Part shown: piece by piece, positions 1 to 38,137 of the stretch | How the letters are laid out: each line of letters starts with the position of its first letter | Numbering within the stretch: position 1 is the stretch's first letter | Source: an uncultured Lachnospiraceae bacterium | GTDB lineage: Bacteria; Bacillota; Clostridia; Lachnospirales; Lachnospiraceae | NCBI GenBank assembly: GCA_944381535.1 | Contig: CALWLN010000135.1 | Span: forward strand, 1-38,137 | DNA: 38,137 nt | Direction: 5' to 3' | Notes under the pieces: model-generated | Database searches by the model: none | Told to the model about the DNA's origin: nothing | What the model saw: only the letters and a program-made list of their open reading frames with translations | Made by a program: the position numbers and the translations under genes

Positions 1-250
1 CACATTTGTTATAAGCAGACCATGGAAAGACGCCGGCACTTGGCGAACCGACCGTTTACGGGCGGCGAGCCTAGTACCGCTGCGTCTTGATTTGAGCGGG
101 AGCGTGTCTGCGTTAACAAATGTGCCATCCAGGGCGACCTCCAGACAAAATCTAAAAATCCTTTTGATCCTGTGATGAGCAAAAAACTTTTAAATTTCCC
201 CGCCCCATGAGAAGTAACCGTGGCTCAGACACCCGCAGGAGCCCGGAAAT
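1..250 (+). ncRNA. Candidate structured RNA, class not identified
   Basis: There is no plausible gene in the first 412 bases. Bases 1-11 are the exact reverse complement of 114-124, and GCAGAC at 15-20 pairs with GTCTGC at 106-111, giving a closing helix of about 17 pairs. Inside it AAGACGC (27-33) pairs with GCGTCTT (82-88). Further on, GGCTC (about 222) and GAGCC (about 240) can form a second hairpin. Such nested complementarity in a GC-rich, non-coding stretch suggests a folded RNA that may begin before the window. The raiA-type RNAs of Clostridia are of similar size, but I cannot confirm that assignment. Strand is assumed from the neighbouring genes. Between 250 and 412 I see only AT-rich sequence with a TATAAT at 315-320 and no good -35. 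Confidence 0.45.
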
Positions 251-412
251 AACGCTTAACAAAAATTTTATAATATTTTAGAAAAAGAACATAGGAATTT
301 GGGGGAGAGATTGTTATAATAAACCTTGATTATAGGGTCCACGATGTGGCTTCTGTTATCAAACACAAGGATAGATTCGCGATAGACGGAAAGTGAAACG
401 AGGAAAACAAAA

Positions 413-1894
413 ATGAAACTGAGAACAAGACTGATCGTGTCGTTCTGCATCATTATTTTTGTGCCTGTGATGCTGGCTGCCGCAGCCCTTTGGGGATTTG
501 GTCAACTCCAGATGAGAGAACTCCGTCAGGTATACAATGTGAATACGGACCCCTATGAATATCTTATTAACTCTTTTCAGGTATTGAGCCGCTTTACCAA
601 AGCCAATTATGATGAGCTTTTGAAGGTGGCCCAGGAGAATCCCCAGAGGCTGGAGGATTACGACTACCTGACGGAAATAAATGATGAACTGGCCGAAAAA
701 TATTCCTTTCTGGTGGTGCGGAAAGGACAGGAGCTGATCTTCGCCGGCGAGGAAAACATCCCCGCAGGGCTGAAGGATTTCGACCATGAGGGCAGCGGCA
801 GCGAGTCCGGCACTTATGTGGACGAGGACGGACAATGCCTGATAAAACAGATTGACTTTTCATATTCGGACGGCAATGAGGGAAGCTTGTTTATTGTCAC
901 CTCCATGGTGAAGATGGTTCCGGAGCTGAAGGGCATGGTTGCCGATATGATGGTTTCGGTGGTGTTGATTCTGGTATTCACGGCCGGTATGCTGGTGATG
1001 TGGATTTACAAGGGGATTTTCAATCCTATACGGAAATTACAGATAGCGGCGGAGAATATCAAGGAGGGAAATCTGGATTTTACTCTGGAGCCGGAGAATA
1101 AAGACGAGATCGGTGCCCTCTGTCAGAGCTTCGAGGAAATGAGAAAGCGGCTGAAGGATTCGGCGGAGGAGAAGCTGAGCAACGAGAAGGAAAATAAAGT
1201 ACTCATCAGCAATATTTCCCATGATCTGAAAACGCCCATCACGGCCATCAAGGGTTATGTGGAGGGAATCATCGACGGAGTAGCCGACACGCCGGAAAAG
1301 ATGGACAAATACATCCGGACCATATATAATAAGGCTAACGAGATGGATACCCTTATCAATGAGCTGACGCTGTACTCTAAGATCGATACCAACCGCATTC
1401 CTTATAATTTCAGCCGGATAAACGTGGCGGAGTATTTTGACGACTGCGTGGAGGAATTAAGCCTGGAACTGGAGGCCAAGAATATCGGTCTGGCGTATTT
1501 TAACTATATCGAGGACAGCAATGTACAGATCATTGCGGACCCGGAGCAGTTAAAGCGCGTGATCAACAATATCATCAGCAATTCGGTGAAATATCTGGAC
1601 AAGCAGAAGGGCTTTATCAATATCCGTATCCGGGATGTGGGCGATTTCATCCAGGTGGAGATCGAGGACAACGGAAGAGGCATTGCCGCCAAGGATCTGC
1701 CCTACATTTTCGACAGGTTTTACCGGACGGACGCTTCCCGGAACTCCGCCACCGGCGGCAGCGGCATAGGCCTTTCCATCGTGAAGAAGATTATCGAGGA
1801 CCACGGCGGAAGTATCTGGGCCACCAGCAAGGAACACACGGGAACGATTATGTATTTTGTCATTCGCAAATATCAGGAGGTACCAAATGAGTAA
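413..1894 (+). CDS. Membrane sensor histidine kinase (HAMP, HisKA, HATPase_c)
   Basis: 493 residues. TM segment 1 is at about 8-28, an extracytoplasmic sensor region follows, and TM segment 2 is at about 178-199, leading into a HAMP linker (to about 252). The dimerisation box ISHDLKTP holds the phospho-acceptor His270. The ATPase domain shows the N box (NNIISNSVKYL), G1 (DNGRGI), F box (FDRFYRT) and G2 (GGSGIGLSIV), so the kinase should be active. It would autophosphorylate on His270 and pass the phosphate to the regulator encoded directly downstream, whose start overlaps its stop by 8 bases. The ATG at 413 follows a GAGG-type ribosome-binding site at about 399. The input signal cannot be read from the sequence. 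It is not adjacent to the pst genes, so calling it PhoR would be a guess. Confidence 0.95.
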   Translation: MKLRTRLIVSFCIIIFVPVMLAAAALWGFGQLQMRELRQVYNVNTDPYEYLINSFQVLSRFTKANYDELLKVAQENPQRLEDYDYLTEINDELAEKYSFLVVRKGQELIFAGEENIPAGLKDFDHEGSGSESGTYVDEDGQCLIKQIDFSYSDGNEGSLFIVTSMVKMVPELKGMVADMMVSVVLILVFTAGMLVMWIYKGIFNPIRKLQIAAENIKEGNLDFTLEPENKDEIGALCQSFEEMRKRLKDSAEEKLSNEKENKVLISNISHDLKTPITAIKGYVEGIIDGVADTPEKMDKYIRTIYNKANEMDTLINELTLYSKIDTNRIPYNFSRINVAEYFDDCVEELSLELEAKNIGLAYFNYIEDSNVQIIADPEQLKRVINNIISNSVKYLDKQKGFINIRIRDVGDFIQVEIEDNGRGIAAKDLPYIFDRFYRTDASRNSATGGSGIGLSIVKKIIEDHGGSIWATSKEHTGTIMYFVIRKYQEVPNE

Positions 1895-2576
1895 AGTATT
1901 GATTATCGAAGACGAGGTCGCCATTGCGGACCTGGAAAAAGACTACCTGGAATTGAGCGGTTTTGAGGTGGAGATTGAAAATGACGGAACCGTAGGGTTG
2001 AACCGGGCGCTGGAGGAGGATTTCGACATGTATATCCTGGACCTGATGCTGCCGGGTACCGACGGCTTTGAAATCTGCAAGAAAATCCGGGAAAAGAAAA
2101 ATACGCCTGTTCTCATGGTATCCGCGAAAAAGGACGACATTGACAAGATTCGGGGCTTAGGCCTGGGAGCGGACGACTACATCACCAAGCCCTTCTCCCC
2201 CAGTGAACTGGTAGCCCGGGTGAAGGCCCATCTGGCCCGTTATGAGCGGCTCATCGGCAGCAATGCGGCGGAAAATGATATCATTGAGATTCGAGGGCTG
2301 AAGATTGACAAGACCGCTCGCCGGGTGTGGGTCAACGGGGAGGAGAAGCAGTTTACCACCAAGGAGTTTGACCTCCTGACCTTCCTGGCTCAGAATCCCA
2401 ATCATGTATTTACCAAAGAAGAATTGTTCAGCAAGATCTGGGACATGGAGTCGGTGGGTGATATCGCCACGGTTACGGTGCATATCAAGAAGATTCGCGA
2501 GAAGATTGAACTCAGCACCTCCTCCCCCCAGTATATTGAGACCATTTGGGGCGTGGGGTATCGGTTTAAGGTGTAA
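1887..2576 (+). CDS. OmpR/PhoB-family response regulator
   Basis: 229 residues from the ATG at 1887, chosen because AGGAGG lies at 1875-1880; an earlier in-frame start at 1857 has no such site. The receiver domain shows the acidic pocket E8/D9, phospho-acceptor D52 (ILDLMLPG), S79 and K101 (ITKPF). The C-terminal winged helix (about 130-229) has the OmpR signature TTKEFDLLTFLAQNPNHVFT and ends VGYRFKV. The gene overlaps the upstream kinase by 8 bases, so the two are translationally coupled and form a cognate pair. It should bind DNA as a phosphorylated dimer. The target genes are unknown. Confidence 0.95.
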   Translation: MSKVLIIEDEVAIADLEKDYLELSGFEVEIENDGTVGLNRALEEDFDMYILDLMLPGTDGFEICKKIREKKNTPVLMVSAKKDDIDKIRGLGLGADDYITKPFSPSELVARVKAHLARYERLIGSNAAENDIIEIRGLKIDKTARRVWVNGEEKQFTTKEFDLLTFLAQNPNHVFTKEELFSKIWDMESVGDIATVTVHIKKIREKIELSTSSPQYIETIWGVGYRFKV

Positions 2577-2590
2577 AGAAAGCGGGAAAA

Positions 2591-3352
2591 ATGATGTTTC
2601 CAACAAATAGAACACCTCAGACCCCTGAGATGATATACGAGGACGACCATATCCTCGTCTGCCGTAAAATGGCCGGGGTTCCGGTGCAGACAGCAAAACT
2701 CGGCCAGCAGGACATGGTGAGTCTGCTTAAGAATTACTGCGTAAAAAAAGGCGAAGTGCCGGAAATCTATGTGGTTCATCGGCTGGACCAGCCCGTGGAA
2801 GGATTGATGGTCTTTGCCAAGACCGGGCAGGCTGCCGCCGCCTTAAGTAAGCAGATACAGCAAAAGAGTGTGGATAAGTATTATCGGGCCATTGTGGAGG
2901 GAATCCCACAGCCGGCCCAGGGATTGTTGGAGGACTATCTGCTGCGGGACGGAAAGAGCAACACCTCTAAGGTGGTGGCTGAAGGGACAAAGGGAGCTAA
3001 GAAGGCGGTTCTGCGCTATCGGGTGGTGAAGAGCCGGCCGGATGTTTCACAAGAGCAAGAGAAGGAGATCAGTCGGGTGAAGCCTGGGCCGAGTGTAAAA
3101 CAGCCGGAGCCCGAGAGGCCTGTCAGTCTCCTGGAAATCCGGCTGGAGACGGGCCGGCACCATCAGATACGTGTCCAGATGGCCCATGCGGGATATCCGC
3201 TGGTGGGAGATAAAAAATACAATCCCAACTGTCAAAGGGAGTATCTTCCAATCGGGCTTTGTTCCGTCCGGCTGGCATTCGACCATCCGGCAGACGGCGG
3301 TTGGATGGAATTTACCATAGATCCTGTGGAGCCGGCCTTTCAGCGGTTCTAA
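2591..3352 (+). CDS. RluA-family RNA pseudouridine synthase
   Basis: 253 residues. The catalytic motif of the RluA family is present as HRLDQPVEGLMVFAKT with catalytic Asp66; the usual Thr-Ser after HRLD is Val-Glu here. Later family motifs are LETGRHHQIRVQMAHAGYPLVGDKKY and FDHP near the C-terminus. The enzyme isomerises specific uridines of rRNA or tRNA to pseudouridine; the site cannot be predicted. There is no N-terminal S4 domain. A charged, proline-containing insert (about residues 154-178) interrupts the fold between two strands. It starts 14 bases after the response regulator and is probably co-transcribed. Two adjacent ATGs (2591 and 2594) could serve as start; the ribosome-binding site (AAAGCGGGAAA) is weak. 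Confidence 0.88.
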   Translation: MMFPTNRTPQTPEMIYEDDHILVCRKMAGVPVQTAKLGQQDMVSLLKNYCVKKGEVPEIYVVHRLDQPVEGLMVFAKTGQAAAALSKQIQQKSVDKYYRAIVEGIPQPAQGLLEDYLLRDGKSNTSKVVAEGTKGAKKAVLRYRVVKSRPDVSQEQEKEISRVKPGPSVKQPEPERPVSLLEIRLETGRHHQIRVQMAHAGYPLVGDKKYNPNCQREYLPIGLCSVRLAFDHPADGGWMEFTIDPVEPAFQRF

Positions 3353-3457
3353 AAGCAGTTTAGGAACTCTGAATGGGGAATGGCAGCGGAGGAATATGAC
3401 CTATGCCGACGACAATTTTGAAACATAAAAAGAAGCAAAACCGCACATACTACCTCC

Positions 3458-4492
3458 ATGAGACAAGACTTAAAAAAGCCTTTGCTGGAGGCTGTGCGGA
3501 TTCTGGGAATCACTCTGGCAGTGTATCTGACAATGCGATATTTACTGCCCCTGGTGATTCCCTTTTTGTTTGCCTTCCTGCTGGCGAAGCTTTTACACCC
3601 CCTGGTAGAAAAACTTCATAAACGGCTCAAACTCAAACGAGGGCTGATCTCCGTCATCATTTTGCTCCTGTTTCTCGTCCTGCTCCTTTGGGTGCTGTGG
3701 ATGGTGGGCGGAAGTCTTGTGGAACAGCTTAAGAATCTGTTTGCCAATTTTCCTGTCTATCAGAGAAATATGACTGTTTTCTGGGAAAGCTCCTGCGCCC
3801 AGGTGGAGGAGTGGACCGGCATGAAAGCGGGAACCATTCAGCTGAGGATTGATGAGACAGCTCCGGCAATCTGGGATAATGTGAAAAATACCTTTGTGCC
3901 GAACCTGATGAGCAGTTCCTTTTCCTGGATCAAGGGCATTGGCGTGCTGGCGGCCGTCTGCATTGTGATGGGGATTTCCACCCTGCTCATCGTGAAGGAA
4001 TATGCGGATATTCGCGGGAAAATGGAGCAGGGAGCTTTGGGCGCTGCGGCGCTTCGCGTATCCCGGCGGGTGTACCATGCGGGAGGGGGCTATGTGAAAT
4101 CTCAGCTTCTCATTATGCTGGCAGTCACCATAGTCTGCATTGTGGGGCTTTTTTTAACGGGGAATCCCTACGCCATGCTGGCGGGGCTGGGAATCGGTCT
4201 CTGCGACGCGCTGCCCTTCCTGGGAACCGGGACCGTATTTATCCCCTGGGCTATGATTGAGATACTGAGCGGCCGCTATCTGATGGCGGCAGTCTATGCG
4301 GTGATTTACACCATCTCCAGCCTCACAAGGGAGCTTCTGGAACCGAAGCTGGTGGGAGATAAGCTGGGGATCCATCCCCTGGCCGTGGTGGTCAGCGTCT
4401 ATGTTGGGCTGGGCGTTTACGGCCTGTGGGGGTTCGCCCTTGGTCCCATTTCCTATATTCTGATACGGGAAATCTGGCTGGAACTGCGGTGA
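3458..4492 (+). CDS. AI-2E/YtvI-like polytopic membrane protein
   Basis: 344 residues with about seven to eight hydrophobic segments: a double hydrophobic stretch at 10-45, another at about 62-86, a hydrophilic central region (90-150), then helices to the C-terminus. The pattern, the amphipathic segment after the second pair of helices (LVEQLKNLFANFP) and the C-terminal block SSLTRELLEPKLVGDKLGIHPL are typical of the AI-2E transporter superfamily, which includes YtvI-like sporulation membrane proteins and Na+/H+ antiporter-like members. Substrate is not predictable, and the quorum-sensing role implied by the family name is not supported here. No good ribosome-binding site precedes the ATG at 3458. 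A GGAGG at about 3388 lies too far upstream and in front of a very short frame. Confidence 0.82.
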   Translation: MRQDLKKPLLEAVRILGITLAVYLTMRYLLPLVIPFLFAFLLAKLLHPLVEKLHKRLKLKRGLISVIILLLFLVLLLWVLWMVGGSLVEQLKNLFANFPVYQRNMTVFWESSCAQVEEWTGMKAGTIQLRIDETAPAIWDNVKNTFVPNLMSSSFSWIKGIGVLAAVCIVMGISTLLIVKEYADIRGKMEQGALGAAALRVSRRVYHAGGGYVKSQLLIMLAVTIVCIVGLFLTGNPYAMLAGLGIGLCDALPFLGTGTVFIPWAMIEILSGRYLMAAVYAVIYTISSLTRELLEPKLVGDKLGIHPLAVVVSVYVGLGVYGLWGFALGPISYILIREIWLELR

Positions 4493-4497
4493 GGGTT

Positions 4498-4559
4498 CGT
4501 AACAGTTCGGACAGCAAGCCACAGACCGCCTTCTCCAAAGGCTATCCTGAACTGTTACG
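4498..4559. repeat. Short (internally deleted) copy of a miniature inverted-repeat element
   Basis: A 62-base element with perfect 11-base terminal inverted repeats, CGTAACAGTTC (4498-4508) and GAACTGTTACG (4549-4559). Bases 4500-4545 match 35259-35304 with two differences over 46 bases, after which this copy jumps directly to the right end. It is therefore an internally deleted form of the element at 35259-35430. It sits six bases past the stop of the AI-2E-like gene and may act as its transcription end. Confidence 0.75.
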
Positions 4560-4579
4560 GAGATTTTAATGGATGCGCC

Positions 4580-4608
4580 TTGACACCCATGGCCCGCCTT
4601 GCTAAAAT
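4580..4608 (+). promoter_or_regulatory. Promoter of the SGNH esterase/ROK genes
   Basis: TTGACA at 4580-4585 and TAAAAT at 4603-4608, with a 17-base spacer. It lies 40 bases upstream of the esterase start and just after the inverted-repeat element. Confidence 0.7.
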
Positions 4609-4647
4609 GCAAAGTAAGAAAAATTTTTTCATACTTTGGAGGTGCTT

Positions 4648-5286
4648 ATGAAAACAATATTATTTCAAGGGGATTCCATTACGGACGCCGGGCGCAGCTA
4701 TACGGACGACCATTTACTGGGATATGGTTATCCCACTATGGTGAGCGGGACCTTGGGCGCGGAGTATCCGGGGCAGTACAGAATGTATAACCGAGGGGTC
4801 AGCGGCAACCGTGTGGTGGATCTGTATGCCAGAATCAAAATTGATATCTTAAACCTTAAGCCGGATATCTTAAGTATCTTGATTGGAGTAAATGACGTAT
4901 GGCATGAGTTTGGCTCGCAAAACGGGGTGGAGGCGGAGAAATATTTTAAAATATACTCCATGCTGATTGAAGAGATTAAGGAAGTATTGCCGGACATTAA
5001 GATCATGATTCTGGAGCCCTTTGTGCTGAAGGCCTCCGGCACCCAGGAGCATTGGACCCAGTTCCGCCGGGAGGTGGAAAAGCGGGCCGAAAAGGCCAGG
5101 GAAGTGGCCGAGAAATATGATCTGGTGTTTGTGCCCCTGCAGGAGAAGTTTGATGAGGCGGAGAAGCTGGCTCCCGCGGAGGATTGGCTGAGGGACGGGG
5201 TTCATCCCACCTTTGCGGGCCATGAGATCATCAAGCGGGCATGGCTTGAGGGGATGAAAAGTTTATGGACAGGGCAAAAGGTATAA
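4648..5286 (+). CDS. SGNH/GDSL-family hydrolase (probable carbohydrate esterase)
   Basis: 212 residues, starting at the ATG at 4648 because TTGGAGGTG lies at 4636-4643; a GTG-type extension to 4636 would overlap that site. The four SGNH blocks are visible: GDSITD with nucleophile Ser10, the Gly of GVSGNR, the Asn of IGVNDVW, and DGVHPTFAGH with Asp183 and His186. There is no signal peptide, so it should act in the cytoplasm, probably removing acetyl or other acyl groups from imported sugars. Its last 22 bases overlap the ROK regulator gene, and it precedes the isomerase/mannosidase operon, which supports a role in glycan use. The exact ester substrate is unknown. Confidence 0.88.
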   Translation: MKTILFQGDSITDAGRSYTDDHLLGYGYPTMVSGTLGAEYPGQYRMYNRGVSGNRVVDLYARIKIDILNLKPDILSILIGVNDVWHEFGSQNGVEAEKYFKIYSMLIEEIKEVLPDIKIMILEPFVLKASGTQEHWTQFRREVEKRAEKAREVAEKYDLVFVPLQEKFDEAEKLAPAEDWLRDGVHPTFAGHEIIKRAWLEGMKSLWTGQKV

Positions 5287-6434
5287 ATAATAATGATTTA
5301 AAGCGAAGAAATCGGGGACTGGTGTTACAGCTTATCGCAACGGGTGAGAGCAACACCAGGGTGGGCCTTGCCAAGTCCAGCCGATTGACCAAAATGTCGG
5401 TTACCAATATCATTGACGAATTTATACATATGAACCTGATTGTTGAGGGGGAGAAAGACTGGGAGAAGAAAGAGTTCCAGGGACGAAATCCGTCGCTGCT
5501 GGATTTGTCTCCCCATGCTCCGAAAGTGGTCGGAGTCCTGATCAACCGGGACTATTGCGCGGCTATACTCTGCGATTTTCAGTTAAATGTGATCAAAACG
5601 GAAAGACGCGAGCTGGATTACAGTGATAAAGAGTGGCTATTGGAGAATATCTATGGGCTGGTGGACAGTATGATAGAGGATGAGAATAATATCCTTGGCA
5701 TTGGCGTGGCCTCTATCGGTCCTCTGGATGTAGCCGGAGGCGTAATTTTAAGTCCGCCGCGTTTTTATGGGATAAAGAATCTGCCGCTGGCTGCTTTGCT
5801 GAAAGAAAAATACGGATTACCTGTATTTATGGATCATCAGTATAATTCGGCGGCCCGGGCGGAAAAGCTGTTTGGCTGCGGAAAGAATTTTTCCTCCTTT
5901 GTATTTGTGGGTGTGACGAACGGCATCGGAGCTGGGATATATTTGAATGGAAGAATTCTTCAGGGGCAGTCCGGCCTTGGGAGTGAACTGGGGCACATGA
6001 GTGTTGATTACAAGGGAATTCATTGTGAATGCGGCAATTTTGGATGTGTGGAAAATTATGCCAGTACAAATGTCATTTGCAGCCGGGTGCAAGCAGCGAC
6101 AGGAAGAAAGACAACCTTTGAAGAATGCTGCAGATATAGTGAGGAGGATGTCATTGACCAGATTTTGAAGGATGCCATAGATAAGCTTTGCAGCTGCTTG
6201 GTAAGTGTATCCAATCTCCTGAATCCGGAGGCCATTATTATGGGGCATGAAAGTGTGAAGCTTCCGGACCGCTATCTGACGAGAATGGAAGAATATATCA
6301 ATCGTTATAAGTTGTCGGAGGGGTATGATCATATACAGATTTTAAAGCCCTATTTTGGAGAGGAGTCTCAACTGGTGGGGGCTGCATGCAATGTGCTGTC
6401 CAGAGCCTTTGAAGGGGAGCTTTTATTTGAGTAG
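5265..6434 (+). CDS. ROK-family transcriptional regulator (NagC/XylR type)
   Basis: 389 residues. The N-terminal 80 residues form a winged helix-turn-helix (RNRGLVLQLIATGESNTRVGLAKSS; MSVTNIIDEFI). The ROK sugar-binding domain follows. The zinc motif is intact, with His244 in LGHMSVDY and the cysteine cluster HCECGNFGCVEN. The ATP-binding DxGxT of ROK kinases is absent (VLINRDYCAAILCDF), as expected for a regulator rather than a kinase. It overlaps the esterase gene by 22 bases and precedes a separately promoted operon of sugar genes. The simplest reading is local repression of these genes, relieved by a sugar. No operator could be recognised with confidence. Confidence 0.9.
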   Translation: MDRAKGINNNDLKRRNRGLVLQLIATGESNTRVGLAKSSRLTKMSVTNIIDEFIHMNLIVEGEKDWEKKEFQGRNPSLLDLSPHAPKVVGVLINRDYCAAILCDFQLNVIKTERRELDYSDKEWLLENIYGLVDSMIEDENNILGIGVASIGPLDVAGGVILSPPRFYGIKNLPLAALLKEKYGLPVFMDHQYNSAARAEKLFGCGKNFSSFVFVGVTNGIGAGIYLNGRILQGQSGLGSELGHMSVDYKGIHCECGNFGCVENYASTNVICSRVQAATGRKTTFEECCRYSEEDVIDQILKDAIDKLCSCLVSVSNLLNPEAIIMGHESVKLPDRYLTRMEEYINRYKLSEGYDHIQILKPYFGEESQLVGAACNVLSRAFEGELLFE

Positions 6435-6523
6435 TCGGCAGAATTTGTAAGAGGTACACTGTACGCGAATCGTAGGACACGGAAAAGACTGTGCCGACTG
6501 ATTGTGTACAGTGTATCTTTTTT
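6433..6523 (+). terminator. Terminator-like structure with two crossing helices
   Basis: GTACACTGTACGCG (6454-6467) can pair with TGTGTACAGTGTAT (6503-6516; three G-U pairs), followed by a T6 run at 6518-6523, which fits a Rho-independent terminator for the ROK gene. AGTCGGCA (6433-6440, overlapping the stop codon) is also the exact complement of TGCCGACT (6492-6499). The two helices interleave, so they form either a pseudoknot or alternative structures. Confidence 0.6.
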
Positions 6524-6557
6524 GTGGAAAAATAAAGACGATAATTAGTAAAAGTAA

Positions 6558-6586
6558 TTTACAAAATAGAAAAAGGATGATATAAT
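6558..6586 (+). promoter_or_regulatory. Promoter of the isomerase-mannosidase operon
   Basis: TTTACA at 6558-6563 and a perfect TATAAT at 6581-6586, spacer 17, 35 bases before the isomerase start. It is the only good promoter seen before the genes 6622-12104 and is a likely target for the ROK regulator encoded upstream. Confidence 0.8.
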
Positions 6587-6621
6587 CTAGTTATCTGAAA
6601 ACCAAAAGAGAGGTGCGAAAT

Positions 6622-7170
6622 ATGTTAAAGTCTGATTATGAAAGCGCAAAACAAAGGATATTGGAACTCTATGACAAGGCAGGAATTGTACTGACGGAAG
6701 AGGAGAAGGCCAATCTGGAAGTGGCGGATTTTGGCCTGAAAAATTATGAACATACCGGTTTGGCTTGCGTGGTATATGTGAATACGAAGCGCTGTTGCGC
6801 CAAGGAGATGGCCCTTTTGCCCGGACAGACCTGCCCGGAGCATCGCCATGCGCCCATACCGGAACTTGCGTATGAAGGGAAGGAAGAAACCTTCCGGTGC
6901 AGATACGGAACCTGTTATGTGTACATAGAGGGAGAGGCCACGGACAGCCCTGCCTGCCAGCCGCCCCAGGACCGGAAGGAATGGTATACGGTATTCCACG
7001 AGGTAGTGTTGAAGCCGGGTATGCAGTTTACCATGCAGCCCAACACGAAGCACTGGTTCCAGGCTGGGGAAGAAGGGGCAGTCGTATCGGAATTCAGCAC
7101 CATGAGTGTAGACGAATACGACATATTTACAGATCCGGGCATTGTGCGGATTCCGGAGATTGAGGAATGA
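6622..7170 (+). CDS. D-lyxose ketol-isomerase (D-lyxose/D-mannose isomerase, cupin)
   Basis: 182 residues from the ATG at 6622 (ribosome-binding site GAGAGGTG at 6608-6615; an in-frame GTG at 6613 falls within it). The protein is a single cupin with the metal ligands of the D-lyxose isomerase family: His74 and His76 in EHRH, a glutamate in GKEETF (88/89), and His144 in PNTKHWF. The family interconverts D-lyxose and D-xylulose and, in several characterised members, D-mannose and D-fructose. As the first gene of an operon with an alpha-mannosidase, a PfkB kinase and an aldolase, mannose is the more likely physiological substrate here; that is an inference from context. Confidence 0.85.
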   Translation: MLKSDYESAKQRILELYDKAGIVLTEEEKANLEVADFGLKNYEHTGLACVVYVNTKRCCAKEMALLPGQTCPEHRHAPIPELAYEGKEETFRCRYGTCYVYIEGEATDSPACQPPQDRKEWYTVFHEVVLKPGMQFTMQPNTKHWFQAGEEGAVVSEFSTMSVDEYDIFTDPGIVRIPEIEE

Positions 7171-7201
7171 TACTGCCTGGGATGAGAGGAGAAAAAGAGA
7201 T

Positions 7202-10006
7202 TTGAAGGACATTTACGAGCTATACAAGAAATTGAAGGAGAACGCCTGCCGAAGCTATTGGGAGAAGCGGATCCTGGCAGAACTGGGATATCTGTTTGAT
7301 ATGTTCACAGATGAGGATGAAACCCAGTGGACGTTGATTGCCCGGGCGGTCACTATGTTGTCCGATGATTATGAGAAATATGAGCAGATTCATGTGGAAA
7401 CCGCGAAACAGGCGGAACAGCTCCTGACGCCTCTGTCAGAACAGGCGAAGCGCGTTTCTATGGTTTGTACGGCACATGCGCACATTGACATGAACTGGAT
7501 GTGGGGATACCAGGAGACGGTGGCGGTGACGCTGGATACGGTGCGCACCATGCTGACTTTGATGAAGGAATACCCCGCCTTCACCTTTTCCCAGTCCCAG
7601 GCTTCGGTTTACCATATTTTAGAGGAGTATGCGCCGGAATTGCTGGAACAGGTGAAGCAGCGGGTACAAGAGGGACGCTGGGAAGTGACCGCCTCCAGCT
7701 GGGTGGAGAATGACAAGAACATGTCGGGCGGAGAGGCTATGGCAAGGCATCTGCTCTATGCGAAGAAATATCTGTCCGGATTGCTGGACATCAAAGAGGA
7801 AAGCCTGAATCTGGATTTTGAGCCTGACACCTTCGGGCACAGCGCAAATCTGCCTGAAATTCTCAATAAGGGTGGTGTGACCAGATATTACCATTGCCGC
7901 GCTTACGAGGGAGAGAACATTTACCGCTGGCGGGGCAGATCCGGGGCGGAGGTTCTTGTATATCGGGAGCCCAGGTGGTACAATGCCACCATCGACAGCG
8001 AGCTGTGTCGGGGCGTGCCGCTCTTCTGCAAAAAGTATGGAATTGATAAAGTGTTGTTTGTTTACGGTGTGGGAGACCATGGCGGCGGACCTTCCAGAAG
8101 AGACATTGAACGTCTTATAGATATGGATTCCTGGCCCCTGTTTCCTTCCATACATTTTGGGACATATAAGGAATATTACGATTATCTGGAAGAAAGGAAG
8201 GAGCAGTTCCCGGTGGTGGAACAGGAGCTGAACTACATTTTTACCGGGTGCTATACCTCTCAGTCCAGAATAAAATTGGCAAACCGCGTTGGAGAGGCCC
8301 GGCTGACAGAGGCAGAGCTGTTGGAGGCCATGGCGGCCTTGGAAGTACCGGGGTACCAGCCTGGCAGGAATTTGGAAGAAGCCTGGAGAAAAATCCTGTT
8401 TAATCAGTTCCATGATATTTTGCCTGGTTCCGGAACGGTGGAGACCCGGGAATACGCTATGGGAGAATTTCAGCATGCCATTGCCCGGGCAGGAGCCAAC
8501 GGGGTGCGGGCTATGGATGCTGTCTGCGGCTATATTGCGGAGGATACAAATGGGACAAACTCCTGGGATACAGCCATGGGCGCAGGTGTAGGAAAAGGAA
8601 CGGACGCATTGGGAAGATATGGTTTCGCCCTGGCGGAGCGTGGAAGCGGTTCTGTTCGCTATCTGGCGCTGTTCAATGTGACCCAGAGTACCAGGACGGA
8701 GCCCACGGAAATCATACTCTGGGATTGGAAGGAAGCGCCGGAGCATATGCGGATTTCCGATATGAACGGCAAGGAATACCCCTTCCAGGTTCTGGAGCAG
8801 GGAGAAGGCCAAACAGCCTATTGGGGACATTTTTATTGCAGGCTGCTGGTATGGATGCAGGTACCGCCTATGGGCTATGTTATCTGCCGCGCGGAAGTGA
8901 AAAAGCCAGAGCGCAATCCCTTTGGTCAGAGTTCCATGGAGCCACGAATCGACGACATTACGGATGAACCTATCTGCCTCCAGAATGATAAAGTAAAGGC
9001 TGTTTTTGATGCTTCCACCATGAAGTGTATTTCCTTTGTCCGGAAAGAGGATGGAAGGGAATTCATTGATTCCCAAAAACCGGCTTGTGGGTTTAAGTTG
9101 ATTACCGAGGAAACCAGCCAGGGGATGACTGCATGGCGGGTAGGAAAGACAGCGGGCGCGATAGACTTGAATGAGAGCTGCAATGTGCGGCCCGGAAAGC
9201 TTCAGATCCAGGGTCTGCGGAAAACATTGGAATATGAGATGGAAAAAGATAATCTGAGAGTTCATGTGGAAATCCGCCTGGATGAGGGCAGTGAGTGTCT
9301 GGATTATCAGGTAAAAACGGGGTGGACGCTGTTGGGAAGTGTGAGCAAAGGCGTTCCCCAGCTGCGGTTTAACGTCCCCTGCGGTTATGAGGTGGAGCAT
9401 TACCGTTACACCATTCCCTTTGGTGTTATTGACCGGGCGCCCCTTGCTCAGGATGTGCCGGCGTTGGGAGCGGGCTGCGCGATACCCAAGACCGGCGGAA
9501 GCGGTTTGTATTTGATGAGTGACTGCAAGTATGGATTCCGGGGCGATAAAGAAGGGCTTTCCCTGAATCTGATTCGTGGATCCTTCGAACCGGATCCTTA
9601 TCCGGAGATTGGGGATCATCTGGTACATATCGCCATAGGGGTCTGCGACACAAAGGAAGAAACCCTGGCATTGCTGGCTGAGCGGTTTACGCATCCGGTT
9701 ATCGTGCGTTCCTGCGGGGTAAGACCTCGGGTGGAGGATTCATGTCGGAGTCTGTTTGAAGTAGAAGGAGCTATTTTGTCATCTGTGAAAGTAGCAGAGG
9801 ATGGAAAGGGATGGATCGTGCGCGTTTACAATCCTACGGGAGATGGTAAAGCCATGAAGTTGCGTCTGCCCGGACGCAAGGCAGAAGCCTGCCGATGCGA
9901 TTTGCTGGAGAATAATCTGGAAGCGGTACAGGTGGAAAATAATGAGACGATTTCCCACACATTAGGAAAATACGAGGTCTGCAGTTTCCGTATCATCCTC
10001 AAATAA
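7202..10006 (+). CDS. GH38 family alpha-mannosidase
   Basis: 934 residues, starting at the TTG at 7202, which follows GAGAGGAG at 7185-7191. No ATG is available at the right place, and an earlier in-frame TTG at 7142 lies inside the isomerase gene. The catalytic domain shows the GH38 metal motif AHIDMNW (His94, Asp96) and the block FEPDTFGHSANLPEIL with nucleophile Asp209. The remainder is the helical and beta-sandwich C-terminal part usual for this family; the length is normal. There is no signal peptide, so it cleaves terminal alpha-mannosides of imported oligosaccharides or glycopeptides in the cytoplasm. Linkage preference cannot be read from the sequence. It lies 31 bases after the isomerase gene in the same operon. 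Confidence 0.93.
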   Translation: MKDIYELYKKLKENACRSYWEKRILAELGYLFDMFTDEDETQWTLIARAVTMLSDDYEKYEQIHVETAKQAEQLLTPLSEQAKRVSMVCTAHAHIDMNWMWGYQETVAVTLDTVRTMLTLMKEYPAFTFSQSQASVYHILEEYAPELLEQVKQRVQEGRWEVTASSWVENDKNMSGGEAMARHLLYAKKYLSGLLDIKEESLNLDFEPDTFGHSANLPEILNKGGVTRYYHCRAYEGENIYRWRGRSGAEVLVYREPRWYNATIDSELCRGVPLFCKKYGIDKVLFVYGVGDHGGGPSRRDIERLIDMDSWPLFPSIHFGTYKEYYDYLEERKEQFPVVEQELNYIFTGCYTSQSRIKLANRVGEARLTEAELLEAMAALEVPGYQPGRNLEEAWRKILFNQFHDILPGSGTVETREYAMGEFQHAIARAGANGVRAMDAVCGYIAEDTNGTNSWDTAMGAGVGKGTDALGRYGFALAERGSGSVRYLALFNVTQSTRTEPTEIILWDWKEAPEHMRISDMNGKEYPFQVLEQGEGQTAYWGHFYCRLLVWMQVPPMGYVICRAEVKKPERNPFGQSSMEPRIDDITDEPICLQNDKVKAVFDASTMKCISFVRKEDGREFIDSQKPACGFKLITEETSQGMTAWRVGKTAGAIDLNESCNVRPGKLQIQGLRKTLEYEMEKDNLRVHVEIRLDEGSECLDYQVKTGWTLLGSVSKGVPQLRFNVPCGYEVEHYRYTIPFGVIDRAPLAQDVPALGAGCAIPKTGGSGLYLMSDCKYGFRGDKEGLSLNLIRGSFEPDPYPEIGDHLVHIAIGVCDTKEETLALLAERFTHPVIVRSCGVRPRVEDSCRSLFEVEGAILSSVKVAEDGKGWIVRVYNPTGDGKAMKLRLPGRKAEACRCDLLENNLEAVQVENNETISHTLGKYEVCSFRIILK

Positions 10007-10076
10007 CGCGAAACACCCTTCGGGCATACCTGGAGGTCCAAAAAACAGGACGGTAACAAGGAAAGGAGACAGTTCA

Positions 10077-11093
10077 ATGGAACGAACCGGAATTGCCATT
10101 GCCGGCAACATTTTGGTAGATTCAGTAAAAGAGATAGACAGATACCCGGATAAGGGAATGCTTGCCAATATCATGGAGGTGAGCCGTTCTGTGGGCGGCT
10201 GTGTGCCCAACACCGCAATCAATCTGGCGAAAATGAAGAGCGATATTCCCATCAGGGCCATCGGCAAGGCGGGAGCGGACGAGCCGGGCCGCTTTGTGGT
10301 GGAGCAGCTTCAGGCCGAGGGCATTGACACCCGGAATGTGGTGCTCTCCGAGAAGGAGGCTACCAGCTTCAGTGACGCCATGACCGTGCAGAAAACAGGG
10401 GAGCGCACCTTCTTCCATTACCGGGGAGCAAACAGGACCTTCGGGCCCGGGGATATTGACTTGGATAAGCTGGACTGTAAAATTTTACATATCGGCTACA
10501 TTCTCCTGTTGGACAGCTTTGACGCGGAGGAGGAAGAGTACGGGACCGTCATGGCCCGCTTCCTCCACGACGTTCAGGAGAGAGGGATTCAGACCTCCAT
10601 TGATGTGGTCAGTGACAGCAGCGGCGAATTTGCCAGGAAGGTGACGCCGGCCTTGAGGTATTGCGACTATGCTATCATGAATGAGATTGAAGGGTGCGCT
10701 GTGTCGGGTCTTGCGCCCAGAGATCAGTCTGGGAAGCTGATCGTGGAAAATATCAGAAAAACTCTGGAGCAATTTTTGGAAATCGGCGTTAGGAGACGGG
10801 CTGTCATCCACTGCCCGGAGGCCGGATTTTGTATGGATAGTGAGACTGGCTTTTGCGTGGTTCCCTCCTATCAGCTTCCGGAGGGCTATATCAAGGGAAG
10901 CGTGGGAGCGGGCGACGCTTTCTGCGCAGGCTGCCTTCATGAAATTTATCTGGGAAGCACGGCGGAGGAGATGCTGGAATATGCGGCGGCGGCAGCGGCA
11001 GCAAACCTGTCCCGGGCGGATGCGGTCAGCGGAATGAGGGGAGCGGGAGAACTTCGGAAAATGGCTGCGGACTGGGAAAAACAGAAGATATAA
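10077..11093 (+). CDS. PfkB/ribokinase-family carbohydrate kinase
   Basis: 338 residues with a strong ribosome-binding site (GGAAAGGAG) before the ATG at 10077. The N-terminal substrate-binding block is GGCVPNTAINLAKM, and the C-terminal signature is GSVGAGDAFCAG with catalytic base Asp280. The family phosphorylates sugars such as fructose, ribose, tagatose-6-phosphate or fructose-1-phosphate. Lying between a mannosidase and a class II aldolase, and downstream of an isomerase that can yield fructose, it is a candidate fructokinase or ketose kinase whose product is cleaved by the next enzyme. The specific substrate is not determined. Confidence 0.88.
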   Translation: MERTGIAIAGNILVDSVKEIDRYPDKGMLANIMEVSRSVGGCVPNTAINLAKMKSDIPIRAIGKAGADEPGRFVVEQLQAEGIDTRNVVLSEKEATSFSDAMTVQKTGERTFFHYRGANRTFGPGDIDLDKLDCKILHIGYILLLDSFDAEEEEYGTVMARFLHDVQERGIQTSIDVVSDSSGEFARKVTPALRYCDYAIMNEIEGCAVSGLAPRDQSGKLIVENIRKTLEQFLEIGVRRRAVIHCPEAGFCMDSETGFCVVPSYQLPEGYIKGSVGAGDAFCAGCLHEIYLGSTAEEMLEYAAAAAAANLSRADAVSGMRGAGELRKMAADWEKQKI

Positions 11094-11153
11094 CTGCTTT
11101 CCTTCTCACCGAGGGAAGGGGTATTTTTGAACGATAAAAGGAGATGAGTCAAA

Positions 11154-12104
11154 ATGTTAGTCAATTTAAATGAAGTGTTGTATCCGGCAAAGAAGAATCA
11201 TTACGCCGTGGGTCTTTTCAACGCCGTGAATCTGGAGCTTGCCAGAGGAATCCTTGCGGCGGCGGAGTGTACCCGCTCCCCGGTTATCATGGGAACGGCG
11301 GAGGTGCTTCTGCCCTATGGGCCTTTGGAAGAGGTGTCCTATTATCTGCTTCCTATGGCAAAGAAGGCTAATGTGCCGGTAGTCATTCACTTAGACCACG
11401 GCTTGCGCAAGGAGACTTGCCTGAAGGCATTGGAGCTGGGCTTTTCTTCCATCATGTATGACTGCTCCACCGATTCCTATGAGGAAAATGTGAGAAAGGT
11501 AAAGGAGATGGCGGACATCGCTCACTCCTACGGGGCCACCATTGAGGGCGAGCTGGGCCATGTGGGGGACAACGAGGGCTCTGCGGAGGGAAGCTCCCAT
11601 TTAAGCGACCCCAGCAAGTTTTTCACAGATCCCAGGATGGCCAAGGATTACGTGGAGAAAACCGGTGTGGACGCCCTGGCCATCGCCGTGGGAAACGCCC
11701 ATGGGGCCTACAAGCTTCCGCCCAAGCTGGATTTTGATAGAATCCGCGCTATTGCCAGGACGGTGAAGGTGCCGCTGGTGCTCCACGGTGGTTCCGGCCT
11801 GACAGATAACGATTTCAAACAGGCCATCCAGGAGGGAATCAGTAAAGTCAATATCTTTACGGATATCAACGTAGCTGCGGTAGAGGCGGAATTCAAGAAA
11901 TTCAGCAATATGGACAAGGGAATCATCGACCTGATACCGGCCGCGGTGGAGGCGGTGAAGCAGGAGTCGGAGAAGAAGATGAAGCTGTTTGGAAGCGACG
12001 GCAAGGGCGGTGTGGGAGACATTGCTTTAAGCCGGAGCGGGCTTGACAAGGAACTGTTGACGAAGCTGGTGGCAGAGGAAGTGCGGAAGTATCTGGGGAA
12101 ATAG
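11154..12104 (+). CDS. Class II (zinc) ketose-bisphosphate aldolase family
   Basis: 316 residues, ATG at 11154 after AAGGAGATGA. Family motifs are in order: FNAVNLELARGIL, VVIHLDHGL with catalytic Asp81 and zinc ligand His82, EGELGHVGDNEG, AIAVGNAHGAYK with a second metal-binding histidine, and VLHGGSGL. Such enzymes cleave fructose-1,6-bisphosphate, tagatose-1,6-bisphosphate or, in some members, ketose-1-phosphates to dihydroxyacetone phosphate and an aldehyde. As the last gene of the mannosidase operon it probably yields triose phosphate from the product of the PfkB kinase. Which phosphate ester it uses cannot be told from sequence. Confidence 0.9.
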   Translation: MLVNLNEVLYPAKKNHYAVGLFNAVNLELARGILAAAECTRSPVIMGTAEVLLPYGPLEEVSYYLLPMAKKANVPVVIHLDHGLRKETCLKALELGFSSIMYDCSTDSYEENVRKVKEMADIAHSYGATIEGELGHVGDNEGSAEGSSHLSDPSKFFTDPRMAKDYVEKTGVDALAIAVGNAHGAYKLPPKLDFDRIRAIARTVKVPLVLHGGSGLTDNDFKQAIQEGISKVNIFTDINVAAVEAEFKKFSNMDKGIIDLIPAAVEAVKQESEKKMKLFGSDGKGGVGDIALSRSGLDKELLTKLVAEEVRKYLGK

Positions 12105-12155
12105 GCCCTGAACAGAAGACTGTTAGCCTATGGAGTTACAGCATTCCGAAAATAT

Positions 12156-12203
12156 TAAGCCCCCGGCTCACGCTTTGGGTAAGGAGTGAGGAATGGGGGC
12201 TTA
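12156..12203. terminator. Bidirectional terminator between convergent genes
   Basis: TAAGCCCCC (12156-12164) pairs with GGGGGCTTA (12195-12203), and CTCAC (12167-12171) pairs with GTGAG (12186-12190) inside. It lies between the aldolase (+) and the AAA protein (-). The T-tract is poor on both sides. Confidence 0.65.
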
Positions 12204-12216
12204 GTATTTAGCTATA

Positions 12217-13809
12217 TTACCTGTGAGAATTCTTGTTCCATGCTTCAATGATGCAGGAATGCGCTTTCTTTTCTTTGTCATAATTTATCCCCACCAGCAA
12301 TAAATTGCCCTGATAATCTTCCAGAGCTTTGGGATAGCGCTTATTTTTTATCTGTGCAATGGCGCTGTCAGGGGATTTGTTATATTTCAGTTCAACTACC
12401 ATAGCGGGTTTGTCGGAATGTCTGCGCGGTAAAAACACCACATCAGCGTAACCGTTTCCCGTGGGAAATTCCCGGATAAGCGTATAATCGTTTCGTGCGT
12501 TAAAATAAGCCAGTGTTATCACACAGCTTAGAGCATTTTCGTCATTGTATGACAAGATGGAGGTATTTTCCATATGGACAATATCAAGCTTTTGGGCGAC
12601 GGCGGTAGAATCCTTCTGCCAGGTGGATTCCAGCAGCGCGTCGGATTCCTGTATTGCGTGAATAACCGGCGTCCAGTCCGTATCCAATATCACTTCCGAA
12701 AAAGCGGCCCGAACTTCTTCATTGGGAATGCGCACTTCTCTTGTCAGGCTATTATAGGTCAAATATCCAAGATGGATGAGGATTGTCAGTACATCATCCT
12801 TCTGTTTAAAACTGGTCATGTCATTTTCAAAGCTGTCAACCCGTATTTTGCATTGTCCGCCTGCCAACATCTGAATAATGGCGTCTTTCAACCCGTCAAA
12901 GTTCATGAGGATGTAGGTTTTCAGGGATTCATATGCGACGGTCTGCGTCCAGTAATTGCTGTATTCTCTCCGCAGCATGGCTTTCACAATAGAATTGGGG
13001 TTGTACACATGCTGCTCTGTTCGGAAGGAATAGCCGTCGTACCACCGTGCGGCTTCGTCAAAATTCATCTGGTATTGTTTGCAGAGAGATTGAACCTCAG
13101 ACTCTGTGAAACCCACATATTCCGCCAGCATGGCTGGGGATGTCATGGTGAATTCATCAAAATTATTGAGGGCGGATTCGCTGTTATACTTTTTGATGGG
13201 GAGAATTCCTGTTAAATAGGCGAGCTTAATAAAACCCTTGGCCGTCTCGCTTTTGAACATGCCGCACAGCCATTCCACATAGGCCTTCTGTGCCTTGACA
13301 TCCGATTTGCTTTCCCGAAAAATAGCGTCCCATTCATCGATAATGACAATAAATGAGCGTCCGGTTTTTTTATGGATCGTAGCCAGGGCGGAGGGAAGGT
13401 AGTCTTCGACTTCGGGAAGAGTGTTTTCGTAGGTTTCCCGCAGCTCAGTGACAATCTCAAGATTCATGCGGCGCAGCATTTCCGTGGAATTTTCGTCCTG
13501 TCGGTGGAAGGTTGTAATATCCAGCTGGATGACATCGTATTGATTCAGATGTTTTTGGTAAGCCGGCGATTTTGCAATTTTCAAGTTCTGAAACAGTGCG
13601 TGGGAGTCGCAGCTTCTGTCATAGTAGGCCGCCAGCATGCCGGCTGTCACAGACTTGCCGAAACGCCGGGGGCGGCTGAAACAGATAAAACGCTGCTCTG
13701 TATCCAACACGGAGTTCGTATATTCCAGCAATCCTGTTTTGTCCACATAAATCTGAGAATTTACGGCGCTTGCAAAGCTTCCGTTTCCTCTGTTTATATA
13801 AATTCCCAT
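12217..13809 (-). CDS. AAA-ATPase-like protein with C-terminal PD-(D/E)XK nuclease domain
   Basis: 530 residues. I chose the ATG at 13809 because AAGGAG lies ten bases upstream of it; a longer in-frame reading to 13848 lacks a site. The N-terminal part begins with the family's typical YVDKTGLLEY and has a P-loop (SRPRRFGKS, about 45-53), with a Walker B-like FIVIIDEWD (158-161). The C-terminal domain shows a PD-(D/E)XK core, YADVVFLPR followed by VVELKYN (E473, K475). This matches the AAA-ATPase-like/PDDEXK_9 architecture, which is highly duplicated in gut Lachnospiraceae and Bacteroidetes. Its function is not established; defence or mobile-element control has been suggested. It is a lone gene on the minus strand with its own promoter. 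Confidence 0.88.
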   Translation of the reverse strand: MGIYINRGNGSFASAVNSQIYVDKTGLLEYTNSVLDTEQRFICFSRPRRFGKSVTAGMLAAYYDRSCDSHALFQNLKIAKSPAYQKHLNQYDVIQLDITTFHRQDENSTEMLRRMNLEIVTELRETYENTLPEVEDYLPSALATIHKKTGRSFIVIIDEWDAIFRESKSDVKAQKAYVEWLCGMFKSETAKGFIKLAYLTGILPIKKYNSESALNNFDEFTMTSPAMLAEYVGFTESEVQSLCKQYQMNFDEAARWYDGYSFRTEQHVYNPNSIVKAMLRREYSNYWTQTVAYESLKTYILMNFDGLKDAIIQMLAGGQCKIRVDSFENDMTSFKQKDDVLTILIHLGYLTYNSLTREVRIPNEEVRAAFSEVILDTDWTPVIHAIQESDALLESTWQKDSTAVAQKLDIVHMENTSILSYNDENALSCVITLAYFNARNDYTLIREFPTGNGYADVVFLPRRHSDKPAMVVELKYNKSPDSAIAQIKNKRYPKALEDYQGNLLLVGINYDKEKKAHSCIIEAWNKNSHR

Positions 13810-13923
13810 AAAGCTTTTACTCCTTCCGCGAACAATAACATGTTCCAAGAGACATTAAAATGGCGGTAAATTGCTATTTCATACTGTGTGCCAGGAACCG
13901 CTTCGCAAACCCTGTTATTATGT

Positions 13924-13952
13924 ATTATAACCGAATTGTCCGGAAAAGCCAA
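13924..13952 (-). promoter_or_regulatory. Promoter of the AAA/PD-(D/E)XK gene
   Basis: Read on the minus strand: TTGGCT (13952-13947) and a perfect TATAAT (13929-13924), spacer 17. It starts about 115 bases upstream of the ATG at 13809 and is back-to-back with the proS promoter. Confidence 0.6.
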
Positions 13953-13974
13953 CCCTAATATCATGAAAAGGGTC

Positions 13975-14004
13975 TTGACAAAGCCCCTTTTCCTGGCATA
14001 GAAT
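13975..14004 (+). promoter_or_regulatory. Promoter of the T-box/proS transcript
   Basis: Consensus TTGACA at 13975-13980 and TAGAAT at 13999-14004 with an 18-base spacer. Transcription would begin at about 14011, the start of the T-box leader. Confidence 0.8.
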
Positions 14005-14010
14005 AAAACA

Positions 14011-14293
14011 CAGCGAGGAAGAGGAACAGTACAGATGGAAAGGTCCCCCAGAGAGGAAATCATCGGTGGGAGATTTCTGGCCCGAACATCTGGAACCCAC
14101 CTTGGAGCATCATGGGAGGACCATGACGTAGCCCCGGCGTTAACGGGAAATGAGTGAATGTGAAGAACCGCACAATTTTCCCGGAAGGTTTTGAGTGAAG
14201 GAAACACAGGGGATGCGGCGCAGCTTTTCACATTAATAAGGGTGGTACCGCCGAGTCTTCGGTCCCTTTAGAGAGGGATAGAAGGCTTTTTTC
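14011..14293 (+). promoter_or_regulatory. T-box riboswitch (proline tRNA) controlling proS
   Basis: The antiterminator T-box core AAGGGTGGTACCGCC is at 14238-14252; its TGGT bulge would pair with an ACCA tRNA end. Stem I contains an apical helix (GAAATC/GATTTC flanking a GGTGGGA loop, about 14055-14078). The candidate specifier is CCC, a proline codon, at 14096-14098 in the usual GGAA-NNN-ACC setting. The terminator helix (GTCTTCGGTCCCT with AGGGATAGAAGGC) ends in a T-rich run at 14287-14292. Uncharged tRNA-Pro should bind and prevent termination, raising ProRS synthesis. Confidence 0.92.
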
Positions 14294-14333
14294 TATTCCG
14301 GAAAACAATATAAACAATGAAGGAGATACGATA

Positions 14334-15773
14334 ATGGCAAAGGACAAAAAATTAGTGGAAGCCATCACATCCATGGACACGGATTTTGCCCAGTGGTACA
14401 CGGATGTGGTAAAAAAAGCGGAGTTGATTGACTACACCAGCGTCAAGGGCTGCATGGCCATTAAGCCTGCCGGCTACGCCATCTGGGAAAATATCCAGAA
14501 GGAGCTGGACCGCCGGTTCAAGGAGACCGGGGTGGAAAATGTGTATATGCCCATGTTCATCCCCGAGAGCCTTTTGCAGAAGGAGAAGGACCATGTGGAG
14601 GGCTTTGCTCCCGAGGTGGCCTGGGTGACCCAGGGAGGGTTAAATCCCCTGCAGGAGCGCATGTGTGTGCGCCCCACCTCCGAGACGCTGTTCTGCGATT
14701 TCTATGCCAACGACATCCAGTCTTACCGGGATCTGCCCAGGGTGTATAACCAGTGGTGCTCCGTGGTGCGCTGGGAGAAGGAGACCCGGCCCTTCCTGCG
14801 TTCCCGGGAATTTCTGTGGCAGGAGGGCCACACCGCCCATGCCACCGCAGAGGAAGCGGAGGAGCGCACCCTGCAGATGCTGCATCTCTATGCGGATTTC
14901 TGCGAGGATTTTCTGGCCATCCCCGTAGTGCGGGGCCGTAAGACCGACAAGGAAAAATTCGCGGGGGCTGAGGCCACCTATACCATCGAGGCTCTTATGC
15001 ACGACGGCAAGGCGCTGCAGTCCGGTACCAGCCATAACTTCGGGGACGGCTTTGCCAAAGCCTTCGGCATTCAGTACACCGATAAGGAAAATAAGCTGCA
15101 GTATGTGCACCAGACCTCCTGGGGTATGACCACCCGCCTGATCGGTGCCATCATCATGGTGCACGGGGACGACTCCGGACTGGTACTGCCTCCCAAGGTG
15201 GCTCCCGTCCAGGTGATGGTGATCCCCATCCAGCAGCGGAAGGAAGGCGTCCTGGAGAAGGCCGCCGAGATGAAGGAGGCGCTGGCGGCTGCAGGGCTTC
15301 GGGTGAAGCTGGACGACACCGACAAGAGCCCCGGCTGGAAATTCGCCGAGCAGGAAATGCGCGGAATCCCTCTCCGCATCGAGCTGGGGCCCAAGGATAT
15401 TGAGAACGGAACATGCGTGATGGTCCGCCGGGACACCCGGGAGAAGATTGAGGTGTCTCTGGCGGAAGCCCCTGCAAAGGCAGCGGAGCTGATGGACGTC
15501 ATCCAGAAGGATATGTTTGAGCGCGCCAGGGCCCACCGGGATTCCCATATCACGGATGTGACAAGCTACGGGGCCTTCAAGGACGCTGTGGAGCATAAGC
15601 CCGGCTTTATCCGCGCCATGTGGTGCGGGGACGAGGCCTGTGAAATCAAGATCAAGGAGGATACTACGGCCACTTCCCGCTGTATGCCCTTTGCCCAGGA
15701 GCAGATCTCCGATGTGTGCGTGTGCTGCGGAAAGCCCGCCCACAAGCTGGTGTACTGGGGAAAAGCATATTGA
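14334..15773 (+). CDS. proS: Prolyl-tRNA synthetase, type 3 (ProS)
   Basis: 479 residues, the size of the short archaeal/eukaryotic-like bacterial ProRS lacking the INS editing domain. The class II motifs are readable: [48 protein letters not shown] and the motif 3 region ([26 protein letters not shown]). The anticodon-binding domain starts at about 285. The C-terminal domain carries cysteines at CGDEACE and VCVCCGKP, and the protein ends with tyrosine (WGKAY), as in this subfamily. It charges tRNA-Pro in the cytoplasm. Regulation is by the proline-specific T-box immediately upstream. The ATG at 14334 follows AAGGAG. Confidence 0.97.
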
Positions 15774-15782
15774 TTTATGACC

Positions 15783-15816
15783 GGCAGGCGCGCTTCCGTG
15801 CGCCTGTCACTTTTTT
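15783..15816 (+). terminator. Rho-independent terminator of proS
   Basis: GGCAGGCGC (15783-15791) pairs with GCGCCTGTC (15800-15808), followed closely by six Ts (15811-15816). Confidence 0.88.
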
Positions 15817-15817
15817 C

Positions 15818-15846
15818 GTGACGTTTCCCCAATCCTATGGTATAAT
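15818..15846 (+). promoter_or_regulatory. Promoter of the mtmB-like/permease operon
   Basis: A perfect TATAAT at 15841-15846; the best -35 at 17 bases is GTGACG (15818-15823), a partial match. The weak -35 leaves room for an activator. The leader to the ATG at 15913 is about 60 bases. Confidence 0.6.
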
Positions 15847-15912
15847 AGGAACACTTAGAGAATGCGAGCCAAAGGCGAAGAATGAACAGTTATAAACGAA
15901 AGGAGGAAGACT

Positions 15913-17289
15913 ATGACGGTGAAAGAATATCTGGAGCTTTGCTCCCGCAGTCATACAGGAACCAAGGTCACCAAAGATGACTGGGACATGGATTATATTA
16001 TTGAGGAGGTACGGGACCTGGTGGAATCGTACGGTTTTGAGTGGGACAAGCAGGTTCTGATCCCGGAAGATGACAAGCTCCTGGATGATATGTTCCGTGC
16101 CGCAAAAACACTGATCTTAAAAACCGGTGTCTACAACATGACCACAGGCCGCATTATTTCCTTCACGGAGGAAGAGATTGAGGACGGTCTTCGCAATATG
16201 AAAAAGGAGCTGGTCATGGGCGAGGGAAAGGATGCCTACACACTGGCAGCTCGGGGAATTGAAGATGCTAGAGAGCCGGCTGTCTGGGCGGGGAATCCGG
16301 GATGTCCCACGCCGGAAAGCATTTATTACGCCAATGTCCTAAGCTCTGCAAAAGAGCCGGTGGTGGATCTCTTAACCTGCGGGTCGCTGGTGGATGTGGA
16401 CGGATTTCCGGTGAAAAGCGGAGAACCTACGGAGCTTGTGGCGGTAAGGAAAGAGCTGGAGTATCTCCACAGAGCCCTGGCAGAAGTAGGAAGACCGGGA
16501 ATGGGCCTTCTGGCGGCGGAAAGCGCAGTGACGGAGATGGGCGATCTGTCAGCCTCCTTTGAAAGACGTCTGCGTCCCTGTGATTCCCACCTGATCGCCA
16601 TGTTCAATGAACTGATCATTGACAACGGCAATCTGGTGCGGGCCGCAAATTCGCTGGACTATGGCGTGAAAAATGCCTCCCTGGCCTGTACGATGGTGGG
16701 TGGGCTTGCGGGGGACGCGCCGGGGGCGACGATGGTGATGATGGCATCCATAATGGCGGCAAACCTGATCTGCCTGGCGGATTACCATCTGTGCCATCCC
16801 ATCCACATTTCCGATGTGGCTACTACGGCCAGAGGATGTCTGTGGCTTCAGTCCGTGCTCTGCCAGTCCTTTGCGAAAAATGCCCCTGCGATCATTGTCT
16901 GTGATCTGTGGCCCGCAAGCGGCGCGTTGACCAAGGAGCTGCTGTATGAGGTTGCCGCCAATGCCATTGTAGTAACCGTATCCGGCGGACATCTGGAAGG
17001 AGTCGGGTCCGCCAACGGAAATGAGCCCAACGGAACCGGGCTGGAGGTCCGCCTGATGGGAGAAGTGGGAAAAGCGGTGGCGCGTCAGGGCATGACAAGA
17101 AAAAAAGCCAATGAGATTGTGCTGAAGCTCCTTGCGAAGTATGAGCATGTGTTTGGCATGGAGGACAAAAACAAGGGAAAACGGTTTGACGAGGCCTACG
17201 ATATGGAAACCATTACGCCAGTGCCCCAATGGCAGGCAATGTACGATGAGGTAAAAGCAGAATTATCCGAAATGGGAATTCAGTTTTAA
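15913..17289 (+). CDS. MtmB-family (monomethylamine methyltransferase) homologue without pyrrolysine
   Basis: 458 residues, the same length I recall for the monomethylamine:corrinoid methyltransferase MtmB of Methanosarcina. Shared blocks in order are: TKDDWD near the N-terminus, GRPGMG (193-198), a conserved FNEL element, GGLAG, HPIHI, VGSANG, TGLEVRLMGEV and YDMETITP. In MtmB the pyrrolysine follows RPGMGV; here the sequence reads RPGMGLLAAE, with Leu200 encoded by CTG (16510-16512), so the position is a sense codon and there is no in-frame amber. By analogy with non-pyrrolysine MttB relatives that demethylate quaternary amines, it may be a methyltransferase with a different substrate. No corrinoid protein or reactivase gene is nearby. 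It is followed after 19 bases by a permease in the same operon. ATG at 15913 after AAAGGAGGA. Confidence 0.85.
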   Translation: MTVKEYLELCSRSHTGTKVTKDDWDMDYIIEEVRDLVESYGFEWDKQVLIPEDDKLLDDMFRAAKTLILKTGVYNMTTGRIISFTEEEIEDGLRNMKKELVMGEGKDAYTLAARGIEDAREPAVWAGNPGCPTPESIYYANVLSSAKEPVVDLLTCGSLVDVDGFPVKSGEPTELVAVRKELEYLHRALAEVGRPGMGLLAAESAVTEMGDLSASFERRLRPCDSHLIAMFNELIIDNGNLVRAANSLDYGVKNASLACTMVGGLAGDAPGATMVMMASIMAANLICLADYHLCHPIHISDVATTARGCLWLQSVLCQSFAKNAPAIIVCDLWPASGALTKELLYEVAANAIVVTVSGGHLEGVGSANGNEPNGTGLEVRLMGEVGKAVARQGMTRKKANEIVLKLLAKYEHVFGMEDKNKGKRFDEAYDMETITPVPQWQAMYDEVKAELSEMGIQF

Positions 17290-17308
17290 GAGAAAGGTGG
17301 AGTAGATT

Positions 17309-18874
17309 ATGAATCAGAAAAAAGCGCTTGTTCCGCTTTTTAAACGTGGTGATTTAGGAGGTGTGACTTACCTTGTCACAAACAATATCGTCAATTATCT
17401 GATTGTGATTGCAACTCTGTCCGGCGTTCTGGGCTGGCCGGACGAACTGGTATACGGACGTGTGATCCCCGGCATGTCCCTGGGACTTTTCTTCGGCGGG
17501 GTATATTATTTCTACATGGGATATAAGCTCTCCCGCAAGGAAGGCCGTGCCGATGTAACCGCCCTTCCCTCGGGGGTATCCACCCCGGCCATGTTCGTCA
17601 TGCTCTACGGCGTGATCACGCCCTTAAGCCTGGCGCTGGACGACCCGGAGGTGGCCTGGTCTGCCTCCGTGGCGGCCTGCTTTATCGGTGGCTTTGTGGA
17701 GTTCTGCGGCGGCATCATCGGCCCCTGGCTGAAAAAGAGGGTTCCAAGAGCCGCGCTCCTGGGAACGGTGGCCGGTATTGGATTTATCTGGATGGCAACC
17801 CAGGGTGTATTTGATGTGTACCGTGACCCCCTGATCGGCCTTCCCATCTTAGTGATCGCCATGGTGGGGGTTTTCGGAGGGTATCTGTTCCCCAAAAAGA
17901 TCCCGCCTCTTGTGGTGGCCATTGTGGGCGGCATTATTTACGCCTTTTGCCTGGGACGTGTGGATGTGGATTTCTCCGGCGTGGGATTTTATTTCCCCAA
18001 TCCGGTCAACAGCATTCAGGCCCTGTTCAGTGGAGTCGCCGTGGTGGCTCCGTATCTGACCATTATCATTCCCATCGAAATTTATAATTTTATTGAGACC
18101 ATGGACAATGTGGAGGCTGCCAACGCGGCAGGAGACGATTACAGCGTGCGGGAAGCCCAGTTTGCGGACGGATGCTGCACCATGCTCTCCGCCATCTTCG
18201 GGGGAGTGATACCCAACACCGTATGGCTGGGCCATGCGGGCTTAAAAAAATCCAACGCGGGAATCGGTTATTCCCTGGTATCCGGTGTGCTGTTTGGAAT
18301 GGCCGGCGTTTTCGGCCTGTTTACCTTCCTGAACTCCCTGGTACCGCCTGCGGTATGCGCCATTACTTACCTGTGGTGCGCCATCGTTATGGTGGCTCAG
18401 GCCTTCCGGGCAACTCCGGGCAAGCATTACGCAGCCATAGGCGTCGCCATGGTCCCGCCGGTGGCCGACTATTTGTATACCCAGATCACAGGGGCCGTGG
18501 GACTTTCCGGAAATTATACGGAAACCCTCGCCACGGGACTTTCCGGCTATAACGCGGAAGTCACCCAGCAGCTTCTGGATGCCGGTGTTATGTGGAACGG
18601 AGTCCCTGCGGTAAAAGCCGGAGCCATCATCATCGGTATCCTGCTTGGGACCATCACCGCCTTCATCATTGACAAGCGGCTGGACAAGGTGGCCATTACC
18701 TGCCTTGTGGGCGCGGTGCTCAGCGTCTTCGGCTTCATCCACAGCGCCCAGCTGGGCGTTTATCCCACCTCTCCCTTCGCCATAGGTTATGTGATCATGG
18801 CAGTTCTCTGCTTTATCCTGCACCTGGGACGGGGAAAATGGTTTGACGCGCCGGATGATTTTGACTACGTATAA
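17309..18874 (+). CDS. NCS2-type (xanthine/uracil/AzgA-like) permease
   Basis: 521 residues, strongly hydrophobic, about 12-14 membrane segments. The layout and the blocks ETMDNVEAANAAGDD, REAQFADGCCTMLSAIFGG and NTVWLGHAGLKKSNAGIGYS correspond to the conserved central motifs of the nucleobase/cation symporter-2 superfamily, closest in feel to AzgA-like purine permeases. The usual D-T-x-G-T residues are altered, so substrate range may differ from ordinary purines. It lies 19 bases after the MtmB-like gene with its own site (AAAGGTGGAG) and no terminator between. The two are probably one transcription unit, with this protein importing the compound handled by the first enzyme. The partnership is inferred from position only. 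Confidence 0.85.
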   Translation: MNQKKALVPLFKRGDLGGVTYLVTNNIVNYLIVIATLSGVLGWPDELVYGRVIPGMSLGLFFGGVYYFYMGYKLSRKEGRADVTALPSGVSTPAMFVMLYGVITPLSLALDDPEVAWSASVAACFIGGFVEFCGGIIGPWLKKRVPRAALLGTVAGIGFIWMATQGVFDVYRDPLIGLPILVIAMVGVFGGYLFPKKIPPLVVAIVGGIIYAFCLGRVDVDFSGVGFYFPNPVNSIQALFSGVAVVAPYLTIIIPIEIYNFIETMDNVEAANAAGDDYSVREAQFADGCCTMLSAIFGGVIPNTVWLGHAGLKKSNAGIGYSLVSGVLFGMAGVFGLFTFLNSLVPPAVCAITYLWCAIVMVAQAFRATPGKHYAAIGVAMVPPVADYLYTQITGAVGLSGNYTETLATGLSGYNAEVTQQLLDAGVMWNGVPAVKAGAIIIGILLGTITAFIIDKRLDKVAITCLVGAVLSVFGFIHSAQLGVYPTSPFAIGYVIMAVLCFILHLGRGKWFDAPDDFDYV

Positions 18875-18881
18875 GGAATCC

Positions 18882-18918
18882 GTCGGAAAATTTATGAATT
18901 TTATCTTAATTTTCCGGC
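18882..18918 (+). terminator. Possible terminator of the permease operon
   Basis: GTCGGAAAAT (18882-18891) pairs with ATTTTCCGGC (18909-18918) with one G-U pair. There is no clear T-tract after it, so termination is uncertain. Confidence 0.4.
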
Positions 18919-18935
18919 AGAATATCCGGAGAATC

Positions 18936-18964
18936 TTGACAAGAATTTATCAATCCGCTATAAT
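18936..18964 (+). promoter_or_regulatory. Strong promoter of the riboswitch-controlled gene
   Basis: Perfect TTGACA (18936-18941) and perfect TATAAT (18959-18964), spacer 17. Transcription would start at about 18971, at the 5' edge of the riboswitch. Confidence 0.88.
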
Positions 18965-18974
18965 GGCTACATCC

Positions 18975-19106
18975 TGATAAGAGGGAGTAGCCAACCACCT
19001 CCAAGAAGGTGGATTTGAAACCGACAACCGGTATCGAGAGGTATCCGTATCAAATGAAATGAGCAAGACTTTTATTGTGGCAGACGTCATGATAGAAGTC
19101 TTTTTT
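18975..19106 (+). promoter_or_regulatory. yybP-ykoY-like (Mn2+) riboswitch with terminator
   Basis: The leader begins with GAGGGAGTAGCC (18981-18992), matching the GGGGAGTAG element of yybP-ykoY RNAs, and ends with GAGCAAGACTTTTAT (19061-19075), matching the 3' half of the aptamer. CCACCT (18995-19000) pairs with AGGTGG (19007-19012) as an internal stem. The aptamer's closing helix joins ATAAGAG (18977-18983) with CTTTTAT (19069-19075). The same 3' strand is the 5' arm of a terminator (19065-19079 with 19087-19101, three G-U pairs) followed by Ts to 19106. Closing the aptamer therefore prevents termination, so ligand should switch expression on. Known members of the class sense Mn2+. Confidence 0.78.
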
Positions 19107-19131
19107 CATTCTATGGAAAGGAAGGATAATT

Positions 19132-19584
19132 TTGCGAGAGGAAAACAGAATCAGAGAAATCAACGAGGCAAGGATGGCGGGCCGGGAGGCTCTGCGTGCC
19201 CTGGAAGTGGCCGGAGAAAAGCTTCACAGCGCCAAAAACTGGGGCGTTTGGGACATGCTCGGGGGAGGTTTTATCTCTACCATGGTGAAGCATTCCAGAA
19301 TCGACGACGCCTCCGATTTGATGGAGGAGGCCCAGAGGAAGCTTCAGCGCTTCCAGCGGGAGCTTTCGGACGTACAGGTGCCTGCCCGGTTCCGGGTGGA
19401 AATTGGGAGTTTTCTCACCTTTGCGGATTTTTTCTTTGACGGATTGATTGCGGACTGGATGGTTCAGTCCCGCATCGGGGAAGCCAGGGAACAGGTGGAG
19501 GAAGCCATCCGGCGGGTGAAGGAAGCGCTGCGAATTTTGGATGACATGGAACATGCCATTGATGTGGGGTATGAGGAAGTATAA
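19132..19584 (+). CDS. Unrecognised 150-residue protein under riboswitch control
   Basis: Starts with TTG at 19132 after GGAAAGGAAGG (19115-19125); no ATG is suitably placed. I do not recognise a family. The protein has no signal peptide and no certain membrane helix. It is rich in Arg, Glu and Ala and mainly helical, with two probable coiled-coil stretches (residues about 55-85 and 115-145). Between them and before them are two hydrophobic, glycine/aromatic-rich blocks, WDMLGGGFISTMVKHSRIDD and FLTFADFFFDGLIADWMVQSRI. The two blocks resemble each other (hydrophobic run, then HSRIDDA or QSRIGEA), which suggests an internal duplication. The gene lies directly behind a manganese-type riboswitch, so a role in metal handling or a metal-linked envelope function is possible but unproven. 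Confidence 0.75.
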   Translation: MREENRIREINEARMAGREALRALEVAGEKLHSAKNWGVWDMLGGGFISTMVKHSRIDDASDLMEEAQRKLQRFQRELSDVQVPARFRVEIGSFLTFADFFFDGLIADWMVQSRIGEAREQVEEAIRRVKEALRILDDMEHAIDVGYEEV

Positions 19585-19598
19585 GCCGGAACTGGCGG

Positions 19599-19633
19599 CC
19601 TTGGGGGCGGGGACCAAGACGCCGCCCCCAAGG
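19599..19633. terminator. GC-rich hairpin after the riboswitch-controlled gene
   Basis: CCTTGGGGGCGG (19599-19610) pairs perfectly with CCGCCCCCAAGG (19622-19633) over 12 pairs with an 11-base loop. It has no T-tract, so it may be a weak terminator, an mRNA-end stabiliser or an attenuator before the ABC genes. No separate promoter for the ABC genes was recognised. Confidence 0.5.
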
Positions 19634-19712
19634 AAGTTGAAATTTACTCTGGAAAACAAAAAGCAGAAGGAACTTGAAATGAATTGCTGAAATGAAAAAG
19701 CAGGAGGAACTT

Positions 19713-20420
19713 ATGGAATTTATCATTGAAAATTTATCAAAAAAATTTGGGACCAAGGAAGTGCTAAAGCAGATCGATTTCACCTTTGAGAGCGGGAATA
19801 TCTACGGTCTGCTGGGAAGGAACGGAGCCGGTAAGACTACGCTTTTTAACTGCGTCAACCGGGACTTGAAGGCGGACAGCGGGAGCTTTTTCATCGGTGA
19901 GAACGGTACAAGGCGCCCCACTGTGCCCGAGGACATCGGCTACGTACTCTCCACCCCCACGGTGCCGGAATTTTTGACGGCCCGGGAATTCTTGAAATTT
20001 TTCGTGGAGATCAATGAAAAGAGTATCCGGGAACTGCGCCCTCTGGATGAGTATTTTGAGATGATGAACATCGTTCCGGAGGATAGGGATCGGCTGTTGA
20101 AGGATTATTCCCACGGCATGAAAAATAAAATGCAGATGTTGATCAATATCATCGCCAGCCCTAACATTTTGCTGCTGGACGAACCGCTCACATCCCTGGA
20201 TGTGGTGGTGGCCGAGGAGATGAAGCAGCTTCTGCGCAGGCAGAAGGATGGCCGGGTCATCATTTTTTCCACCCACATCATGGAGCTGGCCCTGGATCTA
20301 TGCGATAAAATCGTGATTTTAAACCACGGAGAGCTGGAGGTTGTGGACAAGGAAAACCTGGATAATGGGGAATTTAAGGACAAGATCATTCAGGCGTTGC
20401 GGGAGGAAGAACATGCTTAA
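19713..20420 (+). CDS. ABC transporter ATP-binding protein (ABC-2 type exporter)
   Basis: 235 residues from the ATG at 19713, which follows CAGGAGGAAC; an earlier ATG at 19692 is less well placed. Walker A is GRNGAGKT (35-42). The signature is the variant YSHGMKNKM (132-140), typical of ATPases paired with ABC-2 permeases. Walker B is LLLDEP (to 158), followed by a D-loop (TSLD) and the switch histidine in STHIMEL. It hydrolyses ATP to drive the membrane protein encoded next, whose start overlaps its stop by 8 bases. The substrate (peptide, drug or lipid) is not predictable. Confidence 0.92.
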   Translation: MEFIIENLSKKFGTKEVLKQIDFTFESGNIYGLLGRNGAGKTTLFNCVNRDLKADSGSFFIGENGTRRPTVPEDIGYVLSTPTVPEFLTAREFLKFFVEINEKSIRELRPLDEYFEMMNIVPEDRDRLLKDYSHGMKNKMQMLINIIASPNILLLDEPLTSLDVVVAEEMKQLLRRQKDGRVIIFSTHIMELALDLCDKIVILNHGELEVVDKENLDNGEFKDKIIQALREEEHA

Positions 20421-21993
20421 GACCTTTCAAACAGCGTATTTACTGAAAAATACATACCGTGTCAACGGAATCATTTATTCCATCAAGCAGATTCCGCTGC
20501 TTCGGCGGGTGCTGCCGGACAGTCTGTACCGCATTCGGGGTTTTAAGATTCTGGGAAATATTCTGTCCGTGGGCTGGGAGGTAGTCTCCACATTTTTAGG
20601 AAAATTTCTCTACCTTCTTTTACTGGTGTGCGGTTTGGGGGAACTGTTTGACAAAGCGCCCCAGTGGCAGGTGTTTCTGCATATCTTTTTTGTGCTGACC
20701 ATCATCGGGGCTTATATGAACACCTACCTGTTTAACCCCACCAGAGACAAATATTATGCCATCTCCCTTATGCGGATGAATGCCAGAACCTACATGTTGT
20801 CCTATTATATTTATGCCATGCTGCGGGTGGTGGTGGGATTTCTGCCCTTCACTCTTTTGTTTGGGCGAATGAGCGGAGTGCCCCTGTGGATTTGTCTGCT
20901 GCTGCCGCTGCTTGTGGCCGGCGGGAAGTTGGTCTGCGTGTGGATCTACCTGTTCCGCTATGAGAAAACGGGGCGAAATCCGGACGAAAACAAGCTGAAC
21001 AAGTGGGACTGGATTCTGGCGGCGGTGCTGCTGGCCGCAGCCTATGGACTGCCCTATCTGGGAATCGTGATTCCCTGGCAGGCGATTGTGGCACTGATGG
21101 TACTGGCCATTGCGGGCGGCGTATGTTCCGTGAAAAAAGTAGCGCGGTTTACATTTTACAGGGAGCTGTGTCAGATGATGCTGGCGGAGAAAAAGAGCGG
21201 CCTGGACCCCAGGGTCACCAGCCAGAAGCTTGTGCAGGACGCCAGCAGGAAGAAAATCAGCACGGATACTTCCATCACCAGCAAAAAGAAGGGATTTGAT
21301 TATTTTAACGAGCTGTTTATCAAACGTCACAGGCGGATCCTGTGGAATTCGGCCAGGCGGGTGACCATCGGCGCCCTGGTTGTGGTGGCGGTGGGGGTGG
21401 GGGCCTGTCTTCTGAACGCCCAGGTAGCCCGGGCTACCAATGAGAGCCTGATGCGGCTACTGCCGGTATTTTTGTTCTTCATGTACGCGTTAAACCGGGG
21501 TACTACCTTTACCCAGGCGCTGTTTATCAACTGTGACCACAGTATGCTGACCTATGGATTTTACAAGAAGCCGGACACGATTTTGAAGCTGTTCTGGATA
21601 CGGCTTAGGGAGATTACGAAAATTAATCTGGCGCCGGCCGTGGTGATCGGCCTGGGGCTGTCGATTCTTCTGTATGTCTCCGGCGGGACGGAGGCACCGG
21701 TGAATTATGTGGTGCTGCCGGTGTCCATCCTGGCTATGAGCGTGTTGTTCTCGGTGCATTATCTGACGCTTTATTATCTGCTTCAGCCCTATACTGCGGA
21801 GACGGAGTTAAAGAGCGGTACCTACAAGATTTTGTCCTGGGTGACTTATCTGTTCTGTTATGCGCTTATGCAGGTGCGGATGAGCTCCCTGGTATTCGGG
21901 GCGGCGATGATTGCCTTTTCCCTGCTGTACTGCGCCGTGGCTGGGGTGCTGGTGTATAAGTATGCCGGGAGGACGTTCCGGCTGCGGAATTGA
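20413..21993 (+). CDS. ABC-2 type transporter membrane protein
   Basis: 526 residues from the ATG at 20413 (GGGAGGAAG just upstream); it overlaps the ATPase gene by 8 bases. Roughly ten to twelve hydrophobic segments are visible in two clusters, at about residues 55-255 and 325-520, separated by a hydrophilic stretch (about 265-320). This two-cluster layout resembles large ABC-2/exporter permeases found next to BcrA-like ATPases. The sequence itself has no motif that fixes the substrate. Together with the ATPase it should form a membrane exporter or a sensing complex. I see no neighbouring regulator that would tie it to antibiotic resistance. Confidence 0.85.
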   Translation: MLKTFQTAYLLKNTYRVNGIIYSIKQIPLLRRVLPDSLYRIRGFKILGNILSVGWEVVSTFLGKFLYLLLLVCGLGELFDKAPQWQVFLHIFFVLTIIGAYMNTYLFNPTRDKYYAISLMRMNARTYMLSYYIYAMLRVVVGFLPFTLLFGRMSGVPLWICLLLPLLVAGGKLVCVWIYLFRYEKTGRNPDENKLNKWDWILAAVLLAAAYGLPYLGIVIPWQAIVALMVLAIAGGVCSVKKVARFTFYRELCQMMLAEKKSGLDPRVTSQKLVQDASRKKISTDTSITSKKKGFDYFNELFIKRHRRILWNSARRVTIGALVVVAVGVGACLLNAQVARATNESLMRLLPVFLFFMYALNRGTTFTQALFINCDHSMLTYGFYKKPDTILKLFWIRLREITKINLAPAVVIGLGLSILLYVSGGTEAPVNYVVLPVSILAMSVLFSVHYLTLYYLLQPYTAETELKSGTYKILSWVTYLFCYALMQVRMSSLVFGAAMIAFSLLYCAVAGVLVYKYAGRTFRLRN

Positions 21994-22008
21994 TGGGAAT
22001 AAATAGGA

Positions 22009-22037
22009 TTGACAGATTACTGTGGTGTGGATACACT
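22009..22037 (+). promoter_or_regulatory. Promoter of the LURP-one gene
   Basis: TTGACA at 22009-22014 and TACACT at 22032-22037, spacer 17, in the 109-base gap after the ABC permease. Confidence 0.6.
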
Positions 22038-22102
22038 AAAAGAAAGGGGAAGAAACTGCCCCTTATAGGGAAAGTTTTCGGTAAAAATAAGGAGGAGTAC
22101 GA

Positions 22103-22573
22103 ATGAAGCTGCGATTCAAACAACGTTTTTTTTCATGGTTTGACAGCTATGATATTTACGATGAGGCGGGAAATACGGCTTATGTGGTAAAGGGGCAGAT
22201 GTCCTGGGGACATTGCCTGAAAATATTTGCCTCTGGCGGGCGGGAGGTGGGCATGGTCAAGGAACGGGTGCTCACCTTCCTGCCCAAATTTGAGATTTAT
22301 GAGAATGGTAGATATATCGGCTGTATCAGCAAGGAACTGTCGTTCCTGAAGCCCCGCTATAACATTGACTTTAACGGCTGGTATATTGAGGGAAGCTTTA
22401 TGGAGTGGGATTATTCCATCACCGGGGCAGGCGGGCAGAGGATTGCCTCCGTGTCCAAGGAGCTGTTTCACATGACGGACACTTATGTTCTGGACATTGC
22501 GAATGCAAGGGATGCGTTACACGTTCTGATGTTTGTTCTGGCCATTGACGCGGAAAAATGCTCCCGTAATTAA
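22103..22573 (+). CDS. LURP-one-related (tubby-like fold) protein
   Basis: 156 residues, ATG at 22103 after AAGGAGGAG. The repeating beta-strand pattern and phrases such as YDIYDEAGNTAYVVKG, KFEIYENGRYIGCISKEL and YNIDFNGWYIEGSFMEWDYSI match the LURP-one-related/DUF567 family, a tubby-like beta-barrel around a central helix. The C-terminal hydrophobic segment (VLMFVLAIDAE) corresponds to that central helix rather than a membrane span. Bacterial members have no established biochemical function; phospholipid-scramblase-like membrane association has been proposed from the fold. It has its own promoter and is followed 81 bases later by an acetyltransferase gene. Confidence 0.82.
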   Translation: MKLRFKQRFFSWFDSYDIYDEAGNTAYVVKGQMSWGHCLKIFASGGREVGMVKERVLTFLPKFEIYENGRYIGCISKELSFLKPRYNIDFNGWYIEGSFMEWDYSITGAGGQRIASVSKELFHMTDTYVLDIANARDALHVLMFVLAIDAEKCSRN

Positions 22574-22654
22574 TGAAGAGAACGATATTCGATTTGGTAT
22601 TGGTGTGGAAAATGCTTCCGCATTTAAGGAATATTGCGCAGGAGGACAATACAT

Positions 22655-23845
22655 ATGGAAATCATTCGCGCGGGAAGGCCTGAGGAGGGGCGGAAAATCA
22701 GGGATTTTGCGGATTTCTGTTTCCGCAAGGAGAAGCCGGAGGATAAATTTGAGGTTCTGGTTCCCGGCCTTTACCAAAAGCCAGAGGAGTCGGCAGAGCA
22801 GCATCTGTTGCTGGAGGTGGACGGAGAAATCAAGGGCCTTCTGGCCCGCATTGTAACGGAGTGGAAGGTGGGCGGAAGGACGCTCAAAATGGGGCACATC
22901 GGCTCTGTCTGTGTGGCGCCGGAGTACCGGGAGCACGGCGGTATGCGGAAGCTGATGACGCAGGCCATGGAAGATTTTAAGGCAGAGGGCTGCGCCCTGG
23001 CGGTGCTCTCCGGACAGCGGCAGCGCTATGAGCATTACGGATTTGTTCCCACCGGAATCCGGACGGAATTCTGGTTTAATCGGAAAAATGTAAAGGGCGT
23101 TCAGGCAGATGGCTATTCCCTGCGCCCTTACGGGCCGGAGGATCTGGAAACGGTACGCCGGCTGTTTGAGCGGGCTGATATTCATATGGAGCGCAGCGAA
23201 GAAACCTTTCAAAATCATTTGACTGCCTGGTGCGCAAAACCGTTGGTCCTTTGCGATGAGAAGGGCGTGTGCGGATACTGTACGGTGCTGCCCGGGGAAG
23301 GCGTCGCCTCCGTCTCGGAGCTGCGTCTGCGGGAGCCGAAAATGATCTGTCCCTTTATCCATCTTTTGCTGTCCCGGGGATATTCCGATCTGAAGATAGC
23401 GATCATGCCTGACGCGCCGGAGTACGCCCTGGCCGCAGCGCTGTGTGAAACTTATGAGACGGGACCGAATCACAACATCCGCGTGTTTCGGTTCGCGCCG
23501 TTGGCAGAAGCACTGCTGGAGCAGAAGTGCCGGCGGATTTCCCTGCCCCACGGCGGGATGGAGATTGCCATCGCAGGCTTCGGGCGGCTGGAAATGAAAA
23601 TTGATTGGGAAGGCGCAGAAGCCCGGATGGCAGAGGACGCAGTGGCGAGGCGATCGGAAGACGCATCGGCGATGCGGAAGAAGGGGAGTCAAGGAGCCGG
23701 AGCAATGGTTCTTTCCTATGAGCAGGTGGTTCATGTGCTGTTCTCCCCGCTTTCTCCGGAGCGGGAGCAGCTCATAGGGCGGGAGTCCCTTGCGGCTTCC
23801 TGGCTGCCGCTTCCGCTATATATAGAGGAAAATGACTGCTATTGA
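22655..23845 (+). CDS. Eis-like GNAT acetyltransferase
   Basis: 396 residues from the ATG at 22655 (GGAGG at 22641-22645). The N-terminal GNAT domain includes the acetyl-CoA-binding segment GHIGSVCVAPEYREHGGMRKLM and LAVLSGQRQRYEHYGFV. A second GNAT-like half (about 155-300) and a C-terminal SCP2-like region follow, the three-part architecture of Eis-type N-acetyltransferases. An Ala/Arg/Glu-rich, low-complexity linker (about 325-350) interrupts the C-terminal part. Eis itself acetylates aminoglycosides and protein lysines, but family members are diverse and the substrate here is unknown. It ends just before a bidirectional terminator. Confidence 0.85.
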   Translation: MEIIRAGRPEEGRKIRDFADFCFRKEKPEDKFEVLVPGLYQKPEESAEQHLLLEVDGEIKGLLARIVTEWKVGGRTLKMGHIGSVCVAPEYREHGGMRKLMTQAMEDFKAEGCALAVLSGQRQRYEHYGFVPTGIRTEFWFNRKNVKGVQADGYSLRPYGPEDLETVRRLFERADIHMERSEETFQNHLTAWCAKPLVLCDEKGVCGYCTVLPGEGVASVSELRLREPKMICPFIHLLLSRGYSDLKIAIMPDAPEYALAAALCETYETGPNHNIRVFRFAPLAEALLEQKCRRISLPHGGMEIAIAGFGRLEMKIDWEGAEARMAEDAVARRSEDASAMRKKGSQGAGAMVLSYEQVVHVLFSPLSPEREQLIGRESLAASWLPLPLYIEENDCY

Positions 23846-23855
23846 GGAAGAGTCT

Positions 23856-23895
23856 CCCGGACATGGGGAAAGGAAAGCCTGTATCCATGTCCGGG
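23856..23895. terminator. Bidirectional terminator between convergent genes
   Basis: CCCGGACATGG (23856-23866) and CCATGTCCGGG (23885-23895) form an 11-pair perfect stem, with TTTAT following on the plus strand. It separates the acetyltransferase (+) from the sigma-factor gene (-). Confidence 0.75.
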
Positions 23896-23919
23896 TTTAT
23901 GAGATGGAAACGGCGGCTG

Positions 23920-25068
23920 TTATTCAATCCCGAAAATTTCGTTTAACGTATACACCGCCTTCTCGGGCAGTGGTTCAGTGAAAATGCTGCCGTATTCGAA
24001 GAAGCTGCCGCTTAACGCAGTGTAATTCCAACTGTCGATGGTGGTGCCGTCCGTCAGTGTGATTGTCAGCTCGCGCATGCCGTAGATGGATGCGATCTCC
24101 TGTCCGTCGGCAGAAAAGCTGTAGGTGAAACGGTTGGAATCGGCACAATTTTCGCTGCCCGTACCCAGACAGGTTACCTCCACAATAATATTGTAAAACG
24201 CGGCAATGTCTTCCCTATCGGTGTAGGTATGGGTGCCGACTTCTTGTTGGATTTTTTTGCCCAGGTCCGTATTGTTGTATTGGTAGGGGAAAGCCGTAAT
24301 GCTTGCAATAGCTTCAGCGCTGTCAACGCCGTAAATGGTTTCAAGGACTTCTCCGTAGGTATAGGGGGCTGTCACCGGATCCGTAAAACCCTCGAAAACC
24401 CATAAGGAAAGTTCTTCCTCATCCATGACCTCAAAATTGCTGAAAACCCATAGAGAGAGGTTCCCCTCCTCCTCCCGGCAAATCAGATATTTCAGATTGT
24501 CAACGCCGGAGGGATAAAACCAGCTGTGGCCCTCCTCCTGTAAATACGGTTCCCGCAGGCGGTTGAGGATAACAGATACATGATTTTCGGATTTGCAAAA
24601 ACGGGAGGCAATATCGGATATGCGGTCAAAATACCAGTAGCGGCAGAGAAAAATGCCCCTTTTGTCTGCCGGGAGCTCTGCTAAAAAGGTATCAATGGCT
24701 TCTATCAGCTCCCGGCGGTCGATATCCTGCTCCACACTGTCCGTACCGGATACAAGTTCCGCCAGCTCATCAAGAACTATCGTGGCTTCTTTGCCGCCTC
24801 GCTTGCCAGCGGTATGATACCGGTACCTGTTTAGGGACAGGTTTCTTGTAATTTTGCCGAGAAATGTGGCAAGAACGGAAGGCCAGTGGGGCGGCATGGC
24901 GTTCCAGGCCTTTAAGTAGGTATCGTTGACACATTCCTCTGCGTCTTCCTCGCTGTCCAATATATTTCTTGCAATAGAAGTACAGTAGTTTCCGTATTTT
25001 TCAGATGTGGCGGAAATGGCCCGCTCATCTCTGTCCCAGTATAGCTGAACAATTTTACTATCCTCCAA
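23920..25068 (-). CDS. ECF sigma factor fused to an extracytoplasmic-type C-terminal domain
   Basis: 382 residues read from the TTG at 25068, which has GGGGGAGGA immediately upstream on the minus strand; the longer ATG reading (25155) would start inside the probable promoter. Region 2 (DAEECVNDTYLKAWN, 42-56) and region 4 (LPADKRGIFLCRYW to SENHVSVILNRLRE, about 132-173) are those of a lachnospiral ECF sigma factor. Such proteins normally end near LREYLEEEG; here LREPYLQEEG (172-180) runs on into about 200 residues of soluble beta-rich sequence. This tail resembles the distal part of the membrane-bound partner proteins usually encoded just after these sigma factors, but it has no membrane segment. 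A deletion that fused sigma and partner is the best explanation. Two near-identical phrases, NLSLWVF and ELSLWVF, lie at 203-225. Confidence 0.8.
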   Translation of the reverse strand: MEDSKIVQLYWDRDERAISATSEKYGNYCTSIARNILDSEEDAEECVNDTYLKAWNAMPPHWPSVLATFLGKITRNLSLNRYRYHTAGKRGGKEATIVLDELAELVSGTDSVEQDIDRRELIEAIDTFLAELPADKRGIFLCRYWYFDRISDIASRFCKSENHVSVILNRLREPYLQEEGHSWFYPSGVDNLKYLICREEEGNLSLWVFSNFEVMDEEELSLWVFEGFTDPVTAPYTYGEVLETIYGVDSAEAIASITAFPYQYNNTDLGKKIQQEVGTHTYTDREDIAAFYNIIVEVTCLGTGSENCADSNRFTYSFSADGQEIASIYGMRELTITLTDGTTIDSWNYTALSGSFFEYGSIFTEPLPEKAVYTLNEIFGIE

Positions 25069-25156
25069 GCAGATTCCTCCCCCAAAACGTATTTTTAGAA
25101 TCATATGCACGGTTTTGCGTGACGGAGCTCCTTCCCCTGATATCAGGCCCTTCACT

Positions 25157-25188
25157 TATATACACAGCATTTGCGGAAAAATCTTACA
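25157..25188 (-). promoter_or_regulatory. ECF-type promoter of the sigma-factor gene
   Basis: On the minus strand TGTAAG (25188-25183) is followed, after 18 bases, by TGTATATA (25164-25157). This resembles ECF promoters with a TGTAA-type -35, consistent with autoregulation. It supports translation from the TTG at 25068 because the transcript would begin at about 25150. Confidence 0.5.
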
Positions 25189-25241
25189 CATTTTATTTTT
25201 ATCATACCATATGAACCGCGGAAATGCATAGGCGAAAGGTC

Positions 25242-25270
25242 TTTACAGAAGAAAAAATCAACCGTATAAT
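25242..25270 (+). promoter_or_regulatory. Promoter of the TetR-type regulator
   Basis: TTTACA at 25242-25247 and a perfect TATAAT at 25265-25270, spacer 17. It diverges from the sigma-factor promoter within a 250-base shared region. Confidence 0.75.
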
Positions 25271-25317
25271 GAAAGGGAACTCCGTGGAAAGAATGATTAT
25301 GGGAAAAGGAAAAAACC

Positions 25318-26034
25318 GTGGCAGTAAAAGAGTATAAATACAGAAAGCACAGCGACAAACAGCGTACTATGATATTGGAGACGGCCAAGCAGCTGTTTAT
25401 GGAAAATGAAATCAAGGACGTCAGCATGGCTCAGATTGCTGAGGCCTGTGGCATTACCAGGGCCACTCTCTACCGGTATTTTGAGAACCGGGACGCAGTG
25501 GTGTGGGAGATTTATATTTCCTATGGAGAGAGGATGATGGATATCCTGTGGGGCAAAATCCGGGGGAAAAAGGTTTCTGCCTATGAGAAAATTGCGGTGT
25601 ATCTGCGGGGAATGGTGGATATGTATCTGGAAATGCCGGAGTTTTATAAATTTTTCTTTCATTTCAGTAAGGAATATCTGAGCAATCAGATTTATCCCGA
25701 TACGGAATATACCAGAGAATTGTATGCGGAGACGGGGCTGACCTCGGGCTCCACCGTAGCCTACATCACGGAGGATTTTGCGGACGGTTCCGTCAGGGAA
25801 GGACTTGATGGGCGGGCCGTGGGAGTCGCCGTAGTGTACGGGGCTTTCGGGGCTTTACAGATTATCTGCGGAAACAGCGACGTCATTCCGCTGAAGTATG
25901 GCGTGGATGCGGTGAAGGTGTTGGTGAGCGCCATGGAAAATATTTTGATTGGGTTGAAGCACGAAGCTTACCACTCCCAGCTGGCGGAGCATATCTGGGA
26001 TGACTTGAAGACGGACGAAAAAGGAGAAATGTGA
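25318..26034 (+). CDS. TetR/AcrR-family transcriptional regulator
   Basis: 238 residues from a GTG at 25318, with GGGAAAAGG upstream. The N-terminal DNA-binding domain is typical: ILETAKQLFMENEIKDVSMAQIAEACGITRATLYRYFENRDAV, with the helix-turn-helix at about 35-57. The remaining 175 residues form the helical ligand/dimer domain, containing many aromatic residues (YLEMPEFYKFFFHFSKEYL). No exporter gene is adjacent, so its target is unclear. It may control itself or the divergent sigma-factor gene, or the AlbA_2 gene that starts 30 bases after its stop. The inducing ligand is unknown. Confidence 0.88.
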   Translation: MAVKEYKYRKHSDKQRTMILETAKQLFMENEIKDVSMAQIAEACGITRATLYRYFENRDAVVWEIYISYGERMMDILWGKIRGKKVSAYEKIAVYLRGMVDMYLEMPEFYKFFFHFSKEYLSNQIYPDTEYTRELYAETGLTSGSTVAYITEDFADGSVREGLDGRAVGVAVVYGAFGALQIICGNSDVIPLKYGVDAVKVLVSAMENILIGLKHEAYHSQLAEHIWDDLKTDEKGEM

Positions 26035-26064
26035 TTCACAGGAAATAATCGGAGGAGGTAACGA

Positions 26065-27417
26065 ATGGCAGAAAGTCAAAATGTGGAATATAAAGAATCC
26101 TGGCGGGACGAATATCTGAAATGGGTATGTGGATTTGCCAATGCGCAGGGTGGAACCATATACATTGGTATCGATGATTCCGGGAATCCTGTAGGGGTAA
26201 AAAATATCAAGAAGCTGATGGAGGATATCCCAAATAAAATCCAGTCAGGCCTTGGAATTGTTGCGGATGTCAATAAGCGAACCAAAGATAGTGTGAGCTA
26301 TATTGAGATTAAAGTAAAACCCAGCAGCTTTCCGGTCAGCTATCACGGGGAATATCATTATCGCAGCGGTAGTACAAAGCAGCAGCTGACAGGCATAGCC
26401 CTGTCGGAATTCATCATGCGCAAGACCGGATTTCGCTGGGAGGACGTTACCGTGGATGATATTTCGGTGGAGGATCTGGATGATGAGAGTTTTAAAATCT
26501 TCCGGAGGGAAGCGCTCAGAAGTAAGCGGATGACCCGGGCAGAGTTGGATATTCCCAATGAGGAGCTTTTAAGCAAGCTGCACCTGATGGCGGACGGGAA
26601 GCTGAAAAGGTCTGCGGTGCTTCTTTTTTACGGTGACCCGGAAGTCATTCAGAACGGAAGCTATGTAAAAATCGGAAAGTTCGGAAGAGGGGCGGATTTA
26701 CAGTATCAGGACACCCTGGAAGGCTCCCTGATTACGACTGCGGATAAGGTAATCGATTTGATTTTCCTCAAATACCTGAAAGCAAAGATTACGTATGAGC
26801 ATGACAGGCGGGTGGAGACTTATCCTTTTGCGAGGGATGCGATTCGCGAGGCTGTTTACAACGCCATTGCCCACAACTGCTATATGTTCGGCACGCCGAT
26901 ACAGATTCGGATTGAGGATGAGGCAATCATCATAAGCAACCGCTGTATCCTTCCGGAGGGCTGGACAGTGGATACTTTGATGGAGCCCCATGATTCCATA
27001 CCTTACAATCCTGACATAGCAAGGGTTTTCTACCGTGCAGGATATATTGAGACCTGGGGACGTGGCATTCAGAAGATATGCGATGCCTGCAGGGAACTGG
27101 GAGCAGACCTGCCGGAATATGAGCTGCGTGGAACTGGGATACGCGTGCATTTTGCGGCTTTGCAAAGCGCGTTGTTGGAGGAGGCAAAAGCGCCAAACCG
27201 ACATGATGACGCTTTGGGTGGCGCTTTGGATGACGCTTTGGTGCTTAGGATTATAGAAATCATACAAGAGGAACCGGAAATTTCACAAGCGGAATTAGCT
27301 AAGAGGCTTGGAATTGCAAGGAGGTCAATACAAAGAAAGATGGATATTTTGAAATCCGCCGGACGAATCGTGCGTGTCGGCGGTAAGCGCTATGGATACT
27401 GGCAGCTTACAAAATAA
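26065..27417 (+). CDS. AlbA_2 (Schlafen-type) domain / RecG-like C-terminal transcriptional regulator
   Basis: 450 residues, ATG at 26065 after GGAGGAGG. The N-terminal AlbA_2 domain contains ESQNVEYKESWRDEYLKWVC, FANAQGGTIYIGIDD and the strand YHYRSGSTKQQL. A middle HATPase_c_4-like region reads REAVYNAIAHNCY and YRAGYIETWGRGIQKI. The last 65 residues are a winged helix-turn-helix (ISQAELAKRLGIARRSIQRKMDIL). Such proteins are annotated as putative DNA-binding proteins or RecG-like transcriptional regulators; they carry no helicase motifs. Before the HTH lies a short repetitive linker (HDDALGGALDDAL), with DNA repeats of GACGCTTTGG. It starts 30 bases after the TetR gene and is probably co-transcribed with it. 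Confidence 0.85.
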   Translation: MAESQNVEYKESWRDEYLKWVCGFANAQGGTIYIGIDDSGNPVGVKNIKKLMEDIPNKIQSGLGIVADVNKRTKDSVSYIEIKVKPSSFPVSYHGEYHYRSGSTKQQLTGIALSEFIMRKTGFRWEDVTVDDISVEDLDDESFKIFRREALRSKRMTRAELDIPNEELLSKLHLMADGKLKRSAVLLFYGDPEVIQNGSYVKIGKFGRGADLQYQDTLEGSLITTADKVIDLIFLKYLKAKITYEHDRRVETYPFARDAIREAVYNAIAHNCYMFGTPIQIRIEDEAIIISNRCILPEGWTVDTLMEPHDSIPYNPDIARVFYRAGYIETWGRGIQKICDACRELGADLPEYELRGTGIRVHFAALQSALLEEAKAPNRHDDALGGALDDALVLRIIEIIQEEPEISQAELAKRLGIARRSIQRKMDILKSAGRIVRVGGKRYGYWQLTK

Positions 27418-27448
27418 GTTTCCATAGGTCAGGCAAAAGCGCCAAAAC

Positions 27449-27628
27449 ATGATAGACTTTTATCCCGTACCACACTATAAGAATGACCCGTTAAAGGAAG
27501 CTGTGGAACTCGTAATTTCAAAGTATGATACAAAATTGCCGCTTGTTCCGTTCAGTGATTCGCAAGCGATACTTGTTATGGGGAAAGAGAAGCACATTGT
27601 TTCAAATAAGAGAAAAATCAAATTGTGA
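27449..27628 (+). CDS. Small 59-residue reading frame, possible gene remnant
   Basis: Begins ATG at 27449 and reads MIDFYPVPHYKNDPLKEAVE to a TGA at 27626-27628. Composition is protein-like, but I recognise no family and the ribosome-binding site is poor. It follows a 15-base direct repeat (27432-27446) of a segment inside the AlbA_2 gene (27183-27197), which hints that recombination created this junction and that the frame is a fragment of a longer gene. Confidence 0.3.
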   Translation: MIDFYPVPHYKNDPLKEAVELVISKYDTKLPLVPFSDSQAILVMGKEKHIVSNKRKIKL

Positions 27629-27633
27629 CTTCG

Positions 27634-27652
27634 GGCCAACCTGGCCCGAGGT
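27634..27652 (+). terminator. Possible terminator hairpin
   Basis: TCGGGCC and GGCCCGA form a 7-pair stem with a 5-base loop, followed after a few bases by a T-rich stretch. It ends the AlbA_2/small-frame transcript before the phosphate block. The 240 bases from here to 27891 hold no gene, only the promoter region described next. Confidence 0.5.
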
Positions 27653-27801
27653 TTCGGGTTTCTGTTTTATCTACGATCTAATTTCTAAAAGTTTTCTTAC
27701 ACGCCAATTCCATTCAAAGTTAGCACCCCCCACCTCAGATGTGGGATGAAAAGACTTTTTCATTTACATCCCAACAATAAAATTAAACACACCGTATATA
27801 T

Positions 27802-27856
27802 TTTACATAAATTTAACATTAAACAGGGTGTATATTTTACATAAGGGTCTTATAAT
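27802..27856 (+). promoter_or_regulatory. PhoP-like boxes and promoter of the phosphoesterase operon
   Basis: TTTACA (27802-27807) and TTAACA (27813-27818) lie 11 bases apart, the spacing of Bacillus-type PhoP boxes (TT-A-C-A hexamers separated by about 5 bases). A further TTTACA is at 27836-27841 and a TATAAT at 27851-27856 without a good -35, as in activator-dependent promoters. The same TTTTACATAAATTT string occurs in front of pstS. Phosphate-starvation control is inferred. Confidence 0.6.
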
Positions 27857-27891
27857 CACCATGTACAAAGAGAGAACAGGAGGAAGCGATT

Positions 27892-28596
27892 ATGAACCCC
27901 ATTCGTTTTGCGCATGTGTCGGACACCCATATCTGCAGAGATTACGGCAAGACACAGATGAAGGAAGTATTTGCAAAATGTGAAGATCCGGCGGACACCT
28001 TAAGACGCTGCCTGAAGAAGCTGAATCAGGAAAAGCTGGATTTTGTATTATTTACCGGTGATTTGGTTCATGAAGGGGAAAAAGAAGATTATGATTATTT
28101 CCTGCGTGTGGTACGGGAAGCTCTGCCGGATACCAGAGCAGTGTTTGCCCTGGGAAATCACGACAGAAAGCAGCCCTTCTTTGAGAGCATGGGGCTGGAA
28201 GCGCAGGAAGCCTACTGCCATGTGCAGGAAATTGCGGGCCTGCGGGTTGTGGTTCTGGACACCAGCGTGTACGGACAGGAGACGGGAAGTCTCCGGGAAA
28301 GCCAGGAGCAGTGGCTGGAAGGAATTTTAAAGGAGGGAACGCCGGAATTTGGAACCATTCTGGCCTTCCATCATTCCGTTGCCTGGAGGACCAAGGCCTT
28401 CGCCATGGAAACCAGCGAGAATTTCCGCCGCATTCTGAGAGAATATGATATAAGAGCCATTTTCTGCGGCCACACCCATGAGAACAGTGTGGATTTTCTG
28501 GAAGGAATCCCGCAGATCACAGCGGATTCCACGTCCTTTGGCTCGGAGATCACGCCGGAGGAATTTCAGATGATGGAAAAGACAGGCTACAATTGA
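27892..28596 (+). CDS. Calcineurin-like metallophosphoesterase, C-terminus apparently frameshifted
   Basis: 234 residues, ATG at 27892 after AGGAGGAAG. The metallophosphoesterase motifs are complete: VSDTH (Asp11, His13), FTGDLVHE, LGNHDR, AFHHSV and CGHTHE. The fold binds two metals and cleaves phosphomono- or diesters; cytoplasmic, no signal peptide. After TGA at 28594-28596 the +1 frame stays open and reads ATIEQAQEQEILFTMDMKTV and on to a TAA at 28676-28678, one base before the next gene's ATG. This looks like the original C-terminus, so a frameshift somewhere in 28574-28596 probably shortened the protein by about 28 residues. All catalytic motifs lie upstream of the shift. PhoP-like boxes precede the gene. 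Confidence 0.85.
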   Translation: MNPIRFAHVSDTHICRDYGKTQMKEVFAKCEDPADTLRRCLKKLNQEKLDFVLFTGDLVHEGEKEDYDYFLRVVREALPDTRAVFALGNHDRKQPFFESMGLEAQEAYCHVQEIAGLRVVVLDTSVYGQETGSLRESQEQWLEGILKEGTPEFGTILAFHHSVAWRTKAFAMETSENFRRILREYDIRAIFCGHTHENSVDFLEGIPQITADSTSFGSEITPEEFQMMEKTGYN

Positions 28597-28679
28597 GCAG
28601 GCCCAGGAACAGGAAATTCTGTTTACGATGGATATGAAAACAGTGATGGAGCTTTTGTTAAAGAAGGAGGAGCAGTAAA

Positions 28680-29852
28680 ATGAGAAAGAAACACGCGATC
28701 GTTGCGGCAGGAATGACCATATGTATGGCGCTCACAGCCTTTGCGGGCTGCGGGCCTGCCGGGATTAAGAGCAGCACGGGAGAAACCCAGCAGAACAGCC
28801 AGAATAACGCGTCGGCAGACGGCACGGAGGGCACAACCGTATCCTTTGAGGAAAATCTGTTGGATCCGGAGAATCCGGTGACGGTGACCTTCTACAGCTA
28901 TAGCCTCTACTATCCCAATATGAAGGACGGTATGGAGCATCTGATACAGGTGTTCAACGACACTGTGGGTAAGGAGAAGGGCGTTATCGTGGAAGGGGTT
29001 CCCGACGATCTGTCAAAATATAAGACGGACATTCAGGCGGGCAACCAGGTGGATGTGATCCAGCACATCTTTGCCACCCTGGACGCGTCCAAGAAATCCC
29101 TGGGAATCCAGGCTTTTGAGGATGTATTTCCGGAGGAGGAGCCTAAGGCGCAGTTTGAGGGGATTCCCGAAAATGCTTTAAGCCTGGGCGTCATTGACGG
29201 CAAGACCTACGGCATGGCCTTCACCTTAAGTACCCCGATCCTATATATCAACGGCACGCTCTTTGAGCAGGCAGGACTTGATCCCAACGAGCCTCCCACC
29301 ACCTGGGAGGAGATGCTGGAAATGGCCAAGACCATCAAGGAGAAAACCGGGGTGGACGGCTTCGGCCTGGGGCCGGACAACGGCTGGGTAACGGAGGGAA
29401 TCGTCTACACGGCGGGCTCCGACATGGTAAATGAGGACAAGACCGAGGCAGTGTTTGCTACGGAAGAGACTGCGCAGGCCTTTGAGCTGTGGAAAAGCTT
29501 CTATACGGAGGGCTGTGCGGCCAAAGGCGCGGACACGGAGCTGTCCCAGCAGTTTTCCTCGGGCAAGCTGGCCATGCATATCCAGTCCTCTGCGGCTCTG
29601 GCGGGATATGTCAGCGCCTCTGCGTCCTTGTTCATCAACTCCTGGAATGACTATATGTGGCCGTCCCTTTTGTCCAACCGGATAGAGGACGCGCCCCTGC
29701 AGATCGGCCTGAAAATGTTCGTGAGCTCGGATGTGAATATGTGGGGATCCCTGATGGCGGCTACCACGGTATCCTGTATCCCGATACTGGCCTTTTATCT
29801 GGTTATGCAGAAAAATATTGTAAATTCGTTTATGAAATGGGGAATTAAATAA
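28680..29852 (+). CDS. Chimera of a family-1 (UgpB-like) binding protein and a MalG/UgpE-type permease tail
   Basis: 390 residues. Residues 1-24 are a lipoprotein signal (lipobox FAGC, Cys24). Residues about 50-310 are a typical ABC sugar/glycerol-3-phosphate binding protein (TFYSYSLYYPNMKDGMEHL, GKTYGMAFTLSTPILYINGT, TTWEEMLEMAKTIKEKTG). At about residue 311 (near 29611) the sequence switches to FINSWNDYMWPSLLSN and then MWGSLMAATTVSCIPILAFY to a lysine-ended tail, the last two helices of a MalG-type permease, lacking the EAA loop. Binding protein and permease are separate genes in all such systems I know, so an in-frame deletion of about two genes is likely. The product cannot serve as either part in full and is probably non-functional. 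ATG at 28680 is preceded by GAAGGAGGAG. Confidence 0.88.
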   Translation: MRKKHAIVAAGMTICMALTAFAGCGPAGIKSSTGETQQNSQNNASADGTEGTTVSFEENLLDPENPVTVTFYSYSLYYPNMKDGMEHLIQVFNDTVGKEKGVIVEGVPDDLSKYKTDIQAGNQVDVIQHIFATLDASKKSLGIQAFEDVFPEEEPKAQFEGIPENALSLGVIDGKTYGMAFTLSTPILYINGTLFEQAGLDPNEPPTTWEEMLEMAKTIKEKTGVDGFGLGPDNGWVTEGIVYTAGSDMVNEDKTEAVFATEETAQAFELWKSFYTEGCAAKGADTELSQQFSSGKLAMHIQSSAALAGYVSASASLFINSWNDYMWPSLLSNRIEDAPLQIGLKMFVSSDVNMWGSLMAATTVSCIPILAFYLVMQKNIVNSFMKWGIK

Positions 29853-30586
29853 TGCTACAAGAGACAGCGAAGCCCTTAAAGCTTGCGGGCGCCTATAACG
29901 TCCGGGATCTGGGGGTCTATGAAAATAAGAAACATCACAAATTAAAGGAGCACCAGTTCCTCCGGGCGGACAGCCTTAATGGACTGACCCGGGAGGATCA
30001 GGAAGCGCTGCTTTCCTACGGCGTGAAGGCGGTCATCGATCTGCGCAGTGAACAGGAGTGCAAGCAGGCGCCCTGCGTGTGGGAAAATTCCGATCGGGTG
30101 GACTATTACACCGTGTCCATGCTGGATGAGATAAATTCCAACGGCCTTCAGGGGGAAATGCCCGAGAGTATGGGGGGACTCTATATAGACCTTTTGGAAA
30201 ACGGAAAAAAGTCCTACGCCAGGATCTTCCGGACTATGGCAAAATACGACGGGGACTGCGTGATCTTCAACTGCACGGCGGGAAAGGACCGCACCGGAGT
30301 GACGGCCATGCTCCTTTTAGATCTGGCGGACGTGGAGCCGGAGGTGATCGTGAAGGATTACAGCGTCAACGAGCAGTACATGAAGCCCGTGTTTGATAAG
30401 CAGAAGGAGCAGATGAAGCAGTACGGTATAAATGTGCCGGAATATGTGCTGGAATCGAAAGCGGAGGAGATGGAAAAAACGCTGGAGTATCTGCGAAAAA
30501 ACTATGGAACAGCCGAGGATTATTTAAGTAAGATCGGACTGACAAAGCAGGAGATCGATGCGCTGAAAAGAAAGCTGTGCGGGTGA
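29852..30586 (+). CDS. Tyrosine-protein phosphatase (IphP/Y_phosphatase3 type)
   Basis: 244 residues; the ATG overlaps the preceding stop by one base (TAATG). The N-terminal NVRDLGVY motif and the phosphatase loop FNCTAGKDRTGV, with Cys141 and Arg147 spaced CX5R, are those of the DSP-like tyrosine phosphatases in the IphP family. Some relatives also act on phosphoinositides. The C-terminal 60 residues are helical. No signal peptide, so it acts in the cytoplasm. Its position between phosphate-responsive genes suggests induction under phosphate starvation, perhaps to salvage phosphate from organic esters; the physiological substrate is unknown. Confidence 0.88.
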   Translation: MLQETAKPLKLAGAYNVRDLGVYENKKHHKLKEHQFLRADSLNGLTREDQEALLSYGVKAVIDLRSEQECKQAPCVWENSDRVDYYTVSMLDEINSNGLQGEMPESMGGLYIDLLENGKKSYARIFRTMAKYDGDCVIFNCTAGKDRTGVTAMLLLDLADVEPEVIVKDYSVNEQYMKPVFDKQKEQMKQYGINVPEYVLESKAEEMEKTLEYLRKNYGTAEDYLSKIGLTKQEIDALKRKLCG

Positions 30587-30633
30587 CGGCAGCCCCGGCG
30601 GGAGCGGAAAGGTATCTGCCGGGCGGAAAAATC

Positions 30634-30698
30634 TTACTCACATTTTACATAAATTTCTCAATACCATGCATACATTTTTTACTTTTGGCGACTATACT
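30634..30698 (+). promoter_or_regulatory. PhoP-like boxes and promoter of pstS
   Basis: TTTACA (30644-30649) followed at 11-base spacing by TTCTCA (30655-30660), with TTACTC at 30634-30639 upstream; TATACT at 30693-30698 serves as -10. TTTTACATAAATTT here is identical to that before the metallophosphoesterase gene (about 27801). It points to control by a PhoP/PhoB-type regulator. Confidence 0.6.
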
Positions 30699-30780
30699 TA
30701 CAAACAGAGTCGGGCAAGGGATACCGGCCGAGAAATAAAAAACAAGTAAGAAAAAGATGAGAGAAAAGAGGAAGAAAAGT

Positions 30781-31734
30781 ATGAAGAAATTTATTGTAAG
30801 CCTGTTGATTGCCGCTATGGCAGCTACCGCGCTTGTGGGCTGCGGCTCCGGTGACAACAACAATGCCGGCACGAACGACAACACAAACGAAGAGAGCAAC
30901 GCTAACACAGAAGACGAGGCCAATGCCGGGACCGAGGATGAGGGAACGGACGAGAGCACAGGAAACGGCGTGAGCGGACTGATCTCTGTTGTATCCAGAG
31001 AGGATGGTTCCGGAACCAGAGGAGCTTTCACAGAGCTGTTTGGCATTCTTGAGGAGGACGCGGACGGAAATGAAGTGGATATGACCACCCAGGAAGCGAC
31101 CATCGTAACCAGTACCGAAGTGGTTCTGACCAATGTGGCCGGCGACCCCAACGCCATCGGTTATGTATCTCTGGGAGCGCTGAACGATACCGTGAAGGCT
31201 GTAAAGATTAACGGCGTAGAGGCAACGGTGGAGAACATTCAGAACGGAAGCTACGAGATTTCCAGACCCTTCAACATTGCGACCAACGGCGAGCCCACCG
31301 GAGTAGCGGCTGATTTCATCAACTTTATCATGAGCGAGGAAGGCCAGGCGGTGGTGTCTGAGGATTACATCCAGGCAGCAGAAGATCCGCAGCCCTTTGA
31401 GAGCACCATGGAAGCGGGTAAGATTACCGTAGGCGGCTCCTCTTCCGTATCTCCCTTAATGCAGAAGCTGATTGAGGCTTATCAGGCCATCAACACCAAT
31501 GCGGAGATCGATCTGCAGACCAGCGATTCTTCTACAGGCCTTCAGGAAGTTATGGACGGTACCTCCGACATCGGTATGGCTTCCAGAGAATTGAAGGACA
31601 GCGAATCCTCCTTAACCGCAACGGTAATCGCTATCGACGGAATCGCGGTAATCGTAAATAATGAGAACACCGTGGACGATATGACGCCCGAGGAAGTAAA
31701 AGCCATCTTCACAGGTGAAACAACCACCTGGTAA
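30781..31734 (+). CDS. pstS: Phosphate ABC transporter binding lipoprotein PstS, circularly permuted
   Basis: 317 residues from the ATG at 30781 (AGAGGAAG upstream), MKK signal with lipobox LVGC (Cys21) and an Asn/Glu/Asp-rich linker (25-63). The order of PstS blocks is swapped. The segment normally in the second half comes first: VVSREDGSGTRGAF (72-80 for SREDGSGTR), AGDPNAIGYVSLG and SRPFNI. The block normally at the N-terminus follows from about 213: GKITVGGSSSVSPL, TSDIGMASRELK, AIDGIAVIVNNENT, ending at IFTGETTTW. In ordinary PstS, IFTGxxxxW leads into VVSRExGSGTR, so the permutation point is exactly there. It should still bind phosphate outside the membrane and hand it to PstCA. First gene of pstSCAB-phoU. 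Confidence 0.9.
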   Translation: MKKFIVSLLIAAMAATALVGCGSGDNNNAGTNDNTNEESNANTEDEANAGTEDEGTDESTGNGVSGLISVVSREDGSGTRGAFTELFGILEEDADGNEVDMTTQEATIVTSTEVVLTNVAGDPNAIGYVSLGALNDTVKAVKINGVEATVENIQNGSYEISRPFNIATNGEPTGVAADFINFIMSEEGQAVVSEDYIQAAEDPQPFESTMEAGKITVGGSSSVSPLMQKLIEAYQAINTNAEIDLQTSDSSTGLQEVMDGTSDIGMASRELKDSESSLTATVIAIDGIAVIVNNENTVDDMTPEEVKAIFTGETTTW

Positions 31735-31752
31735 TTCGATATCCCTAACTTA

Positions 31753-31782
31753 TAGAGGATGCGGCAGCGCCCGTATCCTCTA
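31753..31782 (+). terminator. Intercistronic hairpin between pstS and pstC
   Basis: TAGAGGATGCGG (31753-31764) pairs with CCGTATCCTCTA (31771-31782), 12 pairs with one G-U. Only a weak T-tract follows. Such a hairpin could stabilise or partially terminate the pstS message so that the binding protein is made in excess over the permease. Confidence 0.6.
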
Positions 31783-31888
31783 AACCCCTTTAAACCGCCG
31801 GGAAAAAATCTCCGACGGTATCTTTGCGAGAATAGAAGGTTTGTAGTGTGGACATGTTATTACGAAATCTCTACGATAGGAGTATTAT

Positions 31889-32782
31889 ATGAAGAAGTTC
31901 AAAGAAAATATAGCGCACGTCCTTTTCTTTGTGGCCGCCATCGTCAGTATCTGTGCCGTTCTGCTGATTTGCGTGTTCCTATTTATGAGCGGTGTTCCGG
32001 CTATGCAGGAAATCGGATTTTTGAATTTTCTGGGAGGAACCAAGTGGGCGCCCACCAACACCGTGCCCTCCTTCGGTATCTTTCCCATGATTATCGGAAG
32101 TATATACATCACGGCGGGGGCCATTATCCTGGGGGTACCTATCGGTATTTTTACCGCAGTATTTATGGCCCGGTTCTGCCCGAAAAAAATATATAAGCCT
32201 TTGAAGGCCGCCGTGGACCTTCTGGCGGGAATTCCCTCGGTAGTGTACGGCTTTTTCGGCTTGATGGTGCTGGTGCCATTTATCCGCCAGACCACCACCG
32301 CCATCGGAAATGCCACCGGCTGGGAATGGATTTACTCCAACGGAAGCAGTATTCTGACAGCCTCCATGCTTCTGGCCATTATGATTCTGCCCACCATCAT
32401 CGGCGTCAGCGAGTCTGCCATCCGGGCGGTGCCGGACAGCTACTATGAGGGCGCCCTGGCCCTGGGAGCCACCCATGAGCGCAGCGTGTTCTTTACGGTA
32501 CTGCCTGCGGCAAAATCCGGTATCACCGCCGGGGTGATTCTGGGTGTGGGCCGTGCCATCGGCGAGACCATGGCTGTCATTATGATAGCGGGAAATCAGC
32601 CCCGGCTTACCGGAAATATTTTCAAGGGAATCCGGACCCTGACCGCCAATATCGTGGTGGAGATGGGGTATGCGGAGGGCCTTCACAGAGAGGCGTTGAT
32701 TGCCACCGGTGTGGTACTCTTTGTGTTCATTCTGATTATCAACCTGTTATTTTCCCTGTTGAAAAGGAGGAGTGAAGCATGA
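31889..32782 (+). CDS. pstC: Phosphate ABC transporter permease PstC
   Basis: 297 residues, ATG at 31889 after AGGAG. About six membrane segments; the N-terminal part contains FLGGTKWAPTN, typical of PstC (FLTSxxWxP). The conserved permease core reads LLAGIPSVVYGFFGL, then AIRAVPDSYYEGALALGATH, and GRAIGETMAVIMIAGN. It forms the transmembrane channel with PstA for high-affinity phosphate uptake. The gene overlaps pstA by four bases (ATGA). It lies 154 bases after pstS, with a hairpin in between. Confidence 0.95.
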   Translation: MKKFKENIAHVLFFVAAIVSICAVLLICVFLFMSGVPAMQEIGFLNFLGGTKWAPTNTVPSFGIFPMIIGSIYITAGAIILGVPIGIFTAVFMARFCPKKIYKPLKAAVDLLAGIPSVVYGFFGLMVLVPFIRQTTTAIGNATGWEWIYSNGSSILTASMLLAIMILPTIIGVSESAIRAVPDSYYEGALALGATHERSVFFTVLPAAKSGITAGVILGVGRAIGETMAVIMIAGNQPRLTGNIFKGIRTLTANIVVEMGYAEGLHREALIATGVVLFVFILIINLLFSLLKRRSEA

Positions 32783-33612
32783 GAAGCAAAGGCAAACGAG
32801 GCCCCCTCTCCTGGGTACTGTTTATTCTGACCATGGGTGCGGCCCTTATCACCTTCGGAATTTTGATTTTTTTGATTGCGTATATTTTGATTAATGGTTT
32901 ACCCCATATTACACCCTCCCTGTTCGCCTGGGAGTATACCAGTGAAAACGCGTCCCTGATGCCGGCCCTTATCAACACCTTGTTTCTGGTGGTGGTTTCC
33001 CTGGTTGTAGCGGTACCCATCGGTATCGGTTCCGCCATTTATCTGGTGGAGTATGCCAAGCGGGGAAATAAACTGGTGAGTGTTATCCGGATGACGGCGG
33101 AGACCCTGTCCGGTATCCCCTCCATTGTGTATGGACTGTTTGGTATGTTGTTTTTTGTGAGAACCATGAACATGGGAAGGTCCATTCTGGCCGGCGCTCT
33201 GACGCTGGCGATTATGATACTGCCTCTTATCATGCGTACCACCGAGGAAGCCTTAAAGGCTGTACCGGATTCCTTCCGGGAGGGAAGCTTTGGTCTGGGC
33301 GCCGGGCGGGTTCGGACCATCTTCCGGATCATCCTCCCATCTGCCATGCCGGGCATTCTGGCGGGCATTATCCTGGCCATCGGGCGTATCGTGGGTGAGA
33401 CGGCGGCCCTGATGTATACGGCGGGAACGGTCACCAAGGTGGCGGGCGGCCTTTTCGATTCAGGGCGTACCCTGGCTTACCATATGTACAATCTGGCCAG
33501 TGAGGGCTTTTACACAGACCAGGCCTTTGCCACGGCCGTGGTACTTCTTGTGATCGTGATGATCATCAACTGGCTTTCCGGACGTGTGGCCAAAAAGTTG
33601 ACAAAAGCATAG
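32779..33612 (+). CDS. pstA: Phosphate ABC transporter permease PstA
   Basis: 277 residues, six membrane segments, with AAGGAGG before the overlapping ATGA start. PstA hallmarks: the ALINTLFLVVVSLVVAVPIGIGSAIYLVEYA segment, SGIPSIVYGLFGMLFF, the EAA-type loop ALKAVPDSFREGSFGLGAGR and GRIVGETAALMYTAG. It partners PstC and contacts the ATPase PstB. Translational coupling to pstC is suggested by the overlap, and pstB begins 12 bases later. Confidence 0.95.
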   Translation: MRSKGKRGPLSWVLFILTMGAALITFGILIFLIAYILINGLPHITPSLFAWEYTSENASLMPALINTLFLVVVSLVVAVPIGIGSAIYLVEYAKRGNKLVSVIRMTAETLSGIPSIVYGLFGMLFFVRTMNMGRSILAGALTLAIMILPLIMRTTEEALKAVPDSFREGSFGLGAGRVRTIFRIILPSAMPGILAGIILAIGRIVGETAALMYTAGTVTKVAGGLFDSGRTLAYHMYNLASEGFYTDQAFATAVVLLVIVMIINWLSGRVAKKLTKA

Positions 33613-33624
33613 AAGGAGAATAGA

Positions 33625-34389
33625 ATGACAGTAGAGAGACAACCTAAGATCAATATCAGCAATTTAGATTTGTATTATGGAGATTTTCATGCGCTGAAAA
33701 ATATAAATCTGCCCATTTTGCCGGGTGAGATCACGGCCTTTATCGGGCCCTCCGGCTGTGGAAAATCCACGTTGCTCAAATCCTTAAACCGTATGAACGA
33801 TCTGGTGGAGGGCTGTAAGATCACCGGAGAGGTGACCCTGGACGGAATTGACATTTACAAGGATTTTGACACCAACGACCTGCGGAAAAGGGTGGGCATG
33901 GTTTTCCAGAAGCCCAATCCCTTCCCCATGAGCGTCTATGACAATGTGGCCTACGGCCCCCGCACCCACGGAATCCGCTCCAGAACCAAACTGGACGAGA
34001 TTGTGGAGACTTCCTTGAGGAACGCGGCCATCTGGGACGAGGTGAAGGACCGTCTGAAAAAGAGCGCTCTGGGTCTCTCCGGCGGCCAGCAGCAGCGTCT
34101 GTGCATTGCCCGGGCTCTGGCGGTAAATCCGGAGGTAATCCTGATGGATGAGCCCACCTCCGCTTTGGACCCCATTTCTACCTCCAAGATTGAGGATCTG
34201 GTCATTGACTTAAAGAAGGATTACACCATTGTCATCGTGACACACAACATGCAGCAGGCCACCCGTGTTTCCGACAAGACGGTATTTTTCCTGCTGGGTG
34301 AGATCATTGAGTACGGGGAGACGGAGCAGATGTTCTCCATCCCCAAGGATAAGCGAACGGAAGACTATATTACAGGAAGGTTTGGTTAA
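33625..34389 (+). CDS. pstB: Phosphate ABC transporter ATP-binding protein PstB
   Basis: 254 residues, ATG at 33625 after AAGGAG. All ATPase motifs are intact: Walker [11 protein letters not shown]-loop [20 protein letters not shown] (the PNPFP is a PstB hallmark), signature LSGGQQQR, Walker [13 protein letters not shown], and switch histidine in VTHNMQQA. It ends with the PstB-type tail YITGRFG. It energises phosphate import through PstCA; with PhoU it also relays phosphate status to the sensor kinase in systems that have been studied. Confidence 0.97.
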
Positions 34390-34393
34390 TACT

Positions 34394-35059
34394 ATGAGAA
34401 ATCGTTTTGACAGACAACTGGAGCAGTTGAACAACGAACTGATTGAAATGGGAAACCTGGTGGAGCATGCCATCCAGTCCGCAGTTACGGCCCTGGTGAA
34501 GCAGGACGTGGATCAGGCCAGGGCGGCCATCGAGTTTGACCAGGAGGTGGACCGGCAGGAGCGGGACATTGAGGCACTTTGCATGAAGCTTTTACTGCAG
34601 CAGCAGCCGGTGGCCCGGGATCTGCGGCTGATCTCCGCAGCCCTCAAGATGATCACGGACATGGAGCGGATTGGCGACCAGGCGGCGGACATCTCCGAGA
34701 TCACCATTTTCCTGGCCAAGGAGAAGTATGTGCAGGATTTAAACCTCATGTCCCAGATGGCCATGGAGACCATTCTCATGGTGACCCACAGCGTGGAAGC
34801 CTTTGTGCAGAAGGACCTGAATCTGGCGAAATCGGTGATTGACCATGATGATGTTGTAGATAAACTTTTCGACGACATCAAGCAGCAGCTCATCGAGCTG
34901 ATTCAGAAAAATGTGGCCAACAGCGAGCAGGCGGCGGATCTTCTGATGGTGGCCAAGTATCTGGAGCGGATCGGGGACCATGCCACGAACATTGCGGAGT
35001 GGGTGATCTACTCCATCACCGGGGTTCATGAGAGTTTGAGTGACAGTAAGGAGCTTTAG
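34394..35059 (+). CDS. phoU: Phosphate transport/signalling regulator PhoU
   Basis: 221 residues from the ATG at 34394, four bases after the pstB stop; longer in-frame readings run back into pstB. The protein consists of two repeats of a three-helix bundle, and the metal-binding PhoU motifs are visible: DLRLISAALKMITDMERIGDQAADI in the first half and DLLMVAKYLERIGDHATNIAEW in the second. PhoU inhibits phosphate uptake and dampens the Pho response when phosphate is ample, acting at the membrane with PstB. It closes the pst operon. Confidence 0.95.
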   Translation: MRNRFDRQLEQLNNELIEMGNLVEHAIQSAVTALVKQDVDQARAAIEFDQEVDRQERDIEALCMKLLLQQQPVARDLRLISAALKMITDMERIGDQAADISEITIFLAKEKYVQDLNLMSQMAMETILMVTHSVEAFVQKDLNLAKSVIDHDDVVDKLFDDIKQQLIELIQKNVANSEQAADLLMVAKYLERIGDHATNIAEWVIYSITGVHESLSDSKEL

Positions 35060-35090
35060 GTTTTTCAAGGGAAAAATTTAAAGCATGGAA

Positions 35091-35153
35091 GGGGCTGCGG
35101 CGCCTGTGATTTGGGAGCGTATCAAGTTCCCAAATCACAGGCGCCGCAGCCCC
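35091..35153. repeat. 26-bp perfect palindrome after phoU
   Basis: Bases 35091-35116 are the exact reverse complement of 35128-35153, with an 11-base loop between. There is no T-run, so it is not a standard terminator, though it could end transcription or protect the 3' end of the pst message. The whole 507-base gap between phoU and the BlaI gene holds only this palindrome, the element at 35259-35430 and a promoter. Confidence 0.85.
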
Positions 35154-35258
35154 ACTGAATTTTCAGAAGTAACGCAATGATGGAGAGGATGTCTGCCTCT
35201 CTTTTTTATTCCATAAATGTCTGTACCCTGCATTGAATGTTTTGTTTTCGGGTTTGTA

Positions 35259-35430
35259 TAACAGTTCAGACAGCAAGCCACAGACCGCCTTCTCCGAAGG
35301 CTATTCGCTGCTGCGCAGCTCCCGTCTGTGGCTGATTGGCGTTCCGCCAATCAACGGCAACAAAAAGACAGACCTTAGCAAATAAATTTGCATGGTCTGT
35401 CTTTTTGCTGCCTTGTTGTCTGAACTGTTA
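35259..35430. repeat. Miniature inverted-repeat element (full-length copy)
   Basis: A 172-base non-coding element with 19-base terminal inverted repeats, TAACAGTTCAGACAGCAAG (35259-35277) against 35412-35430, one mismatch. Inside are three further hairpins: AGCCACAGAC/GTCTGTGGCT (35276-35285 with 35324-35333), GATTGGC/GCCAATC (35334-35352) and a 14-pair perfect stem (35361-35374 with 35394-35407) ending in Ts that could act as a terminator. The copy at 4498-4559 is an internally deleted version. No transposase is present, so mobility would depend on one elsewhere. Confidence 0.8.
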
Positions 35431-35472
35431 CCAGTTTGTTGATAATAAAAACTATGGATGTGGTGAAAACTA

Positions 35473-35501
35473 TTGCGAAAATGCAGCTTACATGGTAGAA
35501 T
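35473..35501 (+). promoter_or_regulatory. Promoter (and possible operator) of the BlaI-type gene
   Basis: TTGCGA at 35473-35478 and TAGAAT at 35496-35501, spacer 17. Within the spacer, TACATGGTA (about 35490-35498) is partly symmetrical and resembles half of a BlaI/MecI TACA-TGTA operator; this is tentative. Confidence 0.5.
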
Positions 35502-35566
35502 AGAGAAACAAGAAGCAGTTACGGTAAAAAAGAGGAATCATTGCTGTGAAAGGAGATAGAACAAGA

Positions 35567-35959
35567 ATGAACGAGGACGCAAGGAATCTGTCAGCAAGCG
35601 AAGCGTTGATCATGAAGGCTATCTGGGAGGCCGGCGGAGTCATCCCATTTCTGGAATTGATGGAACGGCTAAAGACTGAATATGGAAAGGACTATTCCAG
35701 AAATTCGGTGGCAACGTTCCTACAGCGTATGGCGGATAAGGGATATGTGGAGAGTCAGCGGAAGGGGAAGAACGCTTATATCCGTGCTTTGAAAAGCAGA
35801 GACGAGTATGCCTATCAGCAGCTATATCATGATAAAGAAATGTGGTTTTCGGGAAAAGCCGCAAATGTCGTGTCTGCGATGGTGAAACGGAATGATATTA
35901 CGAAAGAAGATATTGAGGAGATAAGGAGAATGTTAGATGGATTGGATGAGGACAATTAA
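35567..35959 (+). CDS. BlaI/MecI-family transcriptional repressor
   Basis: 130 residues from the ATG at 35567, with AAAGGAGAT upstream; a GTG at 35546 lies before that site. The winged helix reads LSASEALIMKAIWEAGGVIPFLEL, then SRNSVATFLQRMADKGYVESQRKGKNAYI, as in BlaI/MecI/CopY repressors. The C-terminal helices mediate dimerisation. Such repressors are usually cleaved after signalling by a BlaR1/MecR1 sensor-protease. That partner is encoded immediately downstream (23-base overlap) but is broken, so the repressor may no longer be inducible by its own sensor. No beta-lactamase gene is nearby. Confidence 0.88.
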   Translation: MNEDARNLSASEALIMKAIWEAGGVIPFLELMERLKTEYGKDYSRNSVATFLQRMADKGYVESQRKGKNAYIRALKSRDEYAYQQLYHDKEMWFSGKAANVVSAMVKRNDITKEDIEEIRRMLDGLDEDN

Positions 35960-36549
35960 TGATTTGGTTGGGAGGATCGATTGGTCGATAATGATTGATC
36001 TGGTGGGGATGTTAGCTGTCACCGGTTTGACGGGCAGTATGGCCCAATTGATATGGTTCCCTGCAAAGAGGGCTCTTGAAAAATTGGGATATCTGCGGGG
36101 AGGTCATATTGGCCTGTGGGTCGTGGTGTGTCTGTATTTATGCCCGGTGGTTTTTCTGGGAATGAAGGGTGCGGTTGTGTATGGCTCTTTTTGGGGAGGG
36201 GGTTTATTTGAGCCTACTCTCAGTTGAATGGCATACAGGCGATGCAGGAGTTATAATTGCTGATGTTTGTTGGACAGTGCCGGGGGATTCCGTGAAAGAG
36301 ACAGCTGGCTTTTCAATGAAAACGGGGAAGGAAATAGACATACTTTTTTCTATTGACCCGGAAAATGAAGATGTAAGAGTTGGAATATCAGATTCGGCGG
36401 GGAAAAGAAGATATATTACCGGAAAAGATAGTATTGCATACACATTTTCCTTAGATTCCGGCACATATCACGTGTTTGTGGAGAACAGAAGTTCTTCCTC
36501 GATGAATGTGGAAGGAGGGGTTTTCATTTACGGCGGAACGGATGAATAA
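35937..36549 (+). pseudogene. Remnant of a BlaR1/M56-type sensor peptidase
   Basis: The first part (ATG at 35937, AAGGAG upstream, 96 residues to 36227) has two membrane segments, SIMIDLVGMLAVTGLTGSMA and HIGLWVVVCLYLCPVVFLGM, like the start of M56-family BlaR/MecR proteins. The peptidase domain (HExxH) is missing. In another frame, from about 36205 to a TAA at 36547-36549, the sequence encodes a soluble beta-sandwich-like tail (GFSMKTGKEIDILFSIDPEN, SLDSGTYHVFVENRSSSS) with no start codon of its own. The two pieces look like the two ends of one gene joined by an out-of-frame deletion. The partner relationship to BlaI follows from the overlap. Alternative: two unrelated small genes. Confidence 0.6.
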
Positions 36550-36552
36550 ATA

Positions 36553-36581
36553 TTGACAAACATAGTTGTATAAGATATATT
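36553..36581 (+). promoter_or_regulatory. Promoter of the small membrane protein/lipoprotein genes
   Basis: Perfect TTGACA (36553-36558) and TATATT (36576-36581), spacer 17, four bases after the BlaR remnant ends. Confidence 0.7.
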
Positions 36582-36609
36582 ATAAGCAAAGAAAGGGCGG
36601 AGGGAGCTA

Positions 36610-36888
36610 ATGAGAAAAGGATACTATTATTTTCGAGAATGCGGGAGTATAGAAAAGGTATTACTGATAACAGGAATAATTTCTGTTGTTTTAGCGTTCG
36701 TTTTTTGGTTTAAAGGAGGATATTTATCATTGATAAGTGATGAATATTATTTTACTGTCAATAATGCGTGGTTTTTGTTCTTTTTGTTAATAAGTATTTT
36801 TGCGTTTATATCTGATTTTTGTGTTCATAAAATATGCAGAGATATAGCCACACTGCTGAAAGAAGTAGAAGAAAACGCAAAGCATTAA
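36610..36888 (+). CDS. Small membrane protein of unknown function
   Basis: 92 residues, ATG at 36610 after GGGCGGAGGGAG. Two hydrophobic segments, about 17-34 (VLLITGIISVVLAFVFWF) and 53-70 (AWFLFFLLISIFAFISDF), with a hydrophilic N-terminus containing tyrosines and a charged C-terminal helix (ICRDIATLLKEVEENAKH). No family recognised. Base composition is more AT-rich than the rest of the window, as is the next gene, which may mean different ancestry. A good promoter precedes it. Confidence 0.65.
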   Translation: MRKGYYYFRECGSIEKVLLITGIISVVLAFVFWFKGGYLSLISDEYYFTVNNAWFLFFLLISIFAFISDFCVHKICRDIATLLKEVEENAKH

Positions 36889-36984
36889 TTGTGTTTAAAG
36901 AAACATTGGCGTAGTTGTTGCGCAGTGAAATATCGCCTGAGAAAAACCGGAGTGGAAAACATTCGTTTTGGAGGAAGGGATACT

Positions 36985-37923
36985 ATGAAAAAGATGCTGG
37001 TGGGATTTGTAGTTTGTGTTTTGCTATTGGGATGTGTTGGCTGCAGCGGGGGTAAAAAAATTGATATGCAGGGAACAGGAACCGGGATAGACGCAGAGAA
37101 GGATACGCCGCAGGAGGAGCCAGCAGAGAACTCGGATAACAACCTGGAAGAGCAGGTAAATGCGGCAGAGGAAACAGATGACGAAAGCTGCTTTAACGAC
37201 TGCGAGAAAGCGAATCTGGAGCTTCTTCTGAGTCTGGGCGAGGAAGCGGAAACAAAGGTGGAAGATTCCGGCATGTCAAATAGCGCGCTATTAGAAGATG
37301 TTGTATTCTTGAATGATATACCGCTCATGTATAGGAATGGTGTGCCAGTCACAGAAAATGTTGTTTTCTCTTCCTATGAACAACAAGAAGCGGAAGACGT
37401 AATATATGCGTTCTTCATACAATTTGACCATTATAATGATGGTAGCTCCCACATGCCATCCGATTATCCATGTGAAGTGGAAGGGGAAACCTATGAGGAA
37501 TATCATGCCAGTCGATATCAGTACGAAGCGAGGAAAGCAGTGGAAATCGCGAAGGATGCAGGACTGATGGTATTACCGGATTATCCATTTTGTTGTTATA
37601 ATCAAAATGGGCTTTTGATGGGGTACGGATATATGGACCGGCTGGGCCTTGGCTTATGCGCGGTTGCCGGTACGTTGGAGGACGTAAACAAAATATTTGA
37701 CAATACACCGCCTGTTGATGGTTGGTATTGCTGCCTGTGGCCTGCGCCCCGCCCGGATTTGCTGGATATTATGGAAGAAGCCGGCTGGGAGCATGAGGAT
37801 AATTCTATGACCGCAAGCGAGTGGTTCAGAGCGAATTATGAGTTGCTGAAACCGCTGCTGGGAGATGAAAATCAGGTGACAATGAGAGTTCAGATAGAAA
37901 GTCCTACAATAATGGAACCTTGA
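36985..37923 (+). CDS. Putative lipoprotein of unknown function
   Basis: 312 residues from the ATG at 36985 (GGAGGAAGG upstream). An N-terminal lipoprotein signal (MKKMLVGFVVCVLLLGC) offers Cys17, or less likely Cys20, for lipid attachment. An acidic, low-complexity linker (about 40-80, rich in Glu, Asp, Asn) follows, then a folded domain of about 220 residues with many aromatic residues and scattered cysteines. I recognise no family. It lies 96 bases after the small membrane protein gene in the same orientation and is probably co-transcribed, so the two may work together at the cell surface. The 214 bases after it contain no gene; AGCGGCA/TGCCGCT at about 38054-38088 could form a weak hairpin. 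Confidence 0.75.
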   Translation: MKKMLVGFVVCVLLLGCVGCSGGKKIDMQGTGTGIDAEKDTPQEEPAENSDNNLEEQVNAAEETDDESCFNDCEKANLELLLSLGEEAETKVEDSGMSNSALLEDVVFLNDIPLMYRNGVPVTENVVFSSYEQQEAEDVIYAFFIQFDHYNDGSSHMPSDYPCEVEGETYEEYHASRYQYEARKAVEIAKDAGLMVLPDYPFCCYNQNGLLMGYGYMDRLGLGLCAVAGTLEDVNKIFDNTPPVDGWYCCLWPAPRPDLLDIMEEAGWEHEDNSMTASEWFRANYELLKPLLGDENQVTMRVQIESPTIMEP

Positions 37924-38137
37924 TTTATTAAGGCGAGCGAGAGATAATTTTTCAGAAAGCTATTGTGATAAATCTTCTGAAACATTTAAGCAGCTTCTTG
38001 CATAATGGATGTTTTTGTAGTACAATAATACCAAAGCATATTTTTCATTTCTCAAGCGGCATTTATAAGAAAAAGTAAGACTGCCGCTGTTAGTTGATGG
38101 CGCTGCCATTCTCATAACAATCTGTTTTTCGGAAAAT

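Follow-up and report, generated by a model that had tools for sequence, protein, structure and literature searches.

The window analysed here, a stretch of 38,137 bases with a GC content of 50%, belongs to a 4.3 Mb genome that is assembled in 241 contigs and rated 93% complete. It carries an MtmB-family gene that runs from ATG to TAA and encodes 458 residues, followed after 19 nt by the gene of a membrane permease (Table 1), and the two are probably read as one transcript. The ProRS gene lies upstream and is itself preceded by a T-box leader (RF00230, 105 bits), an ordinary form of regulation. The hairpin predicted after ProRS would separate the methyltransferase gene from it, and the promoter-like element between the two genes agrees with the consensus at 10 of 12 positions, with a TG before the -10 element.

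Table 1. Positions of the features discussed, in window coordinates
Feature	Position	Strand	Basis
T-box leader	14007-14270	+	RF00230
ProRS gene	14334-15773		
Terminator-like hairpin	15783..15808	+	consensus match only
Sigma-70-like promoter	15818..15846	+	consensus match only
Non-Pyl MtmB-family (PF05369) methyltransferase-like protein	15913..17289	+	profile, PDB alignment, model
Codon 200, CTG (Leu), in the column of the Pyl-MtmB amber codon	16510..16512	+	alignment, codon reading
Membrane permease, 521 aa	17309..18874	+	
Solute-binding protein	28680-29852	+	SBP_bac_8
PstS-like phosphate-binding protein	30757-31734	+	

The permease received no Pfam or NCBIfam assignment and no meaningful PDB sequence match. 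Its AlphaFold model is of low confidence (pLDDT 49), and a Foldseek search with this poor model returned SLC26, BicA, a NAT transporter and UraA, none of them with E below 0.001, a result that suggests a general fold of the UraA/SLC26 type. Elsewhere in the window, the PstS-like gene opens a run that by eye resembles pstSCAB-phoU. The two halves of its product are apparently swapped relative to several solved PstS proteins: residues 74-205 resemble the C-terminal half of several of these and residues 223-325 the N-terminal half in others, and the same order of halves is found in 4h1x. The solute-binding protein matches SBP_bac_8 at residues 105-310, its last ~70 residues resemble by eye the end of a sugar ABC permease, and it may have arisen by a deletion fusion or through collapse of the assembly.

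The methyltransferase-like protein matched Pfam PF05369 (MtmB) over the full length of the profile and well above the curated cut-off (322.5 bits, E 5.9e-96, cut-off 25; residues 8-456 on positions 5-450 of 450), which places it in the family to which the sequence-only reading had assigned it; none of the NCBIfam models matched. In a PDB sequence search (E<=0.001), both distinct sequences that were matched are M. barkeri MtmB1 (1l2q/1nth, E 4e-67; 1tv2, E 5.3e-67; residues 9-458 on 12-458). The AlphaFold2 model (pLDDT 94.9, pTM 0.94) has the MtmB fold, with 1nth as its best Foldseek match (TM 0.95/0.96, 31% identity). The protein thus resembles M. barkeri MtmB in length, TIM-barrel fold, PF05369 membership, sequence (31–32% identity) and the GRPGMG stretch. 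No second PF05369 match was found in the source genome.

The same reading had placed a leucine where MtmB has pyrrolysine (Pyl), and this is borne out by the PDB alignment, in which Leu200 is paired with the X (Pyl) of 1l2q, Pyl202 in M. barkeri MtmB. In the model, which superposes on 1nth, Leu200 lies in strand 199-201. There is no in-frame TAG anywhere in the gene, and no amber codon occurs at codon 200 in the 19 other sequences of its clade. An in-frame amber codon or a sequencing slip at this position can be ruled out, since leucine is found in 20/20 clade sequences.

Residues of the pyrrolysine site and relatives of the clade

We aligned 56 sequences, from which fragments L099 and L100 and the L006/L007 duplicates had been left out beforehand (L and G numbers denote loci and genomes). 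In the column of the Pyl position, the clade of the window gene has leucine throughout, the 8 genomic Pyl genes have TAG, the PDB sequence MtmB1 has Pyl, and in the 27 remaining non-Pyl sequences the residue is G, T, M, I, K, V, C, Y or A. Four residues that we take to be those of the Pyl site in the MtmB structure are E229, E259, Q333 and Y335. In all 18 full-length clade rows the first three are replaced by Leu, Leu and Asp, and Y335 is Trp in 15 rows and Tyr in 3. Unlike a Pyl-dependent monomethylamine (MMA) methyltransferase, the window protein has no amber codon at the position of Pyl202, lacks E229, E259 and Q333, and has no adjacent corrinoid gene, an absence that extends to its clade.

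Conversely, the clade has a set of invariant residues that none of the 8 Pyl rows compared shares, among them W125, N128, C156, C259, C294, H295, C330, D331, H360 and E362. Most of these lie on or just after barrel strands, as judged from the secondary structure of the model. Furthermore, 30 columns, among them R194, G196, G263, G264 and G267, do not vary among 11 clade members and 9 non-Pyl members that are corrinoid-linked, indicating that the core of the family has been kept.

For the tree, the partial sequences L022, L052 and L082 were left out and the root was set at the midpoint. The 18 full-length clade rows form a group with support of 100/100, as do the Pyl rows. The clade joins the corrinoid-linked rows L108 and L111 in a group (100/99) that stands next to the Pyl clade (85/88 with this midpoint root); several rows, including L108 and L111, have long branches, and such joins may be false. 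By gene, the nearest relatives belong to Lachnospiraceae and Eubacteriaceae and are mostly metagenome-assembled. With the window genome counted in each case, PF05369 was found in 6 of 61 near relatives (G026 and all but one of the 6 genomes in the window's genus), in 4 of 392 genomes sampled from the order and in 28 of 398 from the phylum.

The sequence-only reading was aware of no MtmB-family member that had been characterised, a statement that is now out of date. According to the available part of a recent report, MtqB of Methanococcoides methylutens, a non-Pyl homologue of MtmB, removes methyl groups from tetramethylammonium and choline and is, as that report itself states, the first non-Pyl member for which a function has been demonstrated; the remaining non-Pyl members in its tree of 1,061 MtmB sequences have no known function (Kashyap et al., Front Microbiol, March 2026, PMC13044021). 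The same text describes a conserved Met and Cys near the ligand of MtqB. Compared by this description only, MtqB (strain Q3c) shares with the window protein its membership among the non-Pyl MtmB proteins and differs from the window clade in being archaeal, in having MtqC at a neighbouring locus tag and in showing no purine link in the part of PMC13044021 available. The non-Pyl enzymes of the MttB superfamily (MtgB, MtpB, MtcB, MtyB) likewise lack Pyl and are described there as having a proposed substrate that resembles the Pyl adduct. They belong to a different family, PF06253, and our model matches MtgB and MttB only weakly in structure (TM ~0.5). A further non-Pyl protein of the MtmB superfamily is strongly induced on dichloromethane (PMC9768040, as far as its available text goes). 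CdmB, which acts on chloromethane, was considered as a relative and rejected because the accessible part of PMC13222342 assigns it to the UroD family.

Purine-type genes beside the clade

Neighbouring genes were compared among 20 clade loci, 25 other non-Pyl loci (27 genes), 9 Pyl-MtmB loci and 20 arbitrary stretches, the last being 12 kb long, drawn from 15 genomes with an MtmB-family gene and hand-picked at round positions rather than chosen at random. A count of open reading frames within 6 kb missed the BMP gene of L017 and the adenine deaminase genes of L016 and L018 and had no Apt reference; because it was incomplete for the clade, clade neighbours were counted by one tblastn rule (E<=1e-20) over the whole fetched stretches. 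By this rule, with reference proteins taken from the same loci, categories chosen after viewing them, loci that are related rather than independent, and several stretches ending at contig ends, a BMP-type (purine-base-type) ABC importer was found at 10 of the 20 clade loci and the permease at 6 (including the window), never both. Adenine deaminase (ADE) was found at 5 and adenine phosphoribosyltransferase (Apt) at 2, again never together. The corresponding numbers for importer, permease, ADE and Apt are 3, 1, 0 and 0 at the 25 other non-Pyl loci, 0/9 each at Pyl loci, and 0, 0, 1 (at 27% identity) and 0 in the 20 arbitrary stretches. ADE or Apt thus occurs at 7/20 clade loci versus 1/20 arbitrary stretches (Fisher test, 0.04).

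The order of these genes is ADE-ABC-BMP-MtmB in L016 and L018, APT-ABC-BMP-MtmB in L012 and L052, and ADE-MtmB-permease in L104 and L105, and in L021 ADE faces the permease. A UbiD-type decarboxylase gene (L012:745-2214) adjoins the operon of L012. All 5 ADE proteins scored above the TIGR01178 cut-off and both Apt proteins above that of TIGR01090, and the linked deaminases that were tested gave their best PDB score with the adenine deaminase 3nqb. Two adenine-consuming enzymes stand in for each other, which points to adenine as the product. The nearest PDB entries of the BMP protein of L016 are AtzT (6pi5) and 3s99; according to the available part of PMC6834077, AtzT binds guanine with a KD of 0.11 uM and adenine with one of 2.5 uM, and adenine has been modelled in 3s99. 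Several loci count against the pattern. All four neighbours are missing from L022 and from L009-L011, which belong to the window's own genus; L022 adjoins what appears by eye to be a spermidine/putrescine-type ABC system. The window and L106 have the permease and no other of the four, and the Bilifractor-type loci L019 and L020, the latter from the isolate Bilifractor porci, have BMP and neither ADE nor Apt. The upstream side is cut short in L013, L014, L015 and L017.

BMP importers are broad as a class, and the purine genes might simply be neighbours of a shared importer, with the enzyme acting as a corrinoid-dependent demethylase of another N-methyl heterocycle such as N-methylnicotinate, N-methylhydantoin, a methylated pyrimidine or a B6-like compound. 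The importer of L016 does resemble B6 transporter models below their cut-offs (BMP 61/400 bits, ATPase 477/670 bits), and the UbiD-type gene of L012 would also fit. However, two different adenine-specific enzymes share the place upstream of the importer, and ADE adjoins the enzyme gene in importer-free loci as well, so we regard this explanation as unlikely.

The deaminases offer another reading. Methylamine is a co-product of N6-methyladenine deamination, and a linked deaminase might release it from N6-methyladenine for an MtmB-like enzyme that demethylates methylamine without pyrrolysine. Two members of that deaminase superfamily, YerA and Bh0637, convert N6-methyladenine to hypoxanthine (PMC12133300, available part), and slight methylamine activity is reported for MtqB in what is accessible of PMC13044021. 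Nevertheless, the linked deaminases lie above the TIGR01178 cut-off and, among those tested, match 3nqb best (YerA is in the PDB as its C-terminal part only); Apt, which would yield no methylamine, replaces the deaminase in two loci; and the Pyl-site residues E229, E259 and Q333 are all replaced. We consider this reading very improbable.

For the wider family, the best BLAST match within 6 kb of each of the 27 other non-Pyl genes was scored. These surroundings contain 8-oxoguanine-deaminase-type amidohydrolases (11), PucR-type regulators (7), molybdenum subunits of XDH (5) and BMP (7). Any purine-type gene lies near 17 of the 27, as compared with 0/9 Pyl genes and 3/20 arbitrary stretches, and 10 of the 27 have no such neighbour. 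In the clade the figure is 16/20 (15 by the 6-kb count, plus L017). The Fisher values, 9e-5 for the clade against the arbitrary stretches and 0.001 for other non-Pyl against Pyl genes, overstate the case, because the loci are related and the categories were chosen after looking. When 8 of the amidohydrolases were compared with NCBIfam, those of L107, L109, L124 and L132 exceeded the PRK08203 cut-off, those of L114 and L131 fell just below it, that of L126 was truncated by a contig end, and that of L116 was closer to SsnA, below the SsnA cut-off. XdhA of L114 scored 1212 bits in NCBIfam, and the Pfam PucR domain was found in 5/5 candidates tested (L110, L111, L118, L119, L124). L126 has an NCS1 purine/cytosine-type permease, and L125 unites a corrinoid gene, BMP and a relative of the window permease that is 59% identical and truncated at the contig end. 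The purine signature thus often extends beyond the window clade to other non-Pyl MtmB genes of Bacillota. The arbitrary stretches with purine-type genes are L172 and L182, with XDH-type genes by chance, and L177 (G605:C26:10000-22000), whose contig also carries two non-Pyl MtmB genes, at least ~40 kb away from its BMP- and ADE-like genes.

Corrinoid proteins and the methyl acceptor

Corrinoid matches near the gene (tblastn, E<=1e-6) were found at 25/25 other non-Pyl loci, 9/9 Pyl loci, 1/20 arbitrary stretches and 1/20 clade loci, and the sole clade match, in L021, falls in the B12 domain of a MetH-like protein encoded 6.5 kb from the gene. The search was made by tblastn in addition to open frames because the filter for the latter can drop overlapped genes; by both, a stand-alone corrinoid gene was found at 0/20 clade loci, several of which are cut by contig ends.

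This absence bears on two alternatives. MtqB is the only non-Pyl MtmB protein we found with a demonstrated activity (PMC13044021, available part), and by family the default reading would be a corrinoid-dependent methyltransferase of a quaternary amine such as choline, tetramethylammonium or a betaine. No choline, betaine or TMA gene was noticed by eye beside the clade genes that were read, the clade neighbours counted are of the purine type, and the stand-alone corrinoid gene is missing from the clade loci, all of which makes such a substrate distinctly unlikely. The second alternative takes the lost corrinoid gene at face value: the barrel would no longer transfer methyl groups and would serve as some other purine enzyme that works without a corrinoid. 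The contrast with the other non-Pyl and Pyl loci speaks for it, as do the clade-invariant Cys, His and Asp on barrel strands. On the other hand, a stand-alone corrinoid protein is kept in nearly all genomes with the enzyme, one form of it tracks the enzyme, and the 30 invariant columns are shared with corrinoid-linked members. We judge a corrinoid-free function to be improbable.

The evidence on this last point comes from the genomes as a whole. That the window genome has no corrinoid partner can be ruled out, since a candidate lies on another of its contigs, C120, which encodes corrinoidA (211 aa; L047:10112-10747), a RACo/RamA-type activase (576 aa; L047:8273-10003) that corrinoidA adjoins, and corrinoidB (235 aa). 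A corrinoid protein and a reductive activase are thus present, and we infer that they serve the enzyme. CorrinoidA scores 201 bits against TIGR02370 (cut-off 215). No methyltransferase gene was recognised alongside the trio, and the nearest URO-D match is ~17 kb off. A stand-alone corrinoid frame (an open frame under 400 aa) occurs in 19/20 genomes with the enzyme, the miss being the 1.6 Mb genome G822, and in 7/35 relatives outside the genus without it. At >=75% identity, corrinoidA is present in 8 of 61 relatives, namely 6/6 with the enzyme and 2/55 without; G002, of the same genus, and G037 have the corrinoidA-RACo pair and no enzyme that was found. Of the 20 genomes with the enzyme, 12 have the pair together and 8 have no intact pair at one place. 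In G004 its members are split between contigs, in G197, G211, G218 and G821 its place is taken by URO-D-type operons, and the two Bilifractor-type genomes have a corrinoid protein (52% identical) with RACo. A PocR-type AraC regulator gene (L153:8377-9627, Pfam) lies beside the corrinoidA-RACo pair, and a like regulator is recognised in L154, L155 and L167 by position and equal length only.

As to the acceptor of the methyl group, the window genome gave no match to MtrH, and no dedicated pterin-binding methyltransferase was found in it; its PF00809 matches are a dihydropteroate synthase, as read from sequence, and an 858-aa MetH-like frame. In L156 (Bilifractor), a match to PRK07535, a THF:corrinoid methyltransferase model, lies beside the corrinoid and RACo genes. 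URO-D-family matches number 17 in the window genome and 24 in its relative G005, and the 17 products of the window genome could use the same corrinoid proteins. MttB was not found in the window genome; matches to it are present in G026, which has the enzyme.

A proposed demethylase of N-methylated purines

The family, the fold, Leu200, the residues specific to the clade, the linkage and the co-occurrence are observations. We propose that the window gene encodes a putative non-Pyl, corrinoid-dependent MtmB-family demethylase that converts an N-methylated purine base, most likely an N-methyladenine, to adenine. The substrate, the role of the pocket and the corrinoid pairing are its predicted parts, and we hold the proposal as a whole to be evenly poised between right and wrong.

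The methylated base would enter through the neighbouring permease in the window, or through the PnrA/BMP-type ABC importer in other clade members, the specificity of both being predicted. Its binding site would be the open end of the TIM barrel, where in MtmB the pyrroline ring of Pyl is accommodated. Leu200 would vacate this space, and W125, C156, C259, C294, H295, C330, D331, H360 and E362 may shape the new pocket. Co(I) of the stand-alone corrinoid protein encoded elsewhere, presumably kept reduced by the RACo/RamA-type activase, would then accept the methyl group. The adenine set free would be taken up by adenine deaminase or Apt, which are linked in 7/20 clade loci and not in the window, and the methyl group would pass on to an acceptor. 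The substrate would supply a ring of its own, which may be why leucine has replaced Pyl. On general chemical grounds, N6-methyladenine would be attractive for the likeness between its CH3-NH, carried by a ring carbon, and the methylamine-pyrrolysine adduct, and 1-methyladenine for its cation, which should be the better leaving group.

The known relatives of the linked genes in other clade loci are adenine deaminase (TIGR01178), Apt of purine salvage and AtzT-type proteins, and we know of none among these that removes a methyl group from a ring nitrogen. Mimicry of the Pyl adduct by the substrate has already been proposed for MtgB and MtqB, as the available text of PMC13044021 states; its extension to a purine ring is new here. 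In the literature searched, which gave partial coverage, no purine substrate was found for an MtmB-family protein. Non-Pyl MtmB proteins are thus already known, one of them with a demonstrated function, and it is the purine link that appears new. The suggestion of the sequence-only reading that the gene may define an undescribed activity holds up as a possibility, given neighbours that point to purines, compounds on which neither MtqB nor MtmB acts; the activity itself is a prediction.

A broader version of the proposal, which we put forward tentatively and think somewhat more probably wrong than right, is that most non-Pyl MtmB proteins of Bacillota are O2-independent, cobalamin-dependent demethylases of methylated nucleobases, in which the purine ring would occupy the place of the pyrroline ring of pyrrolysine. 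The window clade would act on N6- or 1-methyladenine and others on methylguanines or methylxanthines. If true, these enzymes would be an anaerobic counterpart of the oxidative nucleobase demethylases, and gut bacteria could use them to recycle methylated purines from RNA, DNA and the diet. If the substrate is a purine, a sizeable part of the MtmB family would gain a function, the substrate's own ring would explain what replaces pyrrolysine, and oxygen-free nucleobase demethylation would be added to the biology of gut anaerobes.
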